The notes under the pieces: generated by a model | What the model was told of the DNA's origin: nothing | What the model saw: only the letters and a program-made list of their open reading frames with translations | Databases searched by the model: none | Shown here: piece after piece, positions 1 to 64,000 of the stretch | How positions within the stretch are numbered: the first letter of the stretch is position 1 | How the letters are laid out: each line of letters starts with the position of its first letter | Translations under genes and position numbers: made by a program | Assembly: GCA_941918925.1 (NCBI GenBank) | Contig: OW799233.1 | Span: 118,433,833 to 118,497,832, forward strand | From: Phyto melanocephala | Lineage: Eukaryota > Arthropoda > Insecta > Diptera > Rhinophoridae | DNA length: 64,000 nt | Direction: 5' to 3'

Positions 1-1289
1 ACGTCTTATTGATTGATTTTAAAGAAAATGGTGATGAGGATAATTTTTCAATAGGGTGCAGCTTACGAGAAATACTGTTAAAAATAAAATTAAGGACGTC
101 GAATAGCATGTGTTGGCTTATCAGTAGAAATGTTTGAATTATTTTTACGAATAAAAGACCATAAAATCCGTAAAGAAGAAATTTTAAAAAAAAAGATTTG
201 CATGCAAAATTTAAATATTTTTCTTTTGATTTTTTTCAATCAGAGTCATAAGCGACAAGAAAAAAAATGATTTGTTTATAACATAAAAAATAAAATTTTA
301 CAATTTTTGGAGGCACTTTTGAGCCAATATATATCACAGGACTTATTTCACTAATTTTGTTAGTATTTCAAACTATATATATGAAAAAAATACAATTAAT
401 ATCTAGAAAATAATATAGGATATTAAAGAATTTGATGAAAATATAGTTAAAGCGTCACTTCAAAACAAAAGTGATACTAATTTCCAAAAAAAAATTTTTA
501 AATACTTATGTGTCTGCATAGGAAATATTTTTTGAAAATTTTAGTGACGGTACTTAGAGTCACAATTTAATATAGTGATCTTATGCACATGTCGCACGAA
601 GCAAATATTTAAGGGGCGTAATATTTAATAAAAACTCCGAGAAGGTCTTTACTGTTCGAAGTCTTAAATTAGAGTAAACTTATTACAATCGTTTTCAAAT
701 CTCTAAACAGAGTTATCACAATGCAAATAACTTTCATACAATATTGTTTCCAAAGTCGGACCAAAGGCTACAAAAACCTACCATTCGGTCTTAATTGCAT
801 TCTAAATATTAATTTAATACACTATACGTAAGGAATGGCAAAAAAAACAAAATGGTTGCTCATGAATTCAAGATGGAGCAAATATACGTTGTATGTATAA
901 ATGCTGCCAGTTGGTTACACTTTGTTATTATGTACCTCCTCACTGCTTGGCAGAAGTGGGACCAACAACCGATTACTTTTGATTTAGGGAACACAAATGG
1001 AAATATCTGCAAACATACGAAAGATATTGTAATATATTCACAGGCTAAAAGTTTTCTTGTAAAAGGCCCATTTTTAAAAAATTAATTTATTTACAAGCAA
1101 ATACATCCCCAAAAACCAACAACTTTAAAAATGAAATAACCCCGAATACAAAATGAAGAAACACCCAAATTATTTATACACGCTATGAAACAAGCCCTGA
1201 ATTTTAAAAATTTGTTCGTGTTATTTCATTGAAGATTATTTCATAATTTGAAAACCCCAAATGAGAAATGAAATAATTTCAAAAAAAAA
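1..1289. other. AT-rich stretch without a recognisable gene
   Basis: No coding signature or RNA gene is visible. The longest open frame (852-1085 +) has no recognisable motif. From about 1125 the sequence carries AATGAAATAACCCC-like and CCCCAAATGAGAAATGAAAT motifs. Their inverted counterparts occur just past the Helitron-like copy, at about 4128-4166, so that copy may have landed inside an older inverted-repeat element. Confidence 0.6.
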
Positions 1290-1432
1290 CAAGTAAGAGC
1301 ACTATATTCGGCTGTGCCGAATCTTTTATACCCACCACCAATTTTGTGTACATTTAAAGCACAATATTTATTATTTTGTTACTCATTATGGATTAATCTT
1401 TTTATAATAAAATATGTGTCACTCTCTTTGTA

Positions 1433-2058
1433 TAGGGTGGTTAAATTTTAAGGGCCCATGTTGAAGGTGAACTACACCTAGTCTTTGAATTTGTTTTCTG
1501 CATTTCATTTGACATTTCTCAATCCCAAACTTACTCAATTTGATCCGTGGAAAGATACGCAAATGAGCAACGCTTTAAAGTTATTTATGTTTTTTATGAA
1601 AATGGGCGTTCAAATCAAAATGCATTTTGTGCACTTCGTAATTCTTTCGATCAACATAATCATTCAAATTCATCCACAATCGGGAAAATTGTAAAAAATA
1701 TTTAAATTTCTGCAAAACAGGTCTGTATAAAATGTTAGAAAATCTGTGAATGCCTCCTTAGTTCGTTGAATGGGAACCATTGCTGTTTTTTGCGATAGTG
1801 TGGCAAAAGAGCAGTCAACCTCGACTCATCATCGTGCCCAACAATTGAGCATCAACATTGTCATTGAAAATTTGGACCATCAGATAGAGGAGTGGCGCCA
1901 AGGATGGGGGGGGGGGGGCATTTGGCCGATATTTTGTTAAATACATAATTGAACCGTACAAATATTATCATTACAAAAAGAAATAATAATAATTTCCTAA
2001 ATAATTTGTTTCTTATTTAATTTCAACATCAGCCCTTAAAATTGACCCACCCTTTATA
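1433..2058 (+). pseudogene. Internally deleted mariner inside Helitron-like copy 1
   Basis: Near-matching terminal inverted repeats lie at both ends: GGGTGGTTAAATTTTAAGGG on the left, and the complement of GGGTGGGTCAATTTTAAGGG on the right at 2030-2056. Both are flanked by TA. The frame from about 1552 reads as an N-terminal Tc1/mariner helix-turn-helix (RYANEQRF, then NGRSNQNAFCALRNSFDQHN, then STIGKIVK) and jumps to an AKEQSTSTHHRAQQLSI segment. It ends with a C-terminus-like HLADILLNT. The DDE catalytic core is missing, so this is non-autonomous. A 13-base G run at 1906-1918 breaks the frame. Confidence 0.7.
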
Positions 2059-2098
2059 ACTTCGATATGCTACTAAAATTCTTTTGTAAATGTAGTCT

Positions 2099-3430
2099 TT
2101 CAATGATAGTGGGCGTTAAAGTAGGCGTGTCAATAAAGTTTCTGCTAATAAATACAACTTAGATATTTCAATATAGTCCTTTATTTTCCCAAAAACTTTG
2201 TCAATAGAGAAATTACATGAATTTAAGAAAACCCGTTATATGGGAGGTAGGCGTTATAGTGGGCGTGTCACTTAAACTTTTTGGCACAACAACTACATTG
2301 ATTAAAAGGATATATGTAGCAAATTTCCTCATCATACCTCTAATTTTGTCTGTTTTATGAGCTTTGAAACTTCATTAACGGTAGATAACGTGAAAAGTGG
2401 GCGTCATAGTAGGCGTGTCAAAGTTATTTTTGCGAATGAGTACATTTTAGATGTTTCAATATAGCCTTTTATTATTCCAAAATCTTTTTTAATAGAGAAA
2501 TTATATGAATTTTAGGTAAAACGTTATATGGGAGGTGGGCGTAAAAGTAGGCGTGGCACCTTAATTTTTTTGTACAATAATGACACTGTCTAGGGGGATA
2601 TACGAAGCAAATTTGATCATTATACATCAAATTTTGGCGGTTTTATGAGCTTTTAAATTTCATTAACGGTAGATAACGTGAAAAGTGGGCGTTATAGTAG
2701 GCGTGTCAAAACTATTTTTGCGAATGAGTACATTTTAGATGTTTCAATATAGCCTTTTATTATTCCAAAATCTTTTTTAATAGAGAAATTATATGAATTT
2801 TAGGTAAAACGTTATATGGGAGGTGGGCGTAAAAGTAGGCGTGGCACCTTAATTTTTTTGTACAATAATGACACTGTCTAGGGGGATATACGTAGCAAAT
2901 TTGATCATCATACATCAAATTTTGGCGGTTTTATGAGCTTTGAAATTTCATTAACGGTAGATAACGTGAAAAGTGGGCGTTATAGTAGGCGTGTCAAAGT
3001 TATTTTTGCGAATGAGTACATTTTAGATGTTTCAATATAGCCTTTTATTATTCCAAGATCTCTTTTAATAGAGAAATTATATGAATTTTAGTTAAAACGT
3101 TATATGGGAGGTGGGCGTAAAAGTGGGCGTGGCACCTTAATTTTTTTGGCACAATAATGACATTGCCTAGGGGGATATACATAGCAAATTTGATCATCAT
3201 ACATCAAATTTTGGCGGTTTTATGAGCTTTTAAATTTCATTAACGGTAGATAACGTGAAAAGTGGGCGTTATAGTAGGCGTGTCAAAGTTATTTTTGCGA
3301 ATGAGTACATTTTAGATGTTTCAATATAGCCCTTTATAATTCCAAAATCTTTGTTAATAGAGAAATTATATCAATTTTAGGTAAAACGTTATATGGGAGA
3401 TGGGCGTAAAAGTGGGCGTGGCACATTGGT
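2099..3430. repeat. 288-bp tandem repeat inside Helitron-like copy 1
   Basis: The motif GTGGGCGTTATAGTAGGCGT recurs at 2397, 2685, 2973 and 3262, spacings of 288, 288 and 289 bp. Each unit also holds a second variant, GGTGGGCGTAAAAGT(A/G)GGCG. The units from 2397 on are nearly identical and the first is more diverged, which implies recent local amplification. Shorter, more diverged versions are present in the copies at 14.9-15.4 and 20.2-20.9 kb. Confidence 0.9.
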
Positions 3431-4186
3431 TTTCCGTTAAAAAAAAGCCTTTCACCAAAAAGCAAAGTGTGCAAAAATTTCAGAGTCGTACAACCAATTT
3501 TGTTGCTTTTATGACGTTTTTGTTTTTAAATATACCGAAAAATACACTGTGCGGTATAAATTTTCGTACATTTTGATCGATAACTCCTTTCCTAATGATT
3601 AGATTTAGCTAATTTTTGGTGAGAAATATTGCTTTGACTCGAGAAATATATGTTCGAAGTTTCATGACTGTACGTTAATCCGTTTGGACACAATACCATT
3701 TTATTCGATGTTCGTAGGACACGGTTTTTTCGACCTACTCTTGCATTCCGAGCTATAACTCACTTCCTAATATTCCGATATAGCCCAATTTCAATACCAA
3801 ACAAACCTTGTCTATAAGAAAGATTCTGGCAAAATTTGAGCCTCCTAGCTTTTTCGGTGCGACCTCTATCGTGCTTTCAACAGACGGACAGACGGACAGA
3901 CGGACGGACATAGCTAGATCGTCATCAAATCAAACCCTGATTCAGAATATATATACTTTATGGGGTCTAAAATGGATATTTCGATGTGTTACAAACGGAA
4001 TGACAAAATGAATATACCCCCACCATTTTTTTGGTGGTGGGTATAAAAAATGAAAAACGGCCCAAAAAAATTGTGAGTTAGTTCATATAAAATAACACCC
4101 AAAAATATATGAAAAAAACTTGGAGAATATTTCATTTCTCGTTTGGGGGATATTTCATTGGGGGGGCTTTTCATGGAGCCAATTTT

Positions 4187-4432
4187 TGTGGCTTGGAGCT
4201 TAAAGGGCCAATGTCACTTTTTTGCTATTTTGAGTTAATCATTGCATTAGATTTGTTTTCTTGCTCTTTTTCATTATGGAAAAAACAGCTCAAGTCATAC
4301 TTAACCCAGAACAGCTTCATAAATAAAATGCTGGCCAATGTCACTATGAAAGCATCTATAAAAGTTAAAGTTCAAATCCAATTTTCTCAAAAGTAAATAT
4401 TTTGACATTGGCCCTTTTAGCTCCAAGCCACA
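4187..4432. mobile_element. Small MITE-like element with 30-bp inverted ends
   Basis: The 30 bases at 4187-4216 (starting TGTGGCTTGGAGCT) and at 4403-4432 are inverted repeats with one mismatch, enclosing a 186-bp AT-rich interior without coding capacity. No target duplication is evident, so the superfamily is not assigned. Confidence 0.65.
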
Positions 4433-6097
4433 GATTTATGTACACTACTTTTTTATTTCAAAATTTCAAGAATTTATCTCTTCCATATATTTTAGCGATT
4501 ATCATTTTTACTCGTTTTGTTTTTTGTTTACACCTTTTTTTTATATCAAAAATTTTAATGTCACATTTTACCATTGGCGAAATTACTTATATCTCTGCTG
4601 GAGTCTTCAAGTATTCATTCAATGATTTGCTGCTTACATGTGTGTGCATGTATTTTTATTTTTATTTCCAAGTACATAGTTAACATGATCGCTTTGCGAC
4701 ATTTGAACAACATCCCACATCGCAGTGAGCTTAAGCGTAAAGGTGATTTTTAAAAAATATAGGCTTATAATGTCATTTCGTTGATGTTCTTTAAATACCT
4801 GCATATTTAAGTACACATTTTCGTTAATGTTTTCTCGTTCATGTTAATCAATTGTGTATTATAATTTTTTTTTCTTTCTTTTTATTACTTGCGGTTGTAA
4901 TTTTATTGAGCTTAACGTTACCACGAATATTGTGATAAAATTCATGTAAAATGTCGCATTAAAAGAAAAACACAAAAACTAACCAAAATATCAATGTATT
5001 TTTTTTTTGGTAACTGGCTTTTGTGTTTTTTTTTCTGTTTACTTATTTTTACTGCTTTTTTTTACAATATGAATTAATGCCGTATTTTGTTTAAGAAATT
5101 TAAAGGCAGCTTTAAAAAAGTAGCAGCCAAAAAAAAACATGTCCATTAATGGGGCGTAAATTAAAAACATAAACTGCTTTAGAATAAACAATCCATACGA
5201 CAAATGACCGAACACAAATTTAATTGTAAATTTATGAAATTTCACTGAGTTAAAATATACATAGAAATAGAATTAAACACAGAGGGCGCATTTGTTTTCT
5301 TATGCTAATGATTTTTTTTTTTTTTTGTAAAATTTAATAATTCTTGTAGACTATAAAGATGTTTGTCTGTCTGACTAAGTGCAAATGAAAATTTTATTTA
5401 AAAATGCTGGTGGCAATTTCACGGATTATTATGGTTTGTTGTGCTCAAAAAATTAACTTAGAAAAATTATACTCCCACAGAATCGAATTTCAATTAAGTC
5501 TTTGAACAAATGTCCTGTTAAATTAAGTGCTTAAAAATTCAGTTTGTAGCACAGGCTATAAAACATAATGCATAAAATTATATAATAAAATATTTTTATT
5601 CATTCGTCAATTAAACCCACCATCAATTCTGTAGGGGATTTAAATTTATACAGTTTAGCCTCAATTTTTTGTTTTTTATCAGACACATTTGATCATCTGG
5701 CGTTTGGATGTTTTTCTGCCTTTTTCGACAACAATGAAATTGTATTATTATTAGTAATATTGTATGGATAGTGTATTACTCTTGGCTTACTCTTTCAAAT
5801 ATGTTAGGAAATTTATAAATTGCAGCTGAATTTACGCTTATTTTGAAAAGAAGAACCTAGTCCTTCTGCATAGAAGTTCATAATGCGCCAAATCATCATA
5901 GTTCAGTAAACTTTCGCTGTGGTTAAATAACAACTTTACTTTCCAAAAAGTGTTGCAAGCTAAATAGGTATTTAAGCAGCCTATAGATACATGATTTAAC
6001 AAAGACTCCAGGTGCAGCCTGTCATTCACAATGAACATACTGCTCATACCTTAAGGTTGTAATTTCTGGTTTCCCTTGCTAAGATACCTCTGATTTG
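4433..6097. other. AT-rich stretch, nothing recognised
   Basis: Only homopolymer-rich AT sequence and short random open frames are seen (for example 4402-4683 + and 5039-5245 -). None has family motifs or splice-bounded structure. Confidence 0.55.
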
Positions 6098-6229
6098 GTT
6101 TTATACAAGAACAAAAACCGTTTAATCATAGATAGTCTCTCTAAAACTATATATAGTAAAATAATAAGATTTTGTTTTATACAAGAACAGAAACCGTTAA
6201 ATCATAGATAGTCTCTCTAAAACTATATG
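6098..6229. repeat. 76-bp tandem duplication
   Basis: A segment starting GTTTTATACAAGAACA and ending CTCTCTAAAACTATAT occurs at 6098-6153 and again at 6174-6229, period 76 bp, with a few substitutions. Confidence 0.85.
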
Positions 6230-6639
6230 CTTTCCTCACATGTAGAGTAAATTAATATTTAATTTTCACAAACAAGATGTAGTTATTTTTATTTTATTTC
6301 AAATTTTGATATATCCTTCACAAAAGTACAGATAAGAAACTATAAGCATATACATACATATGTAGTTTGTAAAGCAGATTAACACTTGCGTAATCTTTGC
6401 TTTCATTAATTCATATATATGAATAAGCAAACATAATATACCAACTGCCACAAAATTCCACAAATTTGTCTACCATCATATACAACACCACCTTATTCTG
6501 CTGTTTTTTTTTTAAATTAAAAATGTCATACAAATACGTATCATATCAGCTACAAATAAGTCAGAGTTGCTGATTTTCAATACAAAAATATTGGGAAGCA
6601 TTCCATACAACTTGAGACTACATACAAGTCCATAGGATT

Positions 6640-6773
6640 TATGAGGGTTTCAAAAGCTCTATTATTAGCGATTTAAAAGATATAATTTATAGGGTGGCAA
6701 ATGAATACTGAATATTTTTTCTAAACGGAATGAAGAACTTATCCTTTTGCATTCTAGTGTAAAGGGTATAAAT
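6640..6773 (-). mobile_element. Degenerate end fragment of the Helitron-like family
   Basis: The block with AACGGAATGAAGAAC, then CATTCTAGTGTAAAGGGTATAAA, resembles the ACAAACGGAATGACAAA ... CTCGTGTGAAGGGTATAAAA end seen in the better copies. The hairpin end is missing. Confidence 0.5.
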
Positions 6774-8374
6774 ACATGGAGTCTTTGCAAAAAAACTATA
6801 TTTATTAGCGTTTCAATAAACAACAAAACATTAGATGTTAGAAACAACAACAGTATAGTTGCGAAGCAATCCAATAAAAATATTTTTTTAAATATGTTGC
6901 TTTCAACGGTTGAAGCTTGTTGAATAATTTTTTATTAGTTAAAAATTGGACATACATACATATATGATAACGAGCAATAAAACTTATAGCAAAATTAATA
7001 ATTATGTATCTGAACTTATGCTATGATTTTCTGGTCTTTAAAATGTAATTCGCTTTGCACTACTTACAATTTTTTTTGCTGGATAATAATGGGATGATGC
7101 TTTAACTTAACAGTATAATGATCATTTGAAACTATTTTAATAGCAATCATACAAGCCAACTGTAGGAGATTGTTCTTGGATTATAATAATCTCAAGCTTT
7201 TTTTTTATTTGTGTGCACCGCTAAAGATTCAATTTTTTAAATTTCAGATGAAAGTAAGCCTTGATTTAGTGGAAAAAGTGCTCCAAAATTGGGTTCATCG
7301 AATTTTTTCCTGCAGAGAAGTCGAGAAGTCATTTGAATGAGGTTTCATTTAAAACTTAATTGTATCGATGGTACATCACCTTAAACAAAAAAAACTTTTG
7401 AATTTTCTTAACAATAAGTGTGTTGTTTTAGAAATCATATGACTCTTATTGGAAAACCTTTTCCTTCTTTTAACTATACATTAACTAAAACCAAGAAATT
7501 ACAAACTTATCTAAGTGTGCTCACTTTAATCGCAAGTAATGATAAAGAGTAATTGTTATATTATCAGTTTTCCTTTAATTCTCAAAGTAGAAGCAAAGAA
7601 TTCTTTACCACACAAAACTTTAATTGAAAATAAAAAGGTTATACCACTTTTAAAACAATCTAATGCAAATTAGTTTAATTTGTTGTCTTTTGCTTAGGCA
7701 AAATAAAATCACAAATTTAATGTCTTACAGGAATTTGTAAAAGAGTTAAACTTTAATTTAAATTCTTCTTGAATATTTTGTAATTAAGTTAATTTGAGAA
7801 AATATTTATATTTTGATTAAGAACATTATTAAGTAAGTTCACATTTGAAAAGTATTTGCTCAAATAAGAGTTAAAACTATTAAGGTAAATAATTATTTAA
7901 TGTCATGTGTTTTTTTTTTACGTCTTTCAAATATTAACCGTCGATTACTACCACAATTTTTATTAATCAAGAAAAAATTTTATTTAAAAAGAATTTTTCA
8001 AGAGAAATTAATATATTTTGGGACAAATAATTCTTCGTTTAAACTTTCAATATAATACTGAATTAAATAGATGGTATTTACGCACAACACTTGCAGTTCT
8101 GATCAAAATAGTGCTGATCTACGCAGCGAGTATCGGATAAATAAATTTTTCTTAATATTCTGCCTTTATCACATTAAACTAAGAGTTTGAATATTATATT
8201 ATAATCAAATGTCACTTCAAATATTTGCCTAATATGAACATACTTTCAGGCTAGTTTAATTTTGTTTGAAATCGAAACTAAACAGTGCTTCCAAGTTGTC
8301 CTATGAAACTAAATTTAACATTTTTAATGAAATTTGCTTTAACCAAAATATTTTATTTGTTTTATAATTTTTTT
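6774..8374. other. AT-rich stretch, nothing recognised
   Basis: No open frame with family motifs, no repeat shared with the rest of the window and no RNA gene were seen. Confidence 0.5.
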
Positions 8375-9720
8375 AAAGGGTGTTTTTTATAGATGTGTAT
8401 ACATTTTAAATGGAATATAACAAAGTCGAATTTTTTAAATTGACATAAAATGTAAGATATTCGATAAATAATCTTCTGGCATTATAATAAAAAAATTACT
8501 GTTGGCTTATGAACGCCACGGCTGACTTGGACGTAGTCTAATCTGGACGACCAATTTTCGATGATATTTTCCAACATTTGTGGCCGTATTGACAATAACG
8601 CAGCAAATGTTTTCCTCTAGTGATTTCACATATTCCCACAAAAATCGTCTAGCAGCGTTAAAACCTAATAAAGGTTGATTTTTAGCTATTATCTTTTTGG
8701 CAACACTGGTTTAAACAGCTGACGCACGTTTCGTGTTTTGTTTCACTGTCAAACATCTTCAGTTTGGTTTATAATTTAACTATGAATCGTCTTACAAACG
8801 AACAACGCTTGCAAATTATTGAATTTTATTATCAAAATGCGTGCTCTGTTAAGAAAGTTCATCGCGCGCTTCATATCGAAAAATTGTATTCAGCGACGAA
8901 GCTCATTTTTGGCTCAATGGGTACGTTAATAAGCAGAATTGTCGATTTTGGAGTGAAGATCAGCCAGAAGCATTGCAAGAGCTACCAATGCATCGAGAAA
9001 AAGTCACAGTTTTGTGCGGCTTATGGGCTGATGGCATCATTGGACCGTACTTCTTCAAAGATGATGCGAATCGTAACTAAACTGTGAATGGTGATCTTCA
9101 AACATTAATTGATATGGACCGTACTATCGATTGAAATAAAGATTTCATGTATTTTTCTGAATTTTATGTGTTTTTTTTTAATATCCTATAGCTCTTAAAA
9201 AATCACGTTTTTTTTTGGAGGCCAATTCCAGACGTTACCAAACGTTCCCTTCATTAAATAAATTGTGACACAAGCTGTGTGACATTTTGCGCTGTCTTGT
9301 TTAAAACAGCTTCTGCACATCATGGTTGTTCAATTGATGAAGAAAATGTCCATAGTAATAGCTCTATAGCGGTCTCCATTGACTGTAACATTTTGACGAG
9401 CATCATTTTCAAAGAAACACAGATCATAATGCACAGCAAACACAGTCAGTTTTTGGATGTAATCGTGTTTATAAATACAATTGAGGATTATCAGCACTAC
9501 AAATACGCCAGTTTTGTTTATTGACGTATCCAATCAAGCAAAGGTGAGCTTCATAGCTTAACAAAACTCGTCTATGAAAATCAGGATCAATGACAATGTT
9601 CTTTTGGGACGATTCACCGAGTCTATGCCTTGCTTTTCATGCATTCGACTATTCATTTTGAAATACTAAAGCAAACTCAACATTAATCACTTGACAGATG
9701 GTAAAATGGCCGCCATTTAA
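8375..9720 (-). pseudogene. Old mariner transposase, split by a second mariner
   Basis: On the minus strand, starting near 9620, the sequence reads as a frameshifted rosa-like mariner. The segments are DPDFHRRVLLSYEAHLCLIGYVNKQNWRI, then FFENDARQNVTVNGDRYRA (about 9350-9415), then KQDSAKCHTACVTIYLMKGTFGN and NWPP up to about 9215. It resumes past the inserted element as RFLWEYVKSLEENI (about 8645-8600) and closes with a C-terminus resembling SRGAHMPEIIF near 8490. Several frameshifts and stops, the loss of residues between the GTFG and NWPP segments, and SYEAH in place of the usual SDEAH make it non-functional. Its outer end at 8375 (AAGGGTGTTTTTTA after TA) looks like a mariner terminal repeat. 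Confidence 0.75.
8671..9208 (+). pseudogene. Internally deleted mariner inserted in the opposite-strand mariner
   Basis: The frame starts at ATG 8782: MNRLTNEQRLQIIEFYYQNA, then SVKKVHRAL, the N-terminal helix-turn-helix of rosa-type mariners. It then jumps, out of frame, into KIVFSDEAHFWLNGYVNKQN (first catalytic Asp region), CRFWSEDQPEAL and GIIGPYFFKDD before a TAA. The second and third catalytic Asp regions are gone. The putative ends AAGGTTGATTTTTAGCTAT (after TA at 8669) and the complement of ATAGCTCTTAAAAAATCACG fit terminal inverted repeats. Its position interrupts the minus-strand mariner at the NWPP...LDYF segment, so it is the younger insertion. It cannot supply active transposase. 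Confidence 0.75.
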
Positions 9721-11269
9721 AATTTTGTATTTAATCTGAAGCAACTCTAACATTTTCTTGATTTAAAGAAATTTTATATAAAGATTTTAATAGATAAATT
9801 TGCGATTTAATTAAGCTGTGTATAACAGAAAGTCGTTAAATAAAGATATTTTTAAAAGTTCATATTAAATAAATATTTTTTTTTTACTAAAAACCTAACG
9901 AAATTAAAAGTTTTTCACAAATGCTCCAAAATTTACATATAACCAAAATTTTAATTTGTATATAATTTCATTTTAATTAATGGCTAAAAAAAGTTCTTCA
10001 CTTTTTCGTTTCTTTTTGATATTTAAAACTTAAATATTCTTACCCACATTATATTTTTCACTAAAGTTTATAAAATTAAAGTTTGCTGTAAGACGGCACA
10101 AATCTTATTGCTAATTACAAAATTGTATGCAAGTATATGTGCAGGTTATGTGGTATAAAAATGTATGTATGTATTTGTTAATATAATAATTTTAATAATA
10201 CTTTTTTTAAATACTCATATACTCATATAATACTCATATACTATTACAAAAGTTGTTACTTATTAAAACATTACATCCTTTTTCTGTCCCTATAAAATTT
10301 CTCAAAAAAATAATTTTTTTATCAGTAAAGTTTCAGAGTACAAGAATTTATAAAAAATAACTGTGGGTAATATTGTTAAATGTACTATTTCTTCCCAGGA
10401 AAATACTGGTGACAAAAGTAATTACTTTTACAAAAATAAAATTAAATAAAATTAAATAAAATAAATTATAATTATAGAAAAAATTGTATAACTAAAATGA
10501 GTTTTATTGGCATAAGTAAAAAATAGACCAGAAATTTATCAAGTTTGATATAGGAACTTAAATTTCAACGTTCTGTTCCTTTAATCAGTATTCGTAGTAG
10601 GGTATAAATAATGGACAACATTTGTACACCTCTCCTTTATTACATTAAACTTTATTCCATCATGCTGAATATTTTTAAACCCTTCACCATCATGTACACA
10701 AGAATAATAACCACATCGTAGCGTATCCTTAATTTCAGATTTGTTATACGTTGTTTTTCTTTATTATTTCCAACGACATCTTTAATTTTTAATTTTTACA
10801 TAATAAACTGTAAAGTATTTTCTTTAGATATACATATTGTTGGCGTTAAGGACGACGTATTGGGTTTAAACTTTTACATAGTGTTCTAAATTCTACTAGT
10901 CAATACCTTTTATTTGATGAAAATATTGATATCAATACTCGATTTGATCCATATATAAATTTATTATACGACGTTTTGTAGTAGCCATCATCATAGATTT
11001 TCAATTTTTAATAGTGTATCATATTCTACTAGTAAAACTCTTTCGTTTGAGATTAATATTGACCCTCTCGCTTATCTAGAAGCTGATTTTGATTTGTAAG
11101 TTTTTCTTAGGAATAACTTTTGAGACAACTGCTGCAATTGTCCAGAAAAAATTTAACGAGCTTCAAAAACTTTATTTTTAAAAATAATTTTAGCATATAA
11201 AAGTGAATAGCCCTTTAAACATTTCATATCTATTATTAGTAGTAAATGTGTCTAAAAATTACTCTACGA
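9721..11269. other. AT-rich stretch, nothing recognised
   Basis: Only short runs such as GTATGTATGTAT near 10160 and duplicated ACTCATATA words near 10215 are visible. No gene or element was recognised. Confidence 0.5.
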
Positions 11270-11357
11270 CTGAAAAGTATAGCTATTTGTGGTAAAAAAT
11301 AGAATCAGTCAAGTTTTTTTTCTCATATCTCAGAAAATTATGAGGTGATTGATTGAC

Positions 11358-11399
<42 letters not shown>

Positions 11400-11560
11400 C
11401 GCTAGATTTCAATTGGAATTTATTCTCAGATATTTCCAAAAAAAATTATACCAGATTGGTATAACATGTGGTTAAGTATTTCTAAAAATTGATTTCCACC
11501 AACGCACAAACAGGCAGATAAACTGATATTTTTCATTCAAATTTCCTATTTGTAAGCTTT
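11270..11560. repeat. ATTG microsatellite within a degenerate Helitron-like fragment
   Basis: About thirteen GATT/ATTG tetranucleotide units run from 11347 to 11399, one of them interrupted (GACT). The flanks, CTCATATCTCAG and CAACGCACAAACAGGCAGATAAACTGAT, resemble the internal part of the shorter Helitron-like subfamily, so the microsatellite probably expanded inside an old copy. Confidence 0.7.
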
Positions 11561-12121
11561 TACAAAATATATACTACATAGGATCGCAAATCAATATTGT
11601 AGAAATTAGGAACAAATTAAAGAAGAAGGGTCAAAAAATATTTTTTTTTTTATTATTGATCTTAAACAGAAGATTATGTGCTTATTAAAAACATATTTCT
11701 TAATGCAGCATCATAATGTTTTAAACTTAAATTTTGCCCAAGCTTAAAGAGCAAGTAGAAACAAAAATAAATCTAATTCGGCCAAATGGCATATAACAGT
11801 GAATTAAGTGGTGTAAACTGTTTGTAGTATTTTATGTTTTCAGTGAGAATGGTTTTTAGTAAAATAATAATGATTATGTAAATATGTAGTCGATATTTAA
11901 CATCGGCGTAACCACTATTATGGGCGTGCAATGACCGCCTCCCACAGAATTCGAAAAATTATCTACTTACATACAATATACATACATTACTCAATTTCAG
12001 ACGAAGACCAAGAAAAAATTTTTAAGCTTTTGCTACTGCCAGAAAAAAAATGTAAGCCATACCAATGCTAAAGGATAACAATGATTTAAATTAAATTTAT
12101 TAATATCAATTTAATTCATTT

Positions 12122-12728
12122 CACGCAAAGAAAAAATATGGTTGAGGTAACCATAATCGTAGAGCAATATACTATAATTGAATTGTATGATTATCGTTAA
12201 AACATATAACGGTTTCCAGTTATCATTTTTATGTTTGATTAAGGTATCAATTGAAATCGACAATTTAATTGCAATTTTTATACCAATATTTTTTACATTT
12301 TCTATTTTTGTTCATTTTTTTGGCATCTCAAACTTTTAAAATAATAAAAATTTATTCAGCAAGAAGAAGAACAGTTGAAATCAAATTATTATTTAAAAAA
12401 ATCATAGCTTGATTAATTTGTACTCATATTATTGTCTCACCTATTATTCAATGATTATTTGTAATTGTTAATGCTTTTGAATATAATGTTATTTTTGTCA
12501 AACTATTATTTTTAAATCATATTTTTTTAAATGACAACCATTTTGAAATTTTTACAAAAAGTAAACATTAAATGATACAATTCAAACAAATGCTTTACTA
12601 TCGTGACAAAATATATGACAAAATGAAACAAAAATAACTATTACTTGTTTTCGACAACCAAATATTGTTATAGAAACTATAATATGACCGTCGTGATCAT
12701 ATCGTAACCATGTTTTTTTTTGCGTGTT
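12122..12728. mobile_element. Inverted-repeat element with CACGCAAAG ends
   Basis: The left end (12122-12175, CACGCAAAGAAAAAATATGG then TTGAGGTAACCATAATCG) is imperfectly complementary to the right end (about 12670-12728, ATCGTAACCATG, T run, GCGTG). A related right end occurs at 34974-35075. This suggests a foldback or MITE family. The open frame 12582-12920 (-) spanning its end has no recognisable motif. Confidence 0.45.
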
Positions 12729-12985
12729 CGTTAAAGCAAAACCTGCTGTACCTGGTTTATGGACTTGTGGCGTAAACCACATAGTTAGATCCGGCAGCCG
12801 CCCGAAGGCATAACTCACTTGGGTCGTCCGAGGGTCCCGTTGTGATAAAAGCACATAGTTACTGCTTGTGTAGTGAGAAAACTTTTTCGAAGGGATCACA
12901 ATCAATATTTGTGCAATCAAATATGAACAATGAAAATTTTAATATCAAAAAAACCAAAAAAAAAATATTTTAAAAATATAGAAAA

Positions 12986-13729
12986 CAAATAAAAGCGCCA
13001 TATTCGGCAGGTCTGAATCCTTTATACAGTTCACAAGGTACGTGTTTTTTTAGACTTTACTTATTTTTTTAAAAATTTTGTTTGCCTATATTGTTTAGAA
13101 TTATGAACTTTCTGGGCTAAATATTTTCAAAAAGGACGTGTGTTTCATATGTTGTACATAAATTCAAAAAATATATCAGAACTACTAGTGGTTTTTTCTT
13201 ATATCTCAGGAATTTATATGTCAATTTGGTTGATTTTCAACATTTACAGTTTTAAAACCATAACTGACAATTATATGGTTTAATTTTAACCAAAAAATCT
13301 TAACTTTTTATTGACATTTATTTTCAAAAGGTATATTTTTTTTTTGTATATATAACAAACGTTTCAAGAAGTTTCGTAGGAGCTGCACATTCTGACTTTG
13401 TCGTGGTTAAAAACGGATGTTCTTTCACTCATAACAATTTTGGCTCGTAATGAGCGCACACAAATAATTTTCAGTGGCAAAATTTTCGAGAGCATATCTG
13501 ATAAATTGATACTATACAAGAGTCTGAAGCACACGTGGGGACTTCAAAACGTTGTTTTCTACAAACGCATTAACACATGGACAGACAGACTTATCTAAAT
13601 AAATTATTCTATATAAAAGAACTGAGAATATATATACTTTATAGGGTGTCAAATGTTTACTGTATAAATTACAAATGGAATGACAAACTTTTTATGCCCT
13701 TTTACACTCTCGTGTGAAGGGTGTAAAAG
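12986..13729 (-). mobile_element. Helitron-like repeat, short subfamily, degenerate copy
   Basis: It begins CAAATAAAAGCGCCATATTC with a decayed hairpin (TTCGGC-AGG-TCTGAA) and TTTATAC. It ends with GACAGACAGACTTATC, TATATACTTTATAGGG and CTCTCGTGTGAAGGGTGTAAAA. No coding content was seen. Confidence 0.65.
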
Positions 13730-14404
13730 CAAAGCAAATAACATCGATTAACTTAAGCAACCAAGAAATAACACTTGTTCTGGTATCTTTTTTTTTCAAT
13801 TTTTTTTCTTCCTTTTGAGCAACAATTTATCTGAAGTTTTCTCTGGTAGTTGTACCCACCCACTTGGATGTAAGATAACTCGTACAATTATAATTATCGC
13901 TTGTAAAAAATGTGACAACCTTTCAACTTTTTGCTGTTGGGGAAAAACAATTTTCTATTATAAGTTTTTTAAGTCTCTAAAAAATTTATCTAAATTGTTT
14001 TTATTTTTAAAGAGCAATTAAGTAACATATAAATTTTCTTTTTATTTTAAATTATTTCTTAAAAAATCATAAAAAGTCATAATTGATAAATATAACTTTT
14101 TAAATGAATTTTTCTTCTTAGAAATGTTTAACTATTAAATTAGGATTTTCTATAACAAAAAACTTTGAATATATTTTCTCTAAAAAAAATTTTAAGAAAA
14201 TAAAATAACATTAAATGACAGTAGGAAAAAGAATAAAAACAATAAAAAAAATTAAGTTACGATAAATATCAATCTCTCAAAATTATATAAAAACCAAATA
14301 ATATCATATAAAGACGTTATAAATTTTGTAGCTGGTCTCGAAAATGCAATCCACTTGCTAAGTTGCAAAAACTAAATTTTTCGTTATCACAAACAAAAAA
14401 ATAA

Positions 14405-15937
14405 CAAGTAAGAGCACTATATTCGGCTGTGCCGAATCTTTTATACCCACCACCAACTTTCCGTTCTTTTATAGCTAGGGTTCTTTTTTCCGAAAATTTT
14501 TGTTTCTCGTAAATGCGACATTTATTTTTTAATATCCCGGGATCCCGCAGCAAAACAAATAAAAAGTAAATTTGTTTTTAATTGAAAAAAACTTTTTATT
14601 AAAAAGCATAAAATAGTTTATAATGTAAAAAAAAAACTTCAAAACTATAAAAATCAATAAAGAAACTTGAATTTAAAATATAAATTGAGTAAAAATATTT
14701 TTTATTGAAAAAAACAAATTATTCTCTAGATACGAGATCAAATATGAGCACAAAAAACAAAAATACAGGTACTTCAGCTATGAGATCAAAAATAAAATCA
14801 TTAGAATTTAATTTAAATATAAACAATATAAACACCTGTTTTCGAATCGTAAGCACCTTTTTTTCCCGGGATCCCGAAAAATAATCCCGGGAAATGGGGA
14901 AGATTAAATAACTCAAATTCCCGGGAAATAACCCAATTTATAGCACAAAATTAGGCGTGGTGAAGTTGTTTCTACTAATGAGTACAACTTAGATGTTTCA
15001 ATATAGTCCTTTATTATTCCAAAATTTTTATTTATAGATAAATTATATGAATTTGAGATAAACCGTTATATGCGGGGTAGGCGTTAAAGGGGCGCGTCCC
15101 CTAAATTTTCCGGCATAATAATGACATTGACTAGAAGGATATCTGTAGCAAATTTCATTATCGTAGCTCTAATTTCGTCGCTTTTATGAGCTTTTAAATT
15201 TCATTAACAGTGGATTACGTAAAAAGTGGGCGTAATAGAAGGCGTGTCGAAATAATTTTTAAAATGAATGCAACTTAGATGTTTCAATATAGTCCTTTAT
15301 TATTCTAAAATCTTTATTTGTAGAGAAATTATATGTATTTGAGGTAGGACGTTATATGGAAGGTGGGCGTAAAAGTGGGCGTGGCACATTGATTTTCCGT
15401 TACAGAAAAGCCTCTCACCAAAAAGCAAAGCGTGCAAAATTTCAGAATCGTACATCTAATTTTGTCAGTTTTATTAGGTTTTAAATTTTGAATATACTGA
15501 AAAATACACTGCGCAGTATAAATTTTCGTACATTTTGATCTAAAATTCCCTTCTTAATGCATAGATTTAAGCAATTTTTGGGGAGAAATATTGTTTTTTT
15601 TCAGGAAATATATATTTGGAGTTTCATGATTCTACTACTTTCTTTTCGAGCTATAACTCTCTTCCTAATATTCCGATTTAGCCCATTTTCAATACCAAAC
15701 AAACCTTGTCTATAAGAAAGATTCTGTCATTCTGGATTCCCCCTAGCTTTTTCGGTGCGACCTCTATCGTGCTTTCAACAGACGAACAGACTTACGAAAA
15801 CAGCAACATCGTCATAAAATCAAACCCCGATTCAAAATATATATACTTTATGGCGTCTAAAATGGATATTTTGATGTGGTACAAACGGAATGACAAAATG
15901 AATATCCCCCACCATTTTTTTGTTAGCGGGTATAAAA
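14405..15937 (-). mobile_element. Helitron-like dipteran repeat, long copy 2
   Basis: It has the same hairpin terminus (CAAGTAAGAGCACTATATTC) and the same far end (TTTTCGGTGCGACCTCTATC, TATACTTTATGG, GGGTATAAAA) as copy 1. A hAT-type MITE sits at 14476-14936. Its tandem GTGGGCG/AGGCGTG region (14952-15400) is shorter and more diverged, and the deleted mariner seen in copies 1 and 3 is absent. Confidence 0.7.
14476..14936. mobile_element. hAT-type MITE, 461 bp, with 8-bp target duplication
   Basis: The element is flanked by identical 8-mers TTTATAGC (14468-14475 and 14937-14944). Its termini are TAGGGTTCTTTTTTCCG and the complement of TTGGGTTATTTCCCGGG. Several TCCCGGGATCCCG palindromic motifs lie subterminally (about 14534-14547 and 14865-14893). 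The 8-bp duplication is the hallmark of hAT. There is no transposase, so it is non-autonomous. Confidence 0.8.
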
Positions 15938-16008
15938 ATGAACTTGGGATGTATATACACAGAAAAAAATAAGTGCGACTTTCAATTACGTAATTAATAG
16001 TATTAATA

Positions 16009-16039
<31 letters not shown>

Positions 16040-18600
16040 GCATAAAGTTAATAATAAAATTAGTAATATAAAAAATTTCAACTAACATTATAACTAAGGT
16101 CTTAACTTTTTAATTAAAACTTTAATTAAATTAATTACGGTTATAATTAAAATTTTTTTCATTTTTTTTATTTACGTATTTTTAGTATTAATACAATAAT
16201 TAAATATCTTCAAACACTAGAGTATGTTAAGTTGACCATAAAATATTATCGGCTTTTTTCCGAATCGGTAGCTTTCATGACGTCGACATAAAGAATATTT
16301 ACCAATAAAAGTGCTGGGTAAAATGGAGTGAAAGATTTCTAAGTAGTATGTACATTTTAATATATCAGACTACGATGTACGTTGTGTGCCTTTTGCATAC
16401 ATCTCCGATAGCGTTGAAAGTCTTTATTATATTGGAAACATTTGTATAAATGCATGTAAAAATATATGTTCTTGCCAAAAGCTTTTCCTGCATTTTATTT
16501 AAATTGGCCTACAATATTAATTTTTTCCAAAAATTATTTGGAAGGTATTTTTTTTCTTAATTTTTTTTTGCGTTTTTCTGTTGTTACCTTTACCTTTCTC
16601 TTCGAAAACATCTTATATCAATTAAAAATTTTTCTAAATAAATCAAAAATATTATTAAAACTTAAGAACAAATCAAATATTCAATTAAAAAAAAATTGTT
16701 AAGGCTAATTTTTTCCTGGACTATAATAACAAGGTCAACTAAAATAATTTTTTAACATAATTTTTTCCTATAAAAAAATGCTGTTGAACTTTTGGCTTTT
16801 AAAAACTTTTAGATGATTTTTCTTCACATAAAATATTTTCATATCCTTATTAATTATTCAATACATTTCAAAGAGGTTCTACAAAAAACTATGGTTGTAA
16901 TTTTTTATAGAAAAAGAAAACAATTTATATATTATTCAATACCTCCTAGATATTTTTTTAAAATTTTTTAAAAAGGAAACTTAAGAAGGTTTTGCTTTTC
17001 GAGATACTTTTCGTTTCTTTTACAATTATTTTTTTAATTTTCTATGAACTTTAGGGACGTGTGTCACCTCTAATTAAGAACAATTGTTTTTATAAACAAC
17101 AAATAAAGTATTTAACATAGAGTTAGTCATAATTTGTTTATATTTTTAGGGAAAAAGTTTGTTTTTATTCAAAATATGGACACTTTCTACCATAGGCCTT
17201 GTTTATAAAAATAATTAAATGTTTATAAAACGCTTATACTCAAACAAACTTTCAGAAATTTAATTAAATAAGCTCCCTAGAAACCTTTATATATACGGCA
17301 GTAACATTTTAACTTTATCAGTTCCTAAATAAAAAAAATTAAAAATTTTTTGCAAACTGTTTAACAAAGTATTTTAATTATAAGAGAAAAAGTTCCTGCC
17401 TCTTTTCTTCTATTATAATAATAAATTTTAAATCAGTCTTAAGTGTTTATATATCGAACTTTAATACTTTCCTTAAGGGAATTTTTTTTTTTTGTAACAC
17501 AAACTTTTCTTAATATTACTCAAGCATTTTATACTGCATTGTTTCTTATCTTTTGTAATTTATTTCTCATTCCCCTTAGATTCATTATTATTACAATGAT
17601 TATTAGCTTAGGTTTGGTAATTAATGTTGCTAAACATATACACACATAGACAGAAAGTATTAATTCATTTAGTGTCACATTTTGATTTATATTTAACCTA
17701 AACATCTTCTTGAGTGTCTTAATTGTGGTTTATTTATATTGTGACAATGTTTGGGAACATTTTGGAAATAATGTTTAACGATTCTTAGGTTGTCCTTTCA
17801 CAAAATAGCACATTTCTAAGACAAGTTAATGACATGTGGAATAGGATAAAAATACCGAAAGACAAATTAATACACGTTTAATGTAAATGAAAGAACAAAA
17901 CTGAAATGTACAATTTACTTAGCAGCAAATTTTGCTATTAACGTTTATGAGGTAAATTATCTAACAAAAAGGTACCTTTTGTTAGGAAAATAAATACAGT
18001 TATGTTAGCTTGAAATTTTAAACTTTTCTTTTCATTACATGAGGTTATTTATTTCGAATCTTTTAAGTATTATTTTCCTTTTAGTGCTTTAGAAAGCACA
18101 TTAAATTATAAATCGCTAAAATATATTTAATTAACGTTTGTTATCTCATTTTCCATTTAATATGTTAAGTCATTATTAAGCATTTAAAATCCGTTGCTGT
18201 TTCTTCTATTTTATTTATTTATTTTTTTAGACTTATATGATTTGTCTGGTACTGAGTGAATGTCATTTTCATTGTTTAGCAAAACAGACGCACAATAAAT
18301 ATACAAATAAAAACAGAGTATGAAATAAAATTCAATATACCTGCACCATATAAAAATTCAAATACTAACATTTAAGTTTTATGAAATTTGTACAGGATCT
18401 CTTTAAAGTAAGAACACCATATATTTATAAGCATACAATTTTACAAGTATTATTCACTATATATACAGAAAATTTATAATATAAAGAGCTACGCCAATAT
18501 CGTTTAATTGAATTTAGTATAAAATATAAAAATATATAATAGTCTTTTAAGCTTAAGGTCTTTTCAATAATAAAAAATCTTTTTGTTTTATTTTATATTA
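15938..18600. other. AT-rich stretch with an ATT microsatellite
   Basis: About ten ATT units lie at 16009-16038. Otherwise this is T-rich sequence with short random frames (16466-16702 + and 17443-17649 + are low-complexity hydrophobic translations of T-rich DNA). No gene was recognised. Confidence 0.5.
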
Positions 18601-18605
18601 TTTGA

Positions 18606-18646
18606 TCAATATTTCGCTACCTATTTGTGTAGCATCATCAGGATAC
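18606..18646 (-). ncRNA. Hammerhead ribozyme half-motif (stem II and cores only)
   Basis: On the minus strand CTGATGA (18635-18641) is followed by a bulged T, a 5-bp stem GCTAC/GTAGC and GAAA (18612-18615), the order of a hammerhead core. The sequences expected to form stem I do not pair, so this is probably an inactive or very diverged relative of the hammerheads at 29.3 and 57.5 kb. A similar GCTACC-loop-GGTAGC-GAAA without the CTGATGA core lies near 56178-56206 on the minus strand. Confidence 0.45.
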
Positions 18647-18722
18647 GAGTTCTTATTATATATTTGTTTTCTGTTGGTTTAGTGTCTTGAAATTTGTTTT
18701 TTTAAATAAATTTATAGTGATT

Positions 18723-19087
18723 CAATGCACATCCATAAGGTATATGAAACGGCGAATTGATACAACTAAGCAACTTTTCATGGGATGTTTTATGTCAAGG
18801 CCAATTCGTATATCAGTGATGAAAAAGTTGTTGTTACATATTAAATATAATAAAATTTGATTAAAGAAAGGATACACACATTGTTAATGACGCAAAAGCA
18901 ACAAATATACATAAACTAAGCAGATTTATTATCAAAAAAGTACACTCAAGTTAATTGTTTTTACTACGAAACCAAAATCACATTTCCTATCCCTGCATTA
19001 ATAAAAATCAAGGCGAATTAAACCAATTTTGACAAAAAGTTTCCCCATCAGCTGGGCTGATAATTTCACCTGTATGAATTCGCCTTG
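18723..19087. mobile_element. hAT-like MITE of the CAAGGC...ATAAGGTA family
   Basis: The left end CAATGCACATCCATAAGGTA and the complement of the right end (CAAGGCGAATTCATACAGGT) are diverged inverted ends. The interior, including ACGGCGAATTGATACAAC and CCCCATCA near the right end, matches the element at 51070-51449. Flanking 8-mers TAGTGATT and GTTTGATT agree only in part, so the target duplication is degraded or wrongly placed. Confidence 0.6.
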
Positions 19088-19399
19088 GTTTGATTAACAA
19101 AATTGAAAATAACATACAAAATTTTTTAAACATTTTGTCATATATAAAAATTGTACAAAAATGTAGTATAACAAAATTTCTAAAAAATATTAACAAGAAT
19201 TATATAAATTATTGTCTATACTTTAACATAAAAATATGTTGGTTTCGTATTACAAATATTATATTATATAATAATTGTTAACAGAAAATGTTATGTTACA
19301 AACGTATGAAACAATAATTATATATATGTATGAAAGTATTGATAAAAAATTTTGTTGTAATAAACAAGTGTATTAATATTACCACAAAACTAATATAAA

Positions 19400-21412
19400 C
19401 AAGTAAGAGCACTATATTCGGCTGCGCCGAATCTTTTATACCCACCACCAATTTTGTGTACATTTAAAGCACAATATTTATTATTTTGTTAATCGCTATG
19501 GAATAATCTCTTTATAATAAAATACATATCACTTTCTTTGTAGAGGGTGGTTAAATTTTAAGGGCCCATGTTGAAGGTGAACTACACCTAGTCTTTAAAT
19601 TTGTTTTCTGCATTTCATTTGACATTTCTCAATCACAAACTTTTTCAATTTGATCCGTGGAAAGATACGCAAATGATCAACGCTTTAACGTTATTCAGGT
19701 TTTTTTTTATAAAAATGGGCGTTTAAATCAAAATGCATTTTGTGCACTTCGTAATTGTTTTGATCAACATAATCGTTCAAATTCGTCCACAATCGGGAGA
19801 ATTGTAAAAAAGATTAAATTTTCTGAAAAACAGGTCTGTATAAAATGTTAGAAAATCTGTGAATGCCTTCCCAGTGCGTTGAATGGGAACCACTGCTGGT
19901 TTTTGCGATAGTGTGGCAAAAGAGCAGTCAACCTCGACTCATCATCATGCCCAACAATTGAGCATCAACATTGTCATTGAAAATTTGGACCATAAGATAG
20001 CGGAGTGGCTCCAAGCATGGGGGACCATTTGGCCGATATTTTGTTAAATACATAATTGAACCTTACAAATATTATCATTATAAAAAGAAATAATAATAAT
20101 ATCCTAAATAACTTGTGTTTTATTTAAATTCAACAATTAACCACCCTTTATAACTTCGATATGCTACTAAAATTCTTTTGTAAATGTAGTCTTTCAATGA
20201 TAGTGGGCGTTAAAGTAGGCGTGTCAATAAAGTTTCTGCTAATAAATACAAATTAAATATTTCAATATAGTCCTTTATTTTCCCAAAAACTTTGTCAATA
20301 GAGAAATTACATGAATTTAAGATAAACCATTATATAGGAGGTAGGCGTTAAAGTGGGCGTGTCACCTTAACTTTTTGGCACAACAATTACATTGATTAGA
20401 AGGATATACGTAGCAAATTTGATCATCATACCTCTAATTTTGGCGGTTTTATGAGCTTTTAAATTTCATTAAAGGTAGATAACTTGTAAAGTGGGCGATA
20501 GAGTAGGCGTGTCAAAGTTATTTTTGCGAATGAGTACAACTTAGGTGTTTCAATATAGCCCTTTATTATTCCAAAATCTTTATTAATAGAGAAATTATAT
20601 GAATTGTAGGTAAAACGTTATATGGGAGGAGGGCGTAAAAATGGCCGTGTCACCTTAATTTTCTGGCTCAGTAATGACACTGCCTAGGGGGATATACGTA
20701 GCAAATTTGATTATCATACCTCTAATTTTGGCGGTTTTATGAGCTTTTAAATTTCATTAACGGTAGATAACGTGAAAAGTGGGCATTATAGTAGGCGTGT
20801 CAAAGTTAGTTTTGCGAATGAGTACAACTTATATGAATTTTAGGTAAAACGTTATATGGAAGGTGGGCGTAAAAGTGGGCGTGGCACATTGATTTTCCGT
20901 CACAAAAAAGCATCTCTCCAAAAGGCGAATTGCGCAAAATTTCAGAGTCGTACATTCAATTTTGTTGCTTTTATGACGTTTTTTTTTTAAATATACCGAA
21001 AAATACACTGTGCGGTATAAATTTTCGTACATTTTGATCGATAACTCTTTTCCTAATTCATAAATTTAAGCGATTTTCAGGGAAAGATATTCTTTTGACT
21101 CGATAAATATATATTCAAAGTTTCATGACTCTACGTTTATGCGTCTGGACACAATTCCATTTTATTCGATGTGCGAATGACACCGTTTTTTCGACCTACT
21201 CTTGCTTTTCGAGTTATAACTCTGTTCCTAATATTCCGATTTAGCCCATTTCAAACCTTGTCTATCAGAAAGATTCTGGCAAAATTTGAGCCCCCTAGCT
21301 TTTTCGGTGCGACCTCTATCGTGCTTTCAACAGACGGACAGACGGACGGACATAGCTAGATCGTCATAAAATCAAACCCCGATTCAGAATTTTTTGGTGG
21401 CGGGTATAAAAA
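19400..21412 (-). mobile_element. Helitron-like dipteran repeat, long copy 3
   Basis: The hairpin terminus (CAAGTAAGAGCACTATATTC, ATTCGGC-TGC-GCCGAAT) and the far end (GACAGACGGACGGACATAGC, GGTGGCGGGTATAAAA) match copy 1. It carries the same deleted mariner (19543-20150) at the same internal position, followed by a shorter tandem region. Copy 1 and copy 3 therefore descend from one mariner-bearing progenitor. Confidence 0.7.
19543..20150 (+). pseudogene. Internally deleted mariner inside Helitron-like copy 3
   Basis: This is the sister of the element at 1433-2058. The termini GAGGGTGGTTAAATTTTAAG and the complement of TAAAGGGTGGTTAATTG are flanked by TA. The frame from about 19657 reads ERYANDQRFNVIQV, NGRLNQNAFCALRNCFDQHN and SSTIGRIVKK, and remnants of the C-terminal tail (HLADILLNT-like) occur near 20030. 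The catalytic core is deleted. Confidence 0.7.
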
Positions 21413-21817
21413 TGTAGATATATAATGATTAATCTTTATGTATTAAAAAATTAATTAAAAATTAATTTTTATAAAGAACTTAACAAAGAAATTATGTAAA
21501 CATAAATGAATAACACTTATGTGTTATTTCTTATGTATTAAATGTCTATAACTCTGTGCAACATTATCTGTATATGATTTATAATTAATTCTCTGTGTAG
21601 TTGGTACATTAATTATCTGTAACATTTCCTACATATATCTACGTTTACAATTATTTTCTATATTTAAAACTGATACATTTTCAAAGTTCGATAGTGATCA
21701 GAGTTGGAACAATGAGAAGATAATGCTGTCTTTTATGAGGAAATATTTCTATACTTTTTGTCAGATTTATGTCCAGCAATTCTTGTTGTAAGCTTATTTT
21801 TTGTCGTTCCTATATAA
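21413..21817. other. AT-rich spacer, nothing recognised
   Basis: This is sequence between Helitron-like copy 3 and the palindrome. No coding or repeat signature was identified. Confidence 0.5.
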
Positions 21818-24800
21818 ACCAGGGAATGACAACGATTACAACTTCGGATATACATTGAGTATTATTAGCAAAACATGTATAAGTGCGTACGGTTACAGCT
21901 AAAAAAATTACTCTATCCGTACATACTCGTTTGATGTTCGGCATAAGTATATACAAGTAACCGAAATCTAAGTATTTTTCGCATAAATACTCTATATTGT
22001 ACACAGTACAACAAATTGGACTTAAGTACTTAAGTGTTATCGATTATCCGTAAAAAAAAGCGAGTAAAATGAGTAACCGTTTTTACAATTCAAGCGAGAG
22101 CATCAAGTAGAAATTTTGCATGCGTTTTGATTTTGTAAAAATGCACTTGCTTGGGTTATGAAAACAGCACAACCATAAACAAACATAAACATACATAAAC
22201 ATTATTGTTATACATTTATTTGTTGTTTTTTTATGATCGCTTGTGTGTATCAGAGTCTGACTTCGGTTATCCGAAAAAAAAAATAACTCGAATATTTACT
22301 TATCTTTTTCGGTTATAAATATAACCATGCATTTATCACAGAAAATAGCTACTCGTACATGCATGAATTGCTACGGTTACGAGTATATTTATTACTTACT
22401 TTCAAAAATACTCTCTATACATACGTATTATTCGGATATACATGTGCGAAAACAAATTACTTATAAGTATTGGCAAAATACTTACAAGTATTAGCAAAAT
22501 ACTTATAAGTATTGGCAAAATACTTATAAGTATTGCGACATACTTATAAGTACTTTTGAACAAAAAAACAAGTAAAAAACAAGTAAAAGTGCTTTATTCT
22601 GCTCTTTCATTTTTTATCAAACAAAAAGAAAATTGGTCAGGGCTGGAACTATTTGTATAGTAAATATATATAACATAATTTATATTGCTTATTAATTTAA
22701 ATAAGCAACGAGCTAACACATAATAATAAAATGTTTTCTTTAAATAAAAATAAATCTACATATATTTATTATTTATTTTTAGTATTAAGAAACGCAACTG
22801 TTATACCTGAAATTTGTATGGCTTATCAACTTAAAAAAAATTATTTTGATATAAAAGCAGAAAAAGATAAGTAAAAATTAAAGAAAATAAAAGTGAAAAT
22901 TTAGTTGAATTGATACTGGCAATAGATATGTATTTAACAATGTATTTTTTATTTTGATTTAATATTTATATAATTACGTATGTAAAGGTTGTTTTTTTAA
23001 GCCCGATAGAACTTGAAATTGTAAAAAATAACACAAAAAATTAAATTGTAATCAAAATTTTTTTTTTATTTGAAAGATCAATACGTGACATTAACATTTG
23101 AAAATGATTTCGGGCATATGGGCACCGCGGCTGTTCTTGACGAAGCGCATTCTGGACGTCCAATTTTGGGCCACTTTTTCGAGCACTGCTGGCCGTATGT
23201 CACGAATAACACGAACAATGCTGGCCTCCAAGGCGTCAATTGTTGCTGGTTTATCAGTATAAACCAGTGACTTCACGTAGCCCCACAGGAAATAATCGAG
23301 AGGTGTCAAATCGCACGACTTTGAAGGCCAATTGACAGGTCCATTTCTCGAAATCAACTTATCGCCAAATTTTGATTTCAATAAGTCGATGGTTGCGTTC
23401 GCCGTATGGCACGTAGCGCCATCCTGTTGAAACCACATCTCCTCCGGATCAATGTCATCCATATTTTCAAACAAAAAATCATTGATCATGGTGCGGTAAC
23501 GATCTCCATTGACCGTAACGCGAGCTCCGGCCTCATTTTTGAAGAAATAAGGTCCGATGATGCCACCAGCGTGAAAACCGCATCAAACGGTGCATTTTTC
23601 TGGATGTAATGGAGTCTGTAGGGTCTCTTGTGGATTGGTCTCGCTCCATATGCGGCAATTTTGCTTATTAACAAACCCGTTAAGCCAAAAATGCGCCTCA
23701 TCGCTGAACACAATTTTGCGATAAAACAACGGACGTCCAGAATGCGCTTCGTCAAGAACAGCCGCGGTGCCCATATGCCCGAAATCTTTTTCAAATGTTA
23801 ATGTCACGTATTGATCTTTCAAATAAAAAAAAAATTTTGATTACAATTTAATTTTTTGTGTTATTTTTTACAATTTCAAGTTCTATCGGGCTTAAAAAAA
23901 CACCCTTTACATACGTAATTATATAAATATTAAATCAAAATAAAAAATACATTGTTAAATACATATCTATTGCCAGTATCAATTCAACTAAATTTTCACT
24001 TTTATTTTCTTTAATTTTTACTTATCTTTTTCTGCTTTTATATCAAAATAATTTTTTTTAAGTTGATAAGCCATACAAATTTCAGGTATAACAGTTGCGT
24101 TTCTTAATACTAAAAATAAATAATAAATATAAGTAGATTTATTTTTATTTAAAGAAAACATTTTATTATTATGTGTTAGCTCGTTGCTTATTTAAATTAA
24201 TAAGCAATATAAATTATGTTATATATATTTACTATACAAATAGTTCCAGCCCTGACCAATTTTCTTTTTGTTTGATAAAAAATGAAAGAGCAGAATAAAG
24301 CACTTTTACTTGTTTTTTACTTGTTTTTTTGTTCAAAAGTACTTATAAGTATGTCGCAATACTTATAAGTATTTTGCCAATACTTATAAGTATTTTGCTA
24401 ATACTTGTAAGTATTTTGCCAATACTTATAAGTAATTTGTTTTCGCACATGTATATCCGAATAATACGTATGTATAGAGAGTATTTTTGAAAGTAAGTAA
24501 TAAATATACTCGTAACCGTAGCAATTCATGCATGTACGAGTAGCTATTTTCTGTGATAAATGCATGGTTATATTTATAACCGAAAAAGATAAGTAAATAT
24601 TCGAGTTATTTTTTTTTTCGGATAACCGAAGTCAGACTCTGATACACACAAGCGATCATAAAAAAACAACAAATAAATGTATAACAATAATGTTTATGTA
24701 TGTTTATGTTTGTTTATGGTTGTGCTGTTTTCATAACCCAAGCAAGTGCATTTTTACAAAATCAAAACGCATGCAAAATTTCTACTTGATGCTCTCGCTT

Positions 24801-25074
24801 GAATTGTAAAAACGGTTACTCATTTTACTCGCTTTTTTTTACGGATAATCGATAACACTTAAGTACTTAAGTCCAATTTGTTGTACTGTGTACAATATAG
24901 AGTATTTATGCGAAAAATACTTAGATTTCGGTTACTTGTATATACTTATGCCGAACATCAAACGAGTATGTACGGATAGAGTAATTTTTTTAGCTGTAAC
25001 CGTACGCACTTATACATGTTTTGCTAATAATACTCAATGTATATCCGAAGTTGTAATCGTTGTCATTCCCTGGT
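21818..25074. repeat. Giant palindrome: two 1344-bp arms and a 569-bp spacer
   Basis: The left arm 21818-23161 is the reverse complement of the right arm 23731-25074. Coordinates of matched positions sum to 46892 at the outer edge (ACCAGGGAATGAC / GTCATTCCCTGGT), at the TTGATCTTTC / GAAAGATCAA segment and at the inner edge (GGACGTCC), so the arms are collinear without net indels. I noticed only scattered single-base differences (for example near 22993, 22760 and 23107). The outer 900 bp or so of each arm is AT-rich with TACTTATAAGTATT repeats. The inner part is the 3' end of a mariner including its terminal repeat. A partial third arm copy is at 27408-28110. Confidence 0.95.
23091..23730 (-). 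pseudogene. 5'-truncated DD41D (rosa-type) mariner transposase
   Basis: Reading down from 23730, the frame gives KIVFSDEAHFWLNGFVNKQN (first catalytic Asp), then HPEKCTV, an in-frame TGA at 23583-23585 where the family has Trp, and CGFHAGGIIGPYFFKNEAG. Next come VTVNGDRYR and WFQQDGATCHTANATIDLL (second Asp). CDLTPLDYFLWGYVKSLVY (third Asp) follows, then a C-terminus ending GAHMPEIIFKC. I count 41 residues between the second and third Asp, which places it in the DD41D group. The N-terminal helix-turn-helix is absent and is replaced by the inverted duplicate of its own 3' end. Apart from one stop codon the frame is clean, so this is a young copy. Confidence 0.85.
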
Positions 25075-25105
25075 GTGTATACGGCTTAGCAGCCGTAGTT
25101 GCTAG

Positions 25106-25826
25106 CAGGGATGCCACAAAAAATATTATTCCTAACAAATTTGTCAAAAAATGCACTAAAATCTACCAAAAACTTAAATTTTTGAACATAATTTTTCTAA
25201 ATACTAACATTTATATTTAAAAAATAAAAACAATAATCAAATGGTAGTAAATGAATATAATTTACCAATTAATATATTAATAATTTATATATATTATTTA
25301 ATTAGTATTTGAAAATATCCAAAATACAGTTTTGTTTACATCAATATTTAAAGAAAAGTGTTACTAAGCAAAAGTATATGCCACTACTTTGGTAATTTAT
25401 TCGAATCATAATTGATTTCCTATATAAGTATTGATATAATTGGAATATATGTCCTGACTTAACTTTTATTTAGAATATATGGCTTAAGATATCAAAATTG
25501 AAGGCATTTCTACATATTTCCTTACAGCGTTTGTTTTCTTTATTTTGTAAAATATTTTCATTGACATTAAAAGTTATCTACTATAAATTCATGTTTCAAG
25601 ATTATATGATAAACTATTTAACATGTAACTTTTATAAAAAAATAAGACGCTTAAATGGAAATATGATTTTTAATTAAAATGTTTATTGGCGATTTATTTG
25701 AACTTTGTGTTTTACCACTAAAAATATTGTTCTACAAAAACTTAAACATAACAAAGCAAACAAATTCACAAAATTAAAAAAATTTATACCATAAAAATAT
25801 CCAGTTTAATTAAACTGGCATCCCTG
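25106..25826. mobile_element. hAT-type MITE, 721 bp, with perfect 8-bp target duplication
   Basis: Identical 8-mers GTTGCTAG flank it at 25098-25105 and 25827-25834. The termini CAGGGATGCCA and TGGCATCCCTG are perfect 11-bp inverted repeats, typical of hAT ends. An 18-bp palindrome CCAGTTTAATTAAACTGG abuts the right terminus. The interior is AT-rich and has no transposase. It lies 31 bp outside the right edge of the giant palindrome. Confidence 0.85.
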
Positions 25827-25834
25827 GTTGCTAG

Positions 25835-26358
25835 ATGAATTATGGACTGAGACATTTTTTTATGATTTTTAATTTAGGGGTTGATGAAACAACGACATGC
25901 GTTATTTTTTTAGCAATGCCCAGCGAGCATGTGGGATTTATTTTAAATATATAAAAAAGAAAAAATCTTATATTAAGATATATTTATTAGTTTTAACAGA
26001 TATATTTGTTGTTTATTGTTCTTCTTATTAACTTTTTTTTAGATACTTTAAGTCCGTCAAGAAAAAATTATATGGTTTTTGTTTGTTTTTCTTTATTAAT
26101 TTTCCAAAAAACAAAAACAGAATATCGTTTTTTTCTGCGGGAAAATAATAATCAGATAATAGCATTATGTTTATTTACTTATAGATAACTATTTAGTGGT
26201 TGATTAAAACCTTTTAAAATTGATTTGTCTCGTTATACAGCTTAAAATATTAGCTTAGAATGTATAACACGGCATAATACTTTAATATTTGTGTTCTTGT
26301 TTGCTGGGTATCAGGTATTTTACAGAAATAATTACACTCTCTTTGTTGTGTTCCTATC
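25835..26358. other. AT-rich stretch, nothing recognised
   Basis: The short open frame at 26006-26188 (+) is a low-complexity hydrophobic translation. No element ends were seen. Confidence 0.5.
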
Positions 26359-27021
26359 CAGCGTTGTCAACTTTGGCTTTATGCAATATTATTTGTGCTT
26401 TTTAAAATTTTTGTCGCGCAAAAAATTTGAGTCAGTGCTCGATGTGATTTCTCAAATTCTTTAGTGCATTCTTTTTCTTATCGAAGTAAAAATACTAAAT
26501 TCAAATAAAGAACCATTTTTGCAAGGTAAATTTCTTACGAAACAACGCAACAAAAATGATAAGAATTAATAATAGACAATGCTTTTGTTATAAAGATCCT
26601 TCGCTTACATTTAAAAAACTGTATAAATAGATTATATATTTTAAATTATTATTAGTTATAATCTTAAAATATATATGTTTCTGATATCTTCTATGGTTAA
26701 ACAAACATAACTTTTTATAAAAGTAAAGAAAAGAATAATGATATGCATAAAACCAAAAGCTGTAATTATTTTTAAAGTAGCGATTATACCTATGACCAAC
26801 TGTGAAGTTAAAGTTACAACTTTAACTTAAAATTTATTATTATTATTAATGATATTATATGAAAACTTATTTTAGGCCTAAAGGCTCTAATAACGAAATT
26901 TATAATTTTATAAAATAAATAAAATCGAAAATTCAAAATTTTAAACTTTACGCATATTCTTAAAAGTCAAACGTTTTTTCCTGTTTTGATGTTTTTTGAA
27001 TCTTAAAGTTGACAACACTTG
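26359..27021. mobile_element. Possible hAT-like MITE with GTTGTCAACTTT ends
   Basis: CAGCGTTGTCAACTTTGGC at 26359 and the complement of the sequence ending at 27021 (CAAGTGTTGTCAACTTTAAG) share a 12-bp core, GTTGTCAACTTT, at the expected positions. No matching 8-bp flank is visible, so the boundaries and class are uncertain. Confidence 0.45.
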
Positions 27022-27407
27022 TGATGTAATAAAACCTCTCACTTCACGATGAGAAGTAGATTTTTATACATAAAAAGCAGGGATGGAAAGGTTAATATCT
27101 GACTTTGAATACAATTTATGGTAATAATTATTCATACTCTCAAATCTCACTGTGTGAACACAAATTCGATTTCAAAATAAAGTTTTAAAAATTCTTTTAA
27201 TGAATGTATCATTATGTGGTCCAGAACATAAAAACATTAACAGGTTTTTTCTGGCATTAATTTATTTTGGTCAGCTAGGCTGTCATCACTACCTGTATAA
27301 GAGCACCCTTCTTATTGATGGATTTTCCTTGGAAATTTGTGTTTTTTTTTTCAATAATTAAGGTCAAAATTCTTACAGATTTTTTCCTAACAAAAAGCAA
27401 TGTAAAT

Positions 27408-28110
27408 ACATACGTAATTATATAAATAGTAAATCAAAATAAAAAATACATTGTTAAATACATATATATTGCCAGTATCAACTCAACTAAATTTTCACTA
27501 ATATTTTCTTTAATTCTTACTTATCTTTTTCTGCTTTTATATCAAAATAATTTTTTTTAAGTTGATAAGCCATACAAATTTCAGGTATAACAGTTGCGTT
27601 TCTTAATACTAAAAATAAATAATAAATATAAGTAGATTTATTTTTATTTAAAGAAAACATTTTATTATTATGTGTTAGCTCGTTGCTTATTTAAATTAAT
27701 AAGCAATATAAATTATGTTATATATATTTACTATACAAATAGTTCCAGCCCTGACCAATTTTCTTTTTGTTTGATAAAAAATGAAAGAGCAGAATAAAGC
27801 ACTTTTACTTGTTTTTTGTTCAAAAGTACTTATAAGTATGTCGCAATACTTATAAGTATTTTGCCAATACTTATAAGTATTTTGCCAATACTTATAAGTA
27901 ATTTGTTTTCGCACATGTATATCCGAATAATACGTATGTATAGAGAGTATTTTTGAAAATAAGTAATAAATATACTCGTAACCGTAGCAATTCATGCATG
28001 TACGAGTAGCTATTTTCTGTGATAAATGCATGGTTATACTTATAACCGAAAAAGATAAGTAAATATTCGAGTTATTTTTTTTTTCGGATAACCGAAGTCA
28101 GACTCTGATA
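27408..28110. repeat. Partial third copy of the palindrome arm
   Basis: This segment is collinear with right-arm positions of about 23909-24644, from ACATACGTAATT to GACTCTGATA, including the TACTTATAAGTATTTTGCC repeats (three units here against more in the arms). It stops abruptly at both ends and lacks the mariner part. At its left edge the flanking TA and the sequence AATGTAAATACATACG replace the mariner terminal repeat, so this could be an unoccupied relative of the site where the mariner inserted. Confidence 0.85.
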
Positions 28111-28267
28111 TAAACCTTATCCTTCCTATCATTTCCTTAACCTTGCGGAGCAAATGGTGGGGAAAGTAATTATTATAAAAGGTCAAATAAACTAATAATT
28201 AGTTATTGAAATATAAAAATATAATATTAGTGTGACTTAGTTTAGAGTTTTAATAAATATTTTAATT

Positions 28268-28330
28268 ATCAATTAATTTACTAAATTATTCAGGATATGC
28301 TCCCATAAACCCAACAACCAAATAAATATA
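28268..28330. repeat. Rearranged fragment of the 57.6-kb Penelope-like repeat
   Basis: TTTACTAAATTATTCAGGAT then ATGCTCCCATAA is the inverted form of the segment at about 57581-57612. It is fused directly to AACCCAACAACCAAATAAATAT, which appears in direct orientation at 57547-57569. The fragment therefore carries a breakpoint inside the repeat, without the hammerhead. Confidence 0.6.
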
Positions 28331-28354
28331 TTTTTTTAATTATCTATAAAAAAA

Positions 28355-28860
28355 CACTAAGAGCGCTATGTTCGGCTCTACTACATCTTATATGCCCTTC
28401 ACATAAGTGTTAATATGCAATTACAAGCATATTAAGTGTGTACAAATTTGAGGTATAATTCTAAAAAAGATTTTTTTTTGAGATATAAAAAAATATTTTT
28501 ATTTCATTTTATTACAAAAAGGTCCCAGGTAAAAATGGAAAATTATGCCGATCAAATGAACCCCCTTCTATCTCAACAAGCTCTCGCTTTTTTACCGAAA
28601 TCCTTAATCACGTTTTACAATTTAACTGTTGATATCTGCTCAATAATGTTATTTTAAGCTCTTGAAATCTTTTAAGATTACGGATGCAGACTTTCGATTT
28701 CAGAAAAAAATCTAAAGGTACCAAGTTTCATGATTTCGCTGGCCAATTTACTCGTCTCTGAAAAAAATGCTATTTTTGAAGTTTTCTTTCACAAGACCCA
28801 TCATTTTTCTTAATGTGTAGCAAGTGGCACTACCCTGTTGAAATTATATATTTTCTACTT
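28355..28860 (-). mobile_element. Helitron-like repeat, degenerate hairpin end
   Basis: CACTAAGAGCGCTATGTTCG followed by CTTATATGCCCTTCACATAA is a decayed version of the hairpin terminus (the hairpin itself is lost). The interior resembles the short subfamily only weakly. The right limit is approximate. Confidence 0.45.
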
Positions 28861-29313
28861 ATAAATCATAAATTTTCCGCAACAAAAAATTTCGAATCAT
28901 ATTCACTTAGCAATTTTCAATAATCATTGATTCTTCAAACTTAAACACCCGTTATCAATTCGTTCGTGAAATAGATTTTTCTAAATCTTGTTCTTATTAA
29001 CACTTCTTCAATCTATGCAGTACCAAACAGTATGGCTGACAAAGTCTGCAAAACATATATTCGTACAAATGAATAAGAATAAAAAATAAAACAACTACAA
29101 CAAAAATTAGCATTATGTACCGTGCACTTTTTGCAGGATTCAATCTGAATAACATTTTTCATGACTTCTAGTTCATAAGTGCAAGACATGAAGAATGCCG
29201 TCTTCAAATCAAAAATAGCTTGCCTTAATTAATGTGGTTCAAAATACATATAATATAAGTTCTATGTGATAATGACAGAATATCTAGGAAAAGTTAGTTA
29301 TCCGATACTAGCT

Positions 29314-29361
29314 GAGTGGAATGCATTTTCGAAACCAGCTACGGTTTCATCATCAGCAGTC
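29314..29361 (-). ncRNA. Type I hammerhead ribozyme, family A copy 1
   Basis: Minus strand, 5' to 3': stem I strand GACTG, core CTGATGA (29350-29356), bulged T, stem II GAAACC-GTAGCT-GGTTTC, core GAAA, stem III AATG/CATT with no loop, cleavage base C (29319), stem I return strand CACTC. Stem I has one C-C mismatch, which copy 2 does not have. An outer stem CTGAT/ATCGG extends it after an asymmetric internal loop. Predicted cleavage falls between 29319 and 29318. Confidence 0.75.
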
Positions 29362-29818
29362 TTTTGATCAGAACTACAAATGTTGTGTGTAAATATCAAC
29401 TATTTAACTCAGTATTTTATTGAAAATTGAAATATAGAATTATTTGTTCTAATTGATTTATGTCTTTCATATAACATTGAGTTAGTACGAAATTTACCAA
29501 CATCTGTTTTTCCTGTATTCTTTTTGCACGTCATTACCACAAGTAATTAATGGTTGCCTTTAGCTACAGATCCACAGATGTCGCTAAAGAAATTTTTGTA
29601 ATTATGCAGTTGCATTATAAGTCACATGTGTTCTAAACAAGATGGTATTAGTTGAACAATGTTTTTTTATTTTTACACCAAGCCCAGTGTTTGTTTGTTG
29701 TATTTTAAAGTATTACATTTGAACTCTTTTTAATTTGTATTATATTTTTATATTAGGCTATAAGTTCTATGTGATAATGACAGAATATCTAGGAAAAGTT
29801 AGTTATCCAATACTAGCT

Positions 29819-29866
29819 GAGTGGAATGCATTTTCGAAACCAGCTACGGTTTCATCATCAGCACTC
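29819..29866 (-). ncRNA. Type I hammerhead ribozyme, family A copy 2 (intact)
   Basis: Minus strand: GAGTG pairs perfectly with CACTC (stem I). CTGATGA (29855-29861) and GAAA are both canonical. Stem II GAAACC/GGTTTC is 6 bp with loop GTAGCT and stem III is AATG/CATT without a loop. The base before the scissile bond is C (29824). An outer stem I (CTGAT/ATCGG, then GTT/AAC across a 2-nt bulge) follows an internal loop CAAAA/AGCTAGT. All conserved core positions are present, so self-cleavage is plausible. The zero-loop stem III suggests that it may need a dimer, as proposed for other minimal Penelope hammerheads. Confidence 0.8.
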
Positions 29867-30146
29867 TTTTGATCAGAACTACAAATGTTGTGTGTAAATA
29901 TCAACTATTTAACTCAGTATTTTATTGAAAATTGAAATATAGAATTATTTGTTCTAATTGATTTATGTCTTTCATATAACATTGAGTTACTACGAAATTT
30001 ACCAACATCTGTTTTTCCTGTATTCTTTTTGCACGTCATTACCACAAGTAATTAATGGTTGCCTTTAGCTACAGATCCACAGATATCGCTAAAGCAATTT
30101 TTGCAATTATGCAGTTGCATTATAAGTCACATGTGTTCTAAACAAG

Positions 30147-32175
30147 TTTTTTTATCTACTATGTATGCGTTCTATGCACTAATTAGAATGAAGTGAGTTT
30201 TATTAATGTTTTCATATAAAGACATGCACTTTAATGTAAAAATCATGCATGTTTCACCTTAATTGAACCACTTCATCATGGGTTGAATTCTTGCAATAGT
30301 GAATTGCTTTTGCATGTCTTTTTTCGCTGGGTACATACATACATATATAGTATTGTATATAAACCATAGCTTGCTCTTATTTTTTAAATATTATTTTGTT
30401 GTTGCAATCTCAATAAAATACTTTTACCAATATCTTTGCCGGTAATGAACCAATTGAACCAAAATTTTTCATTAATGTTCGTTCTTATACATATATTTTA
30501 TAGTGTCATTAAACAAACGGTTCAAAAAGTTACCTGCAAAATAATTCAGATTTTGTTTTGGTGAAAAACAGACGCAACCGTGTTCTTTCACTTATATCTC
30601 AGCTTACGATGTGCATTTTACACTCTCGTGTTAAGGGTATAATAACAAACCTACACGTATATGTAAGACATTAGATAAAATAGAAAAAAATAAAAATATT
30701 TTATAGTCAAACACATATGAGTTTTTGATTAGCAAGACATTTTCAATTTGACAACAATCAAATCAAAGTTTTATCATTATTTATTAGACGTATGCGGCAC
30801 TCACACACAGTCAACCAGTTAAAAGAAACAAACATGATTTTTTGGTAAAAATGCCCAGGCATTTACTTGACAGGCCTTCTTGAAAACATACCCAAACCTT
30901 ACATATATCAGATCAGGAGTTATTGCTGCAGTTTACCTCTTTTTCTACCGTAAACAGTTAGCAATAAAAATACGTGTGTGTGTGTATGAAATTTGACTAG
31001 TAGTGTTTGTATCTGTTAAATAAGGCCTTATAAAAGGCCTTTTAACTCCACTTATTTTATCGCTTTGTAGGTATGTACATATTTTGCATGGAATGCTGTC
31101 TTATTCATGTATTTATACGCTTGTTAAAGTACCTACGTTGGTAATAATAGTAAAAATATTTAAGTACTTATATTGCAAAGCAACGTTTACGCTTAAGTTT
31201 CTTCGTTGGTAAATTACCTTTATGTTAGAATTTAAAGGAGTCACACACTACCATTTAATAAAAATTTGTATTCTCTTTTAGAGTTTGAAAATTAATCTAT
31301 AATGATTTTTTCACAATAAAGATATAATGGGTTAATGCCATAAAAGTTCGAACTTGCAGTTAAAATTTTTTAGGTGGGGTTTTTATAATTTTCTTATAGA
31401 CAATAAATTTTCTGATTTTGACATCTATACCTGGATTGTCTACAACATGACTGATTTCTATGAAGATTTTACTAATAAATTTTTACAATTTGAATTTTTT
31501 TATATGGAATGATTTGTGTTTATTAATAAAACTGACAAACAAACAACATTGAATAAGCCAAGCACACATATAACTAACCGTCTATTGTGAATATGTGTAC
31601 TTTTTTATGTATGTATGTATGTATGTATGATGTATTTGCATAGATTTCATATATAAAATATTCATACTTTCAATAATATGAAAAAAAATTACTTACAAAT
31701 GATACAAAACAAAACAACTATAACTATTGTCGTAAAAGGTATCTAGATACATATATAAAAATCCCAGAGTATGTATGTAAATTGTATGTACGTAATTATA
31801 TATTTATGTAAACAAACATAAAAGGCAATACATGTATATACATATCTTTATGTAGCAGTATACATTGATACGTAATACTGTAAATAAACAAAACTATGCT
31901 TTAAAATTAGTGCTGGAGAATTCACTAGTAACATTACTCAATGCTACTTAATATATACTAGTCAATACTTTTAACTGATTTTTCGAATAAGGCGAATAAC
32001 ACAACATTTTAAAAATAGTTCTTTCATTTAAACTTCAAAAAATTGTATTAAGAGCTCTTTTGTTAAACCTTATATAATTTTAAAATAAAAAGCCCACATA
32101 TAAAATAATTTCATTATTTACTTTTTACTAGCTCAACCCATACCGTATTACTGGTCCCAACATACATATTGAATA
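30147..32175. other. AT-rich stretch with a Helitron-like end fragment
   Basis: About 30480-30647 resembles the far end of the short Helitron-like subfamily (ACTTATATCTCAGCTTACGA, ACACTCTCGTGTTAAGGG, TATAAT). A GTATGTATGTATGTATG microsatellite lies at about 31608-31629. No gene was seen. Confidence 0.5.
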
Positions 32176-33690
32176 CAGAGGTCCAAGTCGATCGGCTTTC
32201 AGCCGGCTAGCCGCCGCCGAGTGATTTTGTTTAGAACTAGCCGCCGCCGACTGAGCTCGGCTGATTTCGGCTGGCGACTTGGCCGTTTAGTACTTACCTC
32301 AACGCTAAATTTTAAAAAAAGTTAAGTAATTTTAGCAATTTTAAAGTCGAAAAGAATAAAATATACAATACGGTTACTCTCAAAAACTGCAAGAAAACAC
32401 ATCCACTTATTTTTCCAACGCGCTTGTATGTATAATTATTTAAGAATACATATTAAAAGTAACTTTATTAAAATTTTCTATAAAACTGACGCAAAAAATC
32501 TAAATAGTTATTTTTTAAAAGAAACACAAAGAAACAATGCTATTTCAGAAAGCTCATTGAATTCAGAAAATTTCAGTGATTGTATATCTTCTACTGATAG
32601 TGTGGAACACTACAATGAGCTTTTCAAAAGAAAATCAAAAATAAGGAAGGTGGCTAAAGTTGTTAGTACAAATGAAATTTCCGAGTGTTGGAAGTATTTT
32701 AGTGAAATTTTTATTAACGGAAAGCAAATACTTGAAAAATAAAAGTTTTGCTTTGGTTTTAAGACGAAAATATGATTCTGAAAGAGTTTTTTTTATATGT
32801 GTACATATTTAGTATATTTTTAAATAAAACTTTTTATTTTGCTAAGATTTAGAAAGTCTACGTCAACAAGTAATTATCTTAACCATTTACGTGCATGATA
32901 TTGATGATAAGTCTATTAATTACAAGAAGAACATTCAAATGACTCAAAGTGCATTGGACCCAAATTCTACAAAAAATTATAAACTTTTAACGGCTCGCCG
33001 ATTGGCTGAAATGTGCTTTATTGACCTTCAGCCATTTACAATTGTAGAGCGTAGTGGGTTTCAAAAATATATCTAAACATTAAATGCCAAAACGACTCTT
33101 CCAAGGGCGTATCATCAGCTGCATTAGAAGATGTATACACTTTGCATTTAAAACACGTTAAACAGGTTATATGCCAATCACAAAAAAATATTTCTTTGGT
33201 GTTAGATATGTGGCCTGATAAACATAAATTTTTTCCTTATATAAACATAAAAGTGCATTACTGCAAACAATTTAAATTGGAAGTAAAAACTTTAAAAACG
33301 GAAATTTTTTCGTTGCCGTAGTATTAAAGATTTGAATTTACAGTGTAAAAACATATCTGCTATTAATGGAGGGGTCTCCAACATTGTTGCTGCATTGAAC
33401 TTGCAAACAATTATACGTTTTGGATATGCCCATGTACTGCATCGTTTTATTTGTTACGACATATTAAACTATGATTCGGTTTCTCATATTAATGTTATAA
33501 TAAAAAAATTAAAAGAAGTTTTTCGCTGCTTTTTTTTTTGCCCTAGTCTTCAATGCGATTTCGAAATTTATTTATATATATAGATTTAATATCCTTTTTT
33601 TATATCTGCTTCAGCCGGCTTGAAGCCGCCGCCGGTTATTTTTGCACTCAGCCGCCGCCGCCGACTATTTTCCCACGGCTTGGACTTCTG
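32176..33690 (+). mobile_element. hAT element, 1515 bp, with 8-bp target duplication
   Basis: Identical ATTGAATA 8-mers flank it (32168-32175 and 33691-33698). The termini are CAGAGGTCCAAG and the complement of CAGAAGTCCAAG. Both ends carry GC-rich subterminal blocks with GCCGCCGCCG repeats (about 32190-32280 and 33610-33665), unlike anything else in this AT-rich window. Between them lies a broken hAT transposase reading frame. At 1.5 kb it is shorter than autonomous hATs, and internal deletions plus stops make it non-autonomous. Confidence 0.9.
32428..33583 (+). pseudogene. Broken hAT transposase with BED-like N-terminus
   Basis: An open segment at 32428-32742 has a basic patch and then SECWKYFSEIFINGKQ, resembling the start of a BED-type zinc finger whose Cys/His ligands are not visible. 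After a gap, 32891-33076 reads KLLTARRLAEMCFIDLQPFT then IVERSGFQKYI, a conserved hAT segment. Near 33200 the frame gives SLVLDMWPDKHKFFPYINIK, with the Asp of the first catalytic motif. From 33332 it gives NGGVSNIVAALNLQ and HVLHRFICYDIL, where the usual second-Asp motif appears to be altered. The C-terminal dimerisation domain is missing. At least three stops or frameshifts interrupt it. Confidence 0.75.
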
Positions 33691-33698
33691 ATTGAATA

Positions 33699-34182
33699 TC
33701 GTCGGCTTAACATGCAAACCTGCTAACTCCCTTTTAGAAAATTTTACAGGAGAGACGAAAAACGTCTTATATATCGTATTTGTAGCATGAGAAAAAAATC
33801 AAAAATATAGTTGTTTTATGTTATGGTATTCTTCATGTATCTACAAAAATTAAAATCGTATTAATTCAGTTAAAATAATTGAGTAAGTAATAAACACTGA
33901 ACTTATAATGTACTGGATTTAGCAGTTTTCCTTACAAAGATTTTTCTGTGAGAGGACTAAGCAGTTTTTCTTATCAAAACTTAAATTCACTTCAAAACTT
34001 AAATTAAAAAAAAAACTTAACTTAATTTTTTTTACATTTTTTCAGTTTTTTCAAAATTTGTTTACTATTTTTTCACATACAAAAAAGTCAAAAGTCAATT
34101 ACTATTAAAAAATAATTGTTGATTGTTGTAATAGTATTTTAACACTTAAGGTTTTAATACAAAATTTTTTTAATGTTAGAAC
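33699..34182. other. AT-rich stretch, nothing recognised
   Basis: No coding or repeat signature was seen. Confidence 0.5.
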
Positions 34183-34372
34183 CAAGGCATATTAATTCAT
34201 CAGGCAACCGCATTTTAAAAATAAAATTTTTGTTTATAGTTTTTTAATATTGAGTTTGGCATTTGAAATATATGAGAGGATAGAGAAACTTGTTTTTTAT
34301 CTAAGAACTTTGACAGAAGAAAAAAATTATCAGCTGACGAGTCACCACTACCTAAAGAATAAATGCGCCTTG
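34183..34372. mobile_element. 190-bp hAT-like MITE of the CAAGGC family
   Basis: Flanking 8-mers GTTAGAAC (34175-34182) and GTTTGAAC (34373-34380) differ at one base. The ends CAAGGCATATTAATTCATC and the complement of CAAGGCGCATTTATTC match the family seen at 18723-19087 and 51008-51680. It is probably a short deletion derivative. Confidence 0.7.
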
Positions 34373-34708
34373 GTTTGAACCAATCATTAAAAATTCAAGA
34401 TATTTTCATTAAATACAACCTTGTTTTTGATGTACTTAATTTAGTTATACCAAGTTAAAATGATTAACAGTTTAACAAGCGAAGTTATTTAAATTTATAA
34501 CCAATGGATGCAGCAGCAACAGAAGAAAAAAATATTGCTCTATAATTTTTAAATATTAATTTACATAAAATTCATTAATATTTCTTTTTTTTTGAGTATT
34601 GTATTGTAAAAATTTCTTAGTTTTTCATATAAACAAAAACAGCTGATAGAAATACACTTTTTTCTACGATATTTTAATTTTATTTCCCAAAAATGTATTA
34701 AATATACA

Positions 34709-34825
34709 GGGCCGTATTCAAAAAAAAACATTTTAAGTTTATTAAAGGCTTATTTGACAGATGTTGTAGATAAATTTATCAAATAAGCCTTTAATAAACC
34801 TAAAATATTTTTTATAATACGGCCC
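34709..34825. mobile_element. 117-bp hairpin MITE
   Basis: GGGCCGTATT... pairs with ...AATACGGCCC, and the inner parts TTTATTAAAGGCTTATTTGA and its near complement TCAAATAAGCCTTTAATAAA (about 34778-34797) pair too. Nearly the whole element therefore folds into one long hairpin around a short loop at about 34760-34777. It has no coding capacity. Confidence 0.75.
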
Positions 34826-34973
34826 AAAGTGAGTCAAAACCTGATTTTATTAAACTTGTAGTCTTAACACAAAATCTGCTGTTTATAGTTTTAACTTTAA
34901 AATCAGATTTTAACTTTAAGTTAATCATACTATTTTTAAGGGCAACCATATTGAAGTTTTCATTAGAGAGAAA

Positions 34974-35090
34974 AACTAAATCTTTTTGATAACCAAATAC
35001 TGTTACAGCAATTATAGTATTACCGTGCTGAACATTTCGTAACTATGGTCTTTCATTGCGTGTGGTATCGGGTCCCGTGTGACATGTGGC
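34974..35090. repeat. Copy of the CACGCAAAG element end
   Basis: GATAACCAAATACTGTTACA then ATTATAGTATTACCG and CGTAACTATGGTC resemble 12650-12728 (AACCAAATATTGTTATAG ... ATCGTAACCATG), including the following GCGTG. Only one end is recognisable. Confidence 0.45.
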
Positions 35091-36465
35091 ACATGTCAAC
35101 CAAGTTCAATTTTTTTATTTTGGGTCGATTTCAAGAACCACAAAATAGACGTTATTTATATAAATAACACATTTCCCGCACAACACAAATTTTGATAACA
35201 AAATGTAATGATTTGCAAACGTTGTGCCTTTGCTAGTCTAAATGTCAAATCTTAATGACTGTTTTTGGCATTTACAAATCAAACAAAAACTGTTTTTTAC
35301 ACTTTAGAAATGTACACTGAAAGACCAAAAAATAAAAAAAATCACACATTACTGAAATTTACAACTGCTTTTACAACGGTTGGTTAAGTTTATAGTTATA
35401 TGTATTACCTGTATGCAAGAATGTATACAAATTAAGCCAACTGCCATAAAAACAGATGTCAATTAAACCAAAAGAAGTATTTCAGGCTTTGAAATAAATC
35501 TTAACTTTTATTTATAATTATACAATTTTTGTGCTTACGTACTCTGCAAAAAGAAAGCTTCATAAAACTTTTTAAAGTATTGAGTACCAAAATGAGAAGT
35601 ATTAAGAAGCGAAAAAAAGAAGATTTTAGCAGCATTTTGTGCCAGCACCATTCGTAATTATGTATAAGCTTGAAGACTACTTAAAGAGTATTATATACAT
35701 TTGTTAGTATGTAAAAAATAAACATATATTTATTTAATCCATGTGTGTGTGTTAATATGTATAAAAAAACTAAGTACATTAATGGAAAAAATTTGTTTGA
35801 TGAATTTTTTATTAAGTTCGTAAAGAATATTGGAATTCCACTTTTTATTGTGCGTATTCAATCAATTTATTACATTTACAAAGAGAATTTAAGTCAGTAC
35901 TATTAAGTTTAATGCTGGAAATGGCTTGTTTTAAAAGCAAGCTCGTCACTTTCCACCGATATAATTTTGGTTTTGGTATCTGCTAGAAGTCAATTTTTTG
36001 CAGATGATATTTTATCATTATCAGGCAGATGTTGATTATTTTTTTTTACTTGTTGTACAGCAAACTACTTAGTCGAATTTATTGTAACACCATTATGCTT
36101 GTTATATAATTTAAATATTTAATTGATATGATTTGCTTGCAACTATTGTTTAAGTATATACTTTTTATTGTACTTTATAACATTACTCCATTATTTATTA
36201 TTTTATCGATATTTTTCCGGCTTTTCATGTGATTCCTTTTGGAATAGGGTCTAACGCACAATTTTTGCTGAAAAACTTTTTTTCAATGTAGTTTAAAGAA
36301 AATAAGTTATGCAATTAAATTACCTAATTGTATTAGACTAATATTTTTAAATTTTTAATCAGGCTTGAGTTTATATTTAACACTCTTTATTTTTAATAAG
36401 TATTTTTTTTAATTGTGATAAATGAAAGAATAAATCTTGAAAATATATTTTTACCGACACTAGCC
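35091..36465. other. AT-rich stretch, nothing recognised
   Basis: No coding or RNA signature was seen. Confidence 0.5.
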
Positions 36466-36513
36466 GAGTGGAATGCATTTTTGAAACCAGCAACGATTTC
36501 ATCATCAGCACCC
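36466..36513 (-). ncRNA. Decayed hammerhead ribozyme, family A copy 3
   Basis: Minus strand: stem I GGGTG/CACTC (one wobble), CTGATGA intact, stem II GAAATC/GGTTTC with a wobble, but GAAA is mutated to AAAA, which removes the essential first G. The outer stem ACCGAT/GTCGGT differs in sequence from copies 1 and 2 yet still pairs, which supports the fold. Predicted inactive. It is followed by GGTTGTAAATATCATCTATT, also seen near the 29-kb copies, so it is a fragment of the same repeat. Confidence 0.7.
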
Positions 36514-37199
36514 TCTGATCGGTGGTTACATGTTGGTTGTAAATATCATCTATTTAACTCCCGGGACTTAAGTTAATTGAATTCGGTAACTACTTTTAGT
36601 TTTTCCTTTTTCCTTTTTTTTAGTATTTTTAGAAATATTAAATAACCGATGTTTGGAAAAAGCTTTTGCATTAAAAATTATTTTTTGTAAATACAGTTGC
36701 CGATTCATAAATTTTTTCTCCCATCTAAGCAAACGTATTTTATGTGAAATATATTGGAATTATTAAAAAAATATTTACTAAGAAAACGGTTGCGATTAAA
36801 TTGATTAGCACGTTGCATATATAACAAAATCATTGTTGTTATTTGTAAGTGTTATCAGCATGCAAAGTGATTGTCGGTGGAGAACCATCCTTAAATCTTT
36901 GATCTTTTGACTTCTCTTAATAAATGTTTTGCTTTCATTTTTTTAAGGTCTGTGCTGAGATTTCAAAAATAGTGTTTTCAACAGGTGTACTACTATTTGT
37001 GTACAATTGTATGTATAAATGATTTTTAGCCAAAACAAAAAACTTACCGATTTAGTTATTTCCAATTAATTCATTGTAAATCATTTTTATTTTGGCTCCA
37101 TTTCATATTTTCTTTTATTTAACTTTCTGAAACATTTTCTAAATTAAATTAGATGGCAATCACTTTTAGAGTATTTTAAAGATTATTCCGTTGTTACTC
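36514..37199. other. AT-rich stretch, nothing recognised
   Basis: Only sequence remnants of the flanking Penelope-like repeat are plausible near 36520-36590. Confidence 0.45.
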
Positions 37200-37247
37200 G
37201 AGTGGAATGAGTTTTCGAAATCAGTTACGATTTCATCTTCAGTACTC
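37200..37247 (-). ncRNA. Decayed hammerhead ribozyme, family A copy 4
   Basis: Minus strand: core CTGAAGA (the changed position is the variable U7), stem II GAAATC-GTAACT-GATTTC, GAAA intact, stem I GAGTA/CACTC with the innermost pair lost. In stem II both strands differ from copies 1 and 2 so that a C-G pair becomes U-A, a compensatory change. Stem III is weakened (AACT/CATT). Confidence 0.65.
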
Positions 37248-38570
37248 CTAATTGGTATACTTAATTGTAATTTGAGACTACTACTTATGTTACAATTTAA
37301 CGAAATTAGAATTAGTGAATTATAGCATTTATTTCCAAACATCGGAAAAAAATTTTGAAAAATTGAAAAACAATATTGTAGTCGTGCATACTTAAAACAT
37401 ATTATCATTTAAAATCCAAATCACTCTTATTTACATATAATAGTTAAGCCGTAGTACAGAAGATAAATAATAGAATAAAAGCGAATATGACGATATGCCT
37501 GTAAGTATAAATATATTTTTTACTACATCATATAATTCGCAATGTAATAAAAAAAATAGGAACAAAACTACCACCACAAGAAATATCTGTTAAGGATTAT
37601 AATTGGCTTGCAGTCGACTGAATAAAAGTAAAGGAGATAAAATATCTTTTACAAATGCAAAAGTAAGTCTTCCATATTTTAATCAGTAAAATAAAATTAA
37701 TAAAATATCAAATAAAATCAGAATTCTAATAATAAAAACAAAACTATAGAATATTATGAACATATATAATATATAAAGTACAAAGATGCTTGCACTTCCT
37801 TTATATGGATATACATATACACTTATGTATACCATTGAAGGAACATATCAATTTATAGTTCTGCAATTATAACAAACTGAGTTTAAGTTTTTATAAAATC
37901 TGAAAAGAAAACAGTATAAGTTTACTATAGCAATATAAAAATAGCATTAAAAATTAATGTATGCTCGTCTCTGCATTTAAGAAAAAGAATCTTAAGTGAT
38001 AATAAAAACTATAAAAAAAAGGTTTATCCTGTATCATTTTTATTTTTCTATTAAAACAGTAGAAATACCTTTCATTAATTGTATTCCCAGTGGAGTATAT
38101 AAATGTATGCAAATAAATATGTAGAAATAGGAATTTGTAGCCTTTTATAACGACAATTCCACTTAATACTTAAGTTGTACAACACTTTTTTTTATTATTT
38201 TTTTATAGAACTAAATACACACTTTTTAATTCATTACGACAAATATTGACAAAAAATGAAACTTAATTTAAAGGAAAGTTATTACTTTATTTTTATATGT
38301 ATATCTCTAAGCGACTTGAAAAGTAAGAAATAAAAATTGGCCTATAATTTGTTACACACTTTTATTTCTCAATAAAACATTTACAATCACTAGCAAATAT
38401 CAACAAAAAGTACCTCATACTTTATCGACTTATGGAAATATAAAGAGTTTTCTTAGTTATGGACTTTTTAATTAGCTGTTTAACAACCAAATACAAACAA
38501 TTTATGAAACTACACATATGCTTTTGTGCAGGCAAGCTAGCTTTATGTATGTCTAAGGTTGAGATATTAT
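37248..38570. other. AT-rich stretch, nothing recognised
   Basis: No coding or element signature was seen. Confidence 0.5.
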
Positions 38571-39214
38571 TTTTATACCCTTCACCTGTGGCGCACAGCT
38601 TTGTCATTCCGTTTGCAATTTCTACAAATTTCATTTCCGACCCCATAAAGTATATATTTTTTGAAAGCTTATGAATAGAAGAGTCGATTAAGCCCTGACA
38701 GTCTGTCTGTCTGTCCGTGTGTTGGTTGAAATGAATTTTTAGAAGCAACTATATGTTTCTCAGATCTGTGTATGATATCAATCTCTTGGAAATATTCGGG
38801 AATTAATCGCAAAAAACCAAGACCACCTCGTTTTTTTCACAATTACAACAACAACATACATATATACTGGTTAGAGTAAACGTGGCATCGAATCCCAGCT
38901 GAGCCCAAAAACAATTTTCTTATTTTAAAAAAATGTGTAAAAAAAATTTTTAAAACTATTTTTTTTAAATTTTTTTATTGTTTTTTTTTTTGTTTTTAAT
39001 ATATTTTTTATTTTTTTTTAAATTTTTTTTTTTTAGAAACATACACACGTAAACTCAATTTATAATTTTGCAATGGGATGTTTTTATACATACATATATG
39101 TATGTTTTTTATTTCATATGAGATGAATGGTAATACAAACAACTGTTATTGCATGACTACACATTGTGAAGGGTATATAAGATTCGGCACGGCCGAATAT
39201 ATCACTGTTACTTG
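38571..39214 (+). mobile_element. Helitron-like repeat, short subfamily, reverse-orientation copy
   Basis: The plus strand starts TTTTATACCCTTCACCTGTG, runs through AAGCCCTGACAGTCTGTCTG and a long T-rich tract (about 38925-39035), and ends with hairpin ATTCGGC-ACG-GCCGAAT, then TATATCACTGTTACTTG followed by TT. Orientation follows the putative Helitron 3' hairpin-CTTG end. No coding content was seen. Confidence 0.7.
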
Positions 39215-41442
39215 TTTTATATTGTCATAATTTTTAAACAATAAAAAAAAAATTACTAATTTTAAATTTTACACATTATTGTTTATTAAAACCAAAACAC
39301 ATTTATAAACATTAAATAAAACTAGAAGGAGTTTTAATGAATATATAAAAAAAAGATTACTAAAATATTTTTAATTTCTTCATATAGCAGCAATTAACAT
39401 CTCAGTTGTTATTATAATACTTCTTTGCTATATTGCGTATACTTAATATTAACATCATAGTGTGATTAAATATTACGCATACGCTCAGTATTACACGTTT
39501 AGAATTACTTTTTAAAATCTGTTGTACTATAATGTAGGCATAAACTGTGTTACAAGAAATCGACTTTCCTATTAATATGTCAGATAAATCAATAAACTAC
39601 GAGGTAATAAATGTTCAAAACTCATGTATTTTCATGTAAACAAACATCTTCAGCTCAGAAAATATCGGTTCCTTTTCACCAGATTTGGATGAGTCGTACT
39701 CATTTACTACAATAGAGTAAAGTTTATAAATATATTTATGTAAAACATGATGTTTAGTGATGTGCTAATGCTAAAACCAGTAGAGTTTAAACCTAAATTA
39801 ACACATCATCATCAGTTGAGCTCCTGCAAAATTACTTCTATGTTATCCATTTTCTTTGTTTGCCGCAAGTTCATAATTATTTTGATTTAATCACAAAACA
39901 ATAAAGACACTTCAAACAAATGTTACAAAATTTATCAAATAAAATATCCCTTAGAATTTATTTATTAATAAATTTGTTGACTTGTTTAATTCTAACAATC
40001 GTAAAGAAACAAAATTTTAAACAATATCATATTATTTATTTATTTATTTTTAAAATAGTTTTTATTTATTTTAAATAAGCATACCTGAAAGCAAATTACC
40101 AATTATTTTTTTCTTACCTAAAAAAACAATTAATATTTCTGATATTAAAATCCTTTTGTTTAGCTTTTATTATCTCTTAAGGTAACAAAAATTTTGGGGA
40201 ATAAAAAAACAGACAAGTAGATTTAAATTATTTAAACAGGAGTTATAAATGCCTAAATATAATGAAATTTATGGAGGAATAAAATAGGTAACACATATTA
40301 GGTATACTGGGTTCTTGTCTTACAATTTACTTTATCTCATAAAATGAACAGAGAAAGCTTTTTTAATTTTAGAAATTTTTACTTAGCAATTATTTTATGA
40401 TTTATATGCTGTTTTGTAAAAACTTTAGAATAAAAATAAAATTTTTAAGTTTGAGTATGCCTGTAATGTTTTGCAAATAACATTTCATAATGGTATTTAT
40501 CAATAAAATTATTATATTCTTAAAGTTTTGTTAATATAGACAAAATGTCATACAAAAAGCAAAATTATTTATTAAAGTGACTAAAGTGACATGAGATTTT
40601 AACAGTGGATTCCTTTTCTGATCTATAGATACACTAAGACAGGATTTTTGAAATTTTGAACTTTAAGAGGGAAAAAGAGGGAAAAAACTTTTTAAATCGG
40701 AATTCTTATTTCTGCTTACCTTAAATTAATACAGATTAACTTAAAAGGTGTTATTATCTATTTAAAAAATAAGCTAAAAGATATCTGGCCCTTTTTGAAT
40801 TTTCAATCCCCTAGGGCCAAAAAAAGGGTAAAAATTACATTTTATTCATTTTTGTAAAAAAAAATTGTAATATTAATTCGGCCCTTTTTTCAAATTTGTA
40901 CTTTTAAGTGGTAAAAATTGTCACTCTTTTTTTTTTGTACCTTTCACACATTTTCTTGTACGCATATTATATAATAGGACATAAATTTGTTATTACTATT
41001 TTCAAATAAAATGTGGACAATTATTTATGTGAAATCTTCGGATACTTACAAGGGTACGAAAATATATCGAAAATGGAAAAGTGTGACAAAATACGTATTA
41101 TTCCTAATTACTGGATCAATTCGGATAAAATGTGGATCAAATTGAAAATTAAAATACATTTATAATGAGAAAAAGTTTGGCTCTTTTTAGTATACATTTA
41201 TATCTTTAAAAATATTTTGTTGTTAAATATATATTAAAAAATTTTCAAAATTAAATTCGTACATTGATATGGGAAACTCATAAATCATTTTAGTATTTTT
41301 AAGGTTACGAATCTAGATTTTTTAAATTATAAACAACCGATCTAAATTGTGTCTTTTGGTCAAGACAAAAGGTACTTTTAAGCTTTTTTTTTAATAGAAT
41401 TTTGAAATCAGAGACTATTGATTATAGATGAGAGTAAAGATA
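39215..41442. other. AT-rich stretch, nothing recognised
   Basis: No gene or defined repeat was recognised. The left end of the pogo-like element may lie here, but I could not find a matching terminal repeat. Confidence 0.5.
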
Positions 41443-42215
41443 TTATGGGCGACAAAAAATGTACCTTCTTGCATCTTTATCGTACTTTATACGTTTATGA
41501 GGCTTATGACGCATATACATACATACTAATGTATGTACTAAATTATAGTGAAAAAAGTCCGTAATTTTTTTTTTAGTGAACGAATTAAATCTGTCTTTGT
41601 CCAATGAATTTTCAATTGTGAATAGAGCTGAAAAGAAATCATCACTTGTATTCGTTCTGAGAACGTAGGAGCGTAATGTAGTTAGACTTGTCATTGCTTC
41701 ACTTAATGAAACTGTAGTTTGTGGCTGCTCATTTTCGTCTGCTTCATCTTCTTCACCCAAAAAATTCAAATTCAATAGTTCAGCGTCGGTTAGGGCACCG
41801 TAGACACTGATATTATCATCTACTTAAACACAGTCTTCAAAATTCACCTCTTCAGGGTAAGGCAGAAGATGCCATCTTGGATGCGGGTGCGTAACTTCCG
41901 ATGAATATGGTAATTGAGCTGAAGACTTTTGCGTAAAACCTCACTTCCTGAAGCAGTTATAAATGGTAGCAGAATGTTTTGGTCTCTGCACTGACGAATC
42001 CATTCTATCAAGCATTTCTCAAGATAAGGAAATTGAGCCGTACGTGACCGTTTTCTACCTCCACTTAAGGTTAATTCGGTGATGTGATTTCTGTTTTTCA
42101 AAATCATGTTTAATGTTGATGGCAAAATCCCGAATTTTTTAGCAACATCTTTAACTGTCCATTATCTGCAGCCTCAATCACAAGTTGTTTTTATTTAATG
42201 GAAAGGCGCTTGTTC
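41443..42215 (-). pseudogene. pogo/Tigger transposase remnant without DDE core
   Basis: Minus strand: around 42215-42130 a frameshifted ENKRLSIK...KQLVIEAADNGQ segment matches the start of the CENP-B-type helix-turn-helix. From 42125 the frame gives PSTLNMILKNRNHITELTLS then GGRKRSRTAQFPYLEKCLIE and WIRQCRDQNI, the second DNA-binding part. The DDE domain is missing. After a frameshift and one stop, LTDAELLNLNFLGEEDEADE and SLSEAMTSLTTLRSYVL, DFFSALFTIENSLDKDRFNS follow, matching the acidic C-terminal tail of this family. Not capable of transposition. Confidence 0.75.
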
Positions 42216-42820
42216 TCATTTAATTAACACAAACGTTTGAAAAAAAGGCACAAGACTACTAACTGATATCCAGTACGCGAAATACTGGCTACACAATTGT
42301 TAATTCGTCAAAAAAAAACAACAACAAAAAAAAAATAAATAAATAACTGTTACATTTGCAAAAGATTTTTTTTCTAAGTAGATGTTGACGTTGTGGCATA
42401 GAAACAAAATCAATTTTTTTTTTTGTTTATTTCAAAAACGGAAACAAATTCAAATTATAGAGCGTAGAAAAATCAAACTTCAAATTATAAAACGTCGCGA
42501 CGCGTCGATGGACAAGACAAAATTTTTAAAGAGCAACGCATATGTATAAACCAAAATAAATGATTTTTATTTTCTTTTTTTTTTTACATGCATATGTATG
42601 CTGTATAATACACAGCATTTTATAATAATTCAAATTATAGAGCATAGAGCCAAAAAGTTCATAGCGATAAATATGCCATTTAAATAATTTCATATTATCG
42701 AGGGGACTAAATTACATAGGTTTTTTTAAATTGATTGAATGTTTTTCAAGGGACCTGGAAAACAGTTCAAATTATTGCGGGATTCAAATTAACGAGTTTC
42801 AAATTACCAAGAGACGACTG
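41443..42820 (-). mobile_element. pogo/Tigger-type element, right end intact
   Basis: The right end, ATTACCAAGAGACGACTG followed by TA (42803-42822), is a Tigger-type terminus reading CAGTCGTCTCTTGGTAAT on the minus strand. Behind it lie TTCAAATTATAGAG-type repeats and then broken transposase sequence. The opposite terminal repeat was not located, so the left limit is that of the coding remnant. Confidence 0.75.
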
Positions 42821-42822
42821 TA

Positions 42823-45800
42823 ACTTGATATTCCATTACTATATTTCTTAAGTTTGCAAAAAAAAATTATTTATTTTTTGTTTTATTTTTTTTAACAGTT
42901 TTTAACTTGCTGCATTATAGTTGTTTATTTATGTGCGATTAAGGGTTTTCCATACAATACGTAGTGGTTTGATGATTTCTGTTACAAAAAGTAAATGCAG
43001 CACAATAAAAGCAAAATTGAGTATCACTTTAAAATAATAAAATTAATTATAATAAGAGTTAGCGTTCGTTTACACAAAAGTTGCTTACCGATTTCAGCGT
43101 AAATAAACGATTTTTTTAAGTCTCTTATACAGATATAGATAGATTTATATAAATTATGACAGGGTTACTAAACATCTATCTAATATCTGTACATATTATA
43201 CTTTTTGTTAAATTTAAATCCAAACTTCCTCGAAAGTTTGAAGTAATGATCATTGACATTGCATTTTGTTCGTATATTTGGCTTCTAAGTTCCTTCAAAT
43301 GAATCTCTGTTTCATCTAAAATAATATTTAGCGACGTGATGCATTATTCTAAGCCAAATTTCTACATTAGCACAATAAATTCTATAGATGAAATGATGAC
43401 GATTAGAGTTCCCAAACCAGTTTTTAAATAATTCAAAAAACCGGTTTTTATATTTGTCTGTTTTCGATTTATTCGACAAATCGGTTTCTTTTATCTTGAT
43501 AAAAACCTTATTTTAAAATTGATTTAAATTTTAAAGACAGATTTTTAAATTCTTCTTAATTTTAAATAAAATTCAAACTAAATATAATTTAAAAAAAATT
43601 TTTTGTTTTGATATTCGAACCGGTTTTACATGTAAAAACCGAAAACCGGTTTTTTAAAAGCTGGGTGGATTCGAGTTATTTTTAAATTTATTTTTCTTAC
43701 CTGCTGCATATTTGATTAATTAATTAATGACAAAGCACTTAATAATAATTTCCAATCAGAAAAAATATTATCATTATTATCATTAACTATACAAATCCTT
43801 TTTAAATTATACACCCCATCAAACGCTACATAAACTTTATTCCAAGATTATGCTAAAACTCAATGAGTTAAAAACAAGTATACTTTTTTGTTTTATATTA
43901 TTAGTATTTTTCAAAGCCAAAACTATAATTATCTACTACGTTTCTTTACTTCTGCTTAACAAAGAAGCAATGAAAGACATTATGAAGAAATTTGACAGCT
44001 TATGTCATATTATAATTGCTCAAATTGTCTAAAAACATGTCAGAATACAAAAGCATAAACAGTTTACATGTAACATTTCAAAGCCAGCAATGGTTATAAA
44101 AATTCCAAACTTTTTGTGAATGGAGACCGCTTGCAAATAAACAAAAAAGTAAAACAGCCCATTCATATTTAATAAACATATAAATGAACATATGTTTTTA
44201 TATGCTCGACACTTAGACAACTCTACAACATACTCCAGGGTCTTTAAATAAATAATTGTGTTTTATTAGAATAAAAACAGATCTAAATGAAAAGTTTATT
44301 GTAACGCTACTTTATAAAATGTTAATTTTTTTTTGTCCTTTTTTTAAATCAACATTTTTTAAAATATTATTTCTACAACTAAAAACCACAATAATATAAG
44401 ATATAAATTTGAAGAAATATTTCAACACAGAAAAAATTATTTTGAAAATATTTTCAAACATACACAAATAAATATTTAGGTCACCTGATAGTATGTTCGT
44501 CACCCTGCCGACAACAGTATTTTGCAACTTCCCGATGTGTTTCTTCACCACACAAACTTTATTTAAAATTCTTGAACCACTTAAAGATTTGGTACTCTCC
44601 AAGGTAATGGTAGTCAAAAATTATCTCATTTGGGATAATCTGTAGGCTCTTTTGTTTCTGATTATGTCCTAATGGCTTAGACGTTCACAATTTGCATGCG
44701 AGTTATTTCACTCTTGCTTTACAGGACATTCCGAGATTCAACTTTTTCATTAGAGTCTTGATAACTGATTGGCTATCAACGAATCGAAGCTTCTTTATCT
44801 CTCCTTTTTATTGATTTCAACACATTCTAGTTTATTTAGCAATCGATGACCGGTCCGTATAAATATTCATGCCTTGGGTATTTCCTACTCAAATTACTTC
44901 GTTCCATTATCCGTCCTCTATTATATCTCGTTGGGATTTTATTACATTTTACATCTATCATGTTTTAGATTAGTGTGATATCAATTTTTTTTAGTTTATA
45001 GTTTACAATCTCTCACCAGCCATTCACCAATTGTCACTAATTGGCCAAGGCTGCTTTTTATTTATTATGTATCTTAATCGAACGAATCGATAGTATATTG
45101 TCGATAGCTATTGATGATTTTATTCTCATGGAACAACATGTACTAATACAGCACAGTCTTTGTACCTTTTGAAAAGGTTCATCTTCCAGCACACTGTGAA
45201 CTTAACTTTATTTGTAAGGAATTTTCATAAAAATTTCTTTTAACATAAAATTTTATAGTTTTGCCTATGTGTATTTCTAAAAAAAATATTAATAATAATT
45301 ATAATTATTTCATATTACTTTATCTATATTTATTATAAAAAATTAAATTTTCTGAGATGAAGTTGTTTTATTGCCCATTTATTGGAAGTCATTTATTTTT
45401 AAAAACATTACAAAAATTTATAGCGTAAAAACCTTTACCTATATTTGTTCAACCAACAACAGCATTTGAAATAATATTTTCTTTTAACTTGTAATTTAAC
45501 TAAGTATACGAAAACCAATATTCTATTTAATTAATACAGAACGGAGTTTAAATGCGCTTTCCTAAAAAACGACATAAGCAGTTTTTCCCTAATACCACAA
45601 ATATATTTTTTACTTGTAAAAACAAATTTACTAGCGTTTGAAAAAAATTATATATAAAATTTTAAAAGCAACAAATTTGATTGACATATACACACTTGCG
45701 GTCCCACAATTAAGTCATGAAAATGGTAACATAATTAATAAAAATATTTGTATTTATTTAACACAAAACCGAACTTTGGTTTTAGTGATTTCCATAAAAA

Positions 45801-46038
45801 ATTTAAAATATATATAAATTCAAAAATATTTCTTATAACAATATTTAACAACAAAAAATGCTAACAAAATTGCTTAATTAAAGATTTTCTTTTTGTAATC
45901 ATAAATTTACATTTATTTTTATTTAAGTTTTGTTTTTAATTATTTATTTTGGCTTTAGTTAAATTTTTATACTGCGTAAAACATTGGAATTAAATTCTAA
46001 GTACTTAAAAGCTTTAAAAAATAAATCCGATATTAGCC
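42823..46038. other. AT-rich stretch; CCGGTTTT repeats and possible LINE relic
   Basis: About 43415-43660 contains inverted AAAACCGGTTTTT motifs, possibly the ends of a small MITE. About 44640-45000, read on the minus strand, has a LRFVDSQSVIKTLMKKLNL-like segment faintly resembling the RNase H domain of non-LTR retrotransposons. It is broken by stops and I do not rely on it. Otherwise nothing was seen. Confidence 0.35.
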
Positions 46039-46086
46039 GAGTGGAAAGTATTTTCGAAACCAGCTACGATTTCATTATCAGCACTC
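46039..46086 (-). ncRNA. Decayed hammerhead ribozyme, family A copy 5
   Basis: Minus strand: stem I GAGTG/CACTC perfect, stem II GAAATC/GGTTTC with one wobble, GAAA present. The core is CTGATAA, so the essential G8 is lost, and stem III is reduced to two pairs. Predicted inactive. The flanking CGGCTAATATCGG still resembles the outer stem strand. Confidence 0.65.
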
Positions 46087-47417
46087 ATTATACTCATATT
46101 TATATGTAAGATAATTAAATGAAAATAGAAAACGGGAAGCATAGCATTTTATCTTTAAACTGTTAATTCTTACCAAATGACATATTCTTCATTTATATAT
46201 TTAGATATGAGTTTACCAATAAAATGGTGCTGATGATTAAATCATAGAGATTTGGCCCATATTGGATAAAATTTTCAGTATTCCTAAACCCTTAACATAC
46301 TATAAAGGTTAATTTAAAATTTTTAGAAAGTATAAAAATGTTTTTTAATGAACTGAAGTTAGAATAGATTAACAATGATATTTATTTATATTTTAAAAAA
46401 TATTTGGTGAGAATGGCAATTGCCGAACGCTCAAGTGACTTAATTGTATAAACTTAGATGTACAATGTTTGTACATACATTTCATTATGTGTTATTTATA
46501 GATTTGTAAAACTGTTCTTTTTATGGTCAATAAGACACTTATATTTGTTATAAAATACATGTCCTCGTAAACACATTTGGCCGTAAGTAGGCGAAACCAA
46601 AAAAAGCTATTAAAAACAACACAAAAGAGTATATGAAAAAACGAATAGTGAGAAAAAGGAAAAGAATATTTTTTGTTAGATAATTTTTATTGTTCTGCAG
46701 GTAATAGAAATTCAATATCCTAATCGTTATTAGTGTGTTTGGTATACGAAAGTCATTTACAAACAGAATAATAATTGTTATTTAAAACCCAACTGTATAT
46801 TTGGTATAAAATATATATCAAATATATAGTTTAAGTAAAGTTAACATTATAAAATGCTTTAAAAAATTTATTTATTTTGCTTTCAATATAGAATAGTGTG
46901 TTTATAAAGCATTTAAATTTTAAATAAAATTAAAAAAACATAAATTTTTAATAGATTTGACTTTGTTAAATTACTTTAAAAATTTTAATATAAAATGGCA
47001 TAAACAAAATCGCCAATATAAAATGTGTGAAATTGACATTAAAATTATATATTGCTTTCGATGTTGGAATTTATTTTTTAGTAATAAATTATTTATCTCT
47101 AAGAGATAAATTAAAATCAGCCAACAGTATTAATGATATTATTTATGTGTCATATAGTTTACAATTTTACATGTTTACCATAAATAATAAAGGTGAAGAA
47201 ATAGGTGTATTAAAGGAAAGCCAATAAATTTGTCAGTCTGCTAGTTCAATTCCTGCAGTAAGGGTCGTAATACTGCTTAAAAAATAAAGCTAAAATAATT
47301 ACAAATAGAATGCGAAGAATAATGAATAAATGATATATAACACTTTTATTTAAACAATACTTTTTCTATTGTTAACGACTCTTGTTAGACTTAGTAATAG
47401 CAAAAACTGATATTTAA
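46087..47417. other. AT-rich stretch, nothing recognised
   Basis: No gene or defined repeat was seen. A CTGATGA at 46230 (+) lacks a following GAAA. Confidence 0.5.
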
Positions 47418-47526
47418 CAAGTAAGAGTGATATATTCGGCCATGCCGAATCTTACATACTCTTCACAACGTGTAGTCAAGCCATAACAATTGTTTGTATT
47501 ACCATTCATCTCATATGAAATATGAT

Positions 47527-48048
47527 TGTTACAATTGTTATAATTTTACTTTAGTTATAGTAGTTTAAGTTACAGTAGTTTTGTTTGTATTAGTTTATTT
47601 CGCTGGTTGTTCGAACATGATGTTGTGTGCAGCCGATGTGAGTTATTATGTGCAGCATACTCTTAGGCACTTTTATTATTCCTGCATATTACTTAACATT
47701 AACATTACATCTTAATTTAAATGTAACAGTTTTCGAATGAACTAGTGTCTACATACGAGAACTTTGTCGAATATTACCAAACACCACTATGTTACTATAA
47801 ATAGCCGAACAACACAGCTAACATGATTAGTATAACAGTAGAGATTGTTAAGTGTGTGTCAAAGTGAGTTTGACAATAAAGGTGTATAAAAATATGTAAA
47901 GTGATATAAAAAACAATATCTGAGTGTATTTAAATAAATAAAGTGCTCTTAATCTTATAACTAATTTCAACTGTTTTTGATTGCAATAAAAGAACTCACT
48001 GTTTTTAAAGGAAATAAGCCAACGTTTATAAAAGGTATAAACGTAACA
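47527..48048 (+). mobile_element. Solo LTR of a retrotransposon
   Basis: It starts TGTTACAATTG and ends GTAACA, the inverted hexamers typical of Gypsy-type LTRs. Inside are a TATA box (TATAAATAG, 47796-47804), AATAAA signals (47873 and about 47985) and an AACTCACTG segment near the end, in promoter-to-polyadenylation order. There is no internal region or second LTR. A clear target duplication was not found (TGAT against ATAC), so the exact ends are tentative. Confidence 0.65.
47796..47804 (+). promoter_or_regulatory. TATA box of the solo LTR
   Basis: TATAAATAG is followed about 25-30 bp downstream by the likely start region, and AATAAA signals come later in the LTR. Confidence 0.5.
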
Positions 48049-48194
48049 ATACAAAAAGCTTCCATATATAAAAACATCCCATTGTAAAATTATAAATTGG
48101 GTTTACGTATGTTTAAAAAAAAAATTAAAAATAAAAAAATACTAAAAAAATATAAAAAAAAAAATAAAAAAAAGATATAAAAAAAAAGTAAAAA

Positions 48195-49120
48195 CAAGTA
48201 AGAGCGGTATATTCGGCCGTGCCGAATCTTATATACCCTTCACAACGTGAATTCATGCAATAACAGTGGTTTGTGTCACCATTCATCCCATATGAAATAC
48301 GTACATACATATAAAAACATACATATATAAAAACGTCCCATTGTAAAATTATAAATTCACGTATGAATGTTAAAAAAAAACAAAAAAAATAAAAAAAATT
48401 TAAAAAAAAATTTAAAAAAAAAAAAAAATTTAAAAAAAAAAAATTAAAAAAAAAAAAAAAAATTAAAAAAAAAAAAAAAAATTTTTTTAAAATTATTATG
48501 TATGTAATATATATAAAATATATATAAAATTATTATGTATGTAATATATATAAAACAAAAAAAAAATAAAAAAAAAAAATAAAAAAAAAAAAATAAAAAA
48601 AAAATTAAAAAAAAAATAATAAAAATATAAATAATATATTAAATAAAAAATAAAAAAAAATTTAAAAAAAATTAAAAAAAAAATTTTTTTGGCTCAGCTG
48701 GGATTTGATGCCACGTTTTCTCTAACCAGTATACACGTTTGTATGTATGTATGTTGTTGTTGTAATGTTGCTTTTGTGAAAAAAAAATCGAGGTGGTCGT
48801 GGGTTTTTGTTCATATCTCAGTTGTTTATGTACCGATGTTTCTGATTTTCAATAGCGATCTACTCCCGAATATTTCTGATATTTTAATACCTCACCCGAG
48901 TCCAAGCGATGTCGGAGGGCTTCAAAAAGTTGATTTCAACATACACACGGACAGACGGTCAGACGGACAGACGGACAGACTGACAGCGCTTAATCGACTC
49001 CCCTATTCATAAGCTTTCAGAAAATATATACTTTATGGGGTCGGAAATCAAAATTGTAGAAATTTCACACGGAATGACAAACCTATATATACCCTTTTTC
49101 ACTGTGTGAAGGGTATAAAA
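48195..49120 (-). mobile_element. Helitron-like repeat, short subfamily, with A-rich core
   Basis: It starts CAAGTAAGAGCGGTATATTC with perfect hairpin ATTCGGC-CGT-GCCGAAT and ends GACAGACGGACAGACTG, TATATACTTTATGGGGTC, GTGTGAAGGGTATAAAA. About 48360-48690 is almost pure A/T low-complexity sequence, matching the T-rich tract in the inverted copy at 38.6-39.2 kb. An open frame at 48689-49012 is incidental. Confidence 0.75.
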
Positions 49121-49434
49121 ATTGTTGTTGGGCTTCAAAAATTTGATTTCAACATACATACTAACACACTGACAGAGTTTTTTTATTAGAGACAAATTAC
49201 ATTAATTAGAAAAGAGTAAAATGTGTTAGTATGCTTTCAAAATTTTTTGTTATTTTGCAGATGACATATTTATGGCATATTAAAGAAATAGTTATATTAA
49301 CTACATATGCTTCAGCATTAAAAATTTTGTTTATAAAAAATAAAACAAAAAATGTAAATAATACTATCGTTAAACAAAAATTGCCGAAGTTTTAAAGGCT
49401 TTTTTATAATTTTTCAAAAAGTTTCAAAAACAAG

Positions 49435-49850
49435 AAATGTAATGGGTGTCCAAATTTTAAGTAAAAATGGTTAATGAAATAGTTCGAATTTTTTTGGGGC
49501 GAAAAATGATAATGATTAGAGAATATGTGGTTTCAACAGAATGGTGGAGTGGCCATACATCAAAAGAAATAAAGAAAAAAGTTCGAAAATCGCATTATTT
49601 CCGTAGAGAATAATAATAAGAATTTCTGCGATATGATAAGTTAAGACTATTTTTTGTGGTGTTGCTTCAAATAGAAAGTACACAGAAATAATCTCACAAC
49701 AGATCAAGAGCTTAAAAACAATATTATCGAGCAGATTTCAACCATTGACAACAGTTTATTGAAAAACGTGATTGAGAATTTTGTTAATAAATGGGAACTT
49801 GGTGAGTAGGGAGCTTCACTTGACTGACATACTTTTTCATTTTTAACCGG
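49435..49850 (+). pseudogene. Degenerate mariner transposase, C-terminal half
   Basis: The plus-strand frames give MWFQQNGGVAIHQKK, where the usual second catalytic Asp of QQDGA is Asn. Then come KKFENRIIS, CDMIS-DYFLWCCFK (third Asp retained) and TTDQELKNNIIEQIS then TIDNSLLKNVIENFVNKWEL, before the frame is lost. GGGTGTCCAAATTTTAAG at 49444 resembles a mariner terminal repeat lying directly upstream, which suggests a large internal deletion of the 5' half. Confidence 0.7.
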
Positions 49851-50999
49851 AACATATTTTAATAATTAACTGAAATTTAAAAAGTTTTTTTATTATTTAA
49901 AAAACGATTTTTTTAAAAAATTAATATAACACCTAAAATTTAAATACCCTTTATTACTTACTAATTTGTTTAAAAAAACAAATATTTTTGACAAAAGCAA
50001 ACATTTCATATTTATAGCTTATAGCCAGACAAGTTTCTTGTTCTTCTGCTATAAATTTGCATTTTAAAATAATCGTAAAAGTTGTTCAGTTAAAATTTAT
50101 TGATTTCTTAAAATAAAAATCAACAATAATAATAAAAGTAAGATATACTAGTAATGAACATATTTAATATTACTTTAAGTTAATCTTATTGTTATATTTG
50201 ACAACATTAAGTCTATTATTCTTATGCTGTATACAAATATGTAAAATGTATTCCTAAAACTAGGCTACACAAGCTTAATAAAATGACGTCATCTTTAATG
50301 AACTTTTGCTATCGATTTTCTAAATAATACTCAACATTACTAAAAATAATTCATTTCATACATATGTATTTTAAATGTTAACTTATTTGTTTTAAGCTAT
50401 AAATTCACATTTTAATTAATGCCTAAAACTAGGCAACACAATTTTTATAAATATTTATATCTTTATTTAAAAGCAAGTTTTATCATTAATTTTCTTAAAA
50501 ATATTAATCCTGTCATTTCCTTTCAAAAATAAATAACATTATTGAAAACGAACGCTTACCACTAGGAGACAATATTTTCTCGTTTTCACAATTTCCCTAC
50601 AACAGTTAACATTAAAAATATTGTATTTTTCATCTCTTAAAACAATTTTATTATAATGGTAATATTAATTAACTCATACAGTTAAATGAATGTTAAATTT
50701 TAATATTTACGACTTAACAAAAGTTATTACAAAGAACATCTTGAACAAGTTAAAAAGCTAAATGTGATACAACCGAACCATGTTCGGCCCCACATTACAA
50801 TATAAGCTTTTATAATATAATATATTTGTCTATGGCATCTCTTTAATTATCTTCTTTCATTATATAGTTAATATGACATACACAAAAATCACAAATATTT
50901 TGTTTGTTGTTAAAGTTAGTGAATTCACAAGCTGTGCCAACTGTCGTATTGACTTATTGTTATATTTTTTCGGAATTTGAAATTGGATTAAAATTTTTA
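49851..50999. other. AT-rich stretch with one small palindrome
   Basis: At 50761-50797 AATGTG...CACATT encloses CCGAAC-CAT-GTTCGG, an isolated hairpin. Nothing else was recognised. Confidence 0.45.
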
Positions 51000-51007
51000 C
51001 AATGAAC

Positions 51008-51680
51008 CAAGGCATATCCATAAGGTACTCGTATCCAATCAGCTGACTGTTTTTTTTTATATACATTACCAAGGCATATTCATACAGGTATATGCAACGG
51101 CGAATTGATACAACAAAGCAAATTTTTAGGGGATTTTTTCTTTCAAGGCCAGTTTGTATAACAAGGATGGAAAAGTTGTTTTTGTATGTTTTATTAAATA
51201 AAATTTTATTAAAAAAAGATATGTGCTTGTGAAGCACATTATAAATGGTGCAAGCACAACAAATATACATAAATTTGGTAAATTTATTATCATAAAAAGC
51301 ACAATTTAGTTAAATGTTTAATTCGGAATCCAAAATCTAATCTTCCATTCCTGCATTAATAAATAGAATAAAGGAGAATTCAACAAATTTAGACATTGTA
51401 TTTCCCCATCATCTCGTGCTGATAATTTCACCTGTATGAATTCGCCTTGAGCGTTACCAACTTTTTTAAAAAGCTTGCCTGCAGTTGTCAAACTTAATTT
51501 TTTAAATTTTGTTGTACAATAAATAATTCGCAGATTCAGTTTTTTAAAAGTTGTTCAAATTTGAGAAGAAAATAAAAAAAATTGTTTGACATATGCCGGC
51601 ATAAATACAAAAACAAAATACATGTGTTTTTTATTGTTGTGTTTGTTGCCGTGATGCATATATCTTATGGATGTGCCTTG
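51008..51680. mobile_element. hAT-like element, 673 bp, with perfect 8-bp target duplication
   Basis: CAATGAAC flanks both sides (51000-51007, 51681-51688). The ends are CAAGGCATATCCATAAGGTA and the complement of CAAGGCACATCCATAAGATA. A related element (51070-51449) is nested inside. There is no transposase frame; the open frame at 50860-51270 (-) runs across the boundary and is incidental. Confidence 0.85.
51070..51449. mobile_element. Nested hAT-like MITE of the same family
   Basis: The ends CAAGGCATATTCATACAGGT and the complement of CAAGGCGAATTCATACAGGT are near-perfect inverted repeats. The interior is collinear with 18723-19087 (ACGGCGAATTGATACAAC near the left, CCCATCA and TGATAATTTCACC near the right). 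Flanking 8-mers TACATTAC and AGCGTTAC match at five positions only. Confidence 0.7.
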
Positions 51681-51879
51681 CAATGAACAATACAATATTT
51701 TTCATTAATTTTATAAAATTGGGAATTATTAAAACACGATAGTTACCACTTCTTGTGAATTCACCAAATGTTAACACATATACAATGGCAAACATTTAGT
51801 TTGCAGTTAAATATGTATTAATTAAGTCGATAAATAAATAACGGTTTCTTGTTATTAAATAATTAATTTTTTGTAAAAA

Positions 51880-52110
51880 AATTGGATTAAAAATGACTAT
51901 GCTTTTGAGCCTATATCTCAGTCGCTAATCGGTCGATTCTGCTTATTTTCAACACAAAAGTAGTTATGTATGTTGTCAAACTCTTCGAGAATTTCGAAAA
52001 CTAGTTTGTTTTTATAAAATTAAATGGAAGATTCAAAAAGTAGATTTCAACAAACACATAAACGGAGAATTTAATCTAATCCTTTTCAACAAAGACTAAG
52101 CACTTTATGT
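51880..52110. mobile_element. Degenerate Helitron-like internal fragment
   Basis: TTTTGAGCCTATATCTCAGT, TTGATTTCAAC-like AGATTTCAACAAACACATAA and ACTTTATG are in the order found in the short subfamily, but both ends are missing. Confidence 0.4.
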
Positions 52111-55100
52111 TGAAAAAAAAAATGTAAAATTAGAATGGAGTGAACTTAAGCTTAAATAAAGCTAATATTGGAAAAATGTTTTAACATTTAGACAGTGTAA
52201 GGGCAATGGAAATAATATAATATTCGTGGAACTTATTAACACGTAGAGAAAATCCATGTTTTTAGAAACATATCACAAGCAACTTATAATTATGTTTAAG
52301 CTTTATTCACATCTATATCTTCATAATAAGCAATTGTTTGTTTAAATTTTATTTATATTATTTTATTATAGTAAACATTTACTTTTAATAAAATCTTTGA
52401 AATGGTTGTTCTTACGAAATTGTTAAATTTAAAAATGTTTACGACATCTCATGTTTATAAGCATTTAAAATTACAAATGACTATGAAATCTTAGGTGCTG
52501 CAATAGTATAGTTTCGAAACAATTAACAAATAATTGAATATTTCCATTACAATTGAGAAATAACAGATGCAAACAATTCGAAAAATCTCTTATCGAAAAA
52601 AATTTCATAAACTTAAAGTGTTATTGAAATTTTTGTTTGGGATCGCAAGCAGCATTGCCAATTTAGCTTTTTTCCGGCTAAATTTATTCTTTTTAATCTT
52701 AATTTAGCCCTCAGCCTTTTTTAGTTATTTTTAAATTTTTTCTTAATCTTGAATTAATTCTTCAATTATCATTTTATTTTTATTCAAAAATGACTCCTTA
52801 AAAATATTTAAATTAAGTTGGTCGCACGTATGCAAATAATCTCTGCAAACATAAAGGCTTCTAAATTTCATTTATAAATGTTTAAAAGTAGTTACTGCGA
52901 AATTTTTTTGTAATTTTGAAAATTTTGCGTATGGTTCCAGTACATGTCTAAAGAATAGATTTTTGTGTTTACCGTGTGTCTATTATTTAGATGTACCGTA
53001 TTTTGGTTACAAAGTGACATTTGATTGGACTCGTAAACAAAAAAAATTACAAAATTAATAAAAAAAAACATCCCCAAAACTGTGCAAAGAGTAGACTAGT
53101 AATCCAAAATCTTAAGAATGGATTAGCAGATGCAAAAATACGGAAAAGACAGTCTGCAAAAATTGTACGCTAAATTTTTTATATTGAACGCCTAAATAAA
53201 AACAAAAAACATCTACACGTATTTTGAAGCATTGCTGACACAAATCCTTTGCTTTTCAAACCGATTAATATGAAAACTTAGCAACAGAAGTTCAATTCCT
53301 ACAGGAAATTATTTGCGAGGAGTCTGCGATAATCGATTTTTTTGTTCCACATTGCATAGAAACTGATGCTCTAAATATTACCTCAGCTTTAAATATTTAT
53401 GTATTAAAGCCAAAGAACAATATTCCTTACAGACTAATGAAAAATAAAATCTATAAATGTTAACTCAGGAAATAAAATTCATAATCATATTTCAAGTTCT
53501 TGTATTTTTGTTTATTGGGTAACTCTCTTTCCTGCACAACCGCAATTTAAACTTTAGCTAAATATGAGTTAAAATTAACTGAAAATTTTAACTTAGATTA
53601 AAAGTCAGTATTTAATTAAAGTTATTTTTTTAACAACTTTTCTTTGTATTTTAACTGATATTTTATTTTAAAGAATACTTTCTAAATAAGCCACAGTCAC
53701 TTACTGTCATAATTTTCTTATTGTATGTAAAAAACTAAACGTGCTTTTAACTAAATAATAATAATTTAATAAAACGTCCTTTGAAATTGTTAGCCTCTTT
53801 TAAGCCCTTTGTTAGCTCTTTTTTTTATGAAATTTAGCATTTTTTGGTCACCATAAACTAACGAGACTGATCACAAGCCTTAACACAAATTTAATTCTAT
53901 TTTGAAACTTTATTGTTCTAGCCAACAAACTATTAAAGGATATCTTGAACAGTTAAAAAATAATCAATATACATATATGTAAGTGTAGAATATTCGAATT
54001 TTCTAGTCGATGAAAAATCTTATTAATGATGAATACATTTATATAAAAATACCATTTGGTCGTATTTTAAAACAAATCTCTTATAAGGTTAGCTGAAGAG
54101 GGTAAACAATAATGAATATTTAGTCTATAATTAAATTGTTTTTTTTAAATTACTTATAGAAAAGTAATTATAATGTTGGGATGTAAATCAATAAAAACAA
54201 TTAAAAAAGGTTTTTTGCTTTCTTCCTGTTTATTTTGGTTGGTATTCTTTCCTCTTGTACAGAAAAAAAATATTGCCTTAAAACACTTAATTACTTAAAT
54301 AATTATATTATTTATAAAGTTAAATTATACTAATATTGAAGTTTTGGTAAAAAAAATCAGATCAGAATCAGAATTTCGTTGTATATATTTTTTATGTATG
54401 AATTTTGACGTTTATTATATGTATGTTTATTTATATATTAAGTTTGACATGAGTTCATTCGTTAACTAAAAGTTTTTACTAATTTTTACGTTTTATATAG
54501 AAATATTTAGTAGTAGAATTTAGTAATGTTTCGTACAAAATAGATAATACTTTTGAGTAAACGAACAAATAAAATACAGTTGACGAATCAATGCTACCTG
54601 ATGAATAAATATTTATATCTTGGGAAATAATGTTTTTTTAAGCAACATGGAATAAATAAAAATTGAATTTAAAAAAATTTCAAAATATGCAAAAAAAAAT
54701 AGATTCAAGTTTTTCACACATACTACTTGTCAAAATGAATTTAAGTTGATTGCTGTGACGTAGGCTGCACACAATTTTATTATTCAAAATGTCTTTGTCA
54801 AGAAAACAACTTATTAATTATATTTAATTTAAATTGCGGCAGAATATTTGTAAAACACATAACAAAAAATTATGGCGGCAGATTATTTGTCCAAAAAAAA
54901 AACCAAAAATTCGTCACAACAATTGCACTCAGCTGTTTTCTTGACTGCAAATTGAAACATTCTATGAAAAGGGAATTTTAAAAGCAAGTTCGCATCAAGT
55001 TCTAAAAGTGTGAGTGTATTAGTAAAAAAGTGTGAGTGAGTGTATTGAAACTTGATACACAAAACTTGATCGTGTAACCTCTGTGTAAATTTACATAAAC

Positions 55101-56639
55101 TTAAATATGTAAACTACTGCCAAGGAAGTAAAAATTATTAATAGCAATGACCAATCTGAAGAAGCATGTATTGGTAAATAAGTAGATATATGTATGTACA
55201 ATACAAAATATAAGTATTTTGTTTCCACACAAATGGTTGGAAACAAATCCGAGGCGACCGGTTCTGAAAGAAATCAGCCAACATCTGCACGCCAAGCAGA
55301 CACCGAATCTACCCAAAATATTGGAACTATTTAAGCAAGGACCTTAATGACCACATACAACGCCGTTTATTTACTTCGTAGCGCTTGGAAGTGGAGTAAA
55401 TTTTTTTTAAATCTTTTTTAATGATGGTATTTTTTGGCATGAATAGCTACTTTAGTAAGAAATATTTCAACATATGGGATGACGATATGAAACTCTAGGC
55501 TTTTCAGATGGAAATGCAACAACAAAAGGTATATTTATTTCTTAAAAATTAAACAAAAATAAACTGTCTGTGTCGGACATAAACGTGTGGTTCTAGTGGA
55601 GTATTCCAAAATTTTTGTTATGTATATGCTAATAAGCGGAAATGTACTAGTTCACATAGTATCAAAGTCAATAAAAACTGTATCCCTCGAATTCGTTCCA
55701 CGATTTTAAGTCATATATACTTAAAACGCAAACACTAGCTTAAATTTCAATATATTAACAAAAGTTAACTGAGTAAATATGCGCAAATTTTGTTTATAAA
55801 ATCGCTTTCTTTGCTTGGGAAAGTCTGATTTTTTTGTGAAAATATATGTTAATAAAATATACCTGAATTAATAAAAAAAAACTGGATTTTGCATTCCTTC
55901 TTTTGCGTTTTATGTAACATACATATCGATGGCTTAATATAAATTCTTTATTACTTTACAGGAGAATCAAAAAACCGGATATTTTAACATTTTTAAATTA
56001 TTGTAGATATATGTTTTTGCAAAAATAATTTAAATAAATTTACCAAACATTTCAATTTAGGTTATTAAAATCATTTTCAAAAATTCATTTATTTTAATAT
56101 TCTAATATTTTGATATTTTTGTTGAGATTGACATCATTTTTTATTTTTTATAAAATTGTTCCTCTTTGACACCAATATTTCGCTACCAAACAATGGGTAG
56201 CTTTTTTACCCTGGCGGCGTACGTTTAGTGGTCCAACAATGGTGTTAATAAAGAACATTATTAAAACAAATAAAAAGTGATCTCAAGCTCAACGAAAAAA
56301 AAAACAAAATATTAATATAAAGATCAAGAAATTTTATTTAATTAATACTTTTTGCAATATTTTATAAATTTAATTTATTTATTTTCATTTAATTAAAAAT
56401 ATTATTTTGATGATTGGAGCAAAATCAAATAAAATTACAGTTAATAATATTACTTTCGTAATTGAAAGTCATTTTTAATTTTGTCTGTGTATGGAGTGAA
56501 ATTGATTACATAGATAATGAAATTAATTCGTTTTTACATAGTTTTTGTTGTATTAAATTCATTGTTATTGATATTGATTTCATTTTACGTTAACACGTTT
56601 AATTGAAAACTTAAAAAGAGTTTTTAATTTACCTCTAAC
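52111..56639. other. AT-rich stretch, nothing definite
   Basis: CAGCATTGCCAATTTAGC at about 52651 resembles a hAT terminus but has no partner. Open frames at 52892-53077 (-) and 55101-55316 (-) have no recognisable motifs. About 56178-56206 carries a GCTACC/GGTAGC-GAAA motif like stem II of the 18.6-kb half-hammerhead, without the CTGATGA core. Confidence 0.45.
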
Positions 56640-56983
56640 GTTGTCAACGATATCTCTCTACAAAGATGTGTCACTTAATGTGCTTCCTATTTATGGCTTA
56701 TATAAGATGCAACTGTTACTTTATGTTTTTAAATCTATGAATAACATTGGTCATCACACAATCCTATTTTTTTAGAAACCAAACAACGTTTAATACAAGA
56801 AACAACACAAACTTAAGAATAGCCAGATGTCGATTAGAAACAACTAAACAGCGAATTGAACACATTGGTAGTTCTGAGTATAATAATCTGCCTCAAAGTA
56901 TTAAAAATATCGGAAGAATTTCTGTATTCAAGCAAGCTTTAAAAAAACATTTATTTGAAAATTTAGAAATGCTACTGCAATAA
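56640..56983 (+). pseudogene. C-terminal end of a LINE (non-LTR) reverse transcriptase
   Basis: A first frame gives LNVLPIYGLYKMQLLLYVFK then SMNN. After a frameshift, the frame at 56747-56983 gives RNQTTFNTRNNTNLRIARCR, LETTKQRIEHIGSSEYNNLP and SVFKQALKKHLFEN. This YNTRN...LR...R..T..Q....G...YN.LP....F...LK..L pattern is the conserved C-terminus of CR1/Jockey-like LINE polymerases. All upstream domains are missing (5' truncation), and ATT-rich tails follow at 57093-57182. Confidence 0.7.
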
Positions 56984-57092
56984 TATCAAGACATTTATTC
57001 AATTTGTTTATAATTTTTTGTATTAATTACATTCAAAATATACATATGTATGTACTATATATATTTCATATATTTATTGTTGTTCACACTTA

Positions 57093-57144
57093 ATTAATTA
57101 TTATTATTATTATTAAAAAAAAATTATTATTATTATTAAAAAAA

Positions 57145-57182
<38 letters not shown>
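57093..57182. repeat. ATT microsatellite
   Basis: ATT triplets are interrupted twice by A runs, ending in a pure run of about fourteen units. It lies between the LINE tail and the Penelope-like repeat. Confidence 0.9.
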
Positions 57183-57183
<1 letters not shown>

Positions 57184-57208
57184 TTTATTTGGTTGTTGGG
57201 TTTAAGCT

Positions 57209-57255
57209 GGTTTATATGCATTTCACTGGTGCTTATGCCAGATCATCAGTAAACC
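57209..57255 (-). ncRNA. Type I hammerhead ribozyme, family B, inverted copy
   Basis: Minus strand: stem I GGTTTA/TAAACC (6 bp), CTGATGA (57243-57249), stem II CTGG-CATAAGCA-CCAG flanked by a U-U mismatch, GAAA, stem III ATG/CAT with no loop, and A before the scissile bond (57215). All core bases are present. The sequence is the same as the two plus-strand copies. Confidence 0.8.
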
Positions 57256-57494
57256 TTTACCCAAATTCTTGAAAAAGTTTAAAATTTTTATAAGTTATAT
57301 TTATATAAGTTATATTTTTATAAGTTATATATATATAGAAAAATAAAATAAATTAAAATTGAAAAATTGTTGGTTGGGTTTTTGAAAAAGTTTTTTATGG
57401 TTTTTTTGTTTTATTTTTGAATTCTCATTTTGTTAATGAGAATTTAAAAATATAACTTATAAAAATTTTAAACTTTTTCAAGAATTTGGGTAAA

Positions 57495-57541
57495 GGTTTA
57501 CTGATGATCTGGCATAAGCACCAGTGAAATGCATATAAACC
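57495..57541 (+). ncRNA. Type I hammerhead ribozyme, family B copy 2 (intact)
   Basis: Stem I GGTTTA (57495-57500) pairs with TAAACC (57536-57541). CTGATGA is 57501-57507, GAAA 57526-57529 and stem III ATG/CAT 57529-57534, with cleavage after A 57535. Beyond an internal loop TAAA/AGCTTAAA, an outer stem TTGGG/CCCAA pairs (57487-57491 with 57550-57554). The AGCT in this internal loop is shared with family A, consistent with a conserved loop contact. Confidence 0.85.
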
Positions 57542-57853
57542 AGCTTAAACCCAACAACCAAATAAATATAATTGAAAAATTATGGGAGCATATCCTAAAT
57601 AATTTAGTAAATTAACTAAAATAAAGATTTTATTTTTCGGTTGCCCTTATAAGCATTTAGTGTTAACCAACGGTTAGCCAAATGCTAAAGGGATTAGAAA
57701 AATAAAATAAATTAAAATTGAAAAATTGTTGGTTGGGTTTTTGAAAAAGTTTTTTATGGTTTTTTTGTTTTATTTTTGAATTCTCATTTTGTTAATGAGA
57801 ATTTAAAAATATAACTTATAAAAATTTTAAACTTTTTCAAGAATTTGGGTAAA

Positions 57854-57900
57854 GGTTTACTGATGATCTGGCATAAGCACCAGTGAAATGCATATAAACC
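57854..57900 (+). ncRNA. Type I hammerhead ribozyme, family B copy 3 (intact)
   Basis: This is an exact 359-bp offset copy of the motif at 57495-57541, with the same stems, cores and outer TTGGG/CCCAA stem. Cleavage is predicted after 57894. Together with copy 2 it would release a unit of 359 nt from a read-through transcript. Confidence 0.85.
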
Positions 57901-57969
57901 AGCTTAAACCCAACAACCAAATAAATATAATTGAAAAATTATGGGAGCATATCCTAAATAATTTAGTAA

Positions 57970-57971
<2 letters not shown>

Positions 57972-58032
<61 letters not shown>

Positions 58033-58045
58033 ATTATTATTATAC
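57972..58045. repeat. ATT microsatellite
   Basis: About twenty-three ATT units immediately follow the right-hand Penelope-like repeat. The open frames through it encode only poly-Tyr or poly-Asn and are not genes. Confidence 0.9.
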
Positions 58046-58089
58046 ATATGTATATACATATATACATATATAGATATTTTATTTTTATT

Positions 58090-58195
58090 TTTTTTCCCAA
58101 TTCGCCTCAATTATGTCCAAGAGACGCTGAGGCCGCACACTTTGTAAAATATTTATTGTAATTAATGAATAATAATAATAATAAAAAAAAAGAAA
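58090..58195 (+). mobile_element. Possible LINE 3' tail
   Basis: CCAATTCGCCTCAATTATGT, AAGAGACGCTGAGGCCGCAC, then TTTGTAAAATATTTATTG and a run of (AAT)n plus A-rich sequence have the look of a non-LTR element 3' UTR with a simple-repeat tail. No coding part is attached. Confidence 0.4.
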
Positions 58196-58359
58196 AAAAA
58201 AAATAGTTTTCTTTAGAACTTCTTTAATATCATATAACAACTTTAAAAATATTTTAAATTATAGTTTCCAAATATAATTTAAAATATATTTTCTTTGTAT
58301 TTGGGATGCCTTCCCCTATTTTCTCATGGTTTATTTTATATAAAATTTATTCCTTGTAA

Positions 58360-58379
58360 TCTATATATATAAAAGTGAA

Positions 58380-58434
<55 letters not shown>

Positions 58435-59165
58435 GCTATAGACTCTGAAACTGTAAAACCGATCGGGCTCAAACTTTGGTAAGTTGTTGTACACATACCG
58501 GGGAGTGTTTATGGATGAAAAAAAGTGGGCGGGGCCACGCCCATAAAAAATTAGTTATCAGTTTTAGCTACTTGCACTTGACCGATTTTTCTGAAACTTT
58601 GTACACATATCGAGCTGTCATGACTAAATAATTTCGTGATAAGAAAAGTGGGCGGGGCCACGCCCCTAAAAAAGTTTTAATTTTGAGGCACTTGCACTGG
58701 ACCGATTTTTCTGAAACTGTGCACACATATTAAGCTGTCGTGACTTTATAATTTTAAGACTAAAAAAGTGGGCGGGGCCACGCCCATAAAAAAAGGCTAT
58801 AATTTTGAGGTATTTGCACCAGACTGATTTTTCTGAAACTTTGCACACATATTGAGCTGTCCTGACTAAATAATTTCGTGATTAGAAAAGTGGGCAGTGC
58901 CACGCCCATAAAAAAAAGGTATCATTTTGAAGTACTTGCACTTGACCGATTATTCTGAAACTTTGCACACACATTGAGCTGTTATGACTTTACAATTTCG
59001 TGATAAAAAAAGTGGGCAGGGCCACGCCCATAAAAACAATTTTAATTTTGAGGTACTTGCACTGGTCCAATTCTTCTGAAACTTTGCACACATATTGAGC
59101 TGTTATGACTTTACAATTTCGTGACTAGAAAAGTGGGCAATGCCACGCCCATAAAAAAAAAGCTA
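58360..59165 (+). mobile_element. Element with GT microsatellite and six 121-bp tandem units
   Basis: It begins TCTATATATATAAAAGTG, then a (GT)n tract (58383-58431). Six units follow, each with the palindromic GTGGGC-GGGG/AGTG-CCACGCCC box, at 58525, 58648, 58768, 58890, 59012 and 59133 (spacing 120-123 bp). Each unit also contains CACTTGAC/CTGGACCGATTTTTC and CACATATTGAGCTGT. The TC start after A is compatible with a Helitron 5' end, but no 3' end was found. Short frames inside arise from the repeats. Confidence 0.75.
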
Positions 59166-60900
59166 CATTTTTTTAATTTAAAAAAAAATTTAGGCCTTAT
59201 ATCATAAAATTACTAAAAATAAAGATATATAAATAACAACTTTTTTAACATCTTATTTAAATAGGAAATATTTAGCAACAGTTTTTTCAGTCTGCAACCA
59301 GCTCTAAATTCAAATCTTATTCTTCTCAAAATAAAACTCTTAATGTGTTAATGATCCTTTTTATCTTTTCTGTTTCATGTAAATCTGAATAGTAGTTTAA
59401 ACGTTTAACATTTGTTTTAATTTTATTTATAATCAGCACTAAGTATTGCGGTAAATTACACAAAGTACTGTTATGTGTTTATTTGAACAAAAAGACTTGT
59501 ATTTTATATATGAGTAAAAAAAACAATAAATTGTTGTTGTATTATAAATGCTAAAATAGTCTAGCTAAAATTTTTCTCAGAGGTAGACTTAGATCTTTAG
59601 GTATACTGAGCTTTCCTGTGGGATAGATTTGGCAATTCTTTAGCAAAAGAGTTTGTTTGTCAGTGCCAATTAAGTTATGATTTTATTTATTAAATAAAAT
59701 TAATTAAAATTTTTTTAAATAAGTCGGATTGGTAAGATTCCTAAAAAGTATTACAATTAATTTTGGCAAGAGAAAAAAAAAATTTTTTTAACCGATTTAT
59801 TGTTTTTTTTTTTTTTTTTTTGTTCCTAAAATTTCTATAAGGGATCATAACACTAGGAGCCACAAACTTATGATTCCGTTTAGTAAAAAATAAGCAATTT
59901 TTTTTTAAATTTTGATCAATATTTTTCCTTCTTTTTTGTTTTTAGTACAGAGATGCATTTAATGGGCTTAATGATTAAACAGGTAAATAGACAGACAGGT
60001 GACTATAACTAAATCGCCTCAAAACGTCTCTTTATTGTATCTTAAATAACTGTTTTCTCCAGAAAGTAGTGAGAAACGTTGTAATAATATTTTATCATAA
60101 ACAACTAATATGCATTGATATTGCTGTTATATATTTATATATTTTTTTGTCACAATCCCTTTAGTTATTTATCTAATTTGGAAATTTCCACAACTTTGTA
60201 TTAGAAAAATTTAATTACTAATATCTGTTTTATAGAACAACAAAACCTTTAAGGCAAGCCACAAATTGCTTTTATAGTATTTTGTCAAAAAAATGTATAT
60301 ATTGTATGGACTTTGGTTTCTTTGATTTTGTGGTTGGATTAAGAATTAAATAATTTGTGCACAAACAAATTTTCATATAATTTTATTATTAAAACAATTT
60401 CCTATAGGAAGTATACTCATAGGAAGTAAACTTTTAGGGTTAGAATTAATATTTTGAAAATCAAGCTAAGTTTTATTTAAGTTTGTATTTACTTTTAAAT
60501 AGAAATAAACAGTAAATTGTTCATACTTTTAGATTTTTATAAATTTAATTTTACCATATTTAAATATCTAATTTACCTTTATTTTACAAATGGATTTTTT
60601 TTTTGCCATTAAATTTTTCCACGCTTAATTCTGTACTTTGTTAAATTTGTTTTTCATTTAAACCATAAGCTCTTTTTTAAATTTTTTATAATGAGCCTAA
60701 AAGTATTTTACACTTAATTGTTAGAACGATGACTTTGAAAGTATGCAACACTTTTCATTATTTTGTATTTTAATTATTCTCCCTTTTTTTACTTTTTTCA
60801 ATATTTTTTTAACTTTTTCCCTTTAAACCTCTTATTTTTATAACAGAACTTAAGGATACAATTATATCTGTAAAGGTATTCCTTTTGTTTTATAGACACT
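59166..60900. other. AT-rich stretch, nothing recognised
   Basis: A long T run occurs near 59805-59821. No gene or defined repeat was seen. Confidence 0.5.
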
Positions 60901-61700
60901 GTGAAAACTTGTAAACAACACTTTATTTTTTATTTTGTGTAAATTTTTTCTTAACTTATTTATTTTTACTTTTAAACTTTATTCTTTTCTTATAACTTTC
61001 ACTTTTACTTTTTTACAAAATTTCAATACCAAAACACTCTCACACTCATCTGCCACACACATTTGCTTCCTTTTATTCATGACAATTAAACTCGAAGTTT
61101 TACGTATACTTCACGTGTTGTATTTATTATTTGTGTGTGTAAAAACATTTTTAAAGAGAAGTTATTTAAAATCGTTTTTTGTAATGCGAGAAATGTGGCC
61201 GTTAGTCAGCTTTGAAAGCTGGCGAATGTCTGTCTAAGTTCAAAAATTACAATGTTGGGGTATTATCGAGGCGCCACTTGTTCTCGTTATTTCGTTGCTA
61301 AAAGCCTGTCGTTTTTTTTTTTTTTTAAACGGCATTGTGTGCCGAAGTTAAACGACAGATATCTTCTATACTTTTGTATTCTCTCTTCTTTCTCTTTTAG
61401 TTTGTTTGCTGTATGTTTGTGTAATGCAGTAATTTGTTTAGCTAAAAGAGTAACTCAGCAACGGTAAATAAAAACAATTGTTTCTTCAAAGAGTTTTAGG
61501 CACTTTACAGCACCACTGCTTAGTTTTTATTTCTTTTAGTTAGTTTAGTTGTTGTTATCATAATTTAAAGTTTTCGTCGTAAGTGTTTTTACTTTAATGT
61601 CCTGTTTTTGTGTCTGCTGTTGAATGTTTTCCTGAATCTACAGTTAGTTGTTTTTGTTTTATATTTAGTTTTTTTTTTGCGCTTTACGATATATAACGCT
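60901..61700. other. Less AT-rich segment, possible regulatory or 5' exon sequence
   Basis: About 61020-61460 is locally richer in G and C and of higher complexity (for example ACTCTCACACTCATCTGCCA, TCGAGGCGCCACTTGTTCTC). It is not shared with any repeat in the window. Open frames at 60935-61237 (+) and 61252-61467 (+) show no recognisable domain. It could be a promoter or untranslated exon of a host gene, but the sequence does not prove it. Confidence 0.25.
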
Positions 61701-63390
61701 AGATTTTTGAAAAGAGAAAATTGTGAAAGTAGTAATTATTTGCTTGTGTTTAAGGGATTATTACAATTTTTGAAACGGCTTTAGCAAATAATATTAAACA
61801 AATCCTCGATTTAAATATATTTCACACTTTTACTGCCTTCTTCATAAAAATGAATTTGATTTATAAACCTCTTATTAAGCTGCTTTAGTTTTTACGAATT
61901 AGAGACCTTACCCGGTTTTACACGGGTTAAATTTACAAAGGGGATATGTAAAATATATGATTTTCCAAATATATTTTTCAGTGTAAATGTCATTTAAAAT
62001 TTTTTTTATTTAATTTTTTATTCAAGATACCACAAATATTGCCTTAGTAGTTACAATAAAAAAAAGCGTCAGCAAAATCCGTCAAGACATTCTCTTACAT
62101 ACATCTGGAAATTTCTAAGAAATTTCTTTTAACGTAAATTTTTTCTTATATTTTCTGTTAATCAAATTTACAAAAAAAATTTTTGGTATATGATATAGAA
62201 TTATATACTATTGACAATATTACTGTTAAATCGTTTAATTATATAATTCAGGAAAATTTCAATATATTATTTACTATAACAGTTTTTTAATTAATATTCA
62301 TTTGTTAAATATAATTAATTAATAAATAAATTTCCAATAATTTCCTATTTTCGTTTTTTTTTTTATTGATTCGGAATATACGCTATTCCACTAATGGCGA
62401 AAGTGGAATTTGTCAACTATAAAAAAAAAATCAAATTAAGCAGTATGCAGTTAGTAACATTTGTTTTTAATATTAGGAATTTTATGTTTGCTCCTGGTTT
62501 TGTTTACACTTTGCAACTTTCATTACCAAATAAAAGTTGTTTGTTGTGTGGTGTATCTCTGTGTAAACACAAATACATATAAACATACTTACAGACGTAT
62601 AATTCTTATTGTGTGTGGGTCAGATTTTAAAAAATTTTATAAGTTTTTGGCCTGGAATTTACACACTTAATACTTGCTTCACTTAATTTTCTTCTGTTTT
62701 GTTTTGTTTGGGTTTTTCGCACAGATTTTCCTAACGAATTTTCCATACTATTGCTTTTTATATGAATTTTGTATCTTTGTTATTTTCAAATTTTTTTTAT
62801 ATTTGTTGTTGTTTTTATTTTCACTACCAAAAAAAAATTTTTTGACAATATATATTTTGTCATAGCATTTGTGACGCGAAATTATATAAAATATTCGTCT
62901 AGTTCCCCATAATTAATATTTTTTTTTTCTTGTTTTCATTAACAGATGTAGTTTAATATTGCTGTCAGTGCCTAACTACTTGTAAGATATTTTTGTAATC
63001 CAAGGCAAATTTTAAAAAACTGTGATAACACTGTTTTTGATTTCCTTGACTTATAATGTGTTACGAAAGTACTTATTTTCAGACAACACACACAATACAA
63101 TTTCTTATTGCGAAATTTGCTAGAAGTCATTTAAATATAAAACTTTTATAATTCTCATTTAGTTAAACACGCTTGGGGTATAAGTAAAAATGATTTTGAC
63201 AATAGCGGCAAAGCATTTAATTAACAAAGTGATTACTTATAAATTTTCACTGATTTTTAAATTTCAAATTAACGCATTACAAAATAATCAAACTGAATTT
63301 TCGTCCTTAAAAAACCAAACGACCTCCGCATGTCCATAGTATTAATGGGTTATGTAGGTTATTAAAGTCAATTACTTATTTACTGCTATA
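61701..63390. other. AT-rich stretch, nothing recognised
   Basis: Open frames at 62394-62865 (+) are short and low-complexity. No element ends were seen. Confidence 0.5.
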
Positions 63391-63393
63391 AAA

Positions 63394-63520
63394 GCAAGTA
63401 CTTATTTAAGTCGCTATTTATAAGCGAACGTAATAAGTATTTATAAGAGTACCTATTTAGTGAAGATGGTAAGTACTTATTTAAGTCCCTATTTGTAAGC
63501 GAGCGAGGTAAGTACTTGCC
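63394..63520. repeat. 75-bp tandem duplication
   Basis: AAGTACTTATTTAAGTCGCT at 63396 recurs as AAGTACTTATTTAAGTCCCT at 63471, and both are followed by ATTT(A/G)TAAGCGA(A/G)CG. Two diverged units are visible. Confidence 0.8.
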
Positions 63521-64000
63521 CCCAATGACATCGCCGTTTTATAAGATAATGGATTTAGATGCCAAATTACATGTAATGAAGAACTGTTTTTAGTACATGA
63601 GAGTTTTTGCTAGGATGTTAGAATATTTTTCTAGGTCCCTCGAAGATTTTAATATTCAGTTTAAATAAGATAAGGCGGAAACTAGAGAAGCTTTTTACGT
63701 TGTAGTAATAAAAACTTGTTTAACATTGATTGCAAATTATAAATTGTTAAATTAAAGGAGGGCTTACGAAATTCTGTAAAGCCAAAAATAAAAGTGTAAG
63801 GCTTTAGCGACATGAGTATTTGCGATTATATTAATTAAGTTAACGTCATAAAAATCTTATACCAAAAAGTAAAACTAATTGTTTCAAATAAAAAAGACAT
63901 ATGTATACGTATGCCTTGAAAAATAGTTAGTAATTTTGTGAATGTTACAGATATTTGATATTATCTTAAAATTTATTTAGTTAATGTGCTCTTGTTTTAA
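63521..64000. other. AT-rich stretch, nothing recognised
   Basis: No coding, RNA or repeat signature was seen. Confidence 0.5.

Follow-up and report, generated by a model that had tools for sequence, protein, structure and literature searches.

A non-coding repeat with hammerhead-like motifs and Penelope-like ends in the fly Phyto melanocephala

Two groups of hammerhead-bearing retroelements offer the closest described comparisons for the locus reported here. Animal non-LTR retrozymes, whose named hosts include insects, are short (170-400 nt), low-GC, non-coding tandem units that carry one type I hammerhead and give strongly self-paired RNA; most invertebrate retrozyme hammerheads have a stable stem III, and axolotl types are known with a weak palindromic stem III or a U.U at stem II (PMC7229834). 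Penelope-like elements carry hammerheads in their pLTRs (PMC11167929, PMC7761336), minimal in form (PMC3846280, PMC11167929) and reportedly without helix III or a loop contact (PMC7761336). A Penelope insertion comprises two direct pLTRs, an inverted 5' pLTR that is 37 bp shorter and an optional 31-bp tail; it makes target duplications of 8-10 bp, prefers simple AT-rich targets and can hold captured non-coding sequence between its pLTRs (PMC3846280). The purified Anolis enzyme cleaves at ATT and primes on both strands, and its two adjacent internal start sites, 111-118 nt into the ORF and 85-92 nt past the ribozyme cut, define a tail of 30-40 bp (PMC11167929). In the same work the Anolis hammerhead needed protein to cut, insertion continued when the ribozyme was mutated and the cut position coincided with neither the start nor the end of any read, so that a hammerhead need not drive mobility. 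Hammerheads have also been published in insect (PMC7229834) and mosquito (PMC3088659) repeats. Plant LTR retrozymes resemble the element described here in being non-coding with a ribozyme in each terminal repeat (PMC4918200, PMC7229834), and differ from it in their type III hammerhead, LTR features and 4-bp duplications, as against a type I hammerhead and an 11-bp candidate duplication here. In the available portion of a survey of D. virilis elements (PMC12910113) the word ribozyme is absent.

We analysed a 64,000-nucleotide stretch of the Phyto melanocephala genome (contig OW799233.1), referred to as the window, whose numbering is used throughout. Positions 57184-57973 hold three copies of a hammerhead-like motif within inverted and direct repeats, lack a sizeable frame and have ends in common with a second insertion, where a candidate target-site duplication is found. 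We interpret this segment, with a probability of about 0.68, as a single insertion of a non-autonomous retroelement that carries hammerheads, encodes no protein, has ends of Penelope type and was moved in trans.

Repeat architecture and the hammerhead-like motif

The element is laid out as an inverted copy, a direct copy, 80 nt and a second direct copy. The inverted copy is the shorter one (57184-57305, minus strand, its end placed base by base) and has its 3' end at CCAAATAAA, a site termed S1; the inverted repeat 57178-57305/57445-57572 stands at 98%, or 99.2% over 125 nt by blastn. Across the junction of inverted and direct copies (57284-57337), Tandem Repeats Finder reported a 15-nt tandem repeat of 3.6 copies, which continues into TATATATATA. 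Direct copy 1 (57336-57614, plus strand), 279 nt long and pseudo-LTR-like, is identical at 279/279 positions to direct copy 2 (57695-57973, plus strand, 279 nt), whose last four nucleotides, ATTA, could be part of an (ATT)n target. The 80-nt internal segment between them (57615-57694, plus strand) follows from 279-nt repeats at a 359-nt spacing, and the direct part, at 638 nt, runs through the unit 1.78 times. This arrangement agrees with the published Penelope layout (PMC3846280, in the part available), as the sequence-only reading had proposed in describing tandem plus inverted Penelope-like repeats.

The 47-mer GGTTTA CTGATGA T CTGG CATAAGCA CCAG T GAAATGCATA TAAACC occurs exactly three times in the window, as two direct copies 359 nt apart (57495-57541 and 57854-57900, both plus strand) and one inverted copy (57209-57255, minus strand), and is flanked by an outer stem TTGGG/CCCAA. 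A descriptor scan identified in all three copies the type I hammerhead core, with CUGANGA and GAA strands connected via stem II and stem I open; A15.1-U16.1 is followed by H17 = A (not G) and by a 6-pair stem I. H17 is A57535 in the first direct copy, after which cleavage is predicted, and the predicted cut after A57894 in the second is derived from 57535 and the 359-nt spacing. Because the direct repeats are 279/279 identical and the inverted arm 98-99.2%, the three copies represent one motif that was copied. The earlier observation of a motif with stems I, II and III in three copies is therefore confirmed at all three coordinates by the exact 47-mer, and the outer stem, the 359-nt spacing and the predicted cut points 57535/57894 agreed on re-reading.

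The simple pattern CTGATGA-N4-30-GAAA had seven matches in the window against 0.96 expected, and none of 100 shuffles reached seven. The full hammerhead descriptor, built on the hammerhead consensus once the motif was known, had four matches, which were the three 47-mer copies and a different sequence at 29861 (minus strand); it had none in 40 first-order Markov resamples or in 300 dinucleotide shuffles. With its gathering cut-offs Rfam 15 reported no hammerhead anywhere in the window, nor did it at E values up to 10 over 56900-58200 and 57470-57570, and permissive-E runs on three stretches returned only weak matches far under the cut-off, none of them a hammerhead. An Rfam match is a test against a library and not the definition of a type I hammerhead. 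The sequence-only reading had named an Rfam covariance-model search as its check and a lack of hits as grounds for dropping the hammerhead claim; formally, a lack of hits is what this search gave. An exact scan of viral and prokaryote collections with a 23-mer of the motif had no matches, as expected for an animal repeat, and no paper describing this particular element was noticed in the literature searched.

The element is also non-coding. There was no stop-to-stop frame of at least 75 aa from 56981 to 60904, and the longest ATG-started frame of the 359-nt unit read as a circle was 28 aa, which bears out the earlier view of a unit without any protein. All 55 of the 55 frames of at least 75 aa in the window were scanned for Penelope proteins, and no reverse transcriptase or GIY-YIG family was found. 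The element was accordingly not classed as an autonomous Penelope element, as it has no frame of at least 75 aa of its own and none of the window's 55 such frames matched these families. A scan for bacterial-type promoters and terminators, of a kind unsuited to this genome, found nothing above shuffles.

Predicted folding and release of a 359-nt RNA

The stretch 57486-57554 reads as outer stem TTGGG/CCCAA, stem I GGTTTA/TAAACC, core CUGAUGA, stem II CUGG/CCAG and GAA, with loop II CAUAAGCA in RNA letters and A15.1...U16.1 lying within a palindrome, AUGCAU. By sequence, the foot of stem II is a U.U mismatch (57508/57525) and not a canonical pair; a canonical pair there is usual, not universal, and HHR_Amex2 has U.U (PMC7229834). 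Stem III, ATG/CAT, is the palindrome itself with a zero loop, so that within one molecule only an A-U pair with the loop UGCA is possible. The U.U in stem II, the zero-loop stem III and the lack of an Rfam match make the earlier term 'intact' too strong. Loop II (57513-57520, plus strand, CATAAGCA) contains UAAGC, complementary to GCUUA in the 3' strand of the internal loop within stem I (AGCUUAAA; 57542-57549, AGCTTAAA). These five pairs, reached by 0.35% of shuffled 3' strands, predict a tertiary contact between loop II and stem I; among the hammerheads studied in PMC3088659, about 40% had a predicted pseudoknot linking stems I and II.

In energy models that leave tertiary contacts out of account, the single motif had a catalytic-like fold at -4.9 kcal/mol with the A-U pair and UGCA loop and at -10.6 without stem III, with a minimum free energy of -13.8 kcal/mol, and its folding was ordinary (z -0.53; 53/200 shuffles as good). 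A double hammerhead at -24.0 to -26.5 kcal/mol was not the predicted optimum, which in cofolding was -33.3, and stem III between two copies had a probability of 0.07-0.08 in a tandem transcript. The models thus favour neither the catalytic monomer nor the double hammerhead. We read the motif as a hammerhead by its anatomy, with likely activity; given the palindromic stem III, the ribozymes are probably weak singly and better as pairs. Axolotl ribozymes give a precedent (PMC7229834): HHR_Amex2, which shares the U.U, reached 22% cleavage within an hour in monomeric form, and HHR_Amex1, with a one-pair stem III and a palindromic tetraloop, reached 6%; dimers of both cleaved better, those of HHR_Amex2 much better. 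The repeat-associated hammerheads of Aedes aegypti (PMC3088659) likewise lie in dispersed animal repeats and have a palindromic stem III that could pair in a dimer, but their joint stem III has ten pairs against six here, and the tested Aedes candidate did not cleave.

If both direct ribozymes cleave, the expected product is a 359-nt RNA (57536-57894, plus strand). Folded as a circle it reached -91.6 kcal/mol, compared with -55.0 +/- 4.6 for 100 shuffles, none of which was as low, with 69% of bases paired and stems I and II formed. With its length of 359 nt, its GC of 24.5%, its lack of coding content and its strong self-pairing, the unit matches animal retrozymes as described in PMC7229834: it is a tandem non-coding unit within 170-400 nt and below 45% GC, with one type I hammerhead. 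The element differs in that its direct part stops short of two full laps and is accompanied by an inverted copy, where those retrozymes form simple tandem multimers.

Excision of this RNA from a read-through transcript, as the sequence-only reading envisaged, depended in our predictions on where the transcript starts. When the transcript was taken to start at 57336, stem I (0.73-0.80) and stem II (0.81-0.83) formed in each ribozyme. In a transcript of 57184-57973 direct copy 2 was bound up by the inverted copy (0.985 for the sampled pair 57230-57879), leaving stem I of the second ribozyme at 0.013, while in ribozyme 1 stem I stayed near 0.4 and stem II near 0.6. With ribozyme 2 predicted to be locked in a long duplex by the inverted copy, a transcript would have to begin within that copy for excision to be plausible, and for transcripts spanning it the proposal is not supported. 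A transcript across the inverted copy would form a long hairpin and could serve as a source of small RNAs.

A second hammerhead-like family and other repeats of the window

A second hammerhead-like family is present at 29254-30146 (minus strand) as 388-nt direct repeats (98.5%) lying 505 nt apart. Its motif at 29819-29866 (minus strand) has stem I GAGTG/CACTC, stem II GAAACC/GGTTTC after an extra U, stem III AATGCATT and H17 = C. Further 48-nt copies of the motif, all on the minus strand, lie at 29314-29361, 36466-36513, 46039-46086 and 37200-37247, the last three diverged, and partial relatives were seen at 8023-8210 and 14328-14380. Loop II and the strand just 3' of stem I form five pairs by eye with the loop GUAGCU, or four in the scan's choice of stem II. 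Standard pairs filled 94.4% of cells, a level reached by 59/500 shuffles, against 17-46% with the partner slid; covariation was weak, with one pair varying as C-G/U.G/U-A and 279/500 shuffles as high. A covariance model built from the five motifs found its own five and a weak match at 46228 and did not find the main element's motif, so by model the two families give each other no support. The weak match (46228-46259, plus strand, E 0.51) is inverted, lies about 140 nt from 46039-46086 and could be another inverted insertion.

A coding origin of this family was also weighed. A peptide like SADDEIVAGFENAFHSASIG is readable in four copies in one frame. In these four (copy B was left out) the differences by codon position were 26/16/24, and six pairwise comparisons gave 14 synonymous and 41 non-synonymous codon differences, a pattern in which no coding constraint is seen. 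Stop-free runs were 33, 50, 44 and 80 codons; for the longest, Pfam gave nothing and PDB two matches only, at E 0.8-0.9. By sequence, a coding origin is unlikely.

In four of the five copies of the second family, either the core (as judged by eye) or stem I is damaged. Such decay raises the question of whether the structure at 57184-57973 is as described and its ribozymes are inactive relics, from which nothing is excised today. The U.U at stem II, the zero-loop stem III and the missing Rfam match would also fit that state. We nevertheless consider it unlikely: the 279/279 identity of the direct copies makes the insertion recent unless they were homogenised, and HHR_Amex2 and HHR_Amex1, with their U.U and one-pair stem III, do cleave, better as dimers (PMC7229834).

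Other features of the window were recorded. A lone CTGATGA...GAAA at 18612-18641 (minus strand) has a perfect 5-pair stem II and a start, CTGATGAT, in common with both families; with only about three stem I pairs by eye it was left uncounted as a hammerhead, and 54598 (plus strand) was set aside with no stem II by eye. Satellite-like tandem arrays at 2108-3424, 20202-20831 and 58519-59159, with 288-nt and 122-nt units containing GTGGGCG / GTGGGCAGGGCCACGCCC, had no match to the hammerhead descriptor. Broken pieces of a mariner/Tc-like transposase lie at 23094-23840; among the best 120 of 6,935 matches, ENA proteins reached 94% identity and the top named relatives were from Trichonephila clavipes (spider), with one from Vollenhovia emeryi, an arthropod-like set; two more protein searches returned 0 and 1 hits. 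Two frames at 41446-42161 resemble a broken pogo/Tc5-type transposase, and 41847-42161 had weak HTH_Tnp_Tc5 and CENP-B_N matches under the cut-off. The same 21-nt tandem repeat occurs in both orientations at 22453-22552, 24340-24439 and 27827-27905, within or beside copies of one longer repeat, for which the frames 22261-22491, 24401-24631 and 27699-28097 read alike.

Insertion ends and proposed mode of mobilisation

The ends of the element fall at two internal positions of the unit. S1, the end of the inverted copy, is unit position 231 (up to 237 if the next ATAAT is counted), and S2, the right end of direct copy 2, is unit position 279 (57614, or 57973 in copy 2). They lie 31-37 and 75-82 nt downstream of the predicted ribozyme cut, and the 42-48 nt between S1 (57566, up to 57572) and S2 (57614) form a 'tail' (57567-57614, plus strand), compared with Penelope tails of 31 bp or 30-40 bp (PMC3846280, PMC11167929). 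An inverted 5' copy and an optional tail are features of the pLTR layout in the available portions of these papers, as are inverted plus direct repeats at an AT-rich or ATT target. As in Penelope-like elements, the hammerhead here is upstream of the presumptive reverse-transcription start sites, S2 at 75-82 nt comparing with 85-92 nt for the Anolis sites (PMC11167929). Both ends of the main insertion abut (ATT)n, reported by Tandem Repeats Finder on the left (57097-57183; row 57097-57189) and on the right (57970-58043), which masks any target duplication.

Blastn found a second locus of the family in the 64-kb window, at 28271-28333. This 63-bp insertion is without a ribozyme and joins an inverted piece (unit 245-280; 87.7% over 57 nt, running past position 280 at low identity) to a direct piece (unit 211-235; 100% over 25 nt). 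It lies between two copies of the 11-bp word TTTTAATTATC (28260-28270 and 28334-28344), a candidate target-site duplication; the word occurs in the window only at 28260 and 28334. An 11-bp repeat flanked exactly 63 nt at 3/63,880 positions and random flank pairs shared an 11-mer in 0.3% of draws, while non-simple 11-bp direct repeats at spacings of 40-399 nt were common (328 in the window). At each of the two insertions one end falls close to S1 and the other, oppositely oriented, close to S2; the positions agree within 7 nt, although this agreement may be a coincidence.

This dispersed copy between 11-bp repeats, together with the absence of descriptor matches from the 300 shuffles, makes it very improbable that the element arose by local duplication and inversion of AT-rich DNA, or by assembly artefact, around a chance hammerhead-like hairpin. 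The AT-rich, repetitive surroundings would suit such an origin, and identical copies are also what mis-assembly would give.

A different mover also has to be weighed. LINE insertions, too, can carry a 5' inversion and a target duplication of 11 bp. The frame 56741-56980, adjoining the left (ATT)n, looks by eye like a LINE 3' end, of which that tract is perhaps the 3' tail, and had no Pfam match. The element could on this account be a retrozyme moved by a LINE and not by a Penelope-type enzyme, its inversion the result of twin priming and the adjoining LINE-like end a relative of the helper; LINEs or PLEs have been named as possible helpers (PMC7229834). We regard this as improbable. Two internal 3' ends 42-48 nt apart, present once each and in opposite orientation at both insertions, fit a Penelope tail, and 56741-57100 matches nothing else in the window and so has no 3' end in common with the element.

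Closer to our own interpretation is descent from a Penelope-like element, autonomous and belonging to this genome, by internal deletion or reduction to a solo pLTR; the hammerhead would then be the pLTR ribozyme of that element, with no circular RNA stage and no separate retrozyme lineage. The layout is the same as that of two pLTRs with an inverted pLTR, hammerheads are located in Penelope pLTRs (PMC11167929, PMC7761336), pLTRs with captured non-coding DNA between them have been described (PMC3846280), and the motif here, without a closed stem III, recalls Penelope hammerheads that reportedly go without helix III or a loop contact (PMC7761336). Against it, a loop II/stem I contact is predicted here, unit size and self-pairing fit retrozymes, and the window has no Penelope frame, whether reverse transcriptase or endonuclease, with which to compare. 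Such a derivative is a serious candidate that we hold somewhat short of even odds.

We return to a non-coding element mobilised in trans, which we infer by analogy with Penelope. Transcripts of the tandem unit would carry type I hammerhead-like ribozymes able to cut out the 359-nt RNA, and a reverse transcriptase/GIY-YIG endonuclease, presumably of Penelope type, would act in trans on a template that may be a 359-nt circle or a linear multimer. Synthesis of cDNA would start at the two internal sites, S1 and S2; if both strands of a broken ATT-rich target served as primers, one end would come out inverted and the unit would be copied more than once over. Overall, the interpretation offered in the sequence-only reading is partly supported. 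Tentatively, and with somewhat less than even confidence, the family may link two groups of hammerhead retroelements, combining a retrozyme-size unit and a contact-bearing hammerhead with the start-site signature of Penelope (S1/S2, priming of both strands, an ATT target).

The element adds to the non-autonomous retroelements known to bear hammerheads, and its ends suggest mobilisation of the Penelope type. It also illustrates that one 64-kb window can contain two hammerhead-like repeat families unreported by Rfam models at gathering. As the mover of animal retrozymes, Penelope-like elements have been called a strong candidate (PMC7229834). A predicted cut and two putative cDNA start sites that can be read from a genome make the Penelope idea testable, as under it every copy should end in one of two clusters, about 31-37 and 75-82 nt past the cut. 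If the proposed link is true, this family would provide anatomical evidence for Penelope enzymes moving animal retrozymes.
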